From positions 31,511 through 95,510 of the IMG/VR virus record IMGVR_UViG_3300046002_005654: 64,000 nucleotides of DNA. One strand, written 5' to 3'. A model generated the notes under the pieces. It ran no database searches. It saw only the letters and a list, made by a program, of their open reading frames with translations, and had not been told where the DNA came from. How positions within the stretch are numbered: the stretch's first letter is position 1; every line of letters begins with the position of its first letter. Origin of the DNA: a virus. Both the position numbers and the translations under genes were made by a program. Positions 1 to 64,000 of this stretch are shown here, piece after piece.

Positions 1-3000
1 ATTAGAAAGTCCTTCTAATTGGCCTTTAAATAACATATAAGCTTTATTTATTAAATCAAAGTAATAAATTCCTTTAGATGTGTTTAATACACTCCACTTA
101 TTTACGGTTCCTGAAATTGTAGTTGCATATTTATATCTATCTAATACATTTCCAGTTCCTAACTGTATAGATAAACCATCACTTCCTTGAGTTTGTACTC
201 TAGGATTGATAGATATGTAAGCAATCGCCCTATCTTGTAAAGCATATACTTCGTCATTAAAGCTAATTAAAGAGTTTATACTACCGTGCTTTCCATCTAA
301 GGTCATTACTTCATTTAATTGAACATCAGTCCAATTATCTATTATTTCTCCACCAGACTTTAATTTAGTTGAAACTATATTTGTATCATAATTAACTAGC
401 CTTTTAGTAGTATAATTTAAATTTCTTCTTTTTATTAAAGTTGGTAATTGAGAATATACCTTATTATATTTATGAAATTCAGCATCTGTTGGTGAAAATT
501 TTGTATCCCAAACATTTAAGCTTATATCATTTCTATTTTTTAAATCAATAGAGGTTTCTGTTACAAATTCAACTATTTCTTCTAATTGATACACTCCTAT
601 AGAGTTTATTTCAACATCAGTTTTTACTATTCTAGCAAATTTAAATGGATGAACAAATGTATCTCCTGGAGATTTTATAAATACAGTTGGATATAATTGA
701 TTAATTTCTTTATAATCTCCTATTTCAATATAATTACTTCTAGTTTTATCTTCATAACTATTACCTCCATATATATTTCCTAAATATATTTCATTGTCAG
801 ATTTAATTAATTCTCCTATTAACGCATTATTATCACCTGTTAATCCAGTAGACGTAAATATTGATTCTAATTTTGGTCTATCCCAACTATTTGTTGATAT
901 ATCATTGTTTCCAGTAACTAAAGTAACACATCTATTTCCGTAACTATTTATAGAAATTATTCTTCTATTGAATGGCCCATTTTTGTTATAGGTAGCACTA
1001 TCTCCATCTGAATAAAAACTTTTTAATGAATTTGAATACCTAAATTTATAGTCATTATTATATAAAGTACTATCTTGACCTTTTTCAGTTATTTCTGGAA
1101 GACCATATATGTCGACTAAAGTATTATTTGGAGAAGGAGTATAATAACTTGTTATTGGAACTACAGGAATTCCAATAGTAAATGGATTTGAAGTTGTTTT
1201 TCTTTCTATATATGTTGGAGAAGCTAAAGGGCCTTGAGAAGCCGTTACAGTTATAGTTCCAGTTACCTCAGCTGATGATGTAATTTTTAAAAAATAAACA
1301 TTATTTGGATTTATTAAAAATGAAGTTTCAGTTTTAAATACTGTATTAGTTCCAATAACTCCAGTTAATATTGTTCCTGAAATTGGATTATTTCCTTCTA
1401 CATCATAACATATACTAACATCATATGGTACAGTTGTAAAACCTACAGAAGGAGTTATTAAATAAGAAACTGTGCTTTCATTATAATTAATAGGGTCTAA
1501 AGTTGTATTTATTCCTTTTTGGCCATCACTATAAAATATTAAGTTATCTACATCGACTACGGTTCCTGTATCTACTAAATCATTAACAAATGTAAATGTG
1601 TTTCCATTTACATTACTTGTGTTAGACAATTCTCCATAACCTCTATAAAACATTGAATGAGTTACTCTTTCAGGTATTGAATCAGCTGGATGGCTTATTA
1701 ACCCTCTGTTTAAAGGATGAAAAACATTTCCTATAATTGATTCAACTGAACTTGAATATTGCGGAGATAGTCCATCAATTGCTTTACCTTCATGAACAGC
1801 AACATATGCAGCTTGAGTTAAATCTAATTCTCTAACCCATGAATTGTTTACTGAATTTTTTAAAGCTCCTTTAATTCTTAATTTTAATCCACTTGATAGT
1901 GGAATTGTTCCTCCAAATAAAACTTCAGGAGAATACATTTGCAACATTGAATTATATTGATATAGTGTTCCAGCCCTATCAACTACTTTATTCGCTAAGT
2001 GAACTTCAGTTTCTGGCCCGCTATTGTAGTTATTCATTACATCTAAATGACTTGCCTTTCTTAATGGCTTAACATTTCCATATAATGATGTTTGATTGCA
2101 ATTTCTTTGCAATATGTTTGGCATTTTTAAAATAGAATCTGACTGAGTTTTTATATTGTCATATATTTGAGCTCCTTTTGAAGACTTTTCATCTATCATC
2201 ATTCCATTAAGAATTCCATTAGCTACTATAGTTCTATCATTTAAAGTTCTTTCAGCGACAACTATCTTATATCCAACAGGTTTATCGTAATCACTTAATC
2301 CAGAAGTACTTAACCATATAAAAAAATCTGATTTTAAAGTAACGCTTAATGTATTAAAATTACCTTCTAAATTACCTGAAAGAGATTTAAAATCAGCTAT
2401 CCAGTTTGGAAGAGAAAATTGTCCATAAATATTAAAAAATTCAATACCTATCCTATATATTTCTTCATCTTTAAAATATTTATTGTCTGGATTGGTATCT
2501 GTTGTTTTTGTAAGTTCATATCTTAAATATTTTCCATCCCCTCCAAATGTATATCCATTTTCTTGAAATTTATATGTATTATAATTTAAATTTACAGAAT
2601 CATTTTTTATAAGCGTTAAATTTGAATAATCTGGAACTCCAGACACAGCGCTTAATGTAAATGGATCTCCCGTAGGAACTCCGCCAGACAATCTTAAATT
2701 ATCATATATTGTAGATGATTTTGCACTATTAAAAGAATATGCTCTACAGTCTAAATCAACTGTAAAATTTATTTCTTTATAATTTGACAAAAATAATCTA
2801 TTAAATTTTGAAACTATATGTTTTGGAATTATGATATCAGAGCCTAGAAATAAAAATTCTTCTAGAGATACGGTGCTGATTATGGTTCCATCATCATAAA
2901 TATTAATACTTTTAGTAGAAGGTATTTCTCTATCATCTATTATTGATATAGAAGGAACTTCATTATATGATGTATATTTTATTGCATAAGTTTTTATATT

Positions 3001-3846
3001 TGTGTATGCTGGATCAATATTAGATATTGTTATACTAGTAGTAGCTCCAACAACTTCGTTTAAAGCTCCTCCACCCAAAGCTCCCTTATCTAAAGGAATC
3101 ATTTCACTTAATGGAGATATCTTTGTTTGAGAAGAGTTTACTCTGTATAAATTATAAGCATACTGTATCATTCCAGCAGTATGACTTCCACCAACTGAAA
3201 CTGAATCTATAATTGGTTGCGTAAGTTTGTATTTACCAACCATATCTACCACGTTTACAGGAACATCTATTAAGTTTTCTAAATCTTTATTTAATATAGA
3301 ATGCTCTATATTTAAAAACTTAAGTTGATTATTTCCATCAACCCAATATATTTTATCTATATTTTTATTTTCAAAATTATTGATAGCTTGTATTGGTGTG
3401 TTTTTAGAAAAATTCATATCTCTTAAATACAATAATGTAATATCATAATTATCATATCTCATCTTCCAAACACAATCAAATCCATTATCATCTGTAGTAA
3501 ATAATAATAAATACGTTCTGCTATTTGCATGACCAATTATTACTTGATCTCCACTAGTAGAAGATCCGTAATTTATTTCAGTATTTTTATATACAATATC
3601 ATCACCTCCAACATATCTAATTATTTTTTCAGTAATACCATCTGTAATTCTAGTTGTTATTACTGGAGTTGGTATTTTAAATATTAATGAATTACCTTTT
3701 TCATTTGTAAGAGAACCAGTTGATTGAGAATCAGTAGCTATTACCCTTACGTTTTTACCTTCAAAGTAAAATTGGTTTGGATATTTACTTTTAGATATAT
3801 CCTGCATCATACCGTCGTAAGAATGCGTTATTTGTTTATTTGCCAT
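1..3846 (-). CDS. Very large neck/tail structural protein (muzzle or tail-stabilisation type), C-terminus outside window
   Basis: An open frame of 1282 codons starts with MANKQITHSYDGMMQD and runs off the left edge, so the C-terminus is missing. The sequence is beta-rich with many Asn/Thr/Ser-rich stretches and no enzyme motif. Its size, late position and place directly after the 252-codon neck-type gene match the very large tail-stabilisation or muzzle protein that crAss-like phages encode next to a ring protein. That assignment is from gene order and size, not from a domain I can see. The start is set by the first ATG after an A-rich leader 24 nt downstream of the previous stop. It is probably translated from the same late message as its right-hand neighbours. 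Confidence 0.6.
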   Translation of the reverse strand, partial: MANKQITHSYDGMMQDISKSKYPNQFYFEGKNVRVIATDSQSTGSLTNEKGNSLIFKIPTPVITTRITDGITEKIIRYVGGDDIVYKNTEINYGSSTSGDQVIIGHANSRTYLLLFTTDDNGFDCVWKMRYDNYDITLLYLRDMNFSKNTPIQAINNFENKNIDKIYWVDGNNQLKFLNIEHSILNKDLENLIDVPVNVVDMVGKYKLTQPIIDSVSVGGSHTAGMIQYAYNLYRVNSSQTKISPLSEMIPLDKGALGGGALNEVVGATTSITISNIDPAYTNIKTYAIKYTSYNEVPSISIIDDREIPSTKSINIYDDGTIISTVSLEEFLFLGSDIIIPKHIVSKFNRLFLSNYKEINFTVDLDCRAYSFNSAKSSTIYDNLRLSGGVPTGDPFTLSAVSGVPDYSNLTLIKNDSVNLNYNTYKFQENGYTFGGDGKYLRYELTKTTDTNPDNKYFKDEEIYRIGIEFFNIYGQFSLPNWIADFKSLSGNLEGNFNTLSVTLKSDFFIWLSTSGLSDYDKPVGYKIVVAERTLNDRTIVANGILNGMMIDEKSSKGAQIYDNIKTQSDSILKMPNILQRNCNQTSLYGNVKPLRKASHLDVMNNYNSGPETEVHLANKVVDRAGTLYQYNSMLQMYSPEVLFGGTIPLSSGLKLRIKGALKNSVNNSWVRELDLTQAAYVAVHEGKAIDGLSPQYSSSVESIIGNVFHPLNRGLISHPADSIPERVTHSMFYRGYGELSNTSNVNGNTFTFVNDLVDTGTVVDVDNLIFYSDGQKGINTTLDPINYNESTVSYLITPSVGFTTVPYDVSICYDVEGNNPISGTILTGVIGTNTVFKTETSFLINPNNVYFLKITSSAEVTGTITVTASQGPLASPTYIERKTTSNPFTIGIPVVPITSYYTPSPNNTLVDIYGLPEITEKGQDSTLYNNDYKFRYSNSLKSFYSDGDSATYNKNGPFNRRIISINSYGNRCVTLVTGNNDISTNSWDRPKLESIFTSTGLTGDNNALIGELIKSDNEIYLGNIYGGNSYEDKTRSNYIEIGDYKEINQLYPTVFIKSPGDTFVHPFKFARIVKTDVEINSIGVYQLEEIVEFVTETSIDLKNRNDISLNVWDTKFSPTDAEFHKYNKVYSQLPTLIKRRNLNYTTKRLVNYDTNIVSTKLKSGGEIIDNWTDVQLNEVMTLDGKHGSINSLISFNDEVYALQDRAIAYISINPRVQTQGSDGLSIQLGTGNVLDRYKYATTISGTVNKWSVLNTSKGIYYFDLINKAYMLFKGQLEGLSN

Positions 3847-3869
3847 CTTCAAAATGTCTTTTTAAGTTA

Positions 3870-4628
3870 TTAACGGAATTTTCTCAATCTTTCTTTTTCG
3901 CCAGATTTCTTGAAGAAACTTTCGTGACTTGTATTTGATAGTATCAATCTATTTATAGAATTCATAACAGATTCCATTCCATCTACGCTTGGCATTTGCA
4001 ATGCTGTAAAAGCACTTGGCATATAGAAATATCTTTTTTGTTGAATATATTCAAAAGCTTTATCTGTTATCTTGCCCATTAAATACATAGGCTCTAAATA
4101 ACGACTTAAAATATAATATTCCATACCAAGTAACACTTTTTCATTATCTGGTATTAAAGGATACCCATCGTCATCTGTAGCTATGCCTCTATATGCAACT
4201 TGAACTTCTCCATCTCGTATAGAAGAAAATAAGACTCCTTTTTGTACAGAATATGTATATTCATTTCTTCTGTGATTACCTCTTAATTCAAAATCTGTGT
4301 TTCCTTGATTTTCAAATTCATTTGGATCAAAATGATAAATATTTGTAGACTCTCTCATTGCTACTGGGTGATTTAGAACTCCATCTTCATCAGCATCCAT
4401 ATACCTAACTCCGCTTAATGTCAAAATATCACAAGGCAATTCAGCTTTGTGATTTTGAAGTACTAAATTAGGAGATATTTTATCAATATATATTACTGGA
4501 GCTCCAAGCAATCTTATAAACTCTAAAGCGTATTCAGCTGCTTCTTCATAGTTTAATTCAGAAGCTAATGGATTACGAAGTATTCTCCATAAAACAGTCC
4601 CTAAAGACTTATAATTAATTACTTTCAT
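3870..4628 (-). CDS. Neck/ring-type structural protein of crAss-like phages
   Basis: 252 codons. The N-terminus (VINYKSLGTVLWRILRNP) and the following helical stretch are of a type I associate with a conserved late protein of crAss-like phages encoded just before the giant muzzle/stabilisation protein. A ring or tail-tube position is therefore likely, but it is inferred from synteny. There is no signal peptide, membrane segment or catalytic motif. Its start overlaps the end of the 194-codon gene by 14 nt, suggesting coupled translation. Confidence 0.6.
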   Translation of the reverse strand: MKVINYKSLGTVLWRILRNPLASELNYEEAAEYALEFIRLLGAPVIYIDKISPNLVLQNHKAELPCDILTLSGVRYMDADEDGVLNHPVAMRESTNIYHFDPNEFENQGNTDFELRGNHRRNEYTYSVQKGVLFSSIRDGEVQVAYRGIATDDDGYPLIPDNEKVLLGMEYYILSRYLEPMYLMGKITDKAFEYIQQKRYFYMPSAFTALQMPSVDGMESVMNSINRLILSNTSHESFFKKSGEKERLRKFR

Positions 4629-5178
4629 TGTTTATTGTTGTTTTATTATATAATAAATACGAATCAAATTTTTCTTTATCCTCATCGTTTATTCTTTTTC
4701 CAAGTAATCTACTAAATGTTCTGTTAACTTTAAAAGAAAATAACTTTTTATTCATAAATACTAAGTTATATTTTTTAAAATATATTCTAAACACGTATTT
4801 AGATGTATGATTATTTAAGTATCTTACTAGAAGTTTTTTAGATTTAGACTCTTCGTCTTCTAACCATAGTTTATTAGTGGCTACCCAGTCTACTGGAGCT
4901 GGATTATAAAGCTTTCCATTAACTATTCTAGGAACTCTTTTGTCTTTTCTTATACATAAAGTAGACCCTATATATGGAATAGTATATTCTAAGCCGTCTT
5001 CAATTATTAAATTTATTAATCCTTTATTAAATTCAGATATTATATCTTTATATTGTTTTCCAGTTATACTTATATCTATATTATTTTTAGTAAAATATTT
5101 ATAATAATTATTTATACCATAATCAGTATTTATTTTACCTTCCGTTCTGTTGTTCTTGACCAGCACTGTTTGAGTCAT
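4615..5178 (-). CDS. Late structural protein, unknown role
   Basis: Basic, Tyr- and Asn-rich protein of about 187 residues between two neck-type genes. A start at 5199 (MLKKIKK) is possible but would overlap the upstream gene by 65 nt; the ATG at 5178 (MTQTVLVK) reduces this to 44 nt and is preferred. The middle contains an IPYIGSTLCIRKDKRVPRI segment and the end a basic FSRLLGKR patch. I recognise no domain. Its position argues for a neck or tail assembly protein. Confidence 0.5.
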   Translation of the reverse strand: MTQTVLVKNNRTEGKINTDYGINNYYKYFTKNNIDISITGKQYKDIISEFNKGLINLIIEDGLEYTIPYIGSTLCIRKDKRVPRIVNGKLYNPAPVDWVATNKLWLEDEESKSKKLLVRYLNNHTSKYVFRIYFKKYNLVFMNKKLFSFKVNRTFSRLLGKRINDEDKEKFDSYLLYNKTTINNESN

Positions 5179-5842
5179 TTTCTTTATCTTCTTTAACATT
5201 CATTTTAATAGCTAGTTCACTAACTATTTCAGCTTTAATTAAATCTACGTAATGAGGTTGTAATGGGTATTCTGTTGTATCTTCATCAAAACAAGATGGA
5301 GCATCCGTACAATCACAACAATTTGTATAATTAAGTAAATCTAATGGATCTTCAAACACTCCTGTTATAGTTATACATTCTAATAAATCTAATGTATTCA
5401 TTTCACTTAACAAGTAAATATGTTTATCATTATCTAGAAACGCAAATATAGCATTATTATATGGAGAATATTTACTATAAATAGCTTTTTCTTTTGTAGT
5501 AAAATTAAATGGTATTGCTATTCTATTTGTAGGTCTTACATTTGTAACAGCTGTTTTAACGTGTAATTCTATTGGTTGAGGAATAGGACGCTTAGTTCTT
5601 AAAATAGTGTCACATTCAAGCGTTAAGCCGCATTGGTTAGCAGATACAATCTCTAAACCTAAACATAATGTCTGAGTTATAGAAATATCTGTAGTATGTT
5701 GAAAATTATTAAGATCTTGTCTTAAATATTTACTTCTTTTTAAACCAAGTAGATATGTTATGTATCTATTTGATATTTCTCCATCGTCTGTATAAAGCTT
5801 TAAGCTTTCACGAACGTCATATATTATCTTATTTAGCTTCAT
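5135..5842 (-). CDS. Neck/tail structural protein with Cys cluster
   Basis: 235 codons, starting MKLNKIIYDVRESLKLYTDD. It resembles a conserved late protein of crAss-like phages that lies near the ring and muzzle genes, so a ring/collar role is the best guess. A short Cys cluster (NCCDCTDAPSC, around residue 175-185) could bind a metal or form disulfides. The C-terminus is charged and Gln/Asn-rich. It lies just downstream of the terminator that ends the exonuclease transcript, so late transcripts must read through that site or start from an unseen promoter. Confidence 0.55.
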   Translation of the reverse strand: MKLNKIIYDVRESLKLYTDDGEISNRYITYLLGLKRSKYLRQDLNNFQHTTDISITQTLCLGLEIVSANQCGLTLECDTILRTKRPIPQPIELHVKTAVTNVRPTNRIAIPFNFTTKEKAIYSKYSPYNNAIFAFLDNDKHIYLLSEMNTLDLLECITITGVFEDPLDLLNYTNCCDCTDAPSCFDEDTTEYPLQPHYVDLIKAEIVSELAIKMNVKEDKENDSNSAGQEQQNGR

Positions 5843-5853
5843 ATGTTATTAAA

Positions 5854-5893
5854 TAAAAACGCCCTCAAACTACTTATTGAGATTGAGGGCGTT
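5854..5893 (-). terminator. Rho-independent terminator after the exonuclease gene
   Basis: Perfect 11-bp inverted repeat: AACGCCCTCAA at 5858-5868 and TTGAGGGCGTT at 5883-5893, with the T-run on the minus-strand RNA (GCGTTTTTA). It lies 6 nt past the exonuclease stop codon. Confidence 0.85.
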
Positions 5894-5898
5894 CTGTG

Positions 5899-6834
5899 TT
5901 ATTGTTTAAGTTCTTTAAATTTTAAATAATTTGTATTACTCATTTCAAAGAACCTTCCAGATTCATTGTCTTTCATAATATGTTTAATTGTTCCTCTGTT
6001 AGAGCAAACCTCTTTAATATGTTCTATATCGAAAGAACCATTAATAGGTGATGTTTGTTTAACTTTTCCATTAGCGACACCTGCATGAGTATATGGATTT
6101 TCAAGAAACTTGATTTCGTTGTAAACATTTTCTAATTGTCTTACATCTTCATCGCAATAGTCAAGCATTTTTTGTAATGCATCTCTATCATTTTTGAATA
6201 CGATGTCCATCCATAATCCAATTTCTGTTTTAATCTTTCCTTCAAATCCTAAGAATTTAGATATATAGTCTAATTTATTTGAATTCAAATACAATTTAGA
6301 TCTTGCAATTTTTAATGTATCAAACTGTCTATAACTTGGTAGCATTTTTAATCTGTGATATAATGCTCTAGTTCTTAACCATTTAAGGTCAAAGTTATCT
6401 CCATTATGCGCTACAATTAAATCTGCTTCGTTTAATGTTTCTATAAATTGTTCTACTAAAAAGTAATCTGATTGATCTTTATCCCAATTAAGGTTGTATA
6501 CTTCGTCTTCACCAAGCCATTTATATGATACACATATAATAGCTCTTTCCTTTATAATTTGCTCAGGAGATACATTTTGTTTAAATCCAGCTCTCCAGAA
6601 CCAACCAATATTTGGTGATGTTTCAATATCATATACTAATATTTTAGCTTTTACAGAAGATAATCTACTAATAGATTCTCTATTTTCTTGATTTACTTCT
6701 CTTAAAGCTGTTTTACAATTACCTATAGTTGTTTCAAATCCTTTTAATCTAAGATGATTTCTTAATCTTTTAGAACCTTCTTTTAAATAACCAGTTTTAC
6801 TTCTTAAAAATTCTTTAATTTCAATTAACTCCAT
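5899..6834 (-). CDS. DnaQ/RNase H-like 3'-5' exonuclease (DEDD family)
   Basis: About 311 residues. Exo I is VYDIETS (Asp69, Glu71), Exo II is AHNGDNFD (about residue 140-148) and Exo III is YCDEDVR (about 228-234), the acidic quartet of DEDD exonucleases that bind two metals; the fold is like YprB or DNA-polymerase proofreading domains. An upstream frame reaches 6861, but the promoter -7 box at 6859-6866 covers that ATG, so MELIEIKE at 6834 is the likely start. It is flanked by its own promoter and terminator between lysis and neck genes, so it is probably expressed at another time from the late genes around it. A role in DNA processing or in degrading host or displaced DNA is inferred. Confidence 0.85.
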   Translation of the reverse strand: MELIEIKEFLRSKTGYLKEGSKRLRNHLRLKGFETTIGNCKTALREVNQENRESISRLSSVKAKILVYDIETSPNIGWFWRAGFKQNVSPEQIIKERAIICVSYKWLGEDEVYNLNWDKDQSDYFLVEQFIETLNEADLIVAHNGDNFDLKWLRTRALYHRLKMLPSYRQFDTLKIARSKLYLNSNKLDYISKFLGFEGKIKTEIGLWMDIVFKNDRDALQKMLDYCDEDVRQLENVYNEIKFLENPYTHAGVANGKVKQTSPINGSFDIEHIKEVCSNRGTIKHIMKDNESGRFFEMSNTNYLKFKELKQ

Positions 6835-6858
6835 ATGTTGTTTTTTTTTAAACTTATA

Positions 6859-6890
6859 CAAAGTTATAACAAATAAATGACAATTCCTAA
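6859..6890 (-). promoter_or_regulatory. Promoter of the TTAGGA family for the exonuclease gene
   Basis: On the minus strand: TTAGGAATTGTCA (6878-6890), then the box TAACTTTG (6859-6866), which fits the Bacteroidota TAnnTTTG -7 element. The spacing equals that of the four other copies near 33.8-35.9 kb. Confidence 0.75.
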
Positions 6891-6913
6891 TTTTTTAGCA
6901 ATTATTTTATAAT

Positions 6914-7546
6914 TTATTTCTTAATATTAATTAATCTTAACTTATAACCTATAAATATATTCTTATTAGTATCGAATCCAGCAGAATATATATCGCCTCT
7001 TCTATTTTGTATTCCTAAATCAACTTTAACTACAAAATTAGATAATGATGCATTATTATATGTTTCTACTCCTGTATATAAAGCAAATACAGTTTGTTTA
7101 ACAGGTACTGAAACTTCTACTTTTTTTTCTTTTATAGTATAAGTTGGTTTTATATAATTAATAGTTCCAACTGATTCAGCTTCTACGGTTAAATTTATAT
7201 CTTTATTATCAAAGTTTTGACTGTATTTATTTATCTTAACGGCATTCATAAATAAATGTAATTTCTGAATACTATCTTTAGCTTTTAAATAATCAACAAC
7301 TAATTGTTTGTCTAATGGATTTACAATAGTTATTTTCTTATCTTTAAAGACAATACTATCTTTAATGATAGTATCATGTACCTTTATTGGTTTTAATGCA
7401 TTAAACGAGCCGTGTTGAGCTGGTATTATAACCTCAGTATTTTGAACAGAAGGTAAAACTTTATTACTGCAACTTCTTTGTATAAATATAACAAACAATA
7501 ATACTATTATAATTATTTGATATATAAACTTTTTAATATCTATCAT
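6914..7546 (-). CDS. Membrane-anchored protein of the lysis cassette (spanin-like or unknown)
   Basis: 210 codons. The N-terminus is a single membrane anchor (about residues 8-25, IIIIVLLFVIFIQ) followed by a Cys-containing exit, then a Lys/Asp-rich region and beta-rich C-terminal half. It overlaps the endolysin gene by 4 nt (ATGA), so the two are co-translated. This position suggests an inner-membrane spanin-like part of the lysis system; topology supports it, but no spanin family match is visible. Confidence 0.5.
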   Translation of the reverse strand: MIDIKKFIYQIIIIVLLFVIFIQRSCSNKVLPSVQNTEVIIPAQHGSFNALKPIKVHDTIIKDSIVFKDKKITIVNPLDKQLVVDYLKAKDSIQKLHLFMNAVKINKYSQNFDNKDINLTVEAESVGTINYIKPTYTIKEKKVEVSVPVKQTVFALYTGVETYNNASLSNFVVKVDLGIQNRRGDIYSAGFDTNKNIFIGYKLRLINIKK

Positions 7547-8118
7547 TGTAAATATTTTTTAAACAACCAATAATAACCAGCTATTAAATTAGCTTTATCA
7601 GTTCCGTTTATAATTCTTCTAGCTCCAATTGGATCTTCTGTTTTTTCATTAAAATACATTTCTAAGCATTTACCTGTAAAATCACCAACATTAGAACTTC
7701 CTTTCAACATTCCTTCAAACATTACTTTTGTAGCAACGTCTAAAGTTAAACATAGTTCTGGATTACTAAGTAAATTTAACTTTAATAATCTACTTAATAA
7801 CTCATAATTTTCATACCAAGTAAGTTGAACAAATCCTCTTCCGTAATATATTTTATCAGGAGTATTATAAGCCACTCCAGAATGCTTTAATTTCTTTCCG
7901 TAAGGCCTTGTTTTACCCTTACCATATTCTTCTATAGGTCTTATGGTTTTTGCAGTTTCATGGTAAGTGGTGGCTAACATGTAAGCTAGCCACCTAATAT
8001 CATTTAAACCTTTACTATCCCATTCATTAAATATTGCTTCAAATCCACTAACTTGTGATTGTGATAATTTACCAAAATTTAATCTATAGTTATTATAAAA
8101 ATTTAATCTATTTATCAT
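7543..8118 (-). CDS. Endolysin, GH19 chitinase/lysozyme-like
   Basis: 191 residues with GH19 features: YHETAKTIRPIEEYGKG (catalytic Glu region), GRGFVQLTWYENY and a C-terminal RRIINGTDKANLIAGY repeat-like helix. GH19-type phage endolysins cut the glycan strands of peptidoglycan. There is no signal peptide, so release would depend on the holin-like protein encoded upstream. The gene is about the length of a single catalytic domain, without a separate binding domain. Confidence 0.85.
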   Translation of the reverse strand: MINRLNFYNNYRLNFGKLSQSQVSGFEAIFNEWDSKGLNDIRWLAYMLATTYHETAKTIRPIEEYGKGKTRPYGKKLKHSGVAYNTPDKIYYGRGFVQLTWYENYELLSRLLKLNLLSNPELCLTLDVATKVMFEGMLKGSSNVGDFTGKCLEMYFNEKTEDPIGARRIINGTDKANLIAGYYWLFKKYLQ

Positions 8119-8124
8119 ATTTTT

Positions 8125-8451
8125 TTATTTAGTCATTAACCATAAAAGATAAGAAAATACTATTCCAATTAAACCTCTTTGAAACCATTTCAAAGTATCT
8201 AATTTATCTGCATCTAATATTTGTTTATCTTCTAAAGCTTGAACTCTTTTGTCTAAAGAATCTAGTAACGAAACCATTCCCTTATGACCATTTAACGAAG
8301 AACCTATTAAGGCTGATTCTATATTTCTAACACTATCTTTTACATCTACCATATCAGATTTATAAACCTTAAAATGATTTTCTAAACGATCTATTTTTTC
8401 CTCCATTATGCTTTTTTTTCTATTTCTTACTACTTCTCTTTCTTCGTTCAT
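8125..8451 (-). CDS. Coiled-coil protein with C-terminal membrane segment, lysis cassette
   Basis: 108 residues. A charged heptad-rich region (IDRLENHFKVYKSDMVDVKD..., residues 18-85) is followed by one membrane helix at the C-terminus (LIGIVFSYLLWLM). This tail-anchored design and the location between a holin-like gene and the endolysin suggest a lysis accessory protein. An internal ATG at residue 16 is an alternative start. Confidence 0.55.
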   Translation of the reverse strand: MNEEREVVRNRKKSIMEEKIDRLENHFKVYKSDMVDVKDSVRNIESALIGSSLNGHKGMVSLLDSLDKRVQALEDKQILDADKLDTLKWFQRGLIGIVFSYLLWLMTK

Positions 8452-8464
8452 TTTTTTTTGATAG

Positions 8465-8656
8465 TTACATTTTATCTTTTAGCTTTAATATAGTTTCAGT
8501 TACTTTTGTACTTCCTAAATATACTGTAGCAATTATGATCCATTGAGAACCATTTAATTTTCCAAAGTATAAGTATAATGTAGCTATTATAAATACTGTA
8601 AATGTTTTACTTATAGCCTTACCTATATATTTATCTACAAATTCTTGTCTACTCAT
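8465..8656 (-). CDS. Small holin-like membrane protein
   Basis: 63 residues with two hydrophobic stretches (about 15-30 and 38-52) and a charged C-terminus (KLKDKM). Size, two-helix topology and place directly before the endolysin group fit a holin. A promoter box lies 21 nt upstream. Confidence 0.6.
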   Translation of the reverse strand: MSRQEFVDKYIGKAISKTFTVFIIATLYLYFGKLNGSQWIIIATVYLGSTKVTETILKLKDKM

Positions 8657-8676
8657 TTTTCATATTATTTAATTTA

Positions 8677-8684
8677 CAAATTTA
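8677..8684 (-). promoter_or_regulatory. Possible -7 box upstream of the holin-like gene
   Basis: TAAATTTG on the minus strand fits TAnnTTTG and lies about 21 nt before the start codon. No TTAGGA-type upstream box is present, so it would be a different promoter class. Confidence 0.4.
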
Positions 8685-8698
8685 TTAAAACTAATTAA

Positions 8699-9001
8699 CT
8701 ATTCTCTTTCAATGCCTAAATATATTAAAACTATATCTTCTATATAAGCATTATCTGCAGCCCATTCAGTATATTGATCGTCATTTATTGGAACATTTCC
8801 TGTAGCTACAATAGTAAAAATAGTATTTGTTGTATCAAATTCTCCTTCTATTAAACTTGGATTAATTACTATTTCTTCAGAAATAACTTCGTAATAAGTA
8901 TTACAAGAAGTATCTGTAGTACTATTTATTATAGGTCTAACTAAAAGTTTATTAGCTATTTTTGCAGGTAATCCTACTAGAATTGGTTTAATGTTTATCA
9001 T
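8699..9001 (-). CDS. Small late protein, unknown
   Basis: 100 residues; the N-terminal third is basic and the rest acidic with beta-strand character (EEIVINPSLIEGEFD). It follows the giant fibre gene by 7 nt, so it may be a fibre chaperone or attachment protein. No domain recognised. Confidence 0.5.
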   Translation of the reverse strand: MINIKPILVGLPAKIANKLLVRPIINSTTDTSCNTYYEVISEEIVINPSLIEGEFDTTNTIFTIVATGNVPINDDQYTEWAADNAYIEDIVLIYLGIERE

Positions 9002-9008
9002 AATGTTA

Positions 9009-12000
9009 TTAATTATCAGTTTCTACATATATTTTTTTCATACGTATATTTCTAGCTGTTGTTGTTAATGTCGCTAATTGAAAACCAGCTCTCATTTGTG
9101 CTGTTGATAATGGTAATGTTGATGTAGTAGTTCCTTCAGTAGAAGTACTATCTGTTAAATTATCAATTCTCCAATGAATAGTACTTGTAGCCGTATTATA
9201 AAATAAGAAAAAATCATATAATTTATTTACTGCAAAAGCAACTCCTGTACTTACTCTTGTTTCAGTAGTTCCGTTTTTTGTTGTAAGCATAAAGTTAGTG
9301 TCTGACAAAGCTGTACTATAAGCAATTCCAGCTCTATTTCCAGTTGCGTTTTCAGTAGCCACTACCGTTGCCATTGCTTGGTCAGCTACTCCTACAAAAA
9401 ACCTACTACCAGTTGCTCCTGTTCCATAATTTGCATCTGGAAACCATAATCTATACACTGCAAAAAATCCGCCATTAGAAGCAATTCCTGATGATGTGTT
9501 TAAAGGCGATAAAGCTTGGCTTGTTCCACAAGTTGCATTAGCAGTCGCTGCACTAACAATATTAGTACAAACTCCATAAGAAGTGCTACTTGGGTTTGGC
9601 GTTGAAATAGTACCAACTGACGTAACAGCACCTCCTATAGCGCTTATTGAACTTGTTGTATTTGGACTTACTAAAAATATTGAATTTTGATAAATTGCAT
9701 TTTGTAAAGGAGTATCTAATCCAGATGCTCCTTTGGTTTTTAATGCGAATCTTCCAGCCACATATTTTCCATAATAAGAACCGTATCCAGAAGCAGGCGT
9801 AGGTGGCTCTGTAGTAATACCATGAACATTTATTACTGAATCATCTGTAATTGTTAGTTCAGTAAAACCGTTTTTTGTTATTGTAAGTGGAGTACCTGTT
9901 GCTGTTGTTGAATTATTTATAATTAAAGCTCTACCTGTAGAATTGTTATGCACATAGACTCCAGATGAAGTAGATTGATTACTAACAAGTAATCCATATC
10001 CAATACCTGAATTATTTACTGAAACAATACCAGAGCCTGTAGTAGAAAGGTTACTTGAATATATTCCATTGCCACTAGTAGATTGATTATCAGAATATAT
10101 ACCATTTCCAGAAGACGTAGATAAATTATATGAATATATACCATTACCTGCATTACTTGAAGCATTATTTATAGAATACATACCATAGCCAGTAGAATTA
10201 TTAGATACTTTTAATACGTTTGCAGATGATGTGCTTCCGTTGTTAACTAAATTTAATCCAACTGTTTGAGTAGAAGTTGAGTTTGTAAAAGTTTTTAATG
10301 ATGTTACTGTTTGGTCAGTAGCTAATATCATATCTCCACCACCTGCAATTGTTGCCCAAGTATTATCTCCTCTTAAGTACGTAGTAGCGCTTGGAGTTCC
10401 TGTAGCGGTTAAATTGGAAATATCTACTGATGTTAAATAAGTAGAAGAGTCAACTGTACCGTTAGCTTTCAAGAAACCTGTTGCTAATCCACTCGGAACC
10501 CTATAACCTGTAGCTATAGAATATCCTGATATTTGAAGTTGGTTAGCTACATCATCAACACTTGTTCCTAACAATAACCTACCATACCATCTACCAAAGA
10601 CAGTTGACGCGTTTCCTATTACAGTTGTATTACTTCCTAGACCAATAGCGTTTAAACCAATGACTATCTGATTAGTTTGATTATCTACTAAAGACCTAGT
10701 TCCGCTACCTATAAATACAGAATTAGAAAGTAACGTATTTAATGTTATTCCATCCGCGATAAATCTTCCACTATCGTAACCTAAAAGCGTATTTGAACCT
10801 CCTGTAGTTATATTTAATCCTGCATTACCACCTACTATAACGTTTAAATTTCCATCAACTAAAGCTAATCCCGCTCCGTAACCACCAAGAATGGTGTTTC
10901 CTGTACCTTTAGCATAAAATCCCGCACTTACCCCAACATATAAATTATTATTCCCAATAATATTACCATTCCCTGCGTTACTTCCAATGAAAGTATTTGT
11001 AGTTCCAATAGTATTGTTTGCCCCTGCTCCTGACCCTAAAAGCGTAATGTTACTACCTGTTATATTTCTTACACCCGCGCCTTTACCAATAAGAGTATTT
11101 GTAGTTATATTCGATGCTCTAAATTCATTAGATATGTTTCCACCACTATTTAAAAGTGTCGTTGTCGCAGAAGAAGTACCAATAGTTTTAACTGATACTA
11201 AAACAGTACCACTAAACGCGACGTCAGGGGTTACGGTTAAAACAGCAGTAGTAGTGGCTAAAATAGTGTTAGTTCCGGCAAATGAAATTAACGAACCTCC
11301 ACCAAAAGTAGTAGTAAAAGTTCCGCTACCTCCTCCGCTTATAACTATTTGATAATAAGTACCAATTGATGCTGCTAACGTTCCTACTAAAGCACTTGAG
11401 TTTCCGGCTGTGTGTGCGTATCCCAATACAAAACTTGTGCCTGACCATCCCGCTCCTGAGCCTGTTGCTGATATTTCAGCGCCTAATGGAGCAGTATCAC
11501 TAGCTGTTGTACCTTTAAAAGATTTTGTTCCTGTAATAGTTTCAGTACCTGTTATATGTACAGTATTTGTGTCATTTGAAGGAGTATACCCTAATGCAGT
11601 AGCAACTGTTTTAGGTTTCCATAATAATGTTGCTGTATCATAAGCTAAAACCTCGTTATTATTTGGAGCAATAGCTGACACATTATGTAATTCTTCTAAC
11701 TCATATCCATTTTGAACTTTTACAAATATTGTTCCGTTAACACCGTGAGCATATAAAACATACCCAATTGTAACAAGGTGTAATGGTGCAATAGGTTTTA
11801 TATTAGTTATTTGTCCAGCAACTGTTCCGCTTAGATATAAAACATCACCGTCAGCCCAAGTTTCACCTTGTAAACTACCAGTAGTATTAATTCCTCTTAC
11901 TGTTCCACTTGTATTAATATAACCTTCTTGGTTTATTAATATTGTTTCTGTTACAATACCTATAGTTGTTCCACTAGTTATTTCGCTATCAGCTTTTGCT

Positions 12001-12287
12001 AAATCAACTTTAGGTCTTTGTCCTTGTGCTCCAGTGATTATGACAGCTTGATAATTAGCTTCAGATAATGTTATGTTTGTTGCTGTTTTATTAACTATTC
12101 TAAGTACAGTTTCTTGTCCAATTTGTAAAGTTACGTTTCCGCCTTTAAGACCTAAATCTAATGTACCGTCAGTATCATTCCATTTTAATTTGCCAACTGC
12201 ACTTGTTTGGGTTATAGCTGTATTAAATTGTTTGTAATTAGCTGTTACTCCCCCAGTAACAGCTAAATCATCTAGTATTTTAGACAT
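9009..12287 (-). CDS. Large repeat-rich tail fibre/adhesin
   Basis: 1092 residues, dominated by Gly/Thr/Ser/Asn. Three repeat zones are visible: a middle region of short turns such as LLGSGAGANN, FIGSNAGNGN and LYVGVSAGF, typical of trimeric beta-roll adhesins; a region with five or more GNGIYS-like units (NGIYSYN, NGIYSDN, NGIYSSN); and a C-terminal globular part with GSYYGKYVAGRFALKTK. This is the build of a trimeric receptor-binding fibre. It is transcribed after a 722-residue protein with related motifs. Repeats make it a candidate for recombination between phages and host-range change. Confidence 0.75.
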   Translation of the reverse strand: MSKILDDLAVTGGVTANYKQFNTAITQTSAVGKLKWNDTDGTLDLGLKGGNVTLQIGQETVLRIVNKTATNITLSEANYQAVIITGAQGQRPKVDLAKADSEITSGTTIGIVTETILINQEGYINTSGTVRGINTTGSLQGETWADGDVLYLSGTVAGQITNIKPIAPLHLVTIGYVLYAHGVNGTIFVKVQNGYELEELHNVSAIAPNNNEVLAYDTATLLWKPKTVATALGYTPSNDTNTVHITGTETITGTKSFKGTTASDTAPLGAEISATGSGAGWSGTSFVLGYAHTAGNSSALVGTLAASIGTYYQIVISGGGSGTFTTTFGGGSLISFAGTNTILATTTAVLTVTPDVAFSGTVLVSVKTIGTSSATTTLLNSGGNISNEFRASNITTNTLIGKGAGVRNITGSNITLLGSGAGANNTIGTTNTFIGSNAGNGNIIGNNNLYVGVSAGFYAKGTGNTILGGYGAGLALVDGNLNVIVGGNAGLNITTGGSNTLLGYDSGRFIADGITLNTLLSNSVFIGSGTRSLVDNQTNQIVIGLNAIGLGSNTTVIGNASTVFGRWYGRLLLGTSVDDVANQLQISGYSIATGYRVPSGLATGFLKANGTVDSSTYLTSVDISNLTATGTPSATTYLRGDNTWATIAGGGDMILATDQTVTSLKTFTNSTSTQTVGLNLVNNGSTSSANVLKVSNNSTGYGMYSINNASSNAGNGIYSYNLSTSSGNGIYSDNQSTSGNGIYSSNLSTTGSGIVSVNNSGIGYGLLVSNQSTSSGVYVHNNSTGRALIINNSTTATGTPLTITKNGFTELTITDDSVINVHGITTEPPTPASGYGSYYGKYVAGRFALKTKGASGLDTPLQNAIYQNSIFLVSPNTTSSISAIGGAVTSVGTISTPNPSSTSYGVCTNIVSAATANATCGTSQALSPLNTSSGIASNGGFFAVYRLWFPDANYGTGATGSRFFVGVADQAMATVVATENATGNRAGIAYSTALSDTNFMLTTKNGTTETRVSTGVAFAVNKLYDFFLFYNTATSTIHWRIDNLTDSTSTEGTTTSTLPLSTAQMRAGFQLATLTTTARNIRMKKIYVETDN

Positions 12288-12293
12288 AAATTA

Positions 12294-14462
12294 TTATTTT
12301 TTAATTACCACTGTGTATAATCCTGAAGTAGGAGCTACATTGAATGTAAGCGTAACTACTGTAGAACTTGTTACCACGACTTTTGTATTAACTATTTCTT
12401 TTGTTGCTGTGTCAAATATTGTAACTGTTGGATATAATGATCCTCCAACTAATCCATGTGTTAATGGAATATCTGTTAAAACTCCATTTCCAAAAGCAGA
12501 ATTTACATAAACCCAATTAGCTCCAGTAAGTTCTGTTCTTAATTTTAAAGGAGTAACTGCAAATCCATCATTAGTACCTGTAGTAACTTCTGCTTGTGTT
12601 GCTATTTCTACAGTACCAGTAACTGTCTCTGTAGCTACTGTAATATTTTTATTAACTGAAGTCCAGTTTGCGTCTGCTATTGGATTTGTAATTTCAGCTA
12701 TAATCATATCGCCAATTTCCAATGTAGTTCCAAAGAATCCAGCTCCATTTCCAGCCACAGTAACTGTATATGTATATCCTTTTAATATACCAGCGCCAGT
12801 AGGTGGTGCTACAGAGGCGTCATAAGCACCCATATAAGTTAATGCTCCAGTTAATGCAGATGTAATATCTGAAGTTAAAGCAATAGTACCAGTTGCGGCT
12901 GGAAATGTAATTGTATTAGCTCCAGCTGTTGATGGAGCATTTAATGTTATAGTTCCTGAAGCTGAGCCATTAAATTTAATAGCTCCAGTATCAAAAGATT
13001 TAACACCAGCTACTGGTATAGTTGCCGCTATTCCAACTGCTAATAACGTACTTGTTGCAGAAGGAAATGTATAAGTTTGAGCCGCAGTACCTGTAAAAGT
13101 AGATGACCCAGAAGTAAAAGTATGCCCATTAACTGTTGTTGGAGTAATAGCTCCAAGCGTAATGGTTAAGCTAGGCGTAGTGCCTCCTGATGAAGTTCCT
13201 GACACTCCATTAGCTGTAGTAACACCTATTGCAGTTACAGTTCCTGTTCCATATACAGTTGTATCTAAAGAAAATGTTCCAGCGGCAGTCATTTTTACAA
13301 ACGGAGTGCCTGAAACATAAGTAGGATAAGCTAATGCTCCCCAAGTTCCTATATTAGAAGTAAGAGCAAGTGTACCAGTTGTTGCTGGTAGTGTTAAAAT
13401 CGTAGCTGTTCCAGCAACTGCGCTTGGTTGAATAGTAGCATCTCCTGAAGTATTTCCAAAGAATTTAATCTTACCAATAGTTGTTGTATTAACTCCTAAA
13501 TTTATAACAGAAGCTCCGTCAGTTGTTATTCCAGCAACTACTTTAGTATCTGTAGTTCCAGCGCCTAATACCAATGAATTTGCTGTTAAAGCACCTCCAG
13601 TAGCAGTTACTGTTCCACCTCCAGATGTTGCTATAGTAACAATAGCATCAAGTCCAGTTCCAGTTGTTGTTAAGCTTATGTTTGAACCTTCTACTAATTT
13701 AAGACTTCCTCCAGAAGCTGATAATGTAGTTGTATGAGAAGTTGCGTCTGAAGTTCCAGCTAGAGTTTGATTACCAGTATTTGTTCCTGAGTTTGTTCCT
13801 GTAATATCAGATGTTAAAGCCAAAGTTCCAGTAGCAGTTGGTAATGTAACTGTATAATTTGTAGCTGATGCATTAGCTGAGGCTATTGCTGTTGTTCCAG
13901 TACTTGATCCTTTAACAGCTAATTTAATAGTATCAAAAGTTTTTAATCCAGTAACTGATTGAATTCCAGCAAGAACCATATCTCCAGATCCAGCAGGAGT
14001 AGCCCAAGAACCATCTCCTCTTAAAAATGTAGTTGTGCTTCCTCCGCTAGATCCAGGAACAAGTCCTTTTAATGTAGATGTAAATACATCTAACTCAGCT
14101 GTTAATTGAGTTGCTGTTAAATCTAAAGGATCAGCTAAAGAAGCTGTGTTGTTTCCTTTAAATGTATGTGCGGCCATTTTTGCTAATTTAGCATTAGTTA
14201 CCGCATTAGCTGTAATAGTTTGAGTTCCATCACCAAGAGATGTTACTTCTCCTGTATGGTTAGGGTGTGCGTATGTAAGCGACGACCAAGTTGCTCCATT
14301 CCAAGAATATGCTTTTAAATCAGTTGTGTTCCAATAAGTAAATCCTAAATTTATACCAGCCCATGTAGTTGTTACTGGATGAGATGCTAAATTTTGTAAC
14401 TTCATATTCAACATTTGATTTTTACTTAAATCAATGTCTACTAAAAAAGGAATATTTGCCAT
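12294..14462 (-). CDS. Tail fibre-like protein with [10 protein letters not shown] repeats
   Basis: 722 residues with several copies of a repeat ending [12 protein letters not shown] (or SNI), each after a segment of about 60-130 residues, plus [12 protein letters not shown] segments also found in slightly changed form (YLRGDNTWATI) in the next gene. Such repeats are common in phage fibres of flavobacteria. It starts [16 protein letters not shown], has no signal peptide, and ends in a beta-rich domain ([19 protein letters not shown]). A receptor-binding or fibre-shaft role is inferred. Confidence 0.7.
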
Positions 14463-14468
14463 AATTTT

Positions 14469-14786
14469 TTAATTTAATGTTGCTTTGCCAGAAAATGCGG
14501 CGCTAAATGTTAATGTTATATTATTTATATTTTGATAGTTAATTTCACCTATAACAACAGTGCCAGCACTATCCATCACCATTACTGATGGAAATTTATT
14601 CAACATGTGAGAAATTGTCCATACTGTTGAAGGTATGTTCTGAGTATATACAAAATTTTTATCAACATTTAAAATATCTAAAGCCGTTATAAATGGATTT
14701 ATACCATCAGCGCCATCATTAATAAGTTGCGATGTATTTGATACGGATGATGAACTTGATGGTATTGATGTTATTATTTTTGCCAT
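14469..14786 (-). CDS. Small virion-associated protein, unknown
   Basis: 105 residues. The N-terminus is Ser-rich (IPSSSSSVS) and the C-terminal half has a beta-rich module (FVYTQNIPSTVWTISHMLNKFPSVMV) that resembles short C-terminal fibre modules. It shares a base with the preceding gene (stop/start overlap at 14786) and precedes the fibre genes. Confidence 0.55.
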   Translation of the reverse strand: MAKIITSIPSSSSSVSNTSQLINDGADGINPFITALDILNVDKNFVYTQNIPSTVWTISHMLNKFPSVMVMDSAGTVVIGEINYQNINNITLTFSAAFSGKATLN

Positions 14787-15172
14787 TATACTGTTTCTAT
14801 TAAATATTCTACTGATACCTTACTTCCTGCCTTAACAGTAAATGTAATAGGCGTTTGATTAAGCGTTGTTACTTCTATATTCTGAGTTGTTCCAGCTGGG
14901 AATGTAAAAGTGTTATATAATATACTTCCACTTAAAACTATTATAGTTATTGAATGAAATGTATTAATTGGATATAACACAACTTCGTCTGTTATTGGTT
15001 CAAATGAATCCGTAATTAACGTATTATAATTTGGACCGCCATTAGCACAAGTGTTTACCGCTGAAACTAAATTAACTAATTTCCTTAAGTCTGAATTTAA
15101 TATTTTCTTACAGTCTTGAAAAGATATTAGTAGTTCGTTTATTGTTTGATTTATTTCATTGCACTCTATCAT
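14786..15172 (-). CDS. Small beta-rich structural protein, unknown
   Basis: 128 residues: an N-terminal helix pair with Cys residues (CNEINQTINELL, FQDCKKIL) followed by a beta-rich C-terminal domain (SITIIVLSGSILYNTF...). Probably a fibre-base or baseplate-like part, judged only by position. Confidence 0.5.
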   Translation of the reverse strand: MIECNEINQTINELLISFQDCKKILNSDLRKLVNLVSAVNTCANGGPNYNTLITDSFEPITDEVVLYPINTFHSITIIVLSGSILYNTFTFPAGTTQNIEVTTLNQTPITFTVKAGSKVSVEYLIETV

Positions 15173-15187
15173 AATTATATTTTATTT

Positions 15188-15742
15188 TTAAACACATGTG
15201 TTTATTTCTGCTATTTTTCCGTCATTATCTATTCTAAATGAATTTCCATCTATTCCTTCTTTATACCATAAATTTCCAGAACCAACAGGAGTTGATAAAC
15301 TAGGAGATAGATACATTTGAACTCCAATATCAAGTACACTTACTGATGTATATAAAGTTAAATCAAAAGAAGTCATTGGACATGTTAATGAAAACGACTC
15401 TCTTCCTGGATTTGTAAAGAACCAAGAATATGAAACTGCACAATTTTGTATTTCAGCAATTTGTCCTGATGAATTAATTCTATATGAAAATCCATCATAT
15501 TCATATTTATACCATAAATTACCATAAGATACTATATTTGTTAATAATGTATCAGTATATAGTTGAGTACCTACGGTTAGCGGACTTGTGCTTGAATAAA
15601 AAGTTATATCATAAAGAGTTGCTAAACAAGAAGTTGTGTAGACAGAAGCTCCTGGACTTGAAAAGTTATATGAATAATAAGATGGAGGAGCAATTACTAT
15701 TCCATCTGATTGTCTATATATATTTTTTTTAAATTCATTCAT
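15188..15742 (-). CDS. Structural protein made of two tandem repeats
   Basis: 184 residues containing two copies of a unit of about 75-80 residues. Each has the order: aromatic start (YYSYNFSSPG / YSWFFTNPGR), Cys, DITFY/DLTLY, VGTQLYTD / IGVQMYLS, GNLWYK, FRI, and IAEI plus Asn/Cys. The repeats end NC and NTC, so the Cys residues are conserved between copies. Likely an internal duplication of a small beta domain in a fibre or adhesin. Confidence 0.65.
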   Translation of the reverse strand: MNEFKKNIYRQSDGIVIAPPSYYSYNFSSPGASVYTTSCLATLYDITFYSSTSPLTVGTQLYTDTLLTNIVSYGNLWYKYEYDGFSYRINSSGQIAEIQNCAVSYSWFFTNPGRESFSLTCPMTSFDLTLYTSVSVLDIGVQMYLSPSLSTPVGSGNLWYKEGIDGNSFRIDNDGKIAEINTCV

Positions 15743-16992
15743 TATACTTTTGTATTACCTAGTAAATAAAATGTATTAGTAGTTCCTTCTTGATCTATTG
15801 AAGTATTATAATATTGTCCTTTAGATTTTAATCCGGTAGGATTATATATAGTTGTTCCAGAAGCCACAAATGTAACATCAGCAGTTCCCTTTTGAATAAA
15901 TCCAACAAATATATTTACCAATAATCCAGTAGGTATTGTTATATTTATTGGAGTAGTTCCATTATTAATTATTATAGTATAGTTATTGTCAGCACTTGTT
16001 AACACATAAGATGCTGTTATAATTTTTTGTAAATTTGTTGGAATTTTAGATTCCAAATATTCTCTAGTCACAACAGCCTTACCTGTTGATTCAGATGTTA
16101 TTAAAGCATTTGTTACAGAAGGTAAAGTTGCTACTCCATTCATTCTTACAATAAGCGCATCGCTTCTTGAAAATACTGGATATGTGTCATCATTATCTGT
16201 TATAACCCCATTACCAACTACAAATATTGCTTTTGTTGATTCGTTATTTGTTAATAATGAGCCTACTATTGTATTAGCCGCTTGCCCAACTACAGTTACT
16301 ATTTGACCTGTAACATTATGGCCAACACCTAGTAGGCTAACTATTTGACCAGCTGACGTTAAATTTACACCAGTTGCAAATCCATATTCGCTAGAATTAT
16401 TAATTAAACTTCCTATAGTTCCGCTAGCAAATCCAGATGTTATTACGTCATCTCCTATAGATATTGAATTAGTTCCTGTAGTTCCTCTTATAGTTGATAT
16501 GCCTGTAGATGTACTAAAATCAACAGAGTCTAATCCTATTGGTCCAAAATTTAATGGATTTCTTCCTCTTATTATAAAACCTACTCCGCTTCCTTCGTCA
16601 ATAGCTTGAAAAGGAGGTAATATAATTGTAGGCTTATTTAATATTTCAGAAACTCCTGAAGTAGCATTCCAATCAGATTTAACCTGACTAGTTACAGTTG
16701 TTGGAAAAAAGTTATAAACCTTGTTTGAATATGTTATTCCAAAAGCAACTATTCCATTTGGATATGTGTAGTTTGTAGTTCTTAATCCAATCTCGCCTCC
16801 AACTACCTCTCTCCATTCGTATCTAGTACCTTCTTGTATACAATAAAACGTACATCCTTGAACATACGTAAACGCTAGATTGTCACTTAATCCAAGATCC
16901 TTTAATGCAGCTTCGTTCTGAATATATGTCTTAACGTCTAAAGGAATTTGTGTTGTTATTTTTAACCCTAAAGGTATATTTGAATAATCCAT
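15742..16992 (-). CDS. Fibre/appendage protein
   Basis: 416 residues. An N-terminal domain (about 1-120) with aromatic and Cys residues (YVQGCTFYCIQEGTRYEWRE) is followed by a Gly/Thr/Ile-rich middle that looks like a beta-helix and a C-terminal domain ending YYNTSIDQEGTTNTFYLLGN. It abuts both neighbours with stop/start overlaps. An appendage role is inferred. Confidence 0.6.
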   Translation of the reverse strand: MDYSNIPLGLKITTQIPLDVKTYIQNEAALKDLGLSDNLAFTYVQGCTFYCIQEGTRYEWREVVGGEIGLRTTNYTYPNGIVAFGITYSNKVYNFFPTTVTSQVKSDWNATSGVSEILNKPTIILPPFQAIDEGSGVGFIIRGRNPLNFGPIGLDSVDFSTSTGISTIRGTTGTNSISIGDDVITSGFASGTIGSLINNSSEYGFATGVNLTSAGQIVSLLGVGHNVTGQIVTVVGQAANTIVGSLLTNNESTKAIFVVGNGVITDNDDTYPVFSRSDALIVRMNGVATLPSVTNALITSESTGKAVVTREYLESKIPTNLQKIITASYVLTSADNNYTIIINNGTTPINITIPTGLLVNIFVGFIQKGTADVTFVASGTTIYNPTGLKSKGQYYNTSIDQEGTTNTFYLLGNTKV

Positions 16993-17645
16993 TACGTAAG
17001 TTTTTGTATTATGAATTTAATATCTCCATACGAATAAACATTAGTAGATACAAATAAAGTTGTGTTTATACTATCTATAAAAGTTTTTGTAAACCCAGAA
17101 GTAACATCAATATTTAAAGCATTTAATATTTTAAATGTTGATGTTGTTTTTGTATCTGTTATTGCAAAACATATTCTACCTATTGTTGTATATGGTATTG
17201 TTTTTCCAGAAGCAAATACAGTTAATGTATCACTTTGTTTTGATTGTAAAAATCCTTTGTCATCTACTTTTAAAACAACATCAGCATTTGTTACATAATA
17301 ATCAGCCTCTTGCCAATAAAATATTTCTTGAAATGATTGGTATGTATTACAATCTAAAAATTCAGCTTGAATAAATACTGGTTTTGGGCTTCTTTTATCT
17401 TGAGGCAAAACCATTGGCATACATGTATTTTTAGATGTAGTAAGTATTCTATTATAAAGATTTGTTAATGTTCTTCTATTAGGTTGTGATAAAGACGTAT
17501 AACACGCTCCTAACAGCTTATATATAGCTTCTAGTATATATGGATCACTTGAGTTTAGTTTGCCTGTTAAACGAGCTTTTCTATATGTTTTTTCAAGAGA
17601 GCCTATTATAACTGAAACATGTCCTTTTTCATTTATTTCTGCCAT
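16992..17645 (-). CDS. Structural protein, unknown
   Basis: 217 residues, helical at the N-terminus (EINEKGHVSVIIGSLEKTYRKA; YTSLSQPNRRTLTNLYNR) and beta-rich later. It lies between a Cys-rich protein and a fibre gene in an unbroken late operon. No recognised domain. Confidence 0.5.
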   Translation of the reverse strand: MAEINEKGHVSVIIGSLEKTYRKARLTGKLNSSDPYILEAIYKLLGACYTSLSQPNRRTLTNLYNRILTTSKNTCMPMVLPQDKRSPKPVFIQAEFLDCNTYQSFQEIFYWQEADYYVTNADVVLKVDDKGFLQSKQSDTLTVFASGKTIPYTTIGRICFAITDTKTTSTFKILNALNIDVTSGFTKTFIDSINTTLFVSTNVYSYGDIKFIIQKLT

Positions 17646-17650
17646 TTGTA

Positions 17651-18229
17651 TTAAGCTTGTATATATCCACTACAAGTAGTGCAATCTATAGGTATGCAAT
17701 CAGTACATGGAGTAAGAGTACAAAGTTTTTGCAACTTAGTTACCATTTGAGATGCTTGAGTATAGTATCCTATTTGTAGTGCTTTAATAACACTATCAAT
17801 TAACATATTAATAGTTATTACCATTTGATTAGATTTATTTTTATCGCAATCCACACAATTAGTTATCTCTAATTCTAAAAGAAAACTAAGTAAGCAGTAG
17901 TAGTATGGTGTTAGATTATATGTAACCCCAGTTACTGGAGATTGACAATCTTGACATCCAGGAGTATCAATATATGTGCTTTCTACTTCCATATAAACAA
18001 TATCTTTAAATATTGTTAATCCAACATCAGTAGCGTTTATAATCAAAACTTCTCTTTCATTAACTTTTAATAAGTTAGATGTTAAATCTATAGCTAAAGA
18101 ATAATCTTTATAGTCTAACATAGTCCATACCAAAAGCGTAGAAATATTATAAGTTAAGTTTGTTTGAACATCAATAGCTAGTTGCGTACCATTAGTTATT
18201 ATTTCAAAATTATTGATGGTTATAGCCAT
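17651..18229 (-). CDS. Cys-rich structural protein with repeated CxxC motifs
   Basis: 192 residues with CxxC motifs at CQDC, CVDC, CTDC and CTTC; the last two lie close together at the C-terminus (CTLTPCTDCIPIDCTTC). Such pairs could hold a metal or make disulfides in the virion. The N-terminal 80 residues are beta-rich. A second protein of the same late operon (5135-5842) also has a Cys cluster. Function unknown. Confidence 0.55.
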   Translation of the reverse strand: MAITINNFEIITNGTQLAIDVQTNLTYNISTLLVWTMLDYKDYSLAIDLTSNLLKVNEREVLIINATDVGLTIFKDIVYMEVESTYIDTPGCQDCQSPVTGVTYNLTPYYYCLLSFLLELEITNCVDCDKNKSNQMVITINMLIDSVIKALQIGYYTQASQMVTKLQKLCTLTPCTDCIPIDCTTCSGYIQA

Positions 18230-18272
18230 ATCATTATATTTAAATTATTATTTAAGTATTTCATGTTTATGC

Positions 18273-18310
18273 AAAAAAAAAGGAAAGAAGATTTGTTCTT
18301 CTTCCCTTTT
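18273..18310 (-). terminator. Terminator after the 335-codon structural gene
   Basis: On the minus strand, GGGAAGAAGA pairs with TCTTCTTTCC across a 5-nt loop and is followed by a run of nine Ts. Confidence 0.8.
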
Positions 18311-18331
18311 TAGGTATTATTTAATTAATTA

Positions 18332-19339
18332 CTATACTACAGCTAAGTCAGCTGGAACGGCTACTCTAGAACCTACAGATGTACGTAGATTTGCAAGAAC
18401 TGTATTTGTAGCAGCATTGTTTGCTGGCAAATTAGTTACTTTGTCTACAAGTATTGTAAGTACTTTATATTGACGTTCAACAGATGTTTCTTTTCTTGTT
18501 GAATAATGTTTAATTTGAATTGTATTATAGAATCCTGTTGGAGATGCGTAGTATGGAGTTCCAAAGTCAGCAGGATAACCTGTTTGACGATAAACTTCAT
18601 ACTTCATACCTTTAACAAACCATTCAAAGTTAACTGCAAATTTTCCAGTTCCTGAACCAGGAGAGGCTTGATTAGTTACTACAGGAACAACAAGACCACT
18701 ATTAGTAGCTGGTTGAGTAGTGTCATATGCATTTAAGAATGATTTACCAAGAACATCAAATTCAATTTGTTTTCCGATAAGTTTACCAGCAGAGAATTTT
18801 TGTACTTTACTAGTAATAGTAAATGTAGCAGCTCCAGTAGAAACAACAGCTAATTCAAAGTTACCTCTTTTAATAAGATTTTTTTGAAGAGACAAAAGTA
18901 ATCCGTCTTTAATAGCAGTAGTTGTTTCAGCAGAAACACCAGTTACATAGAACCCTTGAACTATTGCAAAATTTTCAGGAGATAAAGATCCACCATCATT
19001 GTAAATTCTACATTCAATTTCATATGTAGTAGCAGCAGTAGCTGTACCAACTGTAACAGTAACTAATTTTTGAACTTCAGCAGCGTATTCTTTAAGTGTA
19101 ATTTTTTCAATTAAAGAAGGATCAACAACATCTGAAAACTCATAATCTAATCCTTTAGAAGCATCTCCACTAGTTTTTTGTAAATAGCTAAATGGAAGTC
19201 CATCAGCAATAATAACTCCTTGACTAGATACTGCTTTGATTTCTTTATCAGAGGCTGAAGCAATAAATGTTTTTGTAGTAGTTTCTGTGGCGACAGCATT
19301 TCCTATAATTAATTCACCAACTTGATTTGGTCCGTACAT
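18332..19339 (-). CDS. Abundant virion structural protein (tail/capsid-associated)
   Basis: 335 residues, Ala/Thr/Val-rich and beta-rich, starting MYGPNQVGELIIGNAV and ending in a region with VERQYKVLTILVDKV. It is followed by a strong terminator, as is the capsid gene, which often marks high-copy virion proteins. The order capsid, two small proteins, then this gene fits a conserved structural protein of crAss-like phages, but I cannot name it safely. Confidence 0.6.
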   Translation of the reverse strand: MYGPNQVGELIIGNAVATETTTKTFIASASDKEIKAVSSQGVIIADGLPFSYLQKTSGDASKGLDYEFSDVVDPSLIEKITLKEYAAEVQKLVTVTVGTATAATTYEIECRIYNDGGSLSPENFAIVQGFYVTGVSAETTTAIKDGLLLSLQKNLIKRGNFELAVVSTGAATFTITSKVQKFSAGKLIGKQIEFDVLGKSFLNAYDTTQPATNSGLVVPVVTNQASPGSGTGKFAVNFEWFVKGMKYEVYRQTGYPADFGTPYYASPTGFYNTIQIKHYSTRKETSVERQYKVLTILVDKVTNLPANNAATNTVLANLRTSVGSRVAVPADLAVV

Positions 19340-19359
19340 ATTTTATGTTTTATTTATTA

Positions 19360-20097
19360 TTATTCATTTCTTTGATCTATCTGAACTTTACTTTCTAGTC
19401 CAGATGGTTTGTAATCTCTTAATGCTAATTCAACAGCTCTATCAATTATTTCTCTTTGAAATTCATCAGATAATATGCAAGTTTGCATAGCGGTAACTCC
19501 ATCAATACTTAATCCTTCACCAGGAAAAGTAGTTGCTAGATTGGATAATACTATTGGAGGAGGAAACATTATATATCTTAAATGATACTCAGATATAGTA
19601 TATGGGCTTATGAGCTCAACAACTTTATCATTTCCTATTTTTGACATATCCATTCTCCACACAGCAGAACTATCTGGTTTTTTAAAAGGATTACTTATTT
19701 GTATTGTAAACTCGTCATGCGTCTTTACTATTACATTTAAGGTGTTACCATTGTAACAATCTGTAGTAGATATTTTAGCATCTTCATATACAATAAGAAA
19801 AACGTCATTTGGTATTTTGAAAAATTTTGAATCAGAATGTAGATGCGACGTTGAAGTTACAATTTGTGTAGACTTATAATCTTTAATAAGTTCCTTTAAA
19901 TCAACTCTTCTTTTTTCTGAATTCTCAAATCCTTCTCTATACTTATTGCCGTTTGGATTATAATTATTTTTAACTAATTCTAATTGTGCTTTTGTAAGAT
20001 AAACAGATAATTCATAATCATCAATGTTCGGAGCAGACATAGTCGCAATTGCATTATAATGAATTTGAAATTCGTTTTTTATCTCGGTTGTAGTCAT
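19360..20097 (-). CDS. Head-tail connector/neck-type protein
   Basis: 245 residues. The start (EIKNEFQIHYNAIATMSAPNIDDYELSVYLTKAQLELVKN) is a helical region that I associate with a conserved crAss-like structural protein; the C-terminal helix (EFQREIIDRAVELALRDYK) resembles adaptor or connector proteins. Its place two genes after the capsid gene supports a head-completion role. Inferred. Confidence 0.6.
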   Translation of the reverse strand: MTTTEIKNEFQIHYNAIATMSAPNIDDYELSVYLTKAQLELVKNNYNPNGNKYREGFENSEKRRVDLKELIKDYKSTQIVTSTSHLHSDSKFFKIPNDVFLIVYEDAKISTTDCYNGNTLNVIVKTHDEFTIQISNPFKKPDSSAVWRMDMSKIGNDKVVELISPYTISEYHLRYIMFPPPIVLSNLATTFPGEGLSIDGVTAMQTCILSDEFQREIIDRAVELALRDYKPSGLESKVQIDQRNE

Positions 20098-20099
20098 AA

Positions 20100-20951
20100 T
20101 TATTTTTTATTACCAAGTAACTTAGCTTCTATAAAAGATCTAACGTCTTGATGTTTTGGATTATCTATATAGGCAATTGTATTTTCAAATGTTGGTATTT
20201 GACTGTTTTCACATAAATCTAATCCATCATTAGTAGAATATTTATTACCTGTTTTAATTATAATTCCTTTTTCAATTGCATCGTTAATTAAGAACTTAGT
20301 ATCTAAAGTTTTATCTTTCATTAGCAAAACAAATGATTCTGGTTTTTCATCAATAAATTGTTCTACCTTAGCTTGAACCCATTTCAATGTAGTTTCTTTT
20401 GAAATTGGTTTATTAGTAAGTATTGCTAGAATTTTTATTAATTTATCTTTGTCGTCTTCGATTTTTCCATAAAGCTTGAAAGCTTCTTTTTTATTATCGA
20501 ATCCAATTTTCTTTTCAGTTAACTCTTCATCAGCAGAAGTAATAACAAACTGATATGTTTGTTTTAAGTTTCTTTCTGCCCAAGTAGGAGCTATATCATT
20601 TTTTAAATATGTAAGAATCTTATATGATATATAATCAATAGGATTGCTTAGCTGTAATAAATTATCATCTTTATATAATGAAACTTGGTGATCATACCAA
20701 AAATCTCCATATACTGATAAATCTAATCCAGTTAAAGCTTCTAAATATTCTTTTTCTTCTTTAGTCAATACATTGGCTATAGAATTATTTTTTAGTAATG
20801 GAGCTTGAAATTTCTTCACTGAACCATTAAGCATCCCTCCAGATATAACGTGATCTTCACCAACGTTAGATGCCATACCTTTTTTTCTTTTAATATACTT
20901 TACCGTGATAGTTGTATCAGGTAATGTAAACGTACTTTCTTTTACTTCCAT
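20100..20951 (-). CDS. Structural/assembly protein following the capsid gene
   Basis: About 283 residues from MEVKESTFTLPDTTITVKY. A longer frame to 20999 would start inside the terminator hairpin after the capsid gene, so the ATG at 20951, preceded by a GGGAGAA purine tract, is preferred. The N-terminus is beta-rich, the rest helical and Lys-rich. Expression probably relies on read-through of the capsid-gene terminator. No domain recognised. Confidence 0.6.
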   Translation of the reverse strand: MEVKESTFTLPDTTITVKYIKRKKGMASNVGEDHVISGGMLNGSVKKFQAPLLKNNSIANVLTKEEKEYLEALTGLDLSVYGDFWYDHQVSLYKDDNLLQLSNPIDYISYKILTYLKNDIAPTWAERNLKQTYQFVITSADEELTEKKIGFDNKKEAFKLYGKIEDDKDKLIKILAILTNKPISKETTLKWVQAKVEQFIDEKPESFVLLMKDKTLDTKFLINDAIEKGIIIKTGNKYSTNDGLDLCENSQIPTFENTIAYIDNPKHQDVRSFIEAKLLGNKK

Positions 20952-20971
20952 TATAATTCTCCCTTTTAGTT

Positions 20972-21005
20972 TAAAAAAAAGGGGATGTATTTGTAGCACA
21001 TCCCC
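20972..21005 (-). terminator. Terminator after the major capsid gene
   Basis: GGGGATGT (20981-20988) and ACATCCCC (20998-21005) form an 8-bp stem with a 9-nt loop; on the minus-strand RNA it is followed by eight Us. Confidence 0.85.
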
Positions 21006-21024
21006 AATAAGCTATTATTTAATA

Positions 21025-22530
21025 TTATCCTAGTAATGCAGGAATTAATGAAGCTGTACGAGAAGGATCTTTTACCATCGCTCCTGTTCCGCACATAGCA
21101 GTCATTGTAGCTGAATCTTCCATCAACTGCATGATACCACCTCTACGCCCAGAGAATGGATCACGAATACCTGCCATATAACCTCTTAACTCATCATCAC
21201 CACGAACTTTGATTTTTTGGATGTTTGGTTCTTCCATAGATCCGATATATAAGATATCATATCTGTAAGACTCAGCAACCCCACCATCTGGGTGAAGAAT
21301 TTTGTTACGAACTTTATCATCATACATTGGATCAACTTCCAACATAATATGAATGTTATTAGGCGCTCTCCATTCTGTGAATTGGAAACCTCCTTGAAAT
21401 GAATTATCATGGAATTTAGAAGAAACTCCTTTAATTGCATTTTGGTTGGTGTTATCAAACATTGATTTCCATCCTGATGCAGCAGCAGTTGCAGCTCTGT
21501 TAAATTGAGCAGCTCCTCTTTCTCCTGTACGTAACATGAATTTTCTTTCGTCAAAATCCAATTTACCTTCTGATAATTCAGAAAGAACATCTTCTAAAAG
21601 ACGCATTGAGAAACGGTTATAAGAAATAGTATTAGACACTTCCATTTGCTCACGAATACCAGAACCAGCTTTAATTTCAATATTAGAAGCTCCTTTATTC
21701 AAGAAACGACCATTTTCATCACGGTTAGTTTTTCCGAACATGATGGTACGAGATTTAATACGTGACAATGCTTTTTCAAACTGCCAGTAAACCTCTTGCA
21801 TCCAAGTTGTTGATTTATGTACTTTTCCTGTATTAGGATCACGAGTTTCGATACCTGCAAAATATACTGGCTCTACTTTAACATCAATCATAGCTCCAGA
21901 AACTTTATGTTCCATACGAAGTGTAGAGATTGAATTTCTCATTAAATAAGGAGAAGTAAATTGAATACCAGCACCTCTTGTAGAAAGCTCGTCTTCTGTG
22001 TAAGCAGACTCAATACTGAATCTGTTTCCAGGTAAAAGTTCATCTCCAGGAATACCAGCTAGTGATTCTTGACCACCCCAAGCTTCGCAAGGATAAACAT
22101 AATTTGAACCTTCTTCAAACGGCTCATCAGTAATTCTAATTTGATATACGTCTGGACGTGGTCCAGCAATAACATGCATTGCGGTAAACCATTTTTCAGC
22201 AAATACCAATTCAAATTTACTACGAGCAATACCAACACCTACTGTATTAGTATCTACAACTCCACCAAAAGCACGTGCTTCAACAAGAGGAATATTTCTC
22301 TCGTCAGAACCAACAACTTTCCATACGAAGTCATCTGCTGTATTTAATACTTTCTCAGGGAATAAAGACAAAGTTGTATCTAAGTTTTTCATTCCTGAAC
22401 TTTGAAGTAACACAGTAGTTAACGGTGATACTAATTGTGGTTGAGATCCGAAGATAGCACCGATGTGATTTTTTAGCGTCAAGCCAGACCAAGCTTTACC
22501 TTTGGTCATTACAAACTTCCCTAAAGACAT
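21025..22530 (-). CDS. Major capsid protein (HK97-fold, crAss-like type)
   Basis: 501 residues, the usual size of crAss-like major capsid proteins. It starts MSLGKFVMTKGKAWSGLTLKN and has no cleavable N-terminal domain that I can recognise. Its base composition is less AT-biased than neighbouring genes, as expected for a highly expressed protein. A strong terminator follows it and an acidic possible scaffold precedes it. The HK97 fold is known for the family and not visible directly. Confidence 0.8.
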   Translation of the reverse strand: MSLGKFVMTKGKAWSGLTLKNHIGAIFGSQPQLVSPLTTVLLQSSGMKNLDTTLSLFPEKVLNTADDFVWKVVGSDERNIPLVEARAFGGVVDTNTVGVGIARSKFELVFAEKWFTAMHVIAGPRPDVYQIRITDEPFEEGSNYVYPCEAWGGQESLAGIPGDELLPGNRFSIESAYTEDELSTRGAGIQFTSPYLMRNSISTLRMEHKVSGAMIDVKVEPVYFAGIETRDPNTGKVHKSTTWMQEVYWQFEKALSRIKSRTIMFGKTNRDENGRFLNKGASNIEIKAGSGIREQMEVSNTISYNRFSMRLLEDVLSELSEGKLDFDERKFMLRTGERGAAQFNRAATAAASGWKSMFDNTNQNAIKGVSSKFHDNSFQGGFQFTEWRAPNNIHIMLEVDPMYDDKVRNKILHPDGGVAESYRYDILYIGSMEEPNIQKIKVRGDDELRGYMAGIRDPFSGRRGGIMQLMEDSATMTAMCGTGAMVKDPSRTASLIPALLG

Positions 22531-22565
22531 AGTTTTTTTGTTTTAATTATTAATATTGTTTTTGT

Positions 22566-23642
22566 TTAGAAGACAAGTTCTGATCCAATTCCGCCATAGC
22601 TTGGTGGATCTTGAAGATAATCAGGAGTTCCGTTATCCTCGAATCTAGTTCTTCTAAGCACTTTTTCTAAATTTTTTACAGCTTTAGAAGTTACTGTTTT
22701 TGATATGCTAGATAAATCTGAAAAACCATTTGTTAATTCATAAAGGTAATACATTTTTGTGTCAAACTCAATAGGATTAACGGCTCTGTTTTGCATAAAC
22801 TTATTTTGCATTTCGCCAGTAGTTGGATTTTTTGAAACAACTTCTGTCATACTTTTAAATACTCTATCCTGTAGAGCTTTAGTATTTGGTAAACCAGTGA
22901 TGACTTCTTTAGAACTATATATAGTATTTTTAATTGCGTTATTAATACTTTCTTGTTCTGCAGCTTGCTCGGCTAGTTGTTGTGTATATCTGACTCTTTC
23001 TTGTTGTTCTGATCTAGCTTCAAATTCTTTTAAACTTTGAGCTGACTCAAGAGCATCTTCAATAACCATATCTTCGCCTAAGTCAATTGTCTTCCTTAGT
23101 AATTTTGTAGCTCTTTCTTCTGAAAGACCTTGATTGATATAATCTCTAAAAATAATATCCTTAGCTACATCAAGATTATCTTTTAAATAATCTTCATCTA
23201 TATTAGATAACTCTAATTGAGTTTTTCTAGATACAGCAATCTTATTAAGGTCTAAGTTTTGTAGATACTCTTCAAGTCGTTGTTCTGCCTGCAGATCAAT
23301 TTCTTTTTTAAGTGCTCCTACAAAATCTTCAGAAGTCTTAATATTTTCAGAAGACTCTAACGAAGGGATGATTCCTTGTTCAAATAGAACGTTTGAGATG
23401 GAAGAATACAGGTTGGGAGAAGAATCTACATCGGATTCATCCTCTTCGTTGTTTTCGTCTTCTTCCCCACCTACGCTCTCTGGATTTTCTTCCTCGACAG
23501 GGTTATTATTTATTTCGTCTTCTTCACTTTCGATACTACTATCTGAAGGCTCGTCATCGAAATTTTCTTCATAGTTATTATAGTCTAAATTCAGTTCCAT
23601 TCCAGAACCGAAGATATCCATTGATTCATTTTCTACTTCCAT
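22566..23642 (-). CDS. Acidic capsid-assembly/scaffold-like protein
   Basis: 358 residues. The first 80 are extremely acidic (Asp/Glu/Asn/Ser) and likely disordered; the middle (about 100-260) is helical and charged with coiled-coil character (AEQRLEEYLQNL, RSEQQERVRYTQQLAEQAAEQ). Position between portal and capsid genes and this composition fit a scaffold or internal assembly protein. An own promoter box lies 28 nt upstream. Confidence 0.6.
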   Translation of the reverse strand: MEVENESMDIFGSGMELNLDYNNYEENFDDEPSDSSIESEEDEINNNPVEEENPESVGGEEDENNEEDESDVDSSPNLYSSISNVLFEQGIIPSLESSENIKTSEDFVGALKKEIDLQAEQRLEEYLQNLDLNKIAVSRKTQLELSNIDEDYLKDNLDVAKDIIFRDYINQGLSEERATKLLRKTIDLGEDMVIEDALESAQSLKEFEARSEQQERVRYTQQLAEQAAEQESINNAIKNTIYSSKEVITGLPNTKALQDRVFKSMTEVVSKNPTTGEMQNKFMQNRAVNPIEFDTKMYYLYELTNGFSDLSSISKTVTSKAVKNLEKVLRRTRFEDNGTPDYLQDPPSYGGIGSELVF

Positions 23643-23669
23643 TATTCTCCCATTTTAATTTATAAAGTG

Positions 23670-23677
23670 CAAATATA
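23670..23677 (-). promoter_or_regulatory. Promoter box upstream of the scaffold-capsid transcript
   Basis: TATATTTG on the minus strand (TAnnTTTG), 28 nt upstream of the start codon in a gene-free gap of 115 nt. No TTAGGA box, so it belongs to the simple class. Confidence 0.55.
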
Positions 23678-23757
23678 ATCTTTTTATATATTAAATACAA
23701 TAAAAAGTTAATTTATTTTTAATTATTTCATATTACGTAATAGCATTTTATTGCTTT

Positions 23758-26163
23758 TTACACTGATTTCTTTTTAATTCTAGCTATAGATTGATCTACT
23801 GTTTTTGCTTTCATTTGATCATTGTGTTTAATCATATCTTGATCTAATGACTTCATTTTAGCTATTTGATCAGCTTTTGCTTTCTCTATGTCTAAATTAA
23901 ACTTATCTCTTTCTAATGGACTTTCTATTCCGTCTTCAGAATCAATAGTATCAGTTTCTCCTACAGCTTTAGTTAATTCTGCAATATATCGTTTAGTGGC
24001 ATCTTCTCTTTGAGAGATAGTATCTTCTAATTGAAGTTTTTGCATTTCTAATTGTTGCGCTGCTTGATTAGCTGCTTGTTGAGTTTCATTAGCTTGTTGA
24101 GATGATTCTTGTTGACGTTGATGCATTTGCTCTTCTCCGTCTTCTAATCTTCTTCTCATATCAGATAATGAAGGACTAAAGTAAATATCCATTATAGTTG
24201 ATAATGAACCACCATTTTGAATAAATGCTTGAGCATTAGATTTAATCATCTGTTCTAACTCAGCTGTTTTAGAACTAGAAGTTATAACTAATCCGTAATC
24301 ATTTTCAGAAAAAGTTTCACCATCTACGTTAAGTATTTCTATTGATTGGTCATCAAGTATATTTTGTACTTTAAGGTTTTTACCTTTTAAAGCAACTTTA
24401 GCAGTTTCTAAGAAGCATTCAAGAACTCGTATCTTACATTGCTCATGTTGCATAAACCAATACTCAGTTATATGAGATGATTGATTGACAGATCTTTCAA
24501 CACCACCAACAGTTTCTCTATTTTCTATTTGACCTTGACGCTGAGCAGATACTCCTGCTATTTCGCCCATTTCCATTTTAATAAATTCAAGTAATTGTAT
24601 GTGTTGTTGAATATAAGAGCCAGTCTCCATATCCATAACACGTCCGCCTTGAGTATTCATTGAGCCAGCTAGCTTACCAGTAGAAGCTCCTTGATTACCT
24701 TCTTTAAACGAATCTATTACAGCTATCTTATTAACAACAGCAAAGTGCATCCATTTCTCAACTTCCCAGTTTTCAGGTATCTTAGCTATGTCTAATTCAA
24801 ATATTTTACCGTAATTAGTTGCAATAGCTTTATTTAATCTATCCCAAATAACATCATACATATATTGATAGTTTTTACATCTATCAACTAATGATACTGC
24901 TTTAGATTGATTAGTATTATATATTTGACCTATAATACCAGCGTGACAATAAGATGGATTGTATATTTTATTATATTGAATTTTGCGTGGACGTATATTA
25001 AGATAAATATCTTTACCTATTTTAACTCCTTCCCAAAATTCATTAACCCACATACTTTTAATCTCTTCTCCTCTATCTTTATCCGCTATGTATTCTTCAG
25101 AAGCAATTTTATATTGTTCCTCACCCATTTCATCATAATACTTAACTTGTTTTATTAATTTAATAGATTTCCAAAATAATTTAAATACTCTAATATTACC
25201 AGTATCGTCTGTATAATTAGAACCAAAGAAATGTCCATTCAACTCAGCTAAGTTGAAGATTGTATCATACATGCCTTCAACACCTGTATTCAGCGCGTCC
25301 CTAAGTAATACGTGGTTATTTTGATCATCTGAATAAGAACCTTTTGAAGACGTTGTACTATATTCCATTATATAGTCTATATCTTCTGGTTTTAATTCAT
25401 CGTGATATACATCAATAATTTTGTTTGGAGACCAGTGATCTTGTATAATTATAATAGATGAATCTTCTATTCTATCTGAATTACCAGATTTTACAGAATG
25501 AACCTTCAATGAGTTTAATTTAAACATCACTGGTTCATCATTTACAATATCGCATTGATATATTTCTTCTCCAAAGATTAAAGCGTCTTTAAATCCTTCA
25601 GAGAATGTTTTGTCAAATCTTTGTTCTTGAGTATAATGTTTAAGTATTTGATTAGCCATCTTTTCTCTAAGATCTTGCCAATTGTATTTCATATACTTTT
25701 CAAGATCTTTAAGTTTTTGCTCAAGTTCTTTGTCAGCATAATTTCCACTATACATTTCGCTAAGTTTTTCAAATAAGAATTTCTTCTTATCTTCTTCCTT
25801 CATTGTTATTGCATCTGGATTAGTAACTATACACGACCAATCAAATCTACGTTTAATTTCTTCACCAACTAATAGATCTATTTTAGGAACCATTATTGGG
25901 TGATGAGGTAGATTGTCAGGAACAAAACTTGCATCTATTTGATTTGGGTTAACAACATTAGTTAAATCTCTAATATCTACAACTCCATTGTATAGGTTTA
26001 AGTTTATAATCTTATTCTGTAGACTTTTTCTAACTCTTTCGTTATTATAAAAAGAGTGTCTATCTCCATAGTTTACATTATCCTCTCTCCATTGTTTATC
26101 CTTTTTATTGTAAGGTAATCTTTGTCTTGGCAGTACTAGATTATTAATTCTTGGACCTTCCAT
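23758..26163 (-). CDS. Portal protein
   Basis: 801 residues, the length typical of crAss-like portals. The N-terminus reads PRINNLVLPRQRLPYNKKDKQW, and the C-terminal 150 residues are Gln/Lys/Glu-rich and coiled-coil (QQESSQQANETQQAANQAAQQ), as in portal barrel or C-terminal extensions. It forms the dodecameric DNA gate at one capsid vertex. It follows terminase by about 100 nt with its own promoter box. Confidence 0.85.
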   Translation of the reverse strand: MEGPRINNLVLPRQRLPYNKKDKQWREDNVNYGDRHSFYNNERVRKSLQNKIINLNLYNGVVDIRDLTNVVNPNQIDASFVPDNLPHHPIMVPKIDLLVGEEIKRRFDWSCIVTNPDAITMKEEDKKKFLFEKLSEMYSGNYADKELEQKLKDLEKYMKYNWQDLREKMANQILKHYTQEQRFDKTFSEGFKDALIFGEEIYQCDIVNDEPVMFKLNSLKVHSVKSGNSDRIEDSSIIIIQDHWSPNKIIDVYHDELKPEDIDYIMEYSTTSSKGSYSDDQNNHVLLRDALNTGVEGMYDTIFNLAELNGHFFGSNYTDDTGNIRVFKLFWKSIKLIKQVKYYDEMGEEQYKIASEEYIADKDRGEEIKSMWVNEFWEGVKIGKDIYLNIRPRKIQYNKIYNPSYCHAGIIGQIYNTNQSKAVSLVDRCKNYQYMYDVIWDRLNKAIATNYGKIFELDIAKIPENWEVEKWMHFAVVNKIAVIDSFKEGNQGASTGKLAGSMNTQGGRVMDMETGSYIQQHIQLLEFIKMEMGEIAGVSAQRQGQIENRETVGGVERSVNQSSHITEYWFMQHEQCKIRVLECFLETAKVALKGKNLKVQNILDDQSIEILNVDGETFSENDYGLVITSSSKTAELEQMIKSNAQAFIQNGGSLSTIMDIYFSPSLSDMRRRLEDGEEQMHQRQQESSQQANETQQAANQAAQQLEMQKLQLEDTISQREDATKRYIAELTKAVGETDTIDSEDGIESPLERDKFNLDIEKAKADQIAKMKSLDQDMIKHNDQMKAKTVDQSIARIKKKSV

Positions 26164-26200
26164 ATTTTGTATATTAAATTATATTTACATTGCTAACTAG

Positions 26201-26208
26201 CAAATATA
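26201..26208 (-). promoter_or_regulatory. Promoter box upstream of the portal gene
   Basis: TATATTTG on the minus strand, 38 nt upstream of the portal start, in a 100-nt AT-rich gap. Confidence 0.5.
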
Positions 26209-26263
26209 CGAATTATAAAACTGTAATCAATATAAATATCTAATTATTTTACTTTTTTCTATA

Positions 26264-28540
26264 TTAAGTAATAGCATTTTGTTGCCAATTATTGTTTTGT
26301 ATTGGTTTATAATTTTTATTAAAGAAGTTATCTGCAGACGCATTAGTTATCTTCTTATCTTGATTTCCTTTTGCCACAGCAGTTCTTTTAACTCTATCTT
26401 CTCTTAATATAAATAACATACCAGCGGCTGAAACTCTATCAAAGTTACCATCACTATTCCAAGCTATACATTCTTCTACATATGGAATACTTCTAAGTCT
26501 ATGCATATTAAGTCTTTCATCTTCGTCATCTCCGTGAGCTTTTGTTTTCATCCACTCAGCTTGTAACATTCTTCCCCAGCTATTTATTTTTGCATTAGCA
26601 TGAGTCCCTTTAGCTTTATTACCATATAGATTAGTTGCTTTAACCATATCCATATCTTTTAATATTTGAGGTACATCAGCAAGGTAGTGTAAACAATTTT
26701 TACTATCAAAATAACTAAATAATCCTTTTAAATTTGATTCATAATTAGCTTCTGCATTGTAAAATCTTAAACATCTTAATGCTATTTCATAAGCTTCATT
26801 TGCTAATCTAGGTCTTCCTGAATATTCAGCAACTATCCTATCTGTAAATAAATCCATTATATGAATACTAAATAATGATCCACCTGTATCTGAATCAATA
26901 GGGTCAATCCCTGCTATATATCTACCTCGTTGAATATCTCCTTGAGCATTCTTTCTTGGCATTTCAAATATTTCAAGACATCCAGTTCTATTGTTATCAG
27001 ACGAATCATAAGCCCTTAATGGACTTAAGTCAGAATTAGGTTTCCATTCAACTTCTCCTAAGTTATTTAAAAGTAATTCACCAACATAGTGTTCAGCTAA
27101 AAACGATTCTTGTTTAGGCGCAATACTTTCAAGATACTCTTTTAAATCAGCCACAGGAAACATAGTTCCTTCAGTTCTCATTACAGCTTCTTGAGGAGTA
27201 ATAGGTTCTTCAGCTTTTTTCTGAGTAATAGCTGTAGATTCAGATGAACTATACTTAACATCAAATCTATCTATTAATATCTCAACAAGTGCTTTAATTA
27301 CATCTGGTTCTCCATTTGTATCATCATAACATCCATTACGATTTAAATATGCTCCCCAAAAGAAAGAACAAAGACTTTCTCCATTTGTATTTTTATCAAA
27401 TACATTTTTTAAAGCATATATATTATAAGCACCTGGTTTATAAAATAGTTTTTCAGAACCTGCAAATGAAGCTCCCATTGTACCTCCAGTCCCACCAGCT
27501 AGCATAAATCCAAACGCCACATCACCATCCTCAACAGCTTTTCTATTTACATTCCAAGCTTTTTCAAGATTATTAAATAGACCGTCTTCTTCATAATGAA
27601 TTAAAGGGCCCCTAATACCCCTGGCTTTATCTGGATTATCCTTTAATGATATACCAAATATAGAGGCTAAGTTTCCTTTACGAGAACCATATTCGTCTAA
27701 GTATCCAAGCTGTAATTCCATAGCTTTTTTACCATCGACAATTCTATTCTTAGCTAAAGGAGTGTGTTCTCCAATCCAGTCTAACGTATCGAGAATCTTA
27801 CCCCAGATTCCTTTATCACCTGATAGAAACGTTTTATCTGATGCCAAGTGAAAGTTTGGATTACCAGAACCTGGATATACGTACATATTACGAGGAGACT
27901 CAGAAGCATTTTTAAAACTAAAACCGATTCCCCTAGTTTTGAGAACCTTACCATGTTGACCATTGTCTTTTGCTTGTTGTGTATAGTGAAAATATAGATA
28001 ATCTCCAAGCCAAGCTTTAGCAAACTTCTTTACACGCTCTCCTTTTGACTTCTTATTTTCTGATTTTAAACCTACAGTTTCTACTAACCATATTGGGCTG
28101 TAGTTCCAGTAGAAGTACAATGTTCCAGGAATCCATTCTCCGTCGGATTCCCTGACAACACCGTGCTTCCATTTATATAATTCATCTTTCCAAAACTGAG
28201 CATACTCAGATTTAGGATTTGAATTTCTTGGTATATTAGTATACCTTCCATTTTTTTCAAAGAATATGGCTGCTTGCCTAAAGTAGTCCATATCCTCTAG
28301 TATATGTGGATTAGTTAAATCTACTTCAACCCTTCCGTCTTTATAAAATTTATCTTCTCGTGGTTTATCTTTACAGAAACCTCTTTCATCTTCTGATGAT
28401 ATAAGGTTTTGTATAAACTTAACACTTGATATATATTCTAACAGTTGGTCATATACTTCTTTTGGAATCTCTTTATTATCAAGCATTTTTCTATAATACG
28501 ATATAGGTGTTTGATAATCATTAAGTCTATTTAAGTCCAT
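26264..28540 (-). CDS. terL: Terminase large subunit
   Basis: 758 residues, with the long N-terminal region characteristic of crAss-like TerL (WKHGVVRESDGEWIPGTLYFYWNYSP). The ATPase part has a TRGIGFSFKNA loop in the Walker A position and LIHYEEDG as the Walker B/catalytic carboxylate. The nuclease domain is marked by YIAGIDPIDSDTGGSLFS, with an Asp pair for metal. It packages DNA into the prohead through the portal. It starts 10 nt inside the end of the chaperonin gene, so the two are co-translated. Confidence 0.9.
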   Translation of the reverse strand: MDLNRLNDYQTPISYYRKMLDNKEIPKEVYDQLLEYISSVKFIQNLISSEDERGFCKDKPREDKFYKDGRVEVDLTNPHILEDMDYFRQAAIFFEKNGRYTNIPRNSNPKSEYAQFWKDELYKWKHGVVRESDGEWIPGTLYFYWNYSPIWLVETVGLKSENKKSKGERVKKFAKAWLGDYLYFHYTQQAKDNGQHGKVLKTRGIGFSFKNASESPRNMYVYPGSGNPNFHLASDKTFLSGDKGIWGKILDTLDWIGEHTPLAKNRIVDGKKAMELQLGYLDEYGSRKGNLASIFGISLKDNPDKARGIRGPLIHYEEDGLFNNLEKAWNVNRKAVEDGDVAFGFMLAGGTGGTMGASFAGSEKLFYKPGAYNIYALKNVFDKNTNGESLCSFFWGAYLNRNGCYDDTNGEPDVIKALVEILIDRFDVKYSSSESTAITQKKAEEPITPQEAVMRTEGTMFPVADLKEYLESIAPKQESFLAEHYVGELLLNNLGEVEWKPNSDLSPLRAYDSSDNNRTGCLEIFEMPRKNAQGDIQRGRYIAGIDPIDSDTGGSLFSIHIMDLFTDRIVAEYSGRPRLANEAYEIALRCLRFYNAEANYESNLKGLFSYFDSKNCLHYLADVPQILKDMDMVKATNLYGNKAKGTHANAKINSWGRMLQAEWMKTKAHGDDEDERLNMHRLRSIPYVEECIAWNSDGNFDRVSAAGMLFILREDRVKRTAVAKGNQDKKITNASADNFFNKNYKPIQNNNWQQNAIT

Positions 28541-29991
28541 TGGCGTTCGTTCAATACAACAGTATCTGTTGATAGTATTGTTCTAGCTACAGATACTGCA
28601 TTTTCTAATGCACATCTAGTTACTTTAAGTGGGTCAATTATATTTTTTTCAAACATATCTGTCAACGCAGGAACCCCTATTATATCTATAGGTTTATTTA
28701 AACTAACAAGTATTCCTAATTCTACTGAATTATGAGATAAATCTTTTATTGTTTTAGCTACTATTTGATTTGCATTATATAAAGCTATTCCTCCTCCTTG
28801 AACAATTCCCTCTTCTAATGCACAAGATGTTGCCAGAACTGCATCATCATATCTATCTTTACGTTCTTTCATTTCTATTTCAGAAACTCCACCAACTTTG
28901 ATTATGGATATTTTTCCAGTAAGATTAGTTATTCTTTGTTCTATTAATTCCTTGTCTTGTTTAGTTAATTCTTTAAGTTTAGATAAAGCTTTTAAATCTT
29001 CTATGTATTCTTTAATGTCTACATCAGGATGTTTAACTAATATACTATTACTTTTAGTTACTTTTAAAGACTTTAATTTACCAAATGATGTTAGACTATA
29101 TTGTTTAGTAAAATTGTTAATTAAATCAGCTCCTGTGAAGTCAGAGATATCACTAAGTAAGTCTTTTCTATATTGAGAAAATCCTGGAGACTTAATAACA
29201 CATAATTTTAATGATCCACTAAGGACGTTTGACTCTAACAATCTAAGTAGATTTTCAGAAAGACCTTCTGTAATAATTAATAATGATTCGTTATTTTCTG
29301 CTATTTGTTTAATAGGAGTTTCAAATGATTTAAGATTTTCTAACTTACCATCTATTAATAAAACATATGGGTCTTCAAAGTTACATTCAGCTTTCTTATT
29401 TGTATTTATAAAGTGTTTTGAAAAATATGATACTTGTAATGACATACCATCTATTAACTCTAATGAGTCTTCATTATCATTACTTTCTTCTACTTTAATT
29501 ATACTTGCGTGATTATAAGCTTGTTGTATAATATCACCTATGTGAGTATCATTATTAGCCGATATGCTTGCAAGATATTTAATATCTTTATGTTCTAATT
29601 TTCTTGAGTTTAGTTTTAGTTGTTCTAATACTTTTGGTATAATCTCGTCAAACGCTTTATTTATTTCATTAGAATCAAAGTCTTTTAGATTCTGTATAAA
29701 TGAATTAGCTAATACTATAGCCGTTGTAGTTCCATCACCTGCTAAATCAACTTGTAATTCAGCAACTTCTTTTACTATTTTAGCACCAATATTCTCTATA
29801 GCATTTCTAAAGTAAATCTCTCTAGCTACTTTAACTCCGTCTTTAGTTATTTCAGGATCTCCATATTGATTAGATATAATTACAGTCTTTCCATCAGGTC
29901 CCATTGTAGAAGCTACAGCTTGCGATAACTTTTCTACGCCACTAAATAATAGGCTTCTAGCTTCGTCTTTAAAATATATTTCTTTATTCAT
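28531..29991 (-). CDS. GroEL-like chaperonin
   Basis: 486 residues, about 60 shorter than bacterial GroEL. The equatorial ATP site is intact: STMGPDGK (residues 28-35) matches the GroEL TLGPKGR loop and GDGTTTA (85-91) is the canonical nucleotide motif; GGGIALYNA and the GVPALTDMFEK region close the domain. The hydrophobic Gly-Gly-Met tail of GroEL is absent. It would form a folding ring, probably with the GroES-like protein at 30986-31345. It overlaps terL, placing it with capsid assembly genes, so a virion protein is the likely client. Confidence 0.9.
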   Translation of the reverse strand: MNKEIYFKDEARSLLFSGVEKLSQAVASTMGPDGKTVIISNQYGDPEITKDGVKVAREIYFRNAIENIGAKIVKEVAELQVDLAGDGTTTAIVLANSFIQNLKDFDSNEINKAFDEIIPKVLEQLKLNSRKLEHKDIKYLASISANNDTHIGDIIQQAYNHASIIKVEESNDNEDSLELIDGMSLQVSYFSKHFINTNKKAECNFEDPYVLLIDGKLENLKSFETPIKQIAENNESLLIITEGLSENLLRLLESNVLSGSLKLCVIKSPGFSQYRKDLLSDISDFTGADLINNFTKQYSLTSFGKLKSLKVTKSNSILVKHPDVDIKEYIEDLKALSKLKELTKQDKELIEQRITNLTGKISIIKVGGVSEIEMKERKDRYDDAVLATSCALEEGIVQGGGIALYNANQIVAKTIKDLSHNSVELGILVSLNKPIDIIGVPALTDMFEKNIIDPLKVTRCALENAVSVARTILSTDTVVLNERQWT

Positions 29992-30239
29992 AATTTATAA
30001 TGTTCTTGATAATAATTATCAACATTAACTTCTTCAATTTCATCAATTCTTAATGATACTATATCATTATTATCTTGAATAAATTTAAAATTTTTTGGAA
30101 AAGAACTATTATTTTCTAACATAAATATAAAATCATTTATATTTTGATCTATAATCTTATATGTATTATCTATCCATAATATTCTTCCACCTGGATATTT
30201 TAATCTTCCTCTGCATTTTATAAATTCTATTTTATTCAT
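29988..30239 (-). CDS. Small protein, unknown
   Basis: 83 residues, overlapping the chaperonin start by 4 nt and the upstream gene by 8 nt. Basic N-terminus (FIKCRGRLKYPGGRILW) and acidic C-terminus. Co-translation with the chaperonin is likely. No domain recognised. Confidence 0.5.
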   Translation of the reverse strand: MNKIEFIKCRGRLKYPGGRILWIDNTYKIIDQNINDFIFMLENNSSFPKNFKFIQDNNDIVSLRIDEIEEVNVDNYYQEHYKL

Positions 30240-30798
30240 AACTTAATCCGTCTTCAAATGCGTTAAGCGTTCTACTCCCTTTATTCCTTCCATCCATTTC
30301 TTTTTGCTCTGTTAAAACTTCCTTATAAGCAGCTTTAAGATTACGCATAATATCTGGTATTCCTTTATTAGCAGCTACAATCATTGGAAGTGTAGTTACA
30401 GTTCCGCCACTGCTAGTTCTTTCATCAAGTAATTCATTTGTTTTTAGAAGGTAATCTGATATATCATCAGCCGACTTTAATGAACTCTTATATAGTTTAG
30501 CGATTGGACTTATAGACATCTTTTCGTAAAACTTAATAGCTTCACTAATAACAGTATCTATTTTCCAATCAGAATCTAAACCAATATCTTTTATTATTTC
30601 ATTACGTCTAATTTCATTATTAGTCATATCTACATAGTCAGATCTAATATCTGAGTAATAATATATAAATAACATCTCTTTAAATGCAGTTTCTTTTTGT
30701 CTAGATTTATCTCTTTTAAGTATTGCCTTAAATGGCAAAACGCCCCAAGCTTCTTCTGAAACCTGGAGCGAGAAATCTACCATTGTAAATAATTTCAT
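30232..30798 (-). CDS. Helical protein, unknown, in chaperonin-terminase operon
   Basis: 188 residues, mostly helical. The start FTMVDFSLQVSEEAWGVLPFK and the region TNELLDERTSSGGTVTTLPMIV look globular, and the end (KEVLTEQKEMDGRN) is charged. Gene order just ahead of terminase would suit a small terminase subunit or assembly factor, but I see no helix-turn-helix or other proof. Confidence 0.5.
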   Translation of the reverse strand: MKLFTMVDFSLQVSEEAWGVLPFKAILKRDKSRQKETAFKEMLFIYYYSDIRSDYVDMTNNEIRRNEIIKDIGLDSDWKIDTVISEAIKFYEKMSISPIAKLYKSSLKSADDISDYLLKTNELLDERTSSGGTVTTLPMIVAANKGIPDIMRNLKAAYKEVLTEQKEMDGRNKGSRTLNAFEDGLSYE

Positions 30799-30986
30799 TA
30801 TTTTTTGAGCATAATAGGCTCCGCCTCTACAACTTCTGGTTCTTTTACTGGTTCAAAATGAGCCTTTAAAAGATCTAATGCCTGACTAACTACGGCTGAG
30901 TCTTTCAGTCCAAACGCACCTTTTGTTGATGCCATATTTAATGCTTGTTCTATTACGCTTACTACTTGTGTCATGTTTGTTTCCAT
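30798..30986 (-). CDS. Small protein, unknown
   Basis: 62 residues with an amphipathic helix (VVSVIEQALNMAS) and a Pro/Glu-rich C-terminus (EPVKEPEVVEAEP). It shares single-base overlaps with both neighbours, including the GroES-like gene. Confidence 0.5.
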   Translation of the reverse strand: METNMTQVVSVIEQALNMASTKGAFGLKDSAVVSQALDLLKAHFEPVKEPEVVEAEPIMLKK

Positions 30987-31345
30987 TACTTTAAAAATTT
31001 TGCTTTAATAAATCTATCTTCAATTATTGCGAAAGTATTTAGACCTACTTGAATAGGGTCTATCTTAACTTGTTCTCTTACTTCGTAAGCATTATTTGAT
31101 TCTGTTTTAACAGGAACCATCATTTTTTCTATATCTATAAGTACTTCATCTCCAGCGGAAACGGTTATGTCTCTAAAATTTATTGTTCCGGCAACTATAA
31201 ACTGCCTGTCTGATAGTACATTTTCTGATAATACTAATTCACCATCTTCCTCTAAGTTATTTAAAGTAATAATTACTTTATTAAATAACGGTTGTAACGG
31301 AAAATCAATTATAACCTCTCCAACCTCTTCTTTACTCAATCTCAT
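30986..31345 (-). CDS. GroES-like co-chaperonin
   Basis: 119 residues. The core follows the GroES pattern: PLFNKVIITLNN (GroES PLHDRVIVK), ELVLSENVLSDRQFIVAGTI (GIVL...GEVLAVG) and VSAGDEVLIDIEKMMVPV (VKVGDIVIF), ending IIEDRFIKAKF. The segment in the mobile-loop position is short, so its contact with the chaperonin may differ. It lies four genes upstream of the GroEL-like gene on the same transcript. Confidence 0.75.
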   Translation of the reverse strand: MRLSKEEVGEVIIDFPLQPLFNKVIITLNNLEEDGELVLSENVLSDRQFIVAGTINFRDITVSAGDEVLIDIEKMMVPVKTESNNAYEVREQVKIDPIQVGLNTFAIIEDRFIKAKFLK

Positions 31346-31640
31346 TCTTGTTTTGTTTTAAATTATGGTATTCTTTTAATTTATCTTTTTGTTTTAAAAG
31401 CTTTTTATATACATTGTATGTTGTATATAGTTTTCCTAGATGTGCAAATATAAAATTAGTTTTTAATTTATTAAATTCAACTTCATTTTCTATTCCATCT
31501 AACTCAATACTCACTATAGTTTCTCTTGCAAATCTATATGGTGAGTTTACTATTTTATTTATAACACTGTCTTGTAGATGATGTTTTAAACCAATTTTAT
31601 GCATTAATAGTTTAACCTTATCACTATCTACTTTATTCAT
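31332..31640 (-). CDS. Small protein, unknown
   Basis: 102 residues. An N-terminal helix (DSDKVKLLMHKIGLKHHLQDSVI) is followed by a beta stretch and a Lys-rich coiled-coil C-terminus. It overlaps the GroES-like gene by 14 nt. No recognised domain. Confidence 0.5.
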   Translation of the reverse strand: MNKVDSDKVKLLMHKIGLKHHLQDSVINKIVNSPYRFARETIVSIELDGIENEVEFNKLKTNFIFAHLGKLYTTYNVYKKLLKQKDKLKEYHNLKQNKNEIE

Positions 31641-32031
31641 TATCTACTATATTAAAATTAAATATAATTTTAAAGCTCTTACAATTATTTGTTAATTCAG
31701 GAATAAACTTACTAGCTATCTCGCCTTCAATAATAATATTCTTTTTTCTAAGAGTTGTTAGTATGTTGTGAAGACCATTGCTATTCATTTTCTTTCCTTC
31801 AAATAAAGGATCGTCCATTATTTTTATCTTAGTATCATAATCAAATACAACCTTCCATAATATTTTATTATTAGTTATTTCTTTTTTGTATTTATAATGA
31901 TAATATAAAAGTAATGACAATACTTGTTGCTGTTGATTATTAAGTCCGTGAAAGCTGCTTGTGACATCTAACCATTTAAGAAATAAATCTTTTAACTTAA
32001 CATTTAAATTAGCTTCTTTAACATTAATCAT
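31633..32031 (-). CDS. Winged-helix-like protein, unknown
   Basis: 132 residues from MINVKEANLNVKLKDL. An upstream frame exists, but this ATG overlaps the preceding stop (ATGATTAA), the usual coupling here. A helix rich in Gln/Leu (LNNQQQQVLSLLLYYHYKYK) and a later helix-turn-strand (GLHNILTTLRKKNIIIEGE) look like a winged-helix DNA-binding fold. A regulatory role in the middle/late block is possible. Confidence 0.5.
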   Translation of the reverse strand: MINVKEANLNVKLKDLFLKWLDVTSSFHGLNNQQQQVLSLLLYYHYKYKKEITNNKILWKVVFDYDTKIKIMDDPLFEGKKMNSNGLHNILTTLRKKNIIIEGEIASKFIPELTNNCKSFKIIFNFNIVDNE

Positions 32032-32344
32032 TTTTTCTTTTTTGTACGTAATCATTGTATTCATATATGTTTTTAAAATCTCGTAAATCATTTACTGATC
32101 CACATCTAAAACATACATTATTGTCAATATCATCTACTACAATATGTAAACTATTACAGTGCCTACAAGCCACTACAGGCTCACTATCGTAGTCTCTTAA
32201 TTTATTCTCCTTAATCTCCCTAATTTTGTTGTCTAAGTCTTTAATATATTCTGTATCAAATACCGGAAAGGGAGATAATACATTATAGTAGTGAAGGTGT
32301 TTAGATAGCGCTATCAGGTATTCTGTTACCTTCTTGCTTTCCAT
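32024..32344 (-). CDS. Zinc-ribbon protein
   Basis: 106 residues. Two knuckles, CRHCNSLH and CFRCGSVND (about residues 60-85), 15 residues apart, form a zinc ribbon. The N-terminus is helical. Zinc-ribbon proteins of this size often bind DNA or RNA; the target is unknown. Confidence 0.6.
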   Translation of the reverse strand: MESKKVTEYLIALSKHLHYYNVLSPFPVFDTEYIKDLDNKIREIKENKLRDYDSEPVVACRHCNSLHIVVDDIDNNVCFRCGSVNDLRDFKNIYEYNDYVQKRKND

Positions 32345-32552
32345 TTGTTATTTTAATTTTAGCTGACCATAAGTCATTGTTATTATTATCTAATATTATT
32401 TTATAAGAGTAGTTTGAATATGATCTTCTAAACGTTTCCATATTTATTATAAACCTATCTACCTTATCCAATATTTCTTTTATTCCAGTTGCTGGTATTT
32501 CGTATGTGTTATTCAATTCTATTATCTTTTTTATATTGTTCCCATTTATCAT
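32301..32552 (-). CDS. Small protein, unknown
   Basis: 83 residues overlapping both neighbours by 44 nt in different frames. The overlap lowers confidence, but a later start (Met38) would remove most of the protein. It is helical with an Asn-rich C-terminal half. Confidence 0.4.
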   Translation of the reverse strand: MINGNNIKKIIELNNTYEIPATGIKEILDKVDRFIINMETFRRSYSNYSYKIILDNNNNDLWSAKIKITNGKQEGNRIPDSAI

Positions 32553-32802
32553 CTTCCATTAAATCAGGAAATCTTTCTCCTTTATTACAACTCTTTGTTG
32601 TAAAGAATCTTCCTGGAAGACTACACCCGCAATGCCTGCACGCACCAGCTTTAACACAATCATCTTTACATTTAAAATGCCTAAATGCTATTTGTTCTTT
32701 AAATGATTCTGAAACAAGTCCTGCCTTATCTAGTATCATATTAGCATTACCTGATATATAATTATATATATTACTTAATGTTATCTCGTGCTTCATTTTC
32801 AT
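32509..32802 (-). CDS. Small Cys-rich, zinc-binding-type protein
   Basis: About 97 residues; ATGs at 32802 and 32796 (MKHEITLS) are alternatives. Cysteines and His in FKCKDDCVKAGACRHCGC and KSCNKG suggest a zinc site in the middle. Unknown role. Confidence 0.5.
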   Translation of the reverse strand: MKMKHEITLSNIYNYISGNANMILDKAGLVSESFKEQIAFRHFKCKDDCVKAGACRHCGCSLPGRFFTTKSCNKGERFPDLMEDDKWEQYKKDNRIE

Positions 32803-33004
32803 CTGTATATATTTCTTTTAACATATTTTTTATAATCTTAGGAGACGAATCAAAAGTAATATACTCAAACACATCTTCTCCTAAATCTTTTCTTTCTTTA
32901 AAACATCCTGAATATATATGATACACTTCAGTTCCTTCTGTATTTAAATGAACGCATGAACTTATATCCATCATTCCTAATTCACTATTCAGCTTTACTA
33001 ACAT
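32771..33004 (-). CDS. Small protein, unknown
   Basis: About 77 residues from MLVKLNSELGMMD; 33010 is an alternative start. Beta-rich first half with Cys and His, acidic helical C-terminus. Overlaps both neighbours slightly. Confidence 0.45.
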   Translation of the reverse strand: MLVKLNSELGMMDISSCVHLNTEGTEVYHIYSGCFKERKDLGEDVFEYITFDSSPKIIKNMLKEIYTDENEARDNIK

Positions 33005-33254
33005 TTCCAAGTTCTTCTTTATAATTTAATTTTCCTAGCAATACAAACTTCTCCATATTGTCAAGATCTCTACCCAACAGAGGAGTTACATATTCTTGTA
33101 GATTATCCTCTGTAAAAATAACATCTAGTTTTCTTAATTCAGATGCTATTAATTCCATATTATCAAGTCCTTTATAAAACTCTTTTAGATGTTGTTTAAC
33201 TTTCTTCTTCTCTTGAAGTTTAAACTTTCTTTGTGAACTTTTGTATGATTCCAT
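32985..33254 (-). CDS. Small charged helical protein
   Basis: 89 residues. The N-terminal 35 are very Lys/Gln-rich (KSSQRKFKLQEKKKVKQHLKE); the rest is acidic and helical. Its stop/start bases overlap those of the neighbour at 33254. Confidence 0.5.
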   Translation of the reverse strand: MESYKSSQRKFKLQEKKKVKQHLKEFYKGLDNMELIASELRKLDVIFTEDNLQEYVTPLLGRDLDNMEKFVLLGKLNYKEELGNVSKAE

Positions 33255-33526
33255 TATACTTTAAAAGTTTTATATTTAGACTCTCCAGACATTGCTAAAA
33301 GCTCCATATATCTATCAATACTTAATATCATGAAATCAGTTTTAAATTCAACGCTAGACGCTTCATTTAATGGATAGTCTTGTCTATATTTAACTAAATC
33401 TTTATGCCCTCTTAACGCATCGAACAATACTGTTCTTTGCACAAAACTAACATTCTCTTCATTTAATACACCATTCTTTGTAGGCATATCTAATACTGTT
33501 TCTTCCTGTATTCTTAAGTCCTTCAT
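33254..33526 (-). CDS. Small protein, unknown
   Basis: 90 residues, mixed helix and strand, with TDFMILSIDRYMELLAMSGES near the end. Translationally linked to the previous gene by a one-base overlap. No recognised domain. Confidence 0.5.
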   Translation of the reverse strand: MKDLRIQEETVLDMPTKNGVLNEENVSFVQRTVLFDALRGHKDLVKYRQDYPLNEASSVEFKTDFMILSIDRYMELLAMSGESKYKTFKV

Positions 33527-33527
33527 A

Positions 33528-33794
33528 TTAATTATATCTTTTTATTATTACATCAGTATCTATTAAAACACTATTATCTGTAAGTACTAATCTTTCTCTT
33601 ACTTTAAAATTCTTATCTGCTACATATATCTGAACTATATTAGTATCTCTAGTATCTTTAAATATAGCTACATTAATATCTAATAATCTACTTCCGCTTC
33701 TATGCTTGTGAGTATAGTAGTGTTGCATATTTAGCAAATCTTTTTGATTTGAAATCAAATCTTGTCTTATTCTATTATAAATTATTTCTCCCAT
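33528..33794 (-). CDS. First gene of the middle minus-strand operon, unknown
   Basis: 88 residues, beta-rich in the second half (NIVQIYVADKNFKVRERLVLTDN). It starts 17 nt downstream of a TTAGGA-family promoter, so it heads the transcript leading to the chaperonin and terminase genes. Confidence 0.55.
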   Translation of the reverse strand: MGEIIYNRIRQDLISNQKDLLNMQHYYTHKHRSGSRLLDINVAIFKDTRDTNIVQIYVADKNFKVRERLVLTDNSVLIDTDVIIKRYN

Positions 33795-33810
33795 TATCTA
33801 TTTATTTATA

Positions 33811-33842
33811 CAAAGATACAAAATGTTTTTGACATATCCTAA
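33811..33842 (-). promoter_or_regulatory. TTAGGA-family promoter of the middle operon
   Basis: Minus strand: TTAGGATATGTCAAA (33828-33842), nine bases, then TATCTTTG (33811-33818). It heads the genes running from 33794 leftward. Confidence 0.8.
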
Positions 33843-33853
33843 TAAAATCGTAT

Positions 33854-34015
33854 TTATTTTTGAATAAATTTAGTTTTATTTAATTCTTCATCTTTTATCT
33901 TTCTTATTTGTTCTTCTAAATCCTGAACATAAGCATAGTTTTGAAGTCTAAATTGCTTTGCTTTTTCTATTGTTAATTTCTTTATCATAGATTCAGCTTC
34001 ATTATTATAACTCAT
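33854..34015 (-). CDS. Small helical protein
   Basis: 53 residues (MSYNNEAESMIKKLTIEKAK...), highly charged and helical. It overlaps the end of the next gene upstream by 11 nt and ends inside the AT-rich area just upstream of the 33.8-kb promoter. Its first four residues match those of the neighbour at 34005-34229, possibly a trace of duplication. Confidence 0.55.
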   Translation of the reverse strand: MSYNNEAESMIKKLTIEKAKQFRLQNYAYVQDLEEQIRKIKDEELNKTKFIQK

Positions 34016-34229
34016 TTTTTTTTGTTTTAGGAATGTATGTTCCTGTTTCGTCTAATATATATTTAGAGTATTCATCTGTATCAATCTTACCATCTGCAAA
34101 AAGAGTACTGATTATTGGTTGAAGAGATTCTGATAAATCAACTCTATTCTTATAGAGCATAGTTCTAAATTCATTCTCCTGTCTCCATCTATCAAAATCA
34201 ATCCAAGGATCTTTTCCGTTATAACTCAT
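34005..34229 (-). CDS. Small protein, unknown
   Basis: 74 residues (MSYNGKDPWIDFDRWRQENEF), Trp/Arg-rich at the N-terminus with acidic helices after it (FADGKIDTDEYSKYI, which looks like an EF-hand-like loop but lacks a full set of ligands). Confidence 0.5.
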   Translation of the reverse strand: MSYNGKDPWIDFDRWRQENEFRTMLYKNRVDLSESLQPIISTLFADGKIDTDEYSKYILDETGTYIPKTKKNEL

Positions 34230-34455
34230 TATATCTATTTAGAAGGAAATTTGTGTACGACCCATTATCAAAAACATCATTCATATCTATAAACATTTGT
34301 ACATCTATATGTGTACCATCTGCAAGATAAGCTATATACTTACATTGTTCCATCTTAGCAGCCCAGTCTTGAAAACCTACTGGATCTGTATCTCTTACTA
34401 TTGGTTCAGCTTTAAAGTAAGGTGCTGATTCGTTACATATTACTAATTGTGCCAT
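34219..34455 (-). CDS. Small protein, unknown
   Basis: 78 residues, mixed alpha/beta, with CNESAPYFKAEPIVRDTDPVG at the start. Overlaps the next gene by 11 nt. No recognised domain. Confidence 0.5.
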   Translation of the reverse strand: MAQLVICNESAPYFKAEPIVRDTDPVGFQDWAAKMEQCKYIAYLADGTHIDVQMFIDMNDVFDNGSYTNFLLNRYNEL

Positions 34456-34456
34456 A

Positions 34457-34639
34457 TTATTTTTCTTTTATACTAACGTGATTTAAGAATTGACATAAGG
34501 TCATTTTCTCGAAACGTTCTTTTAGTTTATATTCTAATGTTCCAGGTGTTGTAACTTTTTTTAAATACTCTTCTGCAGCGATATGCTGTTCTATATCTAA
34601 TACATTTTCATAAGGATTCATTCCTTTATATTCTTCCAT
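34457..34639 (-). CDS. Small helical protein
   Basis: 60 residues, helical and charged (NVLDIEQHIAAEEYLKK). One base separates it from both neighbours, so it is part of the same short operon. Confidence 0.5.
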   Translation of the reverse strand: MEEYKGMNPYENVLDIEQHIAAEEYLKKVTTPGTLEYKLKERFEKMTLCQFLNHVSIKEK

Positions 34640-34640
34640 G

Positions 34641-34847
34641 TTATTTATATTTTTTTATCCTATTAATAGAACTCATTGGATACCAATGGTCTTCTTTATA
34701 TTTATTATCTTCATCAAAACAAATAAATCTTACCATTTGACTTTCAAATATCATTTTAGCATTACCAACTAAAAAATAATCTGGACTATCATGAAATGTT
34801 ATTTCATAATCAAACTTCTTCATCATATTATCTACTGCTTTTCCCAT
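34641..34847 (-). CDS. First gene of a small early-type operon
   Basis: 68 residues with an N-terminal helix and a beta-rich body (DYEITFHDSPDYFLVGN). It starts 18 nt downstream of a TTAGGA-family promoter and heads four overlapping or adjacent small genes. Confidence 0.55.
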   Translation of the reverse strand: MGKAVDNMMKKFDYEITFHDSPDYFLVGNAKMIFESQMVRFICFDEDNKYKEDHWYPMSSINRIKKYK

Positions 34848-34864
34848 AACTTAATTTATTTATA

Positions 34865-34896
34865 CAAAGATAATAATAATATTTGACAATTCCTAA
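34865..34896 (-). promoter_or_regulatory. TTAGGA-family promoter
   Basis: Minus strand: TTAGGAATTGTCAAA (34882-34896), nine bases, then TATCTTTG (34865-34872). Drives the gene at 34641-34847. Confidence 0.8.
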
Positions 34897-34924
34897 TAAA
34901 AAGTGATTTATTTTCAATAAAAAG

Positions 34925-34964
34925 CAAAAAAAAACTCCATACATAGTTTTACTACATAGGAGTT
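34925..34964 (-). terminator. Terminator of a short minus-strand transcript
   Basis: AACTCC-ATACATAG (34933-34946) pairs with CTACATA-GGAGTT (34952-34964), followed on the minus strand by nine Ts. It ends a transcript that begins at the promoter at 35186-35217. Confidence 0.8.
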
Positions 34965-35011
34965 AGCTAATAACTATATATTCTATAGTTATAATAATTT
35001 ATCATTACTTA

Positions 35012-35149
35012 TTAAGCGTAGCGAGGTTTCCCAAAGAATCGTAATTCCTTAGAAAATCTTGGCTTACCAGTGTTATTGAAGTCGTCATACCTCGTAAAAC
35101 CCGTGATCTCCACATCTAATTGCCCATTAGTGTTATAGTGGAGCAACAA
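35012..35149 (-). CDS. Short gene with TTG start, or remnant
   Basis: 45 codons beginning TTG-TTG after AGGATA. The product contains GQLDVEITGFTRYDDF and ends FFGKPRYA; it is basic and reads like real protein. It sits between a TTAGGA-family promoter and a terminator, with no ATG in frame. A noncoding RNA with accidental coding potential or the 3' remnant of a longer gene are alternatives. Confidence 0.4.
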   Translation of the reverse strand: MLLHYNTNGQLDVEITGFTRYDDFNNTGKPRFSKELRFFGKPRYA

Positions 35150-35185
35150 TATCCTAAATAAGTTGCCTTTTATTTTACTGAGCTA

Positions 35186-35217
35186 CAAAGATACAACTAA
35201 TATTTGACATATCCTAA
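35186..35217 (-). promoter_or_regulatory. TTAGGA-family promoter of the short transcript
   Basis: Minus strand: TTAGGATATGTCAAA (35203-35217), nine bases, then TATCTTTG (35186-35193). The transcript would be about 250 nt and end at 34925. Confidence 0.8.
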
Positions 35218-35261
35218 TTTTTTAGTGATTATTTTCAAATATTTGTATTACGTAATAGCAC

Positions 35262-35837
35262 TTATATGATTTTATTGCTTTTTAATATGTTATCATTAGC
35301 CCATAAAGGTTGAAGATTTTTATAATTAAATAATTTTATTATATCTTCTTTAGTTTTTGCTGAACCTAATGGTATTATATGATCTATATGCCATTCTCCT
35401 TGATTATTCCAATTCATTCCATTAACAAATAGAGACTCTATATAATCGAATACTTCACTATAGGTTCCTTGTAACAATAATTCTGTTCCTCCGCTTTTTT
35501 GCCATCCCTTAGCCTTAAAAGCCTTTAACGTTCTTCTACGAAGATTTTCTTTCATTTTAAATATAGGATCAACAGCTTTTTTATTACTTTTCCACCTTCT
35601 TTTAGATTCTCTAACTTTTTCTCTGTTATTTTCTTTCCATATTTTTTTTGTTAAAGCTATAGATTCCTTATTATTTTCTATATATTTTTTTATTTTTTCT
35701 TTATTATTACAACTATATTCTTTAGACATTAAGGATTGACATTCTTTACAGTGAGGTTTTATTCCTAATTTTGTGTTCTTATCTTTATTAAATAAATCTA
35801 ATGATTTAATTTCATTACACTTAGTACATTTTTTCAT
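35262..35837 (-). CDS. HNH endonuclease with N-terminal zinc ribbon
   Basis: About 191 residues from MKKCTKCNEIKSLDLFNKD. The N-terminal CTKC...CKEC zinc ribbon is followed by a Lys/Arg-rich linker and a C-terminal HNH motif (WHIDHIIPLGSAK ... NYKNLQPLWANDN). This is the layout of free-standing homing-type HNH endonucleases found in phages. The frame extends to 35879, but those codons lie on or above the promoter box at 35855-35862; ATGs at 35846 and 35837 are the candidates. It sits alone next to the switch point, as mobile endonucleases often do. No intron is visible. Confidence 0.8.
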   Translation of the reverse strand: MKKCTKCNEIKSLDLFNKDKNTKLGIKPHCKECQSLMSKEYSCNNKEKIKKYIENNKESIALTKKIWKENNREKVRESKRRWKSNKKAVDPIFKMKENLRRRTLKAFKAKGWQKSGGTELLLQGTYSEVFDYIESLFVNGMNWNNQGEWHIDHIIPLGSAKTKEDIIKLFNYKNLQPLWANDNILKSNKII

Positions 35838-35854
35838 GTTAAACATATTTAATA

Positions 35855-35886
35855 CAAATATACGAAATATATTTAACATATCCTAA
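35855..35886 (-). promoter_or_regulatory. TTAGGA-family promoter of the HNH gene
   Basis: Minus strand: TTAGGATATGTTAAA (35872-35886), nine bases, then TATATTTG (35855-35862). The predicted RNA start is only about 0-10 nt before the start codon, so the message may be nearly leaderless. Confidence 0.75.
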
Positions 35887-35930
35887 TTTTTTTTAATATT
35901 TTTTTTTAAAAATTTTTAACTTTTATTAAT

Positions 35931-36010
35931 GTATGCGTGGACTAAGGCCAACTCATACCCCGACTTCTTCAAAATTTTGGGATATACCCGTACCGCTTGG
36001 TATGGAGTTG
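35931..36010 (+). promoter_or_regulatory. Structured leader with two alternative hairpins before the 36-kb gene
   Basis: CAACTCATACC (35949-35959) can pair with GGTAT-G-GAGTTG (35999-36010), while its CATAC part (35954-35958) can instead pair with the upstream GTATG (35931-35935). GGG-ATATA-CCC (35979-35989) forms an inner hairpin. Two exclusive folds upstream of a gene suggest an attenuator-like or otherwise regulated leader. The rest of 35880-36044 is AT-rich divergent-promoter DNA. Confidence 0.4.
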
Positions 36011-36044
36011 TCTCAATAGATGTCTAATCAGATGATACGTAGCT

Positions 36045-36545
36045 ATGAATCAGCACTATCATCACAATACTCTAAACGTTATGAACGCTAAAAGATTTTC
36101 AAAAGACGACCAAACTGTATGGTCAAAAGACGCTATCGTTAATGGTGAACCAAGAACAGTAGTTTCTGCTTGCGTTGAGGTTATTGATGAAGTCTTGAAC
36201 CCTGTTACATTATTTGTTACAGAGGAAAAGTCTATGGTATGGATTAAAGGTAACTCTGAAGAGTTGGTTGATAAAACTATTAACTCTGTTATTAAACAGA
36301 TTAATAGTGGTGCAATCAAACCTTACAGAGCTTTCTCTGAAACTCCATTCTATGACGGACAAGACGAAGATATCAATCCTACTACTGAAGTGGCTTTAGG
36401 TCGTTTTAGCCAAGTAAGATTGTGTCCTGCGGATAAACACGCAAGTCTTCATCGTCAATTCATTGTATTGCCATCAATCTCTACAGGAAGTGGTCAACCA
36501 CAACCTGAACTAAAGATTGTTGAAAATGCAGGTACTGAAAAGTAA
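36045..36545 (+). CDS. First gene of the plus-strand block, unknown
   Basis: 166 codons; the ATG at 36081 (MNAKRFSKDDQTVWSKDA) is an equally good start. Mixed alpha/beta protein with DEVLNPVTLFVTEEKSMVWIKG and a flexible C-terminus (STGSGQPQPELK). Its codons use more C and G than those of its neighbours, like the capsid gene, which hints at strong expression. It has a structured leader and its own terminator, so it is a single-gene unit. No known domain recognised. Confidence 0.6.
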   Translation: MNQHYHHNTLNVMNAKRFSKDDQTVWSKDAIVNGEPRTVVSACVEVIDEVLNPVTLFVTEEKSMVWIKGNSEELVDKTINSVIKQINSGAIKPYRAFSETPFYDGQDEDINPTTEVALGRFSQVRLCPADKHASLHRQFIVLPSISTGSGQPQPELKIVENAGTEK

Positions 36546-36550
36546 TTAGA

Positions 36551-36615
36551 CACATAGTGGTATCTTAAGATACACATTTCGGACATACTGCGTTAAATCG
36601 CGCTTGTACTATGTG
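36551..36615 (+). other. Branched inverted-repeat structure in the 3' region
   Basis: CACATAGT (36551-36558) and ACTATGTG (36608-36615) close a loop holding the perfect palindrome GTATCTTAAGATAC (36560-36573) and GCG-TTAAAT-CGC. This is a likely three-way RNA junction placed between the stop codon and the terminator. Confidence 0.5.
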
Positions 36616-36618
36616 AAC

Positions 36619-36650
36619 AAACCCTTATAGAAATATAGGGGTTTTCTTTT
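36619..36650 (+). terminator. Terminator of the 36-kb gene
   Basis: AAACCC-TTATA pairs with TATA-GGGGTTT across a short loop, followed by TTCTTTTT on the plus strand. Confidence 0.8.
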
Positions 36651-36667
36651 TAACTTCACCCAACAAA

Positions 36668-36860
36668 TAGAGCTCGCTTATTGCACAACAGAAGTAATTC
36701 GTGTCTTTAGCAACTTATAGAACTCGTGTCCTGCTTATTGTAGTAGAGCTCGTTAACTGCCAGCGTTGTAGCTCTCGATAAGTTAGCAACATAGGTCTTT
36801 TTTTTACAACAGATAAGCCATCTATCTACATTAGCCAGAGGATATTATCTTTTTATCTGT
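36668..36860 (+). other. Gene-free structured stretch with repeated AGAGCTCG-like words
   Basis: Four similar words (AGAGCTCG, AGAACTCG, AGAGCTCG, TAGCTCTCG) and two copies of GCTTATTG occur between 36668 and 36778. AACTTAT (36712-36718) pairs with ATAAGTT (36778-36784) around a nested AGAGC/GCTCT stem, followed by a T9 run (36798-36806). A further stem ACAGATAA (36810-36817)/TTATCTGT (36853-36860) follows. Possibly a small RNA; I see no reading frame. Confidence 0.35.
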
Positions 36861-36967
36861 AGTCAATGTGTGTTTGATGATGATTGATTGACTATACCCT
36901 TACACACATATCCAACAATTCAACAACTAATATCACAACAACAACTATAATTATACTATAGCATTTT

Positions 36968-37048
36968 ATGAAAGAATTTATACTCAAACTATTAATATCA
37001 TTAGCTATAATTACATTGCTAATATATACATTTTCAAGCATATTTTAA
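36968..37048 (+). CDS. Tiny single-span membrane peptide
   Basis: 26 residues: MKEF then a hydrophobic helix rich in Leu/Ile (residues 5-25). One of several tiny membrane proteins in this region. Small but with a clean start and stop. Confidence 0.45.
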   Translation: MKEFILKLLISLAIITLLIYTFSSIF

Positions 37049-37096
37049 TCAATAATAAACAAATAACTATCAATTTAACTAACTAAATAACAAATT

Positions 37097-37294
37097 ATGA
37101 AAACATTAAAATACATTTTAGGTGTAATATTAGGACTATTAGTTTTAATATTCTTTGAAGGAATATTCATATTAGGTCAAGCATTTAGCTTTGAACAATA
37201 CAATTGGTTTGGATATTTTATTCAAGCATTATTAGTATGTGCCGTAATTATAACATCTATATTTATTACTGAAGAAGAATTAAGTAGGAAATAA
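37097..37294 (+). CDS. Small two-span membrane protein
   Basis: 65 residues: first helix about 6-28 (YILGVILGLLVLIFFEGIFIL), second about 42-57, C-terminus acidic (TEEELSRK). Preceded by an A-rich leader. Function unknown; membrane proteins like this may alter the host envelope early in infection. Confidence 0.55.
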   Translation: MKTLKYILGVILGLLVLIFFEGIFILGQAFSFEQYNWFGYFIQALLVCAVIITSIFITEEELSRK

Positions 37295-37305
37295 CAACAC
37301 ATATA

Positions 37306-37366
37306 ATCATATCGTCACAACTGCACTATTTACTTAGGGTATATTGTTGGGCGATATGTATTGTAT
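37306..37366 (+). other. Intergenic hairpin
   Basis: CATATCG...CAAC pairs with GTTG..CGATATG across about 20 nt, in the gap between two small genes. A similar long hairpin lies at 39139-39186. Probably a leader or processing element. Confidence 0.35.
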
Positions 37367-37386
37367 AATTTAAATAACTAAATATT

Positions 37387-37902
37387 ATGAATAAACAATT
37401 AATACATAGATATAGCGCATTAGAATTAAATACCATATATCAATTACGTTCTGAAGGTTATACATTTAAAGAAATAACTTTGAAAATAAATAAACAATTT
37501 AATACTAATAGAACTGAGCATAAAATAGAATGTAAATTATCTCATTCAACTAAAAAAGCAAGAACTGTTAAAAAGAAAAAATTAACTATCGAAGATAAAA
37601 CTATTATTAATAATATTAAGAAATATCCAACAAATATAAAATATGCTTTAACATTATCTGCAGAAGAATTACGTACAACATTTGAAAAATTGAATAACAG
37701 ATATTACAAGCATTTAAAATATTCTCACACAATATTAACCGTTGGTACTGAGATTGGGTTTAGTAATAACGTTAAAAATACATTAAGGGATATTGATGGT
37801 AATTTAAAATTACCAGATATGAATGATGTGCAATGGCTAATGAAACAAATATTGAATTTATCAGAACAAGAAAGAAATACGATTAAATTATTATTAACTT
37901 AA
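37387..37902 (+). CDS. Putative helix-turn-helix DNA-binding protein
   Basis: 171 residues, basic. The N-terminal region ALELNTIYQLRSEGYTFKEIT looks like the helix-turn-helix of a Myb/SANT-like or resolvase-type fold, and LSAEELRTTFEKLNNRY may be a second copy. A Lys-rich linker joins them. A regulator of the plus-strand genes is plausible. Confidence 0.5.
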   Translation: MNKQLIHRYSALELNTIYQLRSEGYTFKEITLKINKQFNTNRTEHKIECKLSHSTKKARTVKKKKLTIEDKTIINNIKKYPTNIKYALTLSAEELRTTFEKLNNRYYKHLKYSHTILTVGTEIGFSNNVKNTLRDIDGNLKLPDMNDVQWLMKQILNLSEQERNTIKLLLT

Positions 37903-37997
37903 AGAGTTTAATACAAGCCATCCTTAAACAAAACAAGATTATAAAAAGGCTAATTAAGCTAGTTTATGAACAGCAACACAATAGGAACACTTTAAAT

Positions 37998-38021
37998 AAT
38001 CAAATATACGTATATTTGATT
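37998..38021. promoter_or_regulatory. 24-bp perfect palindrome carrying back-to-back TAnnTTTG boxes
   Basis: AATCAAATATAC and its exact reverse complement GTATATTTGATT are adjacent. TATATTTG appears on both strands (plus copy 38011-38018). It lies directly before the large gene-free structured stretch and is the likely start of that transcript; the symmetry could also bind a dimeric regulator. Confidence 0.55.
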
Positions 38022-38024
38022 ATG

Positions 38025-38715
38025 TATAGAATAGTACAAGTGAAAGAGGTGTGATTCCTTAATTTTAATGGTATCGTATCCATTTAAAACTTGCGATCTA
38101 TGGTCTCTGTGGATAGGGAACACTTGTGAGTTGCAATGATATAAACTCTCAGACAAAAAGGCTAAACATTGAACCTTTGTAAATTATAAAGAAGACTAGG
38201 ACTACAAGTATATAAAGTCTTATTAGTATTGCTAGAGGTAGTGCTCGCAACTTTATGCGATAATTTACATAAAGATACTATCAGTAATGGTAGATGTGTT
38301 GTTCCCTTGAGAAAGGAATAGAGGAAGACAGATATTAAAACTCAGAAGCTATAAACTGTACAACACAAATGAGTTCTCGGCAAGACTACGTGAAAGTATC
38401 AACACAGATAAGTTCAACACGTTAAATAGTCGTGACCCTACTATTAGGCATTAAAGTAGATGTAAATCGAAAAAGTACTGTTTGGTATGTGATAAGAAAG
38501 AGGGTGCTAAACTGTTATGTTCAGCGCTGGAGAAATTCAGTACTAAAATAAAAAACTTAATAACTTCACAAGTCATTGAGTGCACCAGTTTCTTTAGTTA
38601 CAATACAATCTGTACAAATAGTACAGGACTAACAAGTAGTTATAATTCCGTCTGAGCACGGTCAGGAACAACATCTTGTATTGGTATTAAAGTTTTAGGT
38701 GTAAAATGCAATTAA
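38025..38715 (+). ncRNA. Candidate large structured noncoding RNA (~690 nt)
   Basis: No convincing gene on either strand. Many nested or serial complementary pairs occur in order: ACAAGTG 38036/CACTTGT 38121; TGTAAATTAT 38178/ATAATTTACA 38260 (10 bp, enclosing AAGACT/AGTCTT and TTGC..GAG/CTCGCAA); TGTGTTGT 38295/ACAACACA 38360; GACTA-CGTG 38384/CACG..TAGTC 38418; AGTACTG 38474/CAGTACT 38538; CTGTAC 38610/GTACAG 38621; CCGT 38648/ACGG 38658. Base composition is richer in G and C than nearby DNA. Size, phage context and closeness to tmRNA/tRNA-like genes recall the GOLLD and ROOL classes, but I cannot match either consensus by eye. Confidence 0.6.
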
Positions 38716-38731
38716 CTAAAAACAAATAATT

Positions 38732-38944
38732 ATGGATAAGATTAAAATAATTGGAAATCAATTAACACATAAAGAAATCATAAATAACATTAAAAAAAGA
38801 GGCATTGTATTTGTACCTAGTATGCACGAAATTAAAAACGACATGAGAGAACAATATTTATTAAATGAAGATAATATTAACACACTTGTTACTATTTCAG
38901 GACACGCTACATATGATAGATCAAAATCTAAATATCACAAATAA
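38732..38944 (+). CDS. Small protein, unknown
   Basis: 70 residues, mixed fold (MDKIKIIGNQLTHKEIINNIKKRG...), basic at both ends. First gene after the structured stretch; A-rich leader. No recognised domain. Confidence 0.5.
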   Translation: MDKIKIIGNQLTHKEIINNIKKRGIVFVPSMHEIKNDMREQYLLNEDNINTLVTISGHATYDRSKSKYHK

Positions 38945-38959
38945 CTAAAAATAAATATT

Positions 38960-39088
38960 ATGAAAACAATTAAAAACTTATTATTTTATTGGTGGATAAA
39001 TAGATATGAAATATCGGGATTATTTATAATAATAGCTATGATAATATGTGTATTAGGTTTGTTAGAGCAACTAATACAATTGATATAA
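38960..39088 (+). CDS. Tiny membrane protein
   Basis: 42 residues with an aromatic N-terminus (LLFYWWINRY) and one membrane helix (GLFIIIAMIICVLGLL). Spaced 15 nt from the previous stop. Confidence 0.5.
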   Translation: MKTIKNLLFYWWINRYEISGLFIIIAMIICVLGLLEQLIQLI

Positions 39089-39103
39089 TACCATAACCTC
39101 AGT

Positions 39104-39186
39104 AAAGTTAGAAAACTACTGAATAACAACATATCTCGTATAATCACATACTTTTAGTGATAATTGGCAATAAGCTTATACGAGAT
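39104..39186 (+). other. Two intergenic hairpins
   Basis: TCAGTA/TACTGA forms a small stem, then ATCTCGTATAA pairs with TTATACGAGAT (11 bp) around TCAC...GTGA. It separates two tiny genes and may act as a leader, a processing site or a stabiliser. Confidence 0.4.
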
Positions 39187-39229
39187 GTGATTGAATTTTA
39201 AATAATTATAAACTAAACAATCAAATATT

Positions 39230-39328
39230 ATGAATAATTTAAGAAATAAAATAGAAAACTTTATTATATGGTTAGTAAAGGAATTAAAAGAAACATCTAG
39301 GAATTGTCCTAGAGAAACAAGATGGTAA
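39230..39328 (+). CDS. Tiny protein, unknown
   Basis: 32 residues, basic and helical (LRNKIENFIIWLVKELKE). Its stop overlaps the next start as TAATG, a coupling arrangement that supports it being translated. Confidence 0.45.
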   Translation: MNNLRNKIENFIIWLVKELKETSRNCPRETRW

Positions 39329-40131
39329 TGAAAAACATATATGTATTACCAACAGATAAACCAAGTAGGTTAATTATTCAAAACAGTAATAAATTAATAC
39401 TTGGTCAAGAGGAGTATTCTGTAATAGAAAATCGTAAACACATCTACATCACTTCTGATGAAGAAATTAAAGAAGGAGATTGGTATTTTGACGGTACAGA
39501 TTTAGTACATAAAAAAACTAAGTACAATGATTCTTTAGTTGATGGAAATAAACAAGCTAAAAAAATCATCCTAACAACAGACCAAGACTTAATCAAAGAT
39601 AGGATACAAGCTATTGATGATGAGTTCTTAGAATGGTTTGTTAAGAATCCAAGTTGTGAGGAGGTTGAGGTAATAAAAGAAAGTGAGTTTTATAGAAGTG
39701 GGCCATTAGACTTATTAGGTTATAATATTGTTTCATATAAAATAATTATCCCTAAAAAAACTGCAAGATGTTGTGGTAAATGTAATGGTGTTGATGACTT
39801 ATGCTATACGGATATGACTTGTGATAACCATAGTGAAAGAGGTTGTGAAGAATGTTATGGTAAAAGAATAGAATATAAAATCATCATTCCAAAAGAAGAA
39901 CATAAACAAGAAACACTTGAAGAAGCCGCAAGAAATTATTCTTCTAAAACTACAGAAGCTTGGGAAATAGGTTTTAAAGGATTTATTGAAGGTGCTAAAT
40001 GGCATGAAGAAATAAGTTATAGTGAGCAAGAAGTATTGGATATATTAAAAAGTTTTGAAATTGATTTTGAACACGAAACTGTTATTAGAAAAAATAGAAT
40101 AGAATTATGGTTTAATCTTTATAAAAAATAG
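39328..40131 (+). CDS. Unknown protein with central Cys-rich (zinc) segment
   Basis: 267 residues from MKNIYVLPTDKPSRLI; 39322 is a possible start 6 nt earlier. The N-terminal half is beta-rich. Residues about 150-185 hold a Cys cluster (CCGKCNG..CYTDMTCDNHSERGCEECYG) that could bind zinc. The C-terminal third is helical, including EAWEIGFKGFIEGAKWHEE. I have the impression that such proteins are common in phages and prophages of flavobacteria, with no known function. Confidence 0.6.
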   Translation: MKNIYVLPTDKPSRLIIQNSNKLILGQEEYSVIENRKHIYITSDEEIKEGDWYFDGTDLVHKKTKYNDSLVDGNKQAKKIILTTDQDLIKDRIQAIDDEFLEWFVKNPSCEEVEVIKESEFYRSGPLDLLGYNIVSYKIIIPKKTARCCGKCNGVDDLCYTDMTCDNHSERGCEECYGKRIEYKIIIPKEEHKQETLEEAARNYSSKTTEAWEIGFKGFIEGAKWHEEISYSEQEVLDILKSFEIDFEHETVIRKNRIELWFNLYKK

Positions 40132-40136
40132 AAATT

Positions 40137-40238
40137 ATGGGTAAAATAAAAGTTTGTACAAAATGTAAAACATTAAAAGGAAGTTGTTCTAAGGAATCAA
40201 GATATTGTAAATGTGAAAAACAATTTAAAAAGAAATAA
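40137..40238 (+). CDS. Tiny zinc-knuckle-like protein
   Basis: 33 residues, Lys/Cys-rich, with CTKC, then CSKESRYCKC: enough ligands for one zinc. Follows the previous stop by 5 nt. Confidence 0.5.
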   Translation: MGKIKVCTKCKTLKGSCSKESRYCKCEKQFKKK

Positions 40239-40242
40239 AATT

Positions 40243-40389
40243 GTGGATAAAGAACTAGAATGGTGGAATACACTTGATATGAAATGTGTATATTTAAGTA
40301 AATTGTGGTTTGGAATTTTTGGAACTTGTGAACAAAGAATATCTCAATTATACATAATTAGAAATAATCAACAATTTAAAAAGAAATAA
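40243..40389 (+). CDS. Tiny protein, GTG start, unknown
   Basis: 48 residues, Trp-rich at the start (KELEWWNT), with a hydrophobic middle. The C-terminal FKKK end and the preceding gene's end are alike (QFKKK in both), suggesting local duplication of short DNA. Confidence 0.35.
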   Translation: MDKELEWWNTLDMKCVYLSKLWFGIFGTCEQRISQLYIIRNNQQFKKK

Positions 40390-40392
40390 GTT

Positions 40393-40485
40393 ATGAATAT
40401 AATAGATTTAATAATTATAATAACTCCATTATGGATAATAGCATATATTTTAGCCAAAATAAATGAAGACATGAAAAAGAAATAA
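40393..40485 (+). CDS. Tiny single-span membrane peptide
   Basis: 30 residues: one helix (IIDLIIIITPLWIIAYILA) and a Lys-rich tail. Spaced 3 nt from the previous stop. Confidence 0.45.
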   Translation: MNIIDLIIIITPLWIIAYILAKINEDMKKK

Positions 40486-40510
40486 ACAATAACAATTAAA
40501 TAAATAAATT

Positions 40511-40798
40511 ATGAATACACAATTATTAGCATTTGCAATAGGAATTATATTTCTTATAGCCTTAGTTTTAGCTTTAAGTCATAAAGAGCCTAAGATAGAA
40601 TTTAAAGTAAAAGCTTTAACAGAACCTGAAATTAATTACAAATCAGGATTAGATCCTTTTGTTCCTGAAGATTTTATTAAAGCTAAAGCTAAAAGAAAAT
40701 ACAAACCAAGAAAGGTTAAAGTAAAAGCTTTAGAAGAGAATCACATTGATAAAAATACAATTATCACTGTTAAGAAAATTAAAAATAATAAAGTATAA
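40511..40798 (+). CDS. Small membrane-anchored basic protein
   Basis: 95 residues: N-terminal helix (LLAFAIGIIFLIALVLAL) then a basic soluble tail (KAKAKRKYKPRKVKVKAL) that could bind nucleic acid or the inner membrane face. Confidence 0.55.
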   Translation: MNTQLLAFAIGIIFLIALVLALSHKEPKIEFKVKALTEPEINYKSGLDPFVPEDFIKAKAKRKYKPRKVKVKALEENHIDKNTIITVKKIKNNKV

Positions 40799-40810
40799 TA
40801 TATTTATGAG

Positions 40811-41054
40811 TCGCAATGTCAGAGATTAGTTGACATTCCGTGAAACTTTGAAAGCTTCAATGCAAGTAAATCTTATAAATTAGTGAAAATCAAAACTTAA
40901 TGTAGATAATATCTTATTAAGCCGTTATAGTCGGTTATTTATCTCATAATTGGTAATTAAGCTTTAAGTCCCAATGAAGGATATTATTTATATTATTAGT
41001 GTTATGGCAATAACTTAAATAAAATGCAGATGCCTTTTAGCTAATAATATAAAT
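40811..41054 (+). ncRNA. Candidate small structured RNA
   Basis: Gene-free 280-nt gap. AATGTCA/TGACATT (about 40817-40842), AGCCG/CGGTT (about 40920) and a perfect 14-bp stem ATTTATATTATTAG (40986-40999)/CTAATAATATAAAT (41041-41054) enclosing GTTAT-GGCA-ATAAC. The order of stems suggests one folded RNA or a long structured leader for the gene at 41079. Confidence 0.45.
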
Positions 41055-41078
41055 ATTTAAATTAAACAACTAAATGAT

Positions 41079-41237
41079 ATGAATGAAAAAATGAAATTAT
41101 TCTACAAATTAGTAAAAAAAGCTAAAAAGATACAAGAATTATCTAAATTAAGACCTATTGATTTCTCTTGGAATGACACATATTCTATTGTAGTTCCAGA
41201 ATATCACAATAGTCAAATCATATATATGAGAGAATAA
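41079..41237 (+). CDS. Small protein, unknown
   Basis: 52 residues, Lys-rich helix first (KLVKKAKKIQELSK), then a beta-like end. It starts 24 nt after the 14-bp stem. No domain. Confidence 0.45.
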   Translation: MNEKMKLFYKLVKKAKKIQELSKLRPIDFSWNDTYSIVVPEYHNSQIIYMRE

Positions 41238-41251
41238 CTAAAGTAAAAATT

Positions 41252-41497
41252 ATGGAAAAAGAAAAAATATTACAAAAAGCAAAAGATATTTTAGCAAAAA
41301 AAAATAAAGATAAAGAACATATAGAAATTTGTGTAAAAGCTGGTATATGTCCAGAATGTGGAGAAAATTTAATAGAAAGAAACGTAACTGCACAAGAAAG
41401 AGAACGACAAAATATATGGACTGTTACTGAATGTTCTAAAAATAATAAACATTATCAAGAAAAAGAATATTTTGATGATAACGATGATTATAATTAA
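41252..41497 (+). CDS. Small zinc-finger-like protein
   Basis: 81 residues: helical basic N-terminus, then CVKAGICPECGENL and, near the end, ECSKNNKHY, giving Cys/His ligands for a zinc site. Acidic C-terminus. Similar in style to the protein at 32509-32802 on the other strand. Confidence 0.5.
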   Translation: MEKEKILQKAKDILAKKNKDKEHIEICVKAGICPECGENLIERNVTAQERERQNIWTVTECSKNNKHYQEKEYFDDNDDYN

Positions 41498-41517
41498 AAA
41501 CAACTAAAACAAAAATT

Positions 41518-41841
41518 ATGAAAACAGCAACAGTATTACAACAACAAGGATACACAGGTATTAAAGTAACATCAATGTTAAACGCCTGTTTATGTGTAGA
41601 AATGAAGAAGCATCTTCGTTTAGTACAATTAGACAATTTATCTTCTATTAAGAATAAATACTTCAAATTAGGTTATATTTCAAAAACAGAAATGACTCTT
41701 CTATGGAATATCTATTGGAACTTTGTTCTTAATGATTATAGATTTAATGATAAATCAAAACAATATACTGTAGTTACAGGAATAACTAAAGCAGAACCAA
41801 AGCATATAGGAATGCAAATGTTAAATGAATTAAATTCATAA
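41518..41841 (+). CDS. Small protein, unknown
   Basis: 107 residues, helical; starts MKTATVLQQQGYTGIKVTSMLNACL. It is followed with 2 nt spacing by the lipoprotein gene. No recognised domain. Confidence 0.55.
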   Translation: MKTATVLQQQGYTGIKVTSMLNACLCVEMKKHLRLVQLDNLSSIKNKYFKLGYISKTEMTLLWNIYWNFVLNDYRFNDKSKQYTVVTGITKAEPKHIGMQMLNELNS

Positions 41842-41843
41842 TT

Positions 41844-42275
41844 ATGAAAAAAATATTATTATTAATATTGCTTATAGGAATATTAACAAGTTGTCAAGAA
41901 ACTAATGGAACAGCTTCAACAACTAAAATGGAATTAAGGCAATTAGTAAGTAAAGAAATTACTACTAAGAATAGTAGTGGTTCTTTCTTTTTAATAACGG
42001 GAGGATATTCTTCTAACGAAAGGCAACAAGATATTATAAAAATGTTTGTAAAAGTAGATAATAATTATTATAAACTATTAAAATTAAATCTTGAAGATGT
42101 AAATGTTGTTATAGATAATAAAATATCTAAACCATATTTAATAGTTACAGAAGAAAGTAATTATAAAGAAAGTGATGCTAGAATATTAAGGTATATTGGA
42201 TATGGAGATATGATATATTTGTACTGTCCTGAAAAATATTTACCTGAAAAGTTATTAAATATAGAATTAAATTAA
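41844..42275 (+). CDS. Predicted lipoprotein
   Basis: 143 residues. The first 16 are a lipoprotein signal (KKILLLILLIGI) ending in the lipobox LTSC, with Cys17 as the lipid-bearing residue. The rest is a soluble mixed domain. It is probably placed in the cell envelope, where phage lipoproteins can block superinfection; that role is a guess. Confidence 0.65.
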   Translation: MKKILLLILLIGILTSCQETNGTASTTKMELRQLVSKEITTKNSSGSFFLITGGYSSNERQQDIIKMFVKVDNNYYKLLKLNLEDVNVVIDNKISKPYLIVTEESNYKESDARILRYIGYGDMIYLYCPEKYLPEKLLNIELN

Positions 42276-42409
42276 AATAATAAAATATCTCGGACAAAAG
42301 CAAAAGCTTGGGAAGAAAGTGGGATAAGAAGTTTTCGTACCACATATTTTATAGAAGAAAAGGGAATGTTTTAACGAATATTCCCTATCTTTACAAACTA
42401 AAAACAATT

Positions 42410-42583
42410 ATGAAAATTCAAAAAGAAAATTTAAATTTAGCTAATTTCATATCTACATTATGTATAGATCTTGGATTAAATTTAGCTCACGATTATGACG
42501 GAATTGAAACTGAAGAAGATATTGATATATATACCAAAGCAGTTAGAAGAAAAATAATAGAATTTAAAAAAACAACTAAATAA
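42410..42583 (+). CDS. Small acidic protein
   Basis: 57 residues from MKIQKENLNLANF. The frame opens at 42308, but a GGGAAT..ATTCCC hairpin and a TATCTTTA box just before 42410 show that the ATG here is the better start. The next gene begins with almost the same first residues (MKIQK). Confidence 0.5.
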   Translation: MKIQKENLNLANFISTLCIDLGLNLAHDYDGIETEEDIDIYTKAVRRKIIEFKKTTK

Positions 42584-42594
42584 ATAAAAAGATT

Positions 42595-42741
42595 ATGAAA
42601 ATTCAAAAACAAAATGAAGTGTTGAGTGCATATGAAACTCCATTCAAAGATCAACAAGAATTGAGAAATAATATTGTTGACAAATTTGTAAAGTTTGGAA
42701 ATAAAGTTCGTTATCAAGTTAAATTAACTGTAAAAGGATAA
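42595..42741 (+). CDS. Small protein, unknown
   Basis: 48 residues (MKIQKQNEVLSAYETPF...), basic at the C-terminus. Its TAA overlaps the next ATG by one base. The start matches the preceding gene, suggesting duplication. Confidence 0.5.
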   Translation: MKIQKQNEVLSAYETPFKDQQELRNNIVDKFVKFGNKVRYQVKLTVKG

Positions 42742-43013
42742 TGAAAAAAAGGGTTAAATCTTGGCTTAACCATCTAACTATTAGATATATACCAAGTATA
42801 CAACAGATCGCTCAATTAGAAGCTAAAAGATTAGTAGCTTATATTACTGAAAACTATAGCAGAGATGATCAAAAGTATTTAATTGATGAAATGGCTAAGA
42901 ATTTAATTGAATTCAGAAAACAGGAAATCGAAGACAAAATAATTGAATTAGAACAAAACGAGGCTGAATTAGTCTCACTTAACAAAAACTTAGAAGAACT
43001 ATTAGTGAAGTAA
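42741..43013 (+). CDS. Small coiled-coil protein
   Basis: 90 residues: basic N-terminus (KKRVKSWLNHL), then a heptad-rich acidic coiled coil to the end (KQEIEDKIIELEQNEAELV). Likely dimeric. Last protein gene before the tmRNA region. Confidence 0.55.
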   Translation: MKKRVKSWLNHLTIRYIPSIQQIAQLEAKRLVAYITENYSRDDQKYLIDEMAKNLIEFRKQEIEDKIIELEQNEAELVSLNKNLEELLVK

Positions 43014-43019
43014 AATGGT

Positions 43020-43261
43020 TGCAAATTTGAAACAGATATCGCTAAAGTCATAATCGGGAGGGTATTTATACTTAAAACGTACATGCAATTTTAGGTTAAT
43101 GTTTTAGATTTACCAGCACTAGCCACTGGATAATTAATAGGAAAATAGTAATAAAGCAATTAAAGTAAAGTAACGTTTGTAACCTGAACTACTTTTACAG
43201 TATAAAATCTATTTTCTTCTTCTTAAAAGGCTTTCAAAGAGTGTGCCTTAAACACTCTTTA
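43020..43261 (+). other. Gene-free tmRNA upstream region with hairpins
   Basis: GAAAATAG...CTATTTTC forms an 8-bp stem over about 80 nt, and AAAGAGTGT/ACACTCTTT (about 43237-43261) makes a perfect 9-bp hairpin ending 3 nt before the tmRNA 5' end. The hairpin could be a terminator for the upstream genes or a processing signal for the tmRNA. No gene seen. Confidence 0.35.
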
Positions 43262-43264
43262 ATT

Positions 43265-43600
43265 GGGGCTGACTGGTTTTGAGGTTGTGTCAGTAATTAT
43301 ATAATTCATCCAGAGAGATAACTGTAAACTAAGGTGAATATTTTTAAACGGCAAAAATCAACAAGAAGCCAATATGGCTAAAGTTTTTTCTCTAATCAAC
43401 AGCGACATAGTCGAATTTGAATTAGCAGCATAGTTTAAACGATTGTAGTAATACAATCAACTCAAGCTATAGAGTAATTTAGTGACTAGTCCACATTTAG
43501 TAGTTTTTAAGGGACTTTAAAGATTAAATTCTACAAAAAGCTGTATAAAATTATATAACAAAAGCATTGATCGACGGGAGTTCGACTCTCCCCAGCTCCA
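43265..43600 (+). ncRNA. ssrA: tmRNA (transfer-messenger RNA)
   Basis: The 5' GGGGCTG (43265-43271) pairs with the 3' CAGCTCC (43593-43599) as a 7-bp acceptor stem with one G-T pair. The T arm GGGAG-TTCGACT-CTCCC (43576-43592) is canonical, and the 5' part has the conserved ACTGG of tmRNA D-loops. An inner reading frame ends in Glu-Phe-Glu-Leu-Ala-Ala and TAG (43431-43433), the hydrophobic end typical of degradation tags. The likely resume codon is GCC at 43368 (tag begins A-N-M-A-K-V), giving about 21 residues, longer than the short tags I recall for Bacteroidota. It would rescue stalled ribosomes and tag their products. CCA is not fully encoded (ACA). Confidence 0.9.
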
Positions 43601-43738
43601 CAGCAGTTACTTGATGTCAAATATGTACAGTAACAGACATTGGAAAAATTTGGCTTTTCACGAATGTTAAGTCCTATCGGGCAGAATAGGGGATGAGTAC
43701 TTATGGTAAAACTTTCAAAACCTACAACCTCATCAAAT

Positions 43739-43826
43739 AGTCAGGTGGCGGAATTGGTAGACGCTATCCTTAGGGAGAGTCCGAGTTAAAAACGGCGTTC
43801 AAGGTTCAAATCCTTGTCTGACTACA
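43739..43826 (+). tRNA. tRNA-Leu-like gene with irregular anticodon arm
   Basis: Acceptor AGTCAGG (43739-43745) pairs with TCTGACT; the T arm is CAAGG-TTCAAAT-CCTTG; the D arm has GCG-GAATTGGTAGA-CGC; and a long variable arm (CCG...CGG) marks class II, hence Leu. The expected TAG anticodon is present in CTTAGG, but the anticodon stem is short or mispaired: the best fold gives CTATC/GAGAG with an A-G mismatch and a 6-nt loop. It may be a working tRNA-Leu(TAG) with a poor stem or a decaying one. Confidence 0.6.
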
Positions 43827-43844
43827 AATACACGTGTATGTGTA

Positions 43845-43917
43845 AAAATAATAGTTCGTTTAAGTGAAAGACCCCGAAAGGAATATAATTGGTTGTTCAG
43901 CCAGTTACTATTATTTT
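43845..43917 (+). other. Long hairpin between tRNA-Leu and the pseudoknot element
   Basis: AAAATAATAGT (43845-43855) pairs perfectly with ACTATTATTTT (43907-43917), enclosing AATTGGTT/AGCCAGTT. A tRNA T-arm-like GTGG-TTCGAAT-CCAC follows at 43928-43942 without a matching acceptor stem. Confidence 0.4.
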
Positions 43918-43944
43918 AAAGAAAAGAGTGGTTCGAATCCACAG

Positions 43945-44024
43945 ATTTATTCGTAGGAAGCAGTCGATAAGCTTCGTTAGGTGAAACAGGTAGTGTAGCT
44001 TCCATTGGGGGACTGCGAATAAAT
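43945..44024 (+). ncRNA. Predicted pseudoknot RNA element
   Basis: Outer stem ATTTATTCG (43945-43953)/CGAATAAAT (44016-44024), 9 bp. Inside, GGAAG (43956-43960) pairs with CTTCC (43999-44003), while CAGTC (43961-43965) pairs with GACTG (44011-44015): the order 1-2-1'-2' is an H-type pseudoknot. It lies within the tmRNA-tRNA cluster and before a terminated segment. Confidence 0.45.
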
Positions 44025-44054
44025 TATTTTATTATTAACTAAAATAAATAAATT

Positions 44055-44132
44055 ATGATTACAGTTTTTATTATATTAATATTATTTATAATATTTAATA
44101 TGTATGATGATAATGACTATTCTGGTTATTAA
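44055..44132 (+). CDS. Tiny membrane peptide
   Basis: 25 residues: one helix (ITVFIILILFIIFNM) and an acidic, Tyr-containing tail. It lies inside the RNA cluster. Small size makes it uncertain. Confidence 0.35.
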   Translation: MITVFIILILFIIFNMYDDNDYSGY

Positions 44133-44182
44133 GAAATAAATTATACATAAGTGTATAATGTCGATACTTTGGTGAAAAGTGA

Positions 44183-44257
44183 TGAGATGTCAATGAGAAG
44201 ACAGGGCTAGATCATTATATATCGGTGTGTAGAGGTTCGATTCCTCTTCATCTCACA
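44183..44257 (+). tRNA. tRNA-like element with standard acceptor and T arms only
   Basis: TGAGATG (44183-44189) pairs with CATCTCA (44249-44255); T arm AGAGG-TTCGATT-CCTCT (44231-44247) is canonical; total length is tRNA-like (75 nt). The D arm lacks the usual GG loop and no 5-bp anticodon stem can be drawn, so no identity is given. Confidence 0.4.
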
Positions 44258-44291
44258 AGCAATTTTCATAATATTGTTTAGTTAGTTGATA

Positions 44292-44346
44292 AATGTGGGT
44301 GAAATAACAGGGTAGTCATACTATGCTGAAGTAACCCACATTTTTT
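44292..44346 (+). terminator. Terminator of the RNA cluster
   Basis: AATGTGGGT (44292-44300) pairs with ACCCACATT (44334-44342) around a TAGT-CAT-ACTA inner hairpin, followed by a T6 run (44341-44346). It is placed to end the tmRNA/tRNA transcript. Confidence 0.7.
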
Positions 44347-44399
44347 AATATAAACAATATATGATAAACAAACAATTAACTAATTAAAACTAAATAAAT

Positions 44400-44576
44400 A
44401 TGAAAAAGATTATAGTATTATTTTATTGCAGAATATGTGTAGATGTGTTAGGATTTCCTATCTATCTAAAACATACAAAAACTAAATTTAGAGTAAGTAA
44501 AAGCGTTGTTCTTATGAATAACTTTAACTTAGATAGCAATGTGTTATATGAAAGTGAATTAATTAAACAACATTGA
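44400..44576 (+). CDS. Small protein, unknown
   Basis: 58 residues, hydrophobic N-terminal third with two Cys (IIVLFYCRICVDVLGF), basic middle. Stop lies 2 nt before the next ATG. No domain. Confidence 0.5.
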   Translation: MKKIIVLFYCRICVDVLGFPIYLKHTKTKFRVSKSVVLMNNFNLDSNVLYESELIKQH

Positions 44577-44578
44577 TT

Positions 44579-45358
44579 ATGAAACGATATAGATTAATTA
44601 AAGAATATCCTGGTAGTCCTGGATTAGGAGATATTGCAATACAATCAAATAGTCTTCATTTACAAAATACTTATTATATAAATAATAAGGCTATAATGAA
44701 TTTTCCTGAAAAATATCCTGAAAACTGGGAAGAAATTATTGAAAAAGATTATGAAATATTGTCTTTAAAAGATAATTTTTCACACCTTATTTATCAGTTA
44801 AAAGAAAATGGTAAATATTCTGCATTTACTTTTGGATCACTAACTTTAGATAATTGTTTAAATTATGGAAATACAATTTATTCAATTAATAGATTATCAG
44901 ATGGTGAAATATTTACTATTGGTGATGAAATATATTCTACTAATTGGACTTGTGATAATATTGATAAAAAATCAGATATTTTAACAGAAATTTCATTAAA
45001 TAATGAATTCATGTTTAAAACTAAAATTACTTGGCAGTGTAATTTAAAAGATATTCAACACTATAAAGAACCATTATTCACAACTGAAGATGGTGTTGAT
45101 ATTTTTAAAAGTGATAAGTTTTTTACTACACCTAAGTCTTTAAGAAGTAATAATATTCAAAGTTTCACAGGAGCTTATATTTCAATACCTGATAATAACA
45201 TATTAAGTTTTTCAACAAAAGAAAAAGCTGAAGAATATATATTATTAAACAAACCTTGTATATCTATAAATGATTTGTATGCTATGGGTAATTGGTCTTT
45301 TGGAGGGAAAATAATGAATGATATGAAAGCATTAGTAAAACAAAAATTAAATCAATAA
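44579..45358 (+). CDS. Unknown protein of ~260 residues
   Basis: Starts MKRYRLIKEYPGSPGLGDI (the frame extends to a TTG 6 nt upstream). Beta-rich with repeated short strands (LYHLQNTYYINN-like patterns, DGEIFTIGDEIYSTNW) and two aromatic Lys-rich loops. The opening sequence is like that of widespread Bacteroidota phage/prophage proteins of unknown function. No catalytic motif seen. Confidence 0.6.
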   Translation: MKRYRLIKEYPGSPGLGDIAIQSNSLHLQNTYYINNKAIMNFPEKYPENWEEIIEKDYEILSLKDNFSHLIYQLKENGKYSAFTFGSLTLDNCLNYGNTIYSINRLSDGEIFTIGDEIYSTNWTCDNIDKKSDILTEISLNNEFMFKTKITWQCNLKDIQHYKEPLFTTEDGVDIFKSDKFFTTPKSLRSNNIQSFTGAYISIPDNNILSFSTKEKAEEYILLNKPCISINDLYAMGNWSFGGKIMNDMKALVKQKLNQ

Positions 45359-45361
45359 ATT

Positions 45362-45658
45362 ATGAAAATACCAAATGCTGATAATTTAGCAAAAGTTCCA
45401 AGCTCTAATGTAGTTATACCTACTATAGAAAGCGAAACAAATAGTACAGAAATTGTAATTGTTATGAAAGACGGAACTACTGGCAGATATGTTAATGAAG
45501 GTTGTATTGAATTTGGAGATAAATATAATAATATAGATGAATATTTCGATCATGTAGGGCTTATGGAAAGCGATATGCCAGAAATAGATAAATTAATAAC
45601 AAATGATATTAAAAAATCATATCCAAATGTAGAAAAAGTTTACGTTTTAAATCTTTAA
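45362..45658 (+). CDS. Small protein, unknown
   Basis: 98 residues, mixed fold, acidic C-terminus (DNADNLAKVPSSN... at the start, EKVYVLNL at the end). Three nt after the previous stop. No recognised domain. Confidence 0.55.
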   Translation: MKIPNADNLAKVPSSNVVIPTIESETNSTEIVIVMKDGTTGRYVNEGCIEFGDKYNNIDEYFDHVGLMESDMPEIDKLITNDIKKSYPNVEKVYVLNL

Positions 45659-45669
45659 ATAAATAAATT

Positions 45670-45891
45670 ATGCCACAAACTAAACAAGAATTATTAGAAA
45701 AGCTGAATTCAGCTAAATTTGAAGGAGGAGGTCACGTTACTTATATCTATGAAAATGGAGTAAAACAACGTCAACCTATTAATAAATCTACTTTTTATAA
45801 CGACAAAAAACGTGATAAAAATTTAGATGATGTGTTAGAAGTATTTGAAGACACTGCTCACGATTTAGGAGCTGTAAGTTTTGAGCTCTAA
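45670..45891 (+). CDS. Small protein, unknown
   Basis: 73 residues, charged (KTKQELLEKLNSAKFEGGGHV-like N-terminus). Part of a close chain of small genes before the replication genes. Confidence 0.55.
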   Translation: MPQTKQELLEKLNSAKFEGGGHVTYIYENGVKQRQPINKSTFYNDKKRDKNLDDVLEVFEDTAHDLGAVSFEL

Positions 45892-46117
45892 TAAATTAAG
45901 ATGTGGAGAAGGGTACTATGAAATTAACAATGTTAAATACATAGTACCTTACACTGCACATATATTCTCATCTAAAAGTGGTAAACTATGTTATTTATCA
46001 GGTCTTAAAAATACAACAATGAGAGGATTTAATGATAAATATATAGCAACAGTTAAATTTATAGAAGAAAATAGATTTGAAGAAGTTGATTATGAATTAA
46101 TAAAAAAATTTTTATGA
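45881..46117 (+). CDS. Small protein, probable TTG start
   Basis: 78 residues; overlaps the previous gene by 11 nt and has no ATG near the start, so TTG at 45881 is likely. Tyr/Lys-rich, beta-like (YYEINNVKYIVPYTAHIF). Overlaps the next gene by 4 nt (ATGA). Confidence 0.5.
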   Translation: MSSNKLRCGEGYYEINNVKYIVPYTAHIFSSKSGKLCYLSGLKNTTMRGFNDKYIATVKFIEENRFEEVDYELIKKFL

Positions 46118-46326
46118 GTAAAGCAAAACCTTATTCAGAACTGTCTATGGCTGTTGATTTAGTTATGGAAGAATACAAAGTGTCTAATCCTATTGAAATT
46201 TCTGAATTTATTTGGGAATCACTAGGATTATGTATTAGTATTCACGCTATAGCTGATTATTTAGATATAAATAGAACAGATTATGAAGTAGAATCAATGA
46301 AACAATATTATAATTTAATTTATTAA
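46114..46326 (+). CDS. Small helical, possibly HTH protein
   Basis: 70 residues; the segment VSNPIEISEFIWESLGLCISIHAIADYL looks like a helix-turn-helix. Located just ahead of replication genes, so a local regulator is possible. Confidence 0.5.
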   Translation: MSKAKPYSELSMAVDLVMEEYKVSNPIEISEFIWESLGLCISIHAIADYLDINRTDYEVESMKQYYNLIY

Positions 46327-46328
46327 TT

Positions 46329-46514
46329 ATGAGAAAAGGATTAGAAATATGCCCTAAATGTGTTGGGGCTAAAGAAATTATGGTAGCTAAAGAAGCTAGA
46401 GGATTTGAATACAAGCAATGTGACTTATGTAATGGAGATGGCTATGTAACACAAGAGCTTGAAGAAGACTATGTTTTAAGTCTTAATGAAGATATAATTG
46501 ACTTTGATGAATAA
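46329..46514 (+). CDS. Small protein with DnaJ-like zinc knuckles
   Basis: 61 residues with CPKCVGAKE and CDLCNGDGY, the CxxCxGxG pattern of the DnaJ central domain (two knuckles, one zinc). No J domain, so it is not a full DnaJ. Acidic tail. Confidence 0.55.
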   Translation: MRKGLEICPKCVGAKEIMVAKEARGFEYKQCDLCNGDGYVTQELEEDYVLSLNEDIIDFDE

Positions 46515-46680
46515 AATTGAAAAAACTAAAGTTATTGAACCCAAATGGTTAGTAATGATGTATAATTACCCAGAAGCCTTTGTTGTCAATAAAAAAGATT
46601 TTTCAACAAAAGGATTTAATTGGGAGGAAAAAGAATCTGTAAAATTTATTAAAATAAAAACAGGACAAATTAGTGAATAA
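46507..46680 (+). CDS. Small protein, unknown
   Basis: 57 residues from the ATG at 46507, overlapping the preceding stop. Basic, with Trp residues (KWLVMMYNYPEAF). Overlaps the start of the next gene. Confidence 0.45.
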   Translation: MNKIEKTKVIEPKWLVMMYNYPEAFVVNKKDFSTKGFNWEEKESVKFIKIKTGQISE

Positions 46681-47254
46681 AGCTTATATATTAGACTTAG
46701 GTTTATTAAACGAGCAAAATATCACAGTTAAAGAATTTATTTGTTTACTATCCATCTATAATAAAGAAGATGATTTAAATAGTAAGCATCTATTAAGTTT
46801 ACAAGACAAAAATTATATAAAAATATTACAAGATGAAAAAATAATAAGAGAAAAAGGTAAATTATTAATAGAGTTCTTAACAATAGAAGGTATTGGCTCA
46901 ATAAATAATAAAAAAACAATTAAGAAATCATCAAGAGCAATCAATGCTGATTTAGAAAATTTTGTAGAGAAATACAGATTGCTATGGAAGGGATTAAAAC
47001 CTGGCTCTATGGGATCTACAAATGGATGTAGAGAGAAACTACAAAGATGGATGTCTGTTAATACTCAATATACTACTGAAAACATATATAATGCAGCAAA
47101 AGCATATATAGGCTCAGTTGATAATTATCAATATTTACAACAAGCAGATTTCTTTATCTATAAAAAAGATGCATTTGGAGAACAAAGTAGATTATCTAGC
47201 TTTATAGACGAAGATGCAGGAGTTGAAAATGATTGGACTAAAACTTTAAAATAA
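46673..47254 (+). CDS. Replication initiator/helicase-loader-like protein
   Basis: 193 residues, GTG start overlapping the previous gene. The N-terminal 90 residues look like a winged helix (VKEFICLLSIYNKED... KYIKILQDEKIIREKGKLLIE) and the C-terminal half is helical with NADLENFVEKYRLLWKGLK. It is followed by a DnaB-type helicase, the order expected of initiator/loader genes. Homology is not proven. Confidence 0.5.
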   Translation: MNKAYILDLGLLNEQNITVKEFICLLSIYNKEDDLNSKHLLSLQDKNYIKILQDEKIIREKGKLLIEFLTIEGIGSINNKKTIKKSSRAINADLENFVEKYRLLWKGLKPGSMGSTNGCREKLQRWMSVNTQYTTENIYNAAKAYIGSVDNYQYLQQADFFIYKKDAFGEQSRLSSFIDEDAGVENDWTKTLK

Positions 47255-47259
47255 TAACT

Positions 47260-47733
47260 ATGGTAGTTGAGTATATAATAACCATTTTTAAAAAAATAAT
47301 AAAAAAAATGAAAATTACTGAAAAAATATACGTAAAAGAAACAGATATTGAAATTACAAAAACTAGAAAAGCGTTTATCAAAAGATTAATAACACAAAAA
47401 GGAGTTGTAACTTATAGTGATTCAAATTTTAAAACTATTCAATGCGATAATAAATCAGCATATAGAAGTATTAGCGAATTACATATAATAGTTAAAACAA
47501 GATTTAAACTAACTTCTTTAAAGTCTTTAATAAAAATTATTAAAGAAATAATCAATGAAGAAAAATGTATCGCTTTGGTGTGGTGTACACAAATCAATAA
47601 AGTTGTAGTTAAGTATATGGAAAACAGTAATGGTTATTACATTACAGACTACAGCAAAAGTAATTATTACGAAAGTATTGGAGTTGATGGATATTCTTTA
47701 AAGATGTATGATGACATTTATAATGAATTATGA
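47260..47733 (+). CDS. Small basic protein, unknown
   Basis: 157 residues; basic and Ile/Lys-rich, with a possible later start at 47308 (MKITEKIYVKETD). Overlaps the helicase gene by 4 nt (ATGA), suggesting coupled translation and a replication-linked role. Confidence 0.55.
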   Translation: MVVEYIITIFKKIIKKMKITEKIYVKETDIEITKTRKAFIKRLITQKGVVTYSDSNFKTIQCDNKSAYRSISELHIIVKTRFKLTSLKSLIKIIKEIINEEKCIALVWCTQINKVVVKYMENSNGYYITDYSKSNYYESIGVDGYSLKMYDDIYNEL

Positions 47734-48842
47734 CACAAAAAGGAGAATTATTCTTAAGAACATTTAAGAGTATTCAAAACAAACGTCAAAGAATACTTGA
47801 CGGAAAAATAAATTGTATTCCATGGGGATTTCCAAGATTTGAAGAGGAATCACCAGGTATTGAACAAGGAAAAATGTATATGGTTACTGCTCACCCTAAA
47901 GCAGGAAAAACACAATTAACCGATTGGTTATTCTTATACAATGTTATACAGCAGGTAATAGACTTTAAGCTAGATATACGTCTTAAAATATTCTATTTTA
48001 CATTAGAAATGAGTAAGGAAGAAAAAATGCTTTCTTGTTTTGCTAATATATTATATATGAAAGAAGGATTAGTTATATCTCCTAAAGACTTAAAATCAAC
48101 ACAAGCTTCAAAAGTATTAAGTAAAGAGAATCTTGATATAATAGAAAAATATCAACCTTATTTTAATAAAATAGAAGAAGTTGTAGAGTTTGTAGATTCA
48201 GTAAGACACCCATTTGGTATTTATGATTTTGTTAGAAAGTATGCGTTGGCTAATGGTACTATACATTACAAAGAAGTAAATACTGATGGTGTTATTACAA
48301 AAATAGTAGATTACTATGAAGCTAATGACCCTGATGAATATGTTATAACTATAATAGATCACATAGGATTAATATCTTCTGAAAAAAGAAATGGAGTTCA
48401 ATTAACTCTTCATGAAAGCATGTCTGTATTATCATCTGATTATTTAATTAAACTTAGAAATAGATTTAATTATATACCAGTAATAGTGCAACAACAGGCT
48501 TTAGCTGGAGAAAACTTAGAACATAAAAAAGCAGGAGCTTTAAGACCTTCATTAGCTAATTTAGGAGATAATAAGTTAACAAGTAGAGATATTAATGTTG
48601 CATTTGGTATTTTTAGTCCTTATAAGAATGAAATACCTGAATATATGGGATATGATATTACAAAATTTAAAGATAATATCAGATTTCTTGAAATAATTAC
48701 ATCTAGAGATGGAGGTGCTGGGACAATATGCCCTCTATATTTTAATGGAGCAGTAAATTATTTTAAAGAATTACCAAAACCAGAAAATAAGGCTGGTATA
48801 GAAAAAGTTTATAGCTTTATGCAAAATATAAAAAAGAATTAA
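47730..48842 (+). CDS. DnaB-type replicative helicase
   Basis: 370 residues, only the C-terminal RecA-like motor (shorter than the ~450-residue bacterial DnaB, whose N-terminal domain is absent). Walker A is AHPKAGKT (residues 54-61), followed by the family motif FYFTLEMSKEE (Walker B region) and IIDHIGLIS; VIVQQQALAGENL is the H4 area. It unwinds DNA at phage forks as a ring. Neighbours: loader-like gene upstream, Sak4-like ATPase downstream. Confidence 0.8.
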   Translation: MTQKGELFLRTFKSIQNKRQRILDGKINCIPWGFPRFEEESPGIEQGKMYMVTAHPKAGKTQLTDWLFLYNVIQQVIDFKLDIRLKIFYFTLEMSKEEKMLSCFANILYMKEGLVISPKDLKSTQASKVLSKENLDIIEKYQPYFNKIEEVVEFVDSVRHPFGIYDFVRKYALANGTIHYKEVNTDGVITKIVDYYEANDPDEYVITIIDHIGLISSEKRNGVQLTLHESMSVLSSDYLIKLRNRFNYIPVIVQQQALAGENLEHKKAGALRPSLANLGDNKLTSRDINVAFGIFSPYKNEIPEYMGYDITKFKDNIRFLEIITSRDGGAGTICPLYFNGAVNYFKELPKPENKAGIEKVYSFMQNIKKN

Positions 48843-49430
48843 ATGAGAAAATTATCATCATCATATAGTGTTACATATGAAGTACGTAATGCTGATAATA
48901 AAATTATAAAAAACAAAAGAAATAACGCTTGCTATTCTTCATTATACTCAGATGGATTAGATATAACTGATAAGTTAATATTAACAGATTTTTACACAGA
49001 AGAAACTGGAAAATATTCTAGAATATATATTAAAAGATTGGCTAAAATATGTAATTTAAAATTAGATTATGTAAATGAAGATGAAATAGAATTAATTGGA
49101 TTTAATAGCGATTTTAAAGTTAAATTATTTACTAGTTTATTTAGAATATTATTTGAACATTATCCAGGATATGGAGGTGTAAATAGTTGGAAACAAAGAA
49201 ATATTAATTTTCTTGAATCCTATGTTAATAAAAAAAATAATAGTAATTACAAAGATATGTTAGAAAGGCTAATATATTACTACCAAAAAAATGAAGTGTT
49301 TCAAGGGGCTGGTCACGGAATAACAACACATGAAAAACAAGTAATATTAATAAAAAATATTCAAAACGTTAAGGATTGGGATGTTTATGCTTACTCTGAT
49401 ATGCAAAAATTTTTTAGTGTAGAAAATTAA
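48843..49430 (+). CDS. Protein of replication module, unknown
   Basis: 195 residues, directly abutting the helicase gene. Beta-rich N-terminus (SSSYSVTYEVRNADN) and a helical, Asn/Lys-rich C-terminal half. No catalytic motif recognised. Confidence 0.55.
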   Translation: MRKLSSSYSVTYEVRNADNKIIKNKRNNACYSSLYSDGLDITDKLILTDFYTEETGKYSRIYIKRLAKICNLKLDYVNEDEIELIGFNSDFKVKLFTSLFRILFEHYPGYGGVNSWKQRNINFLESYVNKKNNSNYKDMLERLIYYYQKNEVFQGAGHGITTHEKQVILIKNIQNVKDWDVYAYSDMQKFFSVEN

Positions 49431-49444
49431 AAAACAAACAAATA

Positions 49445-50212
49445 ATGATAGAATTGCCAACCGAGATGGTCAAAGCAAGCAAAGTAAATCCAAGAAGTAT
49501 AATTCTTTTTGGTAAGCCTAAAATAGGCAAAACAACCGCAATATCTCAATTAGAGAATTGTTTAATTATAGACCTAGAAGGAGGAACTGATTATTTAGAC
49601 GCTCTTAAAATAGATGTAATTAAAATAGCTGAAGAACAAAAATTATCCCCAATAAAGGTGCTTAAAAACGTTATAGACTCTCTTAAAAAAGCTAATGAAG
49701 CTAAAGGAGGATTTGTGTATAAATTTGGAGCAATAGATACTATTAGTGTCTTAGAAGATATGGTAATGCCAGTAGCTTTAAGCCTTTATAAAAATACAGT
49801 TCAGGGAAGAAATTTCCAAGGAGATAATGTTTTAGATTTAGCAAATGGTGGTGGTTATCAGTACACAAGAAAAGCATTATGGATGGTTTTAGATGAATTA
49901 AAGCAATGTTTTGAAACATTGATTATAATCTCTCACTTGAAAGATAAATTGCTTGAAAAAGACGGAAAAGAGATGAATGAACGTGGTATAGACCTTATTG
50001 GTAAATCAGCTACTATATTGTCAGCACATGTTGACGCATTAGGCTATATGTATCGCGAAGATAACGAAACATTAGTTAACTTTATGCCATCTGAATCAAT
50101 AACTTGTGGCTCAAGATGTGAGCATTTAAAAGACAGGAAAATAGCGTTAATTACTTCTGATGAATCTGGAAAAATTACGGTAGACTGGTCTAAAATATTT
50201 TTAAAAGAGTAA
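49445..50212 (+). CDS. Sak4-like RecA-fold ATPase (single-strand annealing/recombination)
   Basis: 255 residues. Walker A is GKPKIGKT (23-30), then NCLIIDLEGGTDYL and KFGAIDTISVLEDMV (acidic Walker B region) and LIIISHLKDKL. This matches phage Sak4/AAA_24 nucleotide-binding proteins, which promote annealing or strand exchange with an SSB. The next gene has an SSB-like acidic tail, as expected for this pair. Confidence 0.75.
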   Translation: MIELPTEMVKASKVNPRSIILFGKPKIGKTTAISQLENCLIIDLEGGTDYLDALKIDVIKIAEEQKLSPIKVLKNVIDSLKKANEAKGGFVYKFGAIDTISVLEDMVMPVALSLYKNTVQGRNFQGDNVLDLANGGGYQYTRKALWMVLDELKQCFETLIIISHLKDKLLEKDGKEMNERGIDLIGKSATILSAHVDALGYMYREDNETLVNFMPSESITCGSRCEHLKDRKIALITSDESGKITVDWSKIFLKE

Positions 50213-50286
50213 AATAAATACTGAACAGTTAGAGTTCTGTAATAAAAACTCGTTTTAAAAACAATAATAAAAAATAATAAAAGAAT

Positions 50287-50865
50287 ATGGGTGATTTCAA
50301 TCTGAATGGAGAAGATTTTAAATCGAAAAGTTTTTCGATTTTTAACAATGGAGTAGCAGGAAAAGTAGAAAACGTATCTATTAGTATAGATAAAAAACAA
50401 CCAACAGATGCAGATAATGCACCTGATTATAAAGTCAATTTTACTGATGAAAACGGTTCTGTTAATATGGGTATTTATTACCCAAGTTCTGATGCAACAG
50501 AGCAACAAATTAAAACGCAAATTAGTAAAGCTTTATCTATCACTAGAGCTATTATGGGAAATGATTATGTATTTGACGCAGTTAGCAATGCTAAAGAAGC
50601 TATTGATTTATGTATGAAAGTTTCTAAGAAAAATAGTGAAAATGCTAAAGTAAATGTTTTTGTAACCTACGGTACATTAGGTACTCCAAAGAAATATCTT
50701 GGAGTTTATAAAATATTTGACTTTGTTGAACAAGGAGGAGCTTCGCCATCTAAATTACGAAGAACAAGCAATCCAGCTAAACCTCAATATAACGACCTTA
50801 TGGAAGCTATTGAGCAAGATGAAGCGCCAGTAGTAGCTACAGGTAATTCTGATGACTGGATCTAA
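50287..50865 (+). CDS. Probable single-stranded DNA-binding protein
   Basis: 192 residues. The first 160 are beta-rich with charged strands; the C-terminus is flexible and acidic, ending GNSDDWI, which is like the acidic protein-docking tip of SSBs (DDxxPF-type) though without the Pro-Phe. Paired with a Sak4-like ATPase. The DNA at its start contains a perfect AAATCGAA/TTCGATTT inverted repeat. Confidence 0.5.
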   Translation: MGDFNLNGEDFKSKSFSIFNNGVAGKVENVSISIDKKQPTDADNAPDYKVNFTDENGSVNMGIYYPSSDATEQQIKTQISKALSITRAIMGNDYVFDAVSNAKEAIDLCMKVSKKNSENAKVNVFVTYGTLGTPKKYLGVYKIFDFVEQGGASPSKLRRTSNPAKPQYNDLMEAIEQDEAPVVATGNSDDWI

Positions 50866-50914
50866 TAATAAATAATTAACAAGCAGCGATAAAGCGTAGG
50901 AATTGTTAATGGCA

Positions 50915-50981
50915 GGAGTTGTAGCCCGATTGGTAAAGGCAGCACGTAATGGTGGGAAGCAGTTCAATTCTGCACACTCCG
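50915..50981 (+). tRNA. Truncated tRNA-like element
   Basis: GGAGTTG starts it and ACACTCC closes it (five good pairs, two poor); T8-A9 and a standard D arm GCCC-GATTGGTAAA-GGC are present, and the T arm GCAG-TTCAATT-CTGC has a 4-bp stem. Only 17 nt separate D and T arms, about five to six fewer than normal, so the anticodon arm is shortened (CAC-GTAATG-GTG). No codon can be assigned. Confidence 0.45.
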
Positions 50982-51006
50982 CAAATAATTAATTAAAATA
51001 AATAAA

Positions 51007-51276
51007 ATGGAAAATGAATTTGTAACATTTAAGTTTCAGAATGAAGATCGACTTAAATATGATGAAACATATATGAAGATGGAAGGACGTCCTGCTATTG
51101 TACAAAATTTACATAGTACATGTCCAGAATATGCTAATTGTAGAGTTACATTTGAAGATGGTAGAACAGAACTGTGGCATTATCCAACAGAACTTATTAA
51201 AAAACAAATTGAAGAAAATGAAATACCAGTAGATTTAGATGCAATATTATTACAAATCAAAAACTTAACTCCTTAA
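51007..51276 (+). CDS. Small protein, unknown
   Basis: 89 residues, acidic, beta-rich, with ATCPEYANCRVTF-like Cys pair. First gene after the tRNA-like element. No recognised domain. Confidence 0.55.
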   Translation: MENEFVTFKFQNEDRLKYDETYMKMEGRPAIVQNLHSTCPEYANCRVTFEDGRTELWHYPTELIKKQIEENEIPVDLDAILLQIKNLTP

Positions 51277-51278
51277 TT

Positions 51279-51578
51279 ATGTGGTATAAACTAGATGAAA
51301 ATAACAAACCTGTTCAAGCAAGTGATATTCATGACTATTTAGAATTGTCAGAGAATAGTCCTTTATCAAAACCTATAGCTCAAGAACATGTAGGTTCAAT
51401 ATTTATATCTACTGTATTCCTAGGTCTTGATCATTCTTGGAATAGTGAAATACCAATATTATGGGAAACTATGATATTTGGAGGAGAACACGATCAATAT
51501 CAAGAGAGATATACATCTTATGAAGATGCTCTTGAAGGACATAAAGTAGCGTTAAACCTTGTAAATATAAAAAAATAA
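51279..51578 (+). CDS. Small protein, unknown
   Basis: 99 residues, Trp/His-containing globular protein (MWYKLDENNKPVQASDIHDYLE; FLGLDHSWNSEIPILWET). Similar proteins of unknown function are common in phages. Two nt after the previous stop. Confidence 0.55.
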   Translation: MWYKLDENNKPVQASDIHDYLELSENSPLSKPIAQEHVGSIFISTVFLGLDHSWNSEIPILWETMIFGGEHDQYQERYTSYEDALEGHKVALNLVNIKK

Positions 51579-51582
51579 GATT

Positions 51583-51819
51583 ATGCCAGTATTTGAACAT
51601 TTTATAGTAGACAAAACCACCAAGCAAGTTGAGGAAGCTTATAGTTGTAACAGTAGAGAATACTGGATAAAAGGTGGAGATTATGAAGGAACCATTGATA
51701 TGGAAATAGAAGTATTTGCTTCTTATAATCATGAAGAACATGCTAATAAGCTTTATGAAAGTTTAAAAGCCGCAGGGTTAGAGAATAAATATTTCAGTGT
51801 AAAAATAAGTATTAAATAA
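51583..51819 (+). CDS. Small protein, unknown
   Basis: 78 residues, mixed fold (FEHFIVDKTTKQVEEAYSCNSREYW). Four nt after the previous stop. No recognised domain. Confidence 0.5.
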   Translation: MPVFEHFIVDKTTKQVEEAYSCNSREYWIKGGDYEGTIDMEIEVFASYNHEEHANKLYESLKAAGLENKYFSVKISIK

Positions 51820-51831
51820 ATATGAATAAAT

Positions 51832-51954
51832 ATGAATAAATTTGAATGTATTGAGTGTGGTACTAAATACAGCTCACCAGAAACAACACCTCCTCCAGGA
51901 ATTAAATGGAGCGATGGACATGTGTGTAATCCTAAACCTGTAAACAATGGATAA
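51832..51954 (+). CDS. Tiny zinc-ribbon-like protein
   Basis: 40 residues with CIECGTKY near the start and HVCNP near the end, enough for one zinc. It lies after a direct repeat of AATATGAATAA and overlaps the next gene by 8 nt. Confidence 0.5.
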   Translation: MNKFECIECGTKYSSPETTPPPGIKWSDGHVCNPKPVNNG

Positions 51955-52321
51955 AGAATTTATAATTTATGAACAAGCATTAGCTTTAAAGGAATTAGGA
52001 TTTGATGAACCTTGTTTTGGGTTTTACTATAAAGCAGTTATTATGTTAGGTTGTAGCAGAGATTATCCAAATCCTAATAAAGGAGACTTTTTAGAAACAC
52101 CACTTTACCAACAAGCTTTTAGATGGTTTAGAGAAAAATATAAACTTCATCATTGTATAAACACAATGTTTGAATCAAAAGGAAAAGTTTGGGATTGTTG
52201 TATAGGAAAAATATCAGGAGAAAGTTCTATTTGGAATGATGATGTAAAAGGTAAATACGAAAAAGCAGAATTTGAATGTCTTAAAAAATTAATAGAAATT
52301 GTAAAAAATAATGGTGATTAA
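51947..52321 (+). CDS. Protein of ~124 residues, unknown
   Basis: Globular, Cys/Trp/Tyr-rich (GFDEPCFGFYYKAVIML; KGKVWDCCIGKISGE). It overlaps the primase gene by 11 nt. I have a vague impression of related phage proteins without known function. Confidence 0.55.
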   Translation: MDKEFIIYEQALALKELGFDEPCFGFYYKAVIMLGCSRDYPNPNKGDFLETPLYQQAFRWFREKYKLHHCINTMFESKGKVWDCCIGKISGESSIWNDDVKGKYEKAEFECLKKLIEIVKNNGD

Positions 52322-53333
52322 TTTAAATAAAAAATTCGTAACAAAAGAAGCTTTATTAGAAGAGCTTACTGATATAGAAATATATCAAATGTATTTACCA
52401 GAAGCTTTTGTATTTAATAAAACAATTAAATCTCCTTTAAGAGATGAAGAAAACGCTTCATTTGGTTTTTTTATAGGAGAAAATGGAGAAGTTTGTTTTA
52501 AAGATTTCTTATTAGGTGCTGGAGATTGTATTAAATTTGTACAATTAAAATTTGGATTAGATTTCTTTGAAGCTATGAGTAAAATAGTATTAGATGCAAA
52601 TTTAGATGGTCAATTCATAATAAAAAATACATTTAAAACTAATATAAATGCATCGGCTCAAGGAACGTCTAGAGAAAAAATGATAGCAAGTGTTAATTCT
52701 TTTAAACTTGGGAAAAAAGCAAGAGAATTTCATTTATATGATTTTGCATTTTGGTCACTATTTGGAATAACACATAAAACTTTATTAAGATATAGAGTTC
52801 AGCCAGTTAGTCATTTATTTTATGGAGATAAAATAGTAGTTGCTGAAAGATTATCTTACGCGTTTGAAGAGCGTAAAGATGGTAAAGTAACGTATAAAAT
52901 TTATCAACCTGAAAGCGATCATTATAAATGGATTAATAATCATAATGAGTCTGTGTGGCAAGGATGGGAGCAATTACCTGAAAAAGGAGAAATATTAATA
53001 ATAACTAAATCATTGAAAGATGTTATGGCTATTAATGATGTTTGTGGAATACCAGCTGTATCACTACAAGCAGAAGGAGTTATGCCTAAACAGCAAGTTA
53101 TTGATGAATTAAAATCAAGATTTGAGATTATATTTTTATTGTATGACAATGATTATGATAAAGAAGTTAATTGGGGTCAAGAATTTGGAGCTAAAATAGC
53201 TTTAAAATATAACATAGCTCAAATAGAAATACATAAGTCATATAGATCAAAAGATTTTAGTGATTTAGTAGCTGCTAAAGGAAAGAAAATAGCAAAAGAA
53301 GTTTTAGCTGAATTAATAGAAATACCTTTTTAA
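52311..53333 (+). CDS. DnaG-type primase lacking zinc ligands
   Basis: 340 residues. The N-terminal 110 residues follow the DnaG zinc-domain pattern (SPLRDEENASFGFFIG ... CFKDFLLGAGDCIKFVQLKFGLDFFEA) but the CxxH and CxxC ligands are mostly replaced. The TOPRIM part (about 225-310) has GEILIITKSLKDVMAI, LQAEGVMP and FLLYDNDYDKEV, where the family's Glu and DxD metal residues appear changed to Lys and DND. It should make RNA primers or bind DNA with the helicase; loss of the ligands leaves activity open. Confidence 0.7.
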   Translation: MVINLNKKFVTKEALLEELTDIEIYQMYLPEAFVFNKTIKSPLRDEENASFGFFIGENGEVCFKDFLLGAGDCIKFVQLKFGLDFFEAMSKIVLDANLDGQFIIKNTFKTNINASAQGTSREKMIASVNSFKLGKKAREFHLYDFAFWSLFGITHKTLLRYRVQPVSHLFYGDKIVVAERLSYAFEERKDGKVTYKIYQPESDHYKWINNHNESVWQGWEQLPEKGEILIITKSLKDVMAINDVCGIPAVSLQAEGVMPKQQVIDELKSRFEIIFLLYDNDYDKEVNWGQEFGAKIALKYNIAQIEIHKSYRSKDFSDLVAAKGKKIAKEVLAELIEIPF

Positions 53334-53334
53334 A

Positions 53335-53712
53335 ATGAATGAAAACGAAGAATTAGAAAAAAAAATATTAAAATATTTTAATCCAAAAGAATTAGTAATA
53401 TTAGACGACGGATACAATAGTCGTGGGCATTATAATTCAGTTACAGTAACGTATATATATAAATATGTATTGAATAAAGAATACGAAATGTCTGATATTA
53501 TAGATAAATTACTAGAAATGCATACTGATGAAAAAATTTATGCATTATTTTGCGGAACAGTTGAAAATGTTGTTTTTCACAATCGTGTTATAAATTATTG
53601 GAATTATCAATTAAATAACGGATACGAAAGATATAGCAATAAATATGCTTATGATTATTTTATAAATTATTTAAAACAATTAAAAATAGAAAACCAATTA
53701 GAAATAGTATAA
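53335..53712 (+). CDS. Small protein, unknown
   Basis: 125 residues, Asn/Tyr-rich with an N-terminal charged helix (NENEELEKKILKYFNPK). One nt after the primase stop and 2 nt before the cyclotransferase-like gene, so it links the replication and amide-bond clusters. No domain. Confidence 0.55.
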   Translation: MNENEELEKKILKYFNPKELVILDDGYNSRGHYNSVTVTYIYKYVLNKEYEMSDIIDKLLEMHTDEKIYALFCGTVENVVFHNRVINYWNYQLNNGYERYSNKYAYDYFINYLKQLKIENQLEIV

Positions 53713-53714
53713 AA

Positions 53715-54149
53715 ATGGAAAAAGATGAAAAATTAGTAGCAGTTTATGGCTCGTTAAGAGAAGGAATGCATAATAATGGAATGTTAGGAAAATCTGAATA
53801 TATAGGAAGTTTTAATTCAGAACCATCATATACCATGTTTAGTGTAAATGATCAATATCCTGCTGTAATAAATGAAGGCTCTACTTCAATATTATTAGAA
53901 GTATATAAAACAAATCCAGAAGTTCAAAAGAAATTAAACTTTTTAGAAGGGTATCATGATTCAAAAGATACAAAACATAATTATTATAATAGAGAAACTA
54001 TAGAAACTCCATATGGAGATGCTTATATATATTATTTTAATAACGATACTTCAAACTGTAAAATGGTTGAATCAGGAGATTGGTCTTCTTGGATGGCTGA
54101 AAAAGAAAAAATTAAATCAGAAAAAATATACAACGAATGGGGTTATTAA
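53715..54149 (+). CDS. Gamma-glutamylcyclotransferase-like (AIG2/GGCT fold) protein
   Basis: 144 residues, the family's usual size. VYGSLREGMHNNGM (residues 10-23) is the YGSLR ligand-binding loop of the GGCT/AIG2 family; FLEGYHD and NYYNRETIETPYGDAYIYYF follow. Enzymes of this type cleave gamma-glutamyl amides by ring closure (5-oxoproline) or remove gamma-glutamyl groups. Starts a close operon of amide-bond enzymes and overlaps the ATP-grasp gene by 13 nt. Confidence 0.8.
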   Translation: MEKDEKLVAVYGSLREGMHNNGMLGKSEYIGSFNSEPSYTMFSVNDQYPAVINEGSTSILLEVYKTNPEVQKKLNFLEGYHDSKDTKHNYYNRETIETPYGDAYIYYFNNDTSNCKMVESGDWSSWMAEKEKIKSEKIYNEWGY

Positions 54150-55072
54150 TAAAAAGAGTAGCTAAAAAAGAAACAGGAACAGTAGGTGTTGGAAAATATA
54201 GACCTATGATACGAAGTCGCCATCCATCTCATAATAAATTAAGATATGAAATAGCTAAATTGCCTTTCAGATCAGTTATTAGATTTGGATCATTAACAGA
54301 ATTAGTAGATAAATCATCATTAGATGGAAAAAGAATTGAATTAAATTCTAAAGAAGCTATTAGAAATAGTTCTTCTAAATTTAGAATGAAACAGTGTTTT
54401 ACTAAAGCAAAAGTTAAAACTGCTGAATGGTTTGTTTATAATTCAAAAGGAAATGGAAATAACTTTAGAAAACAATTTGCAGGGAGTAAAGACGATACTG
54501 ATTTAGAGGGATGGGAAGATTTTTCAGAAAAAATATTAGAATATCCAATAGTATCTAAACATCACTTTGGCTCAAGAGGTACTGGGAATAAACTTCATAA
54601 ATCTCAAGCTGAATTACAAGATTGGATGAAAGATAAGCAATTAGATAATTATATTTTTGAAAAATTTGTTAATTATAATAAAGAATATAGACTTCATTGT
54701 ACAAAAAATGGATGTTTTTACGCTTGTAGAAAAATGTTAAAAACAGAATTTAAAGATCATCCTAATGCTTGGCAAAGACACGATGATAATTCAGTATGGA
54801 TTTTAGAAGAAAATGAAAATTTCGATAAGCCTTCAAATTGGGATGAGATAATTGAAAATTGTGTTAATGCAGTAACGTCTTGCGGATTAGATTTTGGAGC
54901 TTGCGATTTAAGAGTACAAAATAATATTGATGAAGATGGTGTAAAAAGATCTCATTGTGACTTTATAGTTATTGAAGTTAATTCAGCTCCTTCATTTGGA
55001 GATGTAACTTTAAAAAAATACAAAGAAGAATTACCAAAACTTTTAATAGAAAAACATAATGCTAAAAGTTAA
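54137..55072 (+). CDS. ATP-grasp ligase (RimK/YheC-like)
   Basis: 311 residues. Visible landmarks: PIVSKHHFGSRGTGNKLHKS (Gly-rich nucleotide loop, about 138-157), EKFVNYNKEYRLHC (about 175-190), CDFIVIEVNSAPSFGDV with the metal-binding Glu/Asn near the C-terminus. ATP-grasp enzymes make amide bonds through an acyl phosphate. The substrate is unknown; membership of this cluster suggests amino-acid addition to a peptide or carboxylate. Overlaps both neighbours. Confidence 0.8.
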   Translation: MGLLIKRVAKKETGTVGVGKYRPMIRSRHPSHNKLRYEIAKLPFRSVIRFGSLTELVDKSSLDGKRIELNSKEAIRNSSSKFRMKQCFTKAKVKTAEWFVYNSKGNGNNFRKQFAGSKDDTDLEGWEDFSEKILEYPIVSKHHFGSRGTGNKLHKSQAELQDWMKDKQLDNYIFEKFVNYNKEYRLHCTKNGCFYACRKMLKTEFKDHPNAWQRHDDNSVWILEENENFDKPSNWDEIIENCVNAVTSCGLDFGACDLRVQNNIDEDGVKRSHCDFIVIEVNSAPSFGDVTLKKYKEELPKLLIEKHNAKS

Positions 55073-55463
55073 AGACCCAAGAGAAGTAGAAGATTTTGCT
55101 ATGAATTACGAAGGTAATGGCATAAAAGTATTTATAAAAGGTGGTTATATGACTCAATTTAGATATATAGAAGCTCCAACTGGTAATTGTCAATTAGCAA
55201 GCGCATATAACTTTTGTAATGTAATGCCTTATTTGAATAAATATAAAATTAGAGACTTGTTTATAAAAATGAGAAAAGGACAATTTATATTAAAAAGAAT
55301 ATTATTATTAGATTTAAACAGAAAATACGCAAATAATGTTGTTGAATGGCTTGCTCCGGGATCTATAATTGGAAATATGCCTTATAAATCAACAAATGGA
55401 AGTCAAATGAATATATTACTAATAAATTTAAGCTTAGTAAGGCAATTGCAATTACCAAAATAA
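55059..55463 (+). CDS. Small protein in the amide-bond cluster, unknown
   Basis: 134 residues, mixed alpha/beta: PTGNCQLASAYNFCNVM (about 45-60) and APGSIIGNMPYKSTNGSQM (about 100-118). Overlap with the ATP-grasp gene (14 nt) argues for working together. An acetyltransferase-like fold is one option because such domains occur in described amidoligase clusters, but I see no clear motif. Confidence 0.5.
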   Translation: MLKVKDPREVEDFAMNYEGNGIKVFIKGGYMTQFRYIEAPTGNCQLASAYNFCNVMPYLNKYKIRDLFIKMRKGQFILKRILLLDLNRKYANNVVEWLAPGSIIGNMPYKSTNGSQMNILLINLSLVRQLQLPK

Positions 55464-55481
55464 AAATAAAAAAATAGAAAA

Positions 55482-56192
55482 ATGAAAAAAATAATAGGAA
55501 TATACGCAGATGCCTTTAACGGAAAAGTTGGACAAACAGTACCTTATATGCAATTCTTTAGTCAATTTGGATATATTAGATTAATTTCTACATTAGACAA
55601 TCTTGATAATATTGAAAATGAAATAGATGTATTAGTTTCTCCAGGAGGCGCTGATGTTAATTCAGCTTTATATGGTAAAGTTCCTGGCGCTATGGACGGT
55701 AGAGCTAATCAGCATTATGAATATTTAGATAGTGTATTGTTACCTAAATTTATTCAAGCAAATAAACCTATTATAGGTATTTGTAGAGGAATGCAAGCTA
55801 TTAATTGCTTTTTAGGAGGTAATTTAAATCAACATATAGTAGGTCATCATCAAGGAGATGATAGACAGTCAACAAGACAAAAAGTTCAATTTACAAATAA
55901 TGATGGTGAATATTACATAAATACAATGCATCATCAATCTGTAGAAAAATTAGGTATTGGATTGGAATTATTGGCATATTCTCAACAATTTAGAGGATGT
56001 TATTCAGCTCAAGAAACAAGAATGACTTGGAGATATTTCAATAAAGAAGGAGTTATTGATAATAGAGTAGAAATGCCTATTACAATAGAGGCTTTTAAAC
56101 ATATTGAATTACCAATACTTGGAGTTCAATGGCATCCTGAAGAATTTAATTGTGAGTTTACAGTAAGTGAAATTAATAAATTATTAAAATAA
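55482..56192 (+). CDS. Class I glutamine amidotransferase / peptidase C26-like (copy 1)
   Basis: 236 residues. Catalytic triad visible: nucleophile elbow GICRGMQA (Cys101), His218 and Glu220 in GVQWHPEEF. SPGGADVN (about 53-60) is the oxyanion strand. Closest in style to PuuD gamma-glutamyl-gamma-aminobutyrate hydrolases, which split gamma-glutamyl amides; alternatively it could supply ammonia. Copy 2 follows 4 nt later. Confidence 0.8.
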   Translation: MKKIIGIYADAFNGKVGQTVPYMQFFSQFGYIRLISTLDNLDNIENEIDVLVSPGGADVNSALYGKVPGAMDGRANQHYEYLDSVLLPKFIQANKPIIGICRGMQAINCFLGGNLNQHIVGHHQGDDRQSTRQKVQFTNNDGEYYINTMHHQSVEKLGIGLELLAYSQQFRGCYSAQETRMTWRYFNKEGVIDNRVEMPITIEAFKHIELPILGVQWHPEEFNCEFTVSEINKLLK

Positions 56193-56196
56193 AAAA

Positions 56197-56880
56197 ATGG
56201 AAAAGAAAAAAATAACAGTATTGGTAAATAAATCTGCAGGACATGAATCTTGTGTTGAATTTTTAAATGAAAGATTTGATGTTAATGTAATTGACTGTAA
56301 AGAAGACTTAGATCGTGTAAAAATAGATTTAATGTTATTTACAGGTGGTGAAGACGTAACTCCTTCTTACTATGGAGAAAGCAAAGGAAAATTTACTGGT
56401 AATAGCGAAAAAAGAGATGATATTGAAACTACGTATATGTATCAAAGAAGTAGAATGCATGGCATTCCTAAATTAGGTATATGTAGAGGAGCTCAATTTT
56501 TAACAGTAATGAGCGGAGGAAAGTTAATTCAACATGTTAATGGACATGGAATGAGTGGATCTCACCCATTAAATATGAAACATCTTGGAATTGATGGTGA
56601 ATTTAAAATAACATCTACGCATCATCAAATGATGTTTCCTTATAATCTTGAAAAAAAAGATTACGAAATAATAGCTACTTCTAGTTATTTTCTTTCTAAT
56701 ACTTATTTAGACGGAATTAATCAAGAAAAAGAATTGCCAAAAGATTTTGAGGAATGTGAAATTGTATTTTATCCAAATTCAAATTCATTATGCATTCAAG
56801 GTCATCCTGAATATAGTAATTGTCCTAAAGATACTATTCAAGAATGTTTAAACTTAATTGAACAATATTTAAAATTATAA
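56197..56880 (+). CDS. Class I glutamine amidotransferase / peptidase C26-like (copy 2)
   Basis: 227 residues, a diverged paralog of the gene before it. TGGEDVTPSYYG, nucleophile GICRGAQF (Cys96), and IQGHPEYS with His203 and Glu205 keep the triad. Two linked copies suggest two different substrates or a heterodimer. Class I hydrolases of this type act on gamma-glutamyl bonds. Confidence 0.8.
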   Translation: MEKKKITVLVNKSAGHESCVEFLNERFDVNVIDCKEDLDRVKIDLMLFTGGEDVTPSYYGESKGKFTGNSEKRDDIETTYMYQRSRMHGIPKLGICRGAQFLTVMSGGKLIQHVNGHGMSGSHPLNMKHLGIDGEFKITSTHHQMMFPYNLEKKDYEIIATSSYFLSNTYLDGINQEKELPKDFEECEIVFYPNSNSLCIQGHPEYSNCPKDTIQECLNLIEQYLKL

Positions 56881-56882
56881 AA

Positions 56883-57689
56883 ATGAATAAATTTAATATA
56901 ACATTAGGGGCAGACCCAGAAACTTTTATTTGTGATGACAAAGAAATAGTTTCAGCTGAAGGATTAACTGAAGGAGGGACTAAAAAAGAACCAAAAATGA
57001 TTAGCGAAGAAGGCCATGCTATTCAAGAAGATGGAATTATGTTTGAATACAATATTCCCCCCTGTAAAACAGAAGAAGAATGGGTTAACGCTCATAAATT
57101 TTGTATTGATTATTTAGAAATATTAGCTAATGTTAATGGATTTAAATTAAGTGGTGAGGTTAGTGGTGTTGTAAATAAAAAATATTTAAAATCATTACAA
57201 GCAACAACCTTTGGTTGTGAGCCAGATTTCAATGTTTATGCAAAATCAATTAACGAAGCTCCTGATAACAATACAAACTTAAGATGCGCAGGTGGACATG
57301 TAGCTTTTGGTTATGATAATCCAGAATTTCCAACATCTGAAAAAATTGTAAAAGCTTTTGATATGTTTGTTACTTTACCAGCCCTCTTTAAAGACAATGA
57401 TACGCGTCGAAGAGAGTTATACGGAAAAGCAGGCTCATTTAGAGTAAAAGATTTTGGTGTAGAATGTAGAGCATTATCAAATTTTTGGATTAAATCCGAA
57501 GAAAACATGAGATGGGTATATAGACAATCAATTAAAGCAATTGAATGCGTTTTAAACAACGAAATTGACGAATTGATAGAATTATACTCTGAACAAGTTA
57601 GAGAGGCTATAGATACAGCTAATTTAGAATTAGCCACTAAATTATTAATTAATATTAATAGTGAAAAAAGAGAACTAGTAAAAATATAA
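56883..57689 (+). CDS. Phage-type COOH-NH2 ligase (glutamine-synthetase-like fold)
   Basis: 268 residues. LGADPETF (residues 7-14) is the signature start of the phage COOH-NH2 ligase family; EDGIMFEYNIPPC (about 48-60) and the FGCEPDFNVY and AGGHVAFGYDN segments are the remaining acidic and His landmarks. The family is predicted to join a carboxylate to an amine with ATP, using a glutamine-synthetase/gamma-glutamylcysteine-synthetase-type fold. Spaced 2 nt from copy 2. Confidence 0.85.
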   Translation: MNKFNITLGADPETFICDDKEIVSAEGLTEGGTKKEPKMISEEGHAIQEDGIMFEYNIPPCKTEEEWVNAHKFCIDYLEILANVNGFKLSGEVSGVVNKKYLKSLQATTFGCEPDFNVYAKSINEAPDNNTNLRCAGGHVAFGYDNPEFPTSEKIVKAFDMFVTLPALFKDNDTRRRELYGKAGSFRVKDFGVECRALSNFWIKSEENMRWVYRQSIKAIECVLNNEIDELIELYSEQVREAIDTANLELATKLLININSEKRELVKI

Positions 57690-57699
57690 CAAAAATAAA

Positions 57700-59628
57700 A
57701 TGGAAGTAAAAATAATATTAATATTATTAATAATACACTTATTAGGAATAATAATTTTTAAACCAAAGATGAATATTTTATCTTGTGGAATATTCGGATG
57801 GGCTGGTAAGAGTTATAAAACTTTCAACAAAGCTAAATTTGATATTCAAGGACTATATAATGATTCTAGGGGTGGTGACTCTTGTGGAGTTACTACTGAT
57901 GGGGAAATTTATTATGGATTAACTGGATCTAAACATTATAGTGATTTTTTACATAAAAATGGATATGAATCACCTTTAATGATTCCTACAGTAATAGGTC
58001 ATACAAGAAAATCTAGTAGCGGAACTGTTAATACTGACAATGCACATCCTTTTGGATTTGGAGATTATGAAAAATCTTTTGAATTTGTAGGCGTTCACAA
58101 TGGAACTTTGCATAATCAAGCAGTAATAGCAAAACAATTTGACTTAAATACATCTGTAGAAGAAAAAAACAATTTTGGAATTAGTACTTGGAAAAGAAAT
58201 AAAATAGATTCTGAAATTTTATTAGAAATTATTTATTTAAATAAAAATTTTAAAGTTTTATCTGACTACATAGGAGGAGCTGCTTTATTGTTTACCAATA
58301 CTTTAGAGCCTAATGTATTATATGCATTTAAAGGAGCTTCAAGGCTTGATGAGTATGATAAAGGAGTTGATCTTGAAGAAAGACCTTTATATTATTATAA
58401 AGAATCTAAAAATAGTTTATACATTTCATCTTTACAAGAAAGTTTAGAAGCTATTGGAGGAGTTGCAAATGAAAATCTATTTAGTCTTAATCCAAATACT
58501 GTATATAAAATAACAGATGGTAATATAGATTCTGCAGAAAAATTTGAAATTTCAAGAAGAAATGCCCACCAAAGACCAGCTACTTATAAAACAACTAAAT
58601 ACTCTGCTTGTGGATATGAATGGAAATCTAAAAGAGAAACTGAGTGGGAGGACTTAAGAGATTCGTCAAAAAAGGAAAGCGGAGTAGAAAAAATTCAAGA
58701 AGAAAAAGAAATTAGAATTTTTAAATCTCCTATTACGTTTAATAAATTAAGGTATCATAGAAATGGCCATCTAATAAACGGAATATGCGTTTGGATTAAG
58801 GATTATGGTTTTCATTTAATATCTCAAAAATTAGAAGTTGCTGATAAAGAAGCTTCGGAAATGATAGGTCAAGCATACGATATGGAGTATGGATTTTTTG
58901 CATTTGAAAAAAATATGAGTGTTATTGATGAAAACGTTATATATCCATTTACAGTTGAAAATAAAAAAGTTCCTGGATTATTCTATTTTTACGATGGAAT
59001 TATGTTAGAAACCAGATTAGATTATTCAGCTGTTAATCAAAAAGTAAAAAACTATAATGTATGGGATTTGTCAGAAATGTCAAAACATCCAATTATAGAA
59101 ATAAATAAATCTGATACGTATCACAGATTATATAATCAAATTATATTTAAAAGAGTTGCTTTTACTGGAAATATTTCTCCACTAAGTAGTAGTAAAATTT
59201 ATTATATTAATCAAGGTGATTTAACAAAAACTGATTTAATAGACAAAAAACAAATTGAAGATTCATATGTTTCTGCAATAACTTTATATAATAAAGAACA
59301 TGAAGGTCAATTAATTTTAGATGTATTAAATAAAGATAATGACGAAGAGCTTATTAAAAAGAAATTTACTGAATTTTGTAAATTAAACGAATTAGAAGTT
59401 ACAAGTTGTGATGAGAGTGAAGATAAAAAAATAGAAATAGATAAGGAAGAAGATCTTGTAATTAGACAATCTGTAGATGTTATAATATCTCCTGTTTATT
59501 TAAAAGTTCAAGAAAGTATATCTATATTATCTGAATTTGAAGAAAAAGATTTTATTAAAGAAATAATTGAAATAAATGAAGATTATTTAAACTTAATGGA
59601 CGAAATAATTGTTAAAAATTATAAATAA
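57700..59628 (+). CDS. Class II glutamine amidotransferase with long C-terminal region
   Basis: 642 codons if the start at 57700 is used. The class II core is LSCGIFGWAGKS (nucleophile Cys29, or Cys6 from the inner ATG at 57769), RGGDSCGV, IGHTRKSSSG and GVHNGTLHN. The first 23 residues are hydrophobic (KIILILLIIHLLGIIIF), so the longer start gives a membrane anchor or cleaved propeptide; the shorter gives the near-terminal Cys normal for the family. Residues after ~290 show no asparagine-synthetase motif. It would release ammonia from glutamine. Confidence 0.75.
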   Translation: MEVKIILILLIIHLLGIIIFKPKMNILSCGIFGWAGKSYKTFNKAKFDIQGLYNDSRGGDSCGVTTDGEIYYGLTGSKHYSDFLHKNGYESPLMIPTVIGHTRKSSSGTVNTDNAHPFGFGDYEKSFEFVGVHNGTLHNQAVIAKQFDLNTSVEEKNNFGISTWKRNKIDSEILLEIIYLNKNFKVLSDYIGGAALLFTNTLEPNVLYAFKGASRLDEYDKGVDLEERPLYYYKESKNSLYISSLQESLEAIGGVANENLFSLNPNTVYKITDGNIDSAEKFEISRRNAHQRPATYKTTKYSACGYEWKSKRETEWEDLRDSSKKESGVEKIQEEKEIRIFKSPITFNKLRYHRNGHLINGICVWIKDYGFHLISQKLEVADKEASEMIGQAYDMEYGFFAFEKNMSVIDENVIYPFTVENKKVPGLFYFYDGIMLETRLDYSAVNQKVKNYNVWDLSEMSKHPIIEINKSDTYHRLYNQIIFKRVAFTGNISPLSSSKIYYINQGDLTKTDLIDKKQIEDSYVSAITLYNKEHEGQLILDVLNKDNDEELIKKKFTEFCKLNELEVTSCDESEDKKIEIDKEEDLVIRQSVDVIISPVYLKVQESISILSEFEEKDFIKEIIEINEDYLNLMDEIIVKNYK

Positions 59629-61817
59629 TGGAAGAGCTTATAACAACAATAAGTGGAAAACAATGTAAAAAATCTGAATGTAGATTAATTGAAAAACAAT
59701 ATTATTTAATTGGAAAAAATAATGTTGAAAATTCAGGAGATGTATATTTATTAGATAATAGATATATAAGAGAAAATACAGGAAGAGTTGTTTTTAATAA
59801 TAGTTCTAAATCTTATCAATTAAAAAATGATAGTTTAGATTATGGAATAGTTTCTATGGATCAAGAATCTAATTTTATTTTTGGATATTTTAATCAAGAT
59901 GTAAATTGTCAATTATTAATAGATAAAAATCAAGGAACTCATAAATGTATTAATGAAGAAATAATTAATAGAAATTTTAGAGAAGAATTATCTACTGGAT
60001 ATTTTTATCATATTTCTTTAATGAAGGCTTGCAGATTTAATTTAATTAAAAACGTTAAAAAAGAGCTTAAAGAATCTTTACCTTACGATTCAAAAGGAAT
60101 AATGGGAAAATATATTGAAAGATATAATAATAATTACAAACCCGTTATAAATCATACAATTGAAAAATTTAGTAAAGCAATAGGTGGTTTAACGTTTGGT
60201 TTTGAATTTGAAACTGTAAAAGGAGTTATACCAAATAATAAATTATCATTACTTCCGTTAATTCCATTAAGAGATGGAAGTATTGGAGGATTAGAGTATG
60301 TTACAATACCATTAAGTGGTGCAAAAGGAATAAAAGCACTTATTGATTGTGTAAAAGAACTTGAAAAAAGAACTGAATATAACAATGATTGTTCTCTTCA
60401 CCTCCATCTTGGAAACATACCAAGAACTCCTGAATTTATATTAGCTTTTTACAAACTAATATCTTCTCATCAAGAAGAGATGTTTTCTTTATTTCCATTA
60501 TATAAAAAATATAATTTTGGAGTTAAAAGAAAAAACTATTCAGAACCGTTTCCATTTAATGATATTAATTGTAGATTAGATGCTAAAATAAATCCAAAAG
60601 ACAAACCTCAAGTAAATCAAAATTTTGATGTTTTATTTTCTCATTTGACTGGTCAGCATACTTTTTACGATTATGGATGTGATTTAATTAATGTTGATCA
60701 TCACCCAGCAGATCCTCAAGGTAATCAAAAATGGAATATAAAAAAGAGATATTACGCATATAATTTAATTCCATTAATATTTGGTAATAAAGAAACTATT
60801 GAATTTAGAATTCATACTCCTACTTATGATATTGATAAAATATTAAATTTCTTGTTTATTAATTCTTATTTAATAAATTATACAATTGCAAATCAAGATA
60901 AAATATTATCTGATCCTAGTTATTTGTGTGTAAAAAACAATAAGGGTATTGGTAAATTAATTAGTAATCATTTTGCAAATTCAAATTTTTTAACAGGAAA
61001 TGACAAAGATGCTTTAGCTAATTATCATCATAATTATATTGAAGAAAGAAGAAGAGTAACTTATGAAGATAATTGTAAAGGAAATATTATTGGTAATGAA
61101 GATAGTATAAATTGCTACAGATCTATAAACTGGAAAGAAGAAGAATCTTTTAATAAATATAATGTAAATAATCTTAAATATAATTATATAGGAGAAGAAG
61201 ATGGAGAATTAAAAGCTTCATTAAGTTATAGAGATTGGGATTCTTTAAGGAAAAAAACTCAAGGACAAATAAAAATGGAGTCTACAATTGGAGTTTCTAA
61301 AAGAAGAGGCACAAGAGTTCTTACTAGTTATGGAGATTCTGAATTTCCAAGAAAAATGTTTGGAGAAGGAGAAAGGCATTTTAATAATAGAGTTTCTGAA
61401 TGGAATCAATTAAGCAAATCAGCTGAAAAAATTAGCGGTAATGAAATAGCAGAAGGTATTTACATTGATAATCCTAATAGAGAACTTGAAGTTGAATTAA
61501 ATACTAAATATTTAGAAGCAATTAAAGTTATGGAAAATTCTATTCGTAGCACAATTGCATCGCCTAGTGTTCAATCTGGATACGCTTCTTATAGAGATTC
61601 AAGAAAAATGGTTACTGGAGATGGAACTATAAATAATACTGTAAATTCTATAAGTGAACTTGATAAAGCTGTCAAGTATTCTTTAGATAAAAATGACTGG
61701 GGTTGGAGTGATTTAATTCCAGAATATCATACTGTTAATTTAGGAATTGAGCCAATAGAAGATTTAAAACCAGAATCAGAGCCTAAATTAGTTAAAGTTA
61801 AATCTAAATTTTGGTAA
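59628..61817 (+). CDS. Amidoligase (glutamine-synthetase-like fold), large
   Basis: 729 residues; one-base overlap with the preceding gene. The amidoligase core is LTFGFEFETVKG (about 188-199, Glu ligands), SIGGLEYVTIPLSG (about 218-231) and CSLHLHLG (about 255-262), then KETIEFRIHTPT. The first 180 and last 250 residues are extra and of unknown fold. Amidoligases are predicted to use ATP to form amide bonds on peptides, cell wall or other acids. Last gene of the amide-bond operon. Confidence 0.85.
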   Translation: MEELITTISGKQCKKSECRLIEKQYYLIGKNNVENSGDVYLLDNRYIRENTGRVVFNNSSKSYQLKNDSLDYGIVSMDQESNFIFGYFNQDVNCQLLIDKNQGTHKCINEEIINRNFREELSTGYFYHISLMKACRFNLIKNVKKELKESLPYDSKGIMGKYIERYNNNYKPVINHTIEKFSKAIGGLTFGFEFETVKGVIPNNKLSLLPLIPLRDGSIGGLEYVTIPLSGAKGIKALIDCVKELEKRTEYNNDCSLHLHLGNIPRTPEFILAFYKLISSHQEEMFSLFPLYKKYNFGVKRKNYSEPFPFNDINCRLDAKINPKDKPQVNQNFDVLFSHLTGQHTFYDYGCDLINVDHHPADPQGNQKWNIKKRYYAYNLIPLIFGNKETIEFRIHTPTYDIDKILNFLFINSYLINYTIANQDKILSDPSYLCVKNNKGIGKLISNHFANSNFLTGNDKDALANYHHNYIEERRRVTYEDNCKGNIIGNEDSINCYRSINWKEEESFNKYNVNNLKYNYIGEEDGELKASLSYRDWDSLRKKTQGQIKMESTIGVSKRRGTRVLTSYGDSEFPRKMFGEGERHFNNRVSEWNQLSKSAEKISGNEIAEGIYIDNPNRELEVELNTKYLEAIKVMENSIRSTIASPSVQSGYASYRDSRKMVTGDGTINNTVNSISELDKAVKYSLDKNDWGWSDLIPEYHTVNLGIEPIEDLKPESEPKLVKVKSKFW

Positions 61818-61820
61818 TAA

Positions 61821-62282
61821 ATGATATTTATACCGAATAATACACCATCTCTTAAAAATAGTAAGGTTAAAACGTCTAAAGGAATATTCTCTTCAAAAAC
61901 AGTTAAAAAATATTTAGGATTACTTGGAATACAATCATATTCATCTTCTAAGAGAGTTGTTGTTGGTTACAAAACTAGACCAAATAAATTTGAATTATTA
62001 TTACCTGAATTTAAAGAGTTATTAAAAGATAAAGAATTTCCTGTTTTAATAAGCTTTCACTTTGTAAGAGAATCAAAAAGAAAATTTGACTTCGGTAATG
62101 CTACCGAGGTCATTTTTGACTTAATGACAGCTCACGGAGTGATTCCAGACGACAACATAGAGTTTGTTTTTCCTTCTGTAATGAATATAGATGGTATATT
62201 ACCAACAAAAGAGAATATGAATAATTATGAATGGTACTCTGTAAATAAGGAAAGTCCTGGAGTTTACATTGACATTCATTAA
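61821..62282 (+). CDS. RusA-like Holliday junction resolvase
   Basis: 153 residues. FDFGNATEVIFDLMTAHGVIPDDN carries the spaced Asp residues of the RusA family (FDxxN...DxxxxxGVxxDDN). It cuts branched DNA as a dimer, useful before packaging or after recombination by the Sak4-like protein. N-terminal half is basic. Confidence 0.8.
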   Translation: MIFIPNNTPSLKNSKVKTSKGIFSSKTVKKYLGLLGIQSYSSSKRVVVGYKTRPNKFELLLPEFKELLKDKEFPVLISFHFVRESKRKFDFGNATEVIFDLMTAHGVIPDDNIEFVFPSVMNIDGILPTKENMNNYEWYSVNKESPGVYIDIH

Positions 62283-62292
62283 AAAAAACACA

Positions 62293-62574
62293 ATGAAGAA
62301 AACAATTATAGAAATCGAACAATTAGCGGCATTTGTATTTGAAGATGAAAAGTATCAAAAATTTTTGATATTTATTCAAAATAAAATGTATAATGACGCT
62401 AGATTAATGCTTGACAAAGAAATACTAGATCAAAATCAATGGTCATTTTTCATGGAAATTAGTTTTGAAACAGCAATGTCAAACAGAATTGTTGATTTAT
62501 TAATTGATTTAATTGAGATTGATGTAGATGCAGATGAAAGAAGAATCGTTAAATCAATTGCTAGAGAGCAATGA
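62293..62574 (+). CDS. Small helical protein, unknown
   Basis: 93 residues from MKKTIIEIEQLAAF; a longer frame starts inside the RusA gene at 62269. Helical and acidic (LLIDLIEIDVDADERR). Overlaps the nuclease gene by about 40 nt. Confidence 0.5.
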   Translation: MKKTIIEIEQLAAFVFEDEKYQKFLIFIQNKMYNDARLMLDKEILDQNQWSFFMEISFETAMSNRIVDLLIDLIEIDVDADERRIVKSIAREQ

Positions 62575-63559
62575 TAATAAAGATCTGACATTATCATATA
62601 GTAAGTTATCAGATTTTGACCGTAATGGAGCAATGTCTTTAATTAGGCATAAATCAGCAGAAGGCGCTGGATTAAAACACGGCGCTTTAGTTGATGACTT
62701 ACTTGTTGATAATATGACAGGTAGTAATTTCTGTGAAGAAAGATACTATAAATTTGATGGAGAAAAACCATCAGCAACGCTTGGATTATTATGTGATGTA
62801 ATTTTAAAAAATTACTTAACAGTTCCTACAAATTTAGATGATATAATTGACATAATTAAATTAAATAAATTTTGGGCAAATATTAAAAATGAAGCAGTAT
62901 TAATTGAAAAATTTGATATTCCTGAATTTTGGAATTACATAGATGCTATGTATGAAGTTGGAGATAAAATACTAACAACTACAGAAGAATATATGGATGC
63001 CGTTGAGCTTGTAAGTATATTAAAAACTCACAAGTATTCAAAAAACATAATAATAAATGATTATGAGAATATTTATCAACATAGATTTGAAATCGAATAT
63101 AAAGGCTTTTTAGTAAGAGGTATTTTAGATTTGATATCAATAGACCATAAAAATAAATCAGTACGGTTTACAGACCTTAAAACGGGTAAAAATCCAGCTA
63201 TAGAGTTTGAAGATAGCTTTATAAAATGGAGATATTACTTTCAAGGAGCTATATATTTATTAGCAGCTGAGCAAGTACTTAAAGATTTAAATTTAACTGG
63301 ATACTCTATTGAAAAATTTCAATTTCTATATATTTCAAAATCAGATAAAACTCCACTATTATACACAATGACTGATAAATGGGTAAAAGCCGCTATAAAC
63401 GGATTCAAAATAGGTAAATATGTATATAAAGGAATAAACGAACTGATTGAAGAAATAGATTGGTGTTGGAGTAATAAAGAATATTTAGTGCCAAAATACA
63501 TTGTAGAGAACAATGGGGCTGTAGATATTAGAGATAACTTTATTGAAATAAATGAGTAA
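62534..63559 (+). CDS. PD-(D/E)XK nuclease (Cas4/RecB-like)
   Basis: About 341 residues (start 62534, or 62528). The core is GFLVRGILDLISIDHK (metal-binding Asp) followed by RFTDLKTGKNP (Asp-x-Lys), then a QGAIYLLAAEQ helix, matching phage PD-(D/E)XK exonucleases of this size. An upstream His in YQHRFEIEY fits the RecB-type set. Works with recombination or DNA-end processing genes here. Confidence 0.8.
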   Translation: MKEESLNQLLESNDNKDLTLSYSKLSDFDRNGAMSLIRHKSAEGAGLKHGALVDDLLVDNMTGSNFCEERYYKFDGEKPSATLGLLCDVILKNYLTVPTNLDDIIDIIKLNKFWANIKNEAVLIEKFDIPEFWNYIDAMYEVGDKILTTTEEYMDAVELVSILKTHKYSKNIIINDYENIYQHRFEIEYKGFLVRGILDLISIDHKNKSVRFTDLKTGKNPAIEFEDSFIKWRYYFQGAIYLLAAEQVLKDLNLTGYSIEKFQFLYISKSDKTPLLYTMTDKWVKAAINGFKIGKYVYKGINELIEEIDWCWSNKEYLVPKYIVENNGAVDIRDNFIEINE

Positions 63560-64000
63560 AATTAAGTATAATGCATCAAAAACATACTTATTACCATTAT
63601 TATCAGAATTAGTAAACATAGATAACGAATTTGTTAATTATTTAGAAAACACTTATATGTTTGATGAAAATAATGAATTCTTTGAATGTTTCTTTTTATT
63701 ATTTGAGTTCAGTTTTAAAAATCCTGAATTTACAAAATACGAACATAGACTTATAGATAGTGATTTGTTTGTTAAAATAATAGATGTGGATAATAGTGAT
63801 ATGGTAATTTATGTTTTTAAGTTTCCAGAAGATTATTTAAAAGAATATTATTATTTACAAGATGGTAAATATTCTAAATTTGGAGATGATGCAAAAAAAT
63901 TAATATTAAAATTCTGGACAGTAATGTACGGAAAAGTTTATGGAGGTATTAATGTTATCTTAACTATTAAACAAAAATTATACAAAGATAAAATACTTAA
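63552..64000 (+). CDS. Unknown protein, cut by window edge
   Basis: Starts MSKIKYNASKTYLLPLLSELV, overlapping the nuclease stop by 8 nt; open to the end of the window. Aromatic and acidic, helical (LENTYMFDENNEFFECFFLLFEF). It resembles a phage protein kept next to recombination genes in crAss-like phages, but I do not know its role. Confidence 0.55.
   Translation, partial: MSKIKYNASKTYLLPLLSELVNIDNEFVNYLENTYMFDENNEFFECFFLLFEFSFKNPEFTKYEHRLIDSDLFVKIIDVDNSDMVIYVFKFPEDYLKEYYYLQDGKYSKFGDDAKKLILKFWTVMYGKVYGGINVILTIKQKLYKDKIL

Follow-up and report, generated by a model that had tools for sequence, protein, structure and literature searches.

What does a phage build with eight adjacent genes, most of which encode enzymes of amide-bond chemistry, and on which substrate would these enzymes act? 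The question is raised by a window of 64,000 nucleotides of viral DNA (IMG/VR record IMGVR_UViG_3300046002_005654, positions 31,511 to 95,510). A sequence-only reading of this window had assigned it to a crAss-like phage, and the assignment is right as judged from the major capsid protein, which matches PF23898 (Crass_capsid) at 5.5e-172. The same reading had proposed a dedicated pathway for making or editing links of the gamma-glutamyl or isopeptide type on the wall, the capsule, the virion or a small metabolite.

Organization of the gene cassette

The cassette occupies positions 53715-61817 of the plus strand, where eight ORFs, each with an ATG start and a TAA stop, are separated by -13, -14, +18, +4, +2, +10 and -1 nt in order (Table 1). 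The coordinates and spacing were as previously claimed for a run of eight genes with gaps of at most 18 nt. Note that the upstream neighbors are packed as closely (primase, a 125-aa ORF and then the cyclotransferase gene) and that a RusA-like gene lies 3 nt downstream, so that tight spacing alone is little proof of a unit. That the cassette goes beyond chance follows from synteny, whose comparison the earlier reading had proposed: dozens of distinct contigs share these genes, mostly in this order. In a promoter and terminator scan, the number of promoter-like sites did not exceed that of shuffled sequence, and the cassette showed no clear boundary. The cassette is on the replication arm, and the capsid, portal and endolysin genes are on the opposite strand.

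Table 1. Features of the cassette, with positions in the window and the profile matches or motifs of each product
Feature	Position	Strand	Length	Matches and remarks
Gamma-glutamyl cyclotransferase-like (GGCT/AIG2/YtfP)	53715..54149	+	144 aa	PF06094 1.5e-15; PHROG 2520 5e-24
ATP-grasp ligase, RimK-like	54137..55072	+	311 aa	PHROG 2599 (RimK-like) 7.5e-30
P3	55059..55463	+	134 aa	Predicted GNAT-like fold; conserved P-T-x-N-C-Q and Y-x-S-T-N-G-S-x-M
C26 / class I amidotransferase paralog a (C26a)	55482..56192	+	236 aa	PF07722 3e-26
C26 / class I amidotransferase paralog b (C26b)	56197..56880	+	227 aa	PF07722 8e-18; PHROG 7218 3e-37
COOH-NH2 ligase (phiEco32 type 2)	56883..57689	+	268 aa	PF14395 1.2e-7; PHROG 3815 4e-68
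Class II (Ntn) glutamine amidotransferase	57700..59628	+	642 aa	GlmS subfamily 2.8e-9; PHROG 4736 3.5e-8
Hydrophobic leader of class II amidotransferase	57700..57783	+	28 residues	Nucleophile Cys codon directly after, 57784-57786
Amidoligase	59628..61817	+	729 aa	PF12224 8.8e-5; PHROG 2443 5e-40

Enzyme families and catalytic residues

Profile searches with Pfam, PHROG and NCBIfam placed seven of the eight ORFs in amide-chemistry families, and the earlier family calls for these genes were right. When columns conserved at ≥85% in relatives were compared with the window proteins, the catalytic residues were present in all seven family-assigned enzymes, and the only departures were at two non-catalytic columns, both in C26a. 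Missing homology for three or more genes, or catalytic loss, had been named as grounds against the earlier reading; neither was found.

We examined the ligases by the two profiles that had been suggested for them. The COOH-NH2 ligase passed the gathering cut-off of PF14395 (31.7 against 25 bits), and the amidoligase passed that of PF12224 (Amidoligase_2) marginally (22.9 against 22 bits). A sequence search of solved structures gave no meaningful match for either protein. The AlphaFold2 model of the COOH-NH2 ligase (pLDDT 94.5) matched the folds of glutamine synthetase, YbdK, glutamate-cysteine ligase and GmaS with E values of 9e-6 to 2e-4, naphthylamine glutamyl ligases also being among the matches, and a glutamine-synthetase/gamma-glutamyl-ligase fold is predicted for it from this model. 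Retained residues were D11, E13, D50, E55, R134, H139, R176, R187, E194 and R196 in the COOH-NH2 ligase, and E193, E195, D216, E223, H258, H260, E392 and R394 in the amidoligase. In addition, alignment with phage phi14:2, Lbo-JY46 and cr108_1 showed a C-terminal extension of ~200 aa on the amidoligase that is absent in phi14:2.

The ATP-grasp protein, which matched PF02222 under the Pfam cut-off (3e-4), retains K81, E183, R185, K199, D257, E280 and N282, and its profile matches were the alpha-L-glutamate ligase 7qyr (6e-12) and RimK 4iwx (4e-10). With 32.5 bits it stayed below the 143.4 bits set as curated cut-off for TIGR00768, the RimK subfamily model; its sequence is that of a protein that would work like an ATP-grasp amide ligase, and it is not filed as RimK here. 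Given that the nearest profile is RimK, the cassette could serve to take over host machinery by tagging a protein of the host or the phage with an amino acid or a peptide, in the way of RimK or a tubulin ligase, and by trimming the tag. Related phage ATP-grasp families have been proposed as host-protein modifiers (PMC4431377, PMC7824862), and orthologs of the cassette are listed among the early gene products of phage SU10 (PMC4281155). However, we saw neither a tag nor an acceptor protein that accompanies the cassette in all lineages, and two different amidoligases plus up to four gamma-glutamyl-cutting proteins exceed the needs of a simple tag, so that we regard such tagging as unlikely.

The GGCT-like protein and the two C26 proteins belong to families that cut. 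The closest solved structure to the GGCT-like protein, which keeps the YGSLR motif as well as the LEGY glutamate (E78), was YtfP (1xhs). C26a and C26b are paralogs of each other (phmmer 2e-16), as had been claimed, with the catalytic residues C101, H218 and E220 retained in the former and C96, H203 and E205 in the latter. C26a is predicted to be of the gamma-glutamyl-amide hydrolase type: its best NCBIfam model was gamma-glutamyl-CDP-amidate hydrolase (NF045546, 8e-12), at 45.7 bits and thus not reaching the cut-off of 250 bits, and it matched the PuuD structure 6vtv at 4e-5. Long C26 proteins of relatives (280-392 aa) were considered as fusions of P3 and C26, an idea that was dropped, the extra parts being N-terminal helical extensions or C-terminal tails.

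Two known pathways combine such activities. In the butirosin pathway, the ligase BtrJ joins a gamma-glutamyl group that the cyclotransferase BtrG removes, and in the putrescine pathway the ligase PuuA joins one that the hydrolase PuuD removes. The window resembles both in that a gamma-glutamyl group would be joined and later removed by a cyclotransferase or C26 hydrolase, but it is not a member of either system: genes for an amine substrate, a carrier or an oxidase are absent, and profile scores to PuuD are far under the PuuD cut-off. The product could still be a soluble gamma-glutamyl metabolite, or the gamma-glutamyl group a protecting group that the ligases put on an amine and the C26 proteins and cyclotransferase later take off. 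The pairing of a glutamine-synthetase-fold ligase with these enzymes follows butirosin/Puu logic, and the matches to GmaS and naphthylamine glutamyl ligases agree with it. On the other hand, no enzyme of the cassette produces an amine, neither a carrier protein nor an exporter is encoded in it, the RimK nearest to its ATP-grasp protein adds alpha-linked glutamate to protein, and the membrane leader described below is left unexplained, which makes a metabolite target rather doubtful.

The 134-residue protein P3

P3 had been left without an assignment, and profile searches gave no family match. In a PDB fold search with its AlphaFold2 model (pLDDT 82), the top 16 matches were all acetyltransferases or acetyltransferase-like proteins; the predicted topology agrees with the GNAT core, as do these matches, at a weak best E of 0.009 and TM of 0.5. 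The acetyl-CoA loop Q/RxxGxG/A is absent, P-T-x-N-C-Q being the motif conserved instead, and P3 may be a non-canonical GNAT-like accessory protein. About 20 loci contain homologs, as does Leptolyngbya phage Lbo-JY46. Paired ~300-aa proteins 5′ of the ligase in phiEco32-, 7-11- and cr108_1-like phages share an N-terminal motif of the C-F-G type; no kinship with P3 is claimed, as hhalign gave no support for P3 against the two groups of these proteins (E 0.92 and 0.33), nor for the two groups against each other (E 0.018).

The leader of the class II amidotransferase

The class II amidotransferase matched PF13522 at 4e-5, under the Pfam cut-off, and retains C29, R103, N134, G135 and D170. Its nucleophile Cys is residue 29, behind the leader, and would require exposure by cleavage. 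Among 30 distinct leaders in relatives, the net charge was higher on the C-terminal than on the N-terminal side in 27, equal in 3 and lower in none, and Leu stood at -2 in 29. These charges favor either a membrane anchor that faces the cytoplasm or a propeptide that is cleaved off, and they predict that the catalytic domain is cytoplasmic. We rejected the reading of the leader as an ordinary signal peptide or that of a lipoprotein, since position -1 is occupied by S, N, G, F, A, Y or V and a lipidated nucleophile would be blocked. An artefact of start-codon choice was likewise rejected: in those genes with a leader that were checked, the codon before Cys was never one that could serve as a start. 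No leader was present in 42 of the 72 class II amidotransferases with a recognized Cys motif, indicating that membrane location is not essential. A more specific model, in which the crAss-like enzyme is a membrane-tethered pro-enzyme on the cytoplasmic face, self-cleavage at L-x|C frees the Cys, and the enzyme forms with P3 a membrane-localized gamma-glutamyl editing machine for a lipid-linked substrate, is doubtful.

Distribution and comparison with known cassettes

Relatives of the COOH-NH2 ligase were found in 311 of 50,697 phage records. Across 57 non-redundant metagenomic loci, the COOH-NH2 ligase and the class II amidotransferase were present in all 57, the amidoligase in 56, the ATP-grasp ligase in 54, C26 in 51 and the cyclotransferase in 49, with all six enzyme families jointly in 45. 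This comparison fixes a core of COOH-NH2 ligase, class II amidotransferase and amidoligase, which ATP-grasp accompanies in nearly every case. Among 115 records whose capsid is related, an amidoligase was found in only 4; most gut crAss-like phages are without the cassette, which is thus dispensable. One genome scan for bacterial operons gave three relatives only; their contigs belong to metagenome-assembled genomes, have the same cassette genes and may themselves be phage.

The cassette of the window is a crAss-like variant of a known phage cassette and not a new system. A 'peptidoglycan modification cassette' has been named for phiEco32-, LUZ24-, PA11- and RIO-1-like podophages, with peptidoglycan as the predicted target and superinfection control as the predicted role (Iyer 2009 and Hardies 2013, as cited in PMC5498523 and PMC11945000). 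The earlier reading was right that phage systems of this kind had been predicted and that the literature holds no biochemical substrate, and missed the published name, the proposed target and the annotation of phi14:2. The podophage cassettes are also closely packed, adjoin replication genes and encode COOH-NH2 ligase, amidoligase, ATP-grasp, class II amidotransferase, cyclotransferase and often class I amidotransferase, but in a different gene order. Twin C26 paralogs, the class II leader and the long amidoligase extension set the window apart from them, and the podophages have, in contrast to P3, ~200- and ~300-aa proteins whose kinship to it is unsupported.

The nearest cultured relative by capsid (64% identity) is Cellulophaga phage phi14:2 (crAss-like, Steigviridae), annotated with five cassette genes. 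It shares the order primase, cyclotransferase, ATP-grasp, COOH-NH2 ligase, class II amidotransferase and amidoligase (36% identity for the amidoligase and 51% for ATP-grasp) as well as the leader, whereas P3 and the two C26 genes are missing from it and its amidoligase is ~200 aa shorter. Lbo-JY46 and crAss phage cr108_1 have most or all of the main enzymes, cr108_1 being without the cyclotransferase there, but their class II amidotransferases have no leader. Two P3 relatives of ~250 aa are encoded in Lbo-JY46, which, unlike the window, has nicotinate phosphoribosyltransferase and PRPP synthetase genes alongside.

The genomic setting bears on two further targets. In every lineage looked at, the cassette is beside or near primase/helicase genes, adjoining the primase in crAss-like phages and lying near primase/helicase genes in phiEco32, tf, O4 and Asterion, a position that would suit hypermodification of phage DNA. 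However, DNA of the cassette-bearing phage tf was cut by RsaI, HpaI, EcoRV, SmaI and HaeIII (PMC3517423), that of the LUZ24-like U17 by 11 of 16 enzymes (PMC11945000), and the set contains no DNA-modifying family; given these published digests, DNA is a highly improbable target. Modification of capsid or tail proteins is very unlikely as well. Four cassette proteins were detected in SU10 phage preparations (PMC4281155), but so was the DNA polymerase, which makes carry-over likely, and structural genes of phi14:2 are annotated with MS/MS detection in the virion, its cassette genes having no such note. Together with the replication-arm position and the early products of SU10, this makes the virion the least likely of the four targets listed in the sequence-only reading.

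A possible pathway on wall precursors

It is very likely that the cassette carries out gamma-glutamyl amide chemistry, as supported by seven enzyme families whose active sites are intact, by the fold of the ligase, by the proximity of C26a to gamma-glutamyl-CDP-amidate hydrolase and PuuD, and by the co-occurrence of the genes; the families, active sites, fold and co-occurrence also support the making and editing path proposed earlier. Tentatively, and at somewhat less than an even chance, we favor a phage pathway that builds and trims gamma-glutamyl links, of the amide or isopeptide kind, in the host cytoplasm, early in infection, by the inner membrane and most likely on a wall precursor, for which the peptide of lipid II or a soluble precursor of lipid II are candidates. 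The inner-membrane, cytoplasmic site is drawn from the leader charges. The wall target, which we infer, draws on gene content and two prediction papers as cited above (Iyer 2009, Hardies 2013); the cassette has no MurT-like or other wall-specific protein, and PADLOC gave no defense or anti-defense match for it.

In this pathway on wall precursors, the RimK-like ATP-grasp enzyme would, from its family, couple a free carboxylate to an amino acid, probably glutamate, and the COOH-NH2 ligase and the second amidoligase would form further amides via acyl phosphates. The class II amidotransferase would split glutamine and pass on ammonia or the glutamyl group, and the C26 pair and the cyclotransferase would take off gamma-glutamyl groups in proofreading or deprotection.

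The cassette is present in hundreds of sequenced phages, whose hosts are mostly Gram-negative; among these phages are the cultured phi14:2 (with the leader), phiEco32 and LUZ24. The comparison weighs against virion and DNA targets, and the leader points to the inner membrane. If true, the rewriting of wall precursors would be a novel way for a phage to control superinfection or to time lysis.

Gene arrangement and enzyme families of the cassette

The eight ORFs that a sequence-only reading had described as an amide-bond operon in a crAss-like phage were found as claimed; they lie on the + strand, each with an ATG start and with gaps of -14 to +18 nt. The phage assignment was likewise borne out by the major capsid protein, which matched PF23898 at 5.5e-172 and shared 64% identity with its counterpart in Cellulophaga phage phi14:2. 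The genes for capsid, portal and endolysin are on the - strand, and the cassette shares the + strand with replication genes (a Sak4-like ATPase and a primase, labels taken from the equivalent phi14:2 genes). Flanking genes are packed as closely as cassette genes, so that an operon cannot be defined from spacing alone, and scanning for promoters and terminators found no boundary.

Positions of features in the window (positions 31511-95510 of the 95,510-base IMG/VR virus record) and in relative loci carrying the cassette
Feature	Sequence	Position	Strand
Cassette	window	53715-61817	+
P3	window	55059-55463	+
Leader of class II amidotransferase	window	57700-57783	
Amidoligase	window	59628-61817	
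tmRNA	window	43265-43603	+
tRNA-Pro	window	43739-43825	
GroEL-type chaperonin	window	28531-29991	-
~300-aa protein pair	L002	6451-8352	
~300-aa protein pair	L004	6827-9008	
~300-aa protein pair	L006	5172-6985	
~300-aa protein pair	L009	6988-8974	
~300-aa protein pair	L010	7222-8972	
Phosphoribosyltransferase/PRPP synthetase genes	L001	3742-7951	
Phosphoribosyltransferase/PRPP synthetase genes	L009	993-3556	

Profile searches supported the families of seven of the eight proteins. The cyclotransferase, both C26 proteins, COOH-NH2 ligase and amidoligase exceeded curated Pfam cut-offs; the ATP-grasp and class II amidotransferase fell below them, but had PHROG, NCBIfam or structure-profile support. 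Loss of catalytic residues, or missing ligase/amidotransferase homology for three or more genes, had been named as what would refute the proposal. Family alignments (81-106 sequences) revealed no conserved catalytic residue missing in the window, and, with seven families supported, this refutation fails.

The predicted COOH-NH2 ligase structure (pLDDT 94.5, 63-sequence alignment) matched the folds of glutamine synthetases, YbdK, plant glutamate-cysteine ligase, gamma-glutamyl-methylamide synthetase and naphthylamine glutamyl ligase (E 9e-6 to 2e-4). Since activation of glutamate at its gamma-carboxylate is what these enzymes have in common, the modeled ligase would be expected to do likewise. 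By profile, RimK-type alpha-L-glutamate ligases are nearest to the ATP-grasp protein; C26a, one of the paired C26 paralogs, has gamma-glutamyl-CDP-amidate hydrolase and PuuD as its closest matches, with scores well under both cut-offs, and the cyclotransferase is nearest to YtfP, yet keeps the GGCT-family Glu. Given these nearest families and folds, the common theme of the cassette enzymes is that gamma-glutamyl groups are made and removed. The C-terminal part of the amidoligase (residues about 500-729) has no family match and, unlike in the window, is absent from phi14:2, cr108_1 and Lbo-JY46.

Elsewhere in the window, a phage-encoded tmRNA (Rfam RF00023, 52.9 bits, whole model covered; ARAGORN tag GKNQQEANMAKVFSLINSDIVEFELAA) is followed by tRNA-Pro. 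A GroEL-type chaperonin gene (PF00118, 6.9e-49) lies just upstream of a large-terminase-type gene; the phi14:2 chaperonin is 37% identical and located in the same genome part, and relatives occur in 288 phage records.

P3 and the amidotransferase leader

Relatives of P3, the 134-residue cassette protein, were found in about 20 loci, in tandem in some; Lbo-JY46 has two of ~250 aa, to whose C-terminal half P3 aligns. The best PDB matches of its AlphaFold2 model (pLDDT 82, 20-sequence alignment) were GNAT acetyltransferases (E 0.009 at best, TM about 0.5), and P-T-x-N-C-Q and Y-x-S-T-N-G-S-x-M are conserved. The acetyl-CoA loop is missing from P3, which we regard from its model as a GNAT-like protein rather than calling it an acetyltransferase.

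A strongly hydrophobic leader of 26-43 residues, stopping exactly before the nucleophile Cys, opens the class II amidotransferase in 30 distinct relatives, whereas enzymes without it in other relatives start M-C directly. Position -2 is Leu in 29/30, and position -1 is variable. The second codon position is conserved most (74% vs 60% at other positions), as expected under selection for hydrophobic character. In 27 leaders the C-side carries the higher net charge, and in three the two sides are equal; the positive-inside rule predicts a cytoplasm-facing enzyme. An Ntn nucleophile requires a free amino group, so the leader would have to be cleaved, or else the enzyme would be something other than a normal glutaminase.

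Distribution of the cassette

COOH-NH2 ligase relatives were detected by tblastn in 311 of 50,697 phage records, predominantly Pseudomonas and Escherichia phages, and every bacterial host named among the matches listed was Gram-negative. The ligase accompanies amidoligase, class II amidotransferase and ATP-grasp genes in phiEco32, Salmonella 7-11, tf, O4 and Asterion, as well as in BUCT695, Lbo-JY46, cr108_1 and phi14:2. In the literature, this set is named the "peptidoglycan modification cassette" (PMC5498523, PMC11945000, citing Iyer 2009 and Hardies 2013) and its suggested functions are superinfection control or endolysin targeting; a Bacillus subtilis phage is cited as having a similar set.

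Scanning viral contigs twice yielded 112 loci, of which 57 non-redundant ones with enough flank were used for co-occurrence: class II amidotransferase 57/57, amidoligase 56/57, ATP-grasp 54/57, C26 51/57, cyclotransferase 49/57, all six families 45/57, at least two C26 genes 25/57, and P3 10/57. The usual crAss-like order is primase - GGCT - [C26] - ATP-grasp - [P3] - C26 - [C26] - COOH-NH2 ligase - class II amidotransferase - amidoligase - [uracil-DNA glycosylase-type gene] - RusA-like gene. The cassette is missing from most gut crAss-like phages; the amidoligase was found only in phi14:2 and cr108_1, that is, in 4 of the 115 records with a related capsid.

Another cassette type, with the amidoligase between two class II amidotransferase-type genes, was seen at relative loci L059, L062, L063, L066, L069, L070 and L074. 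Pairs of uncharacterised ~300-aa proteins sharing an N-terminal C-F-G type motif are encoded in podophages and cr108_1 immediately before the ligase gene or a short distance upstream of it, with nothing above cut-off in Pfam. Nicotinate/nicotinamide phosphoribosyltransferase and PRPP synthetase genes near the Lbo-JY46 and Salmonella 7-11 cassettes are a possible NAD-salvage neighbour.

Discussion

The replication-arm position, the classing of SU10 orthologues as early (PMC4281155) and the phi14:2 cassette genes being without MS/MS notes count against a virion role. DNA modification is disfavored because restriction enzymes cut tf DNA normally (PMC3517423) and U17 DNA largely so (PMC11945000). 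A membrane-proximal wall precursor fits as the target, in agreement with the leader and published predictions, although the product may instead be a soluble metabolite with a gamma-glutamyl group, or a tag on a protein.

The window cassette is real, intact and conserved, of an already-known kind in a crAss-like variant distinguished by P3, twin C26 proteins and the leader. Its substrate can be tested in cultured phages.
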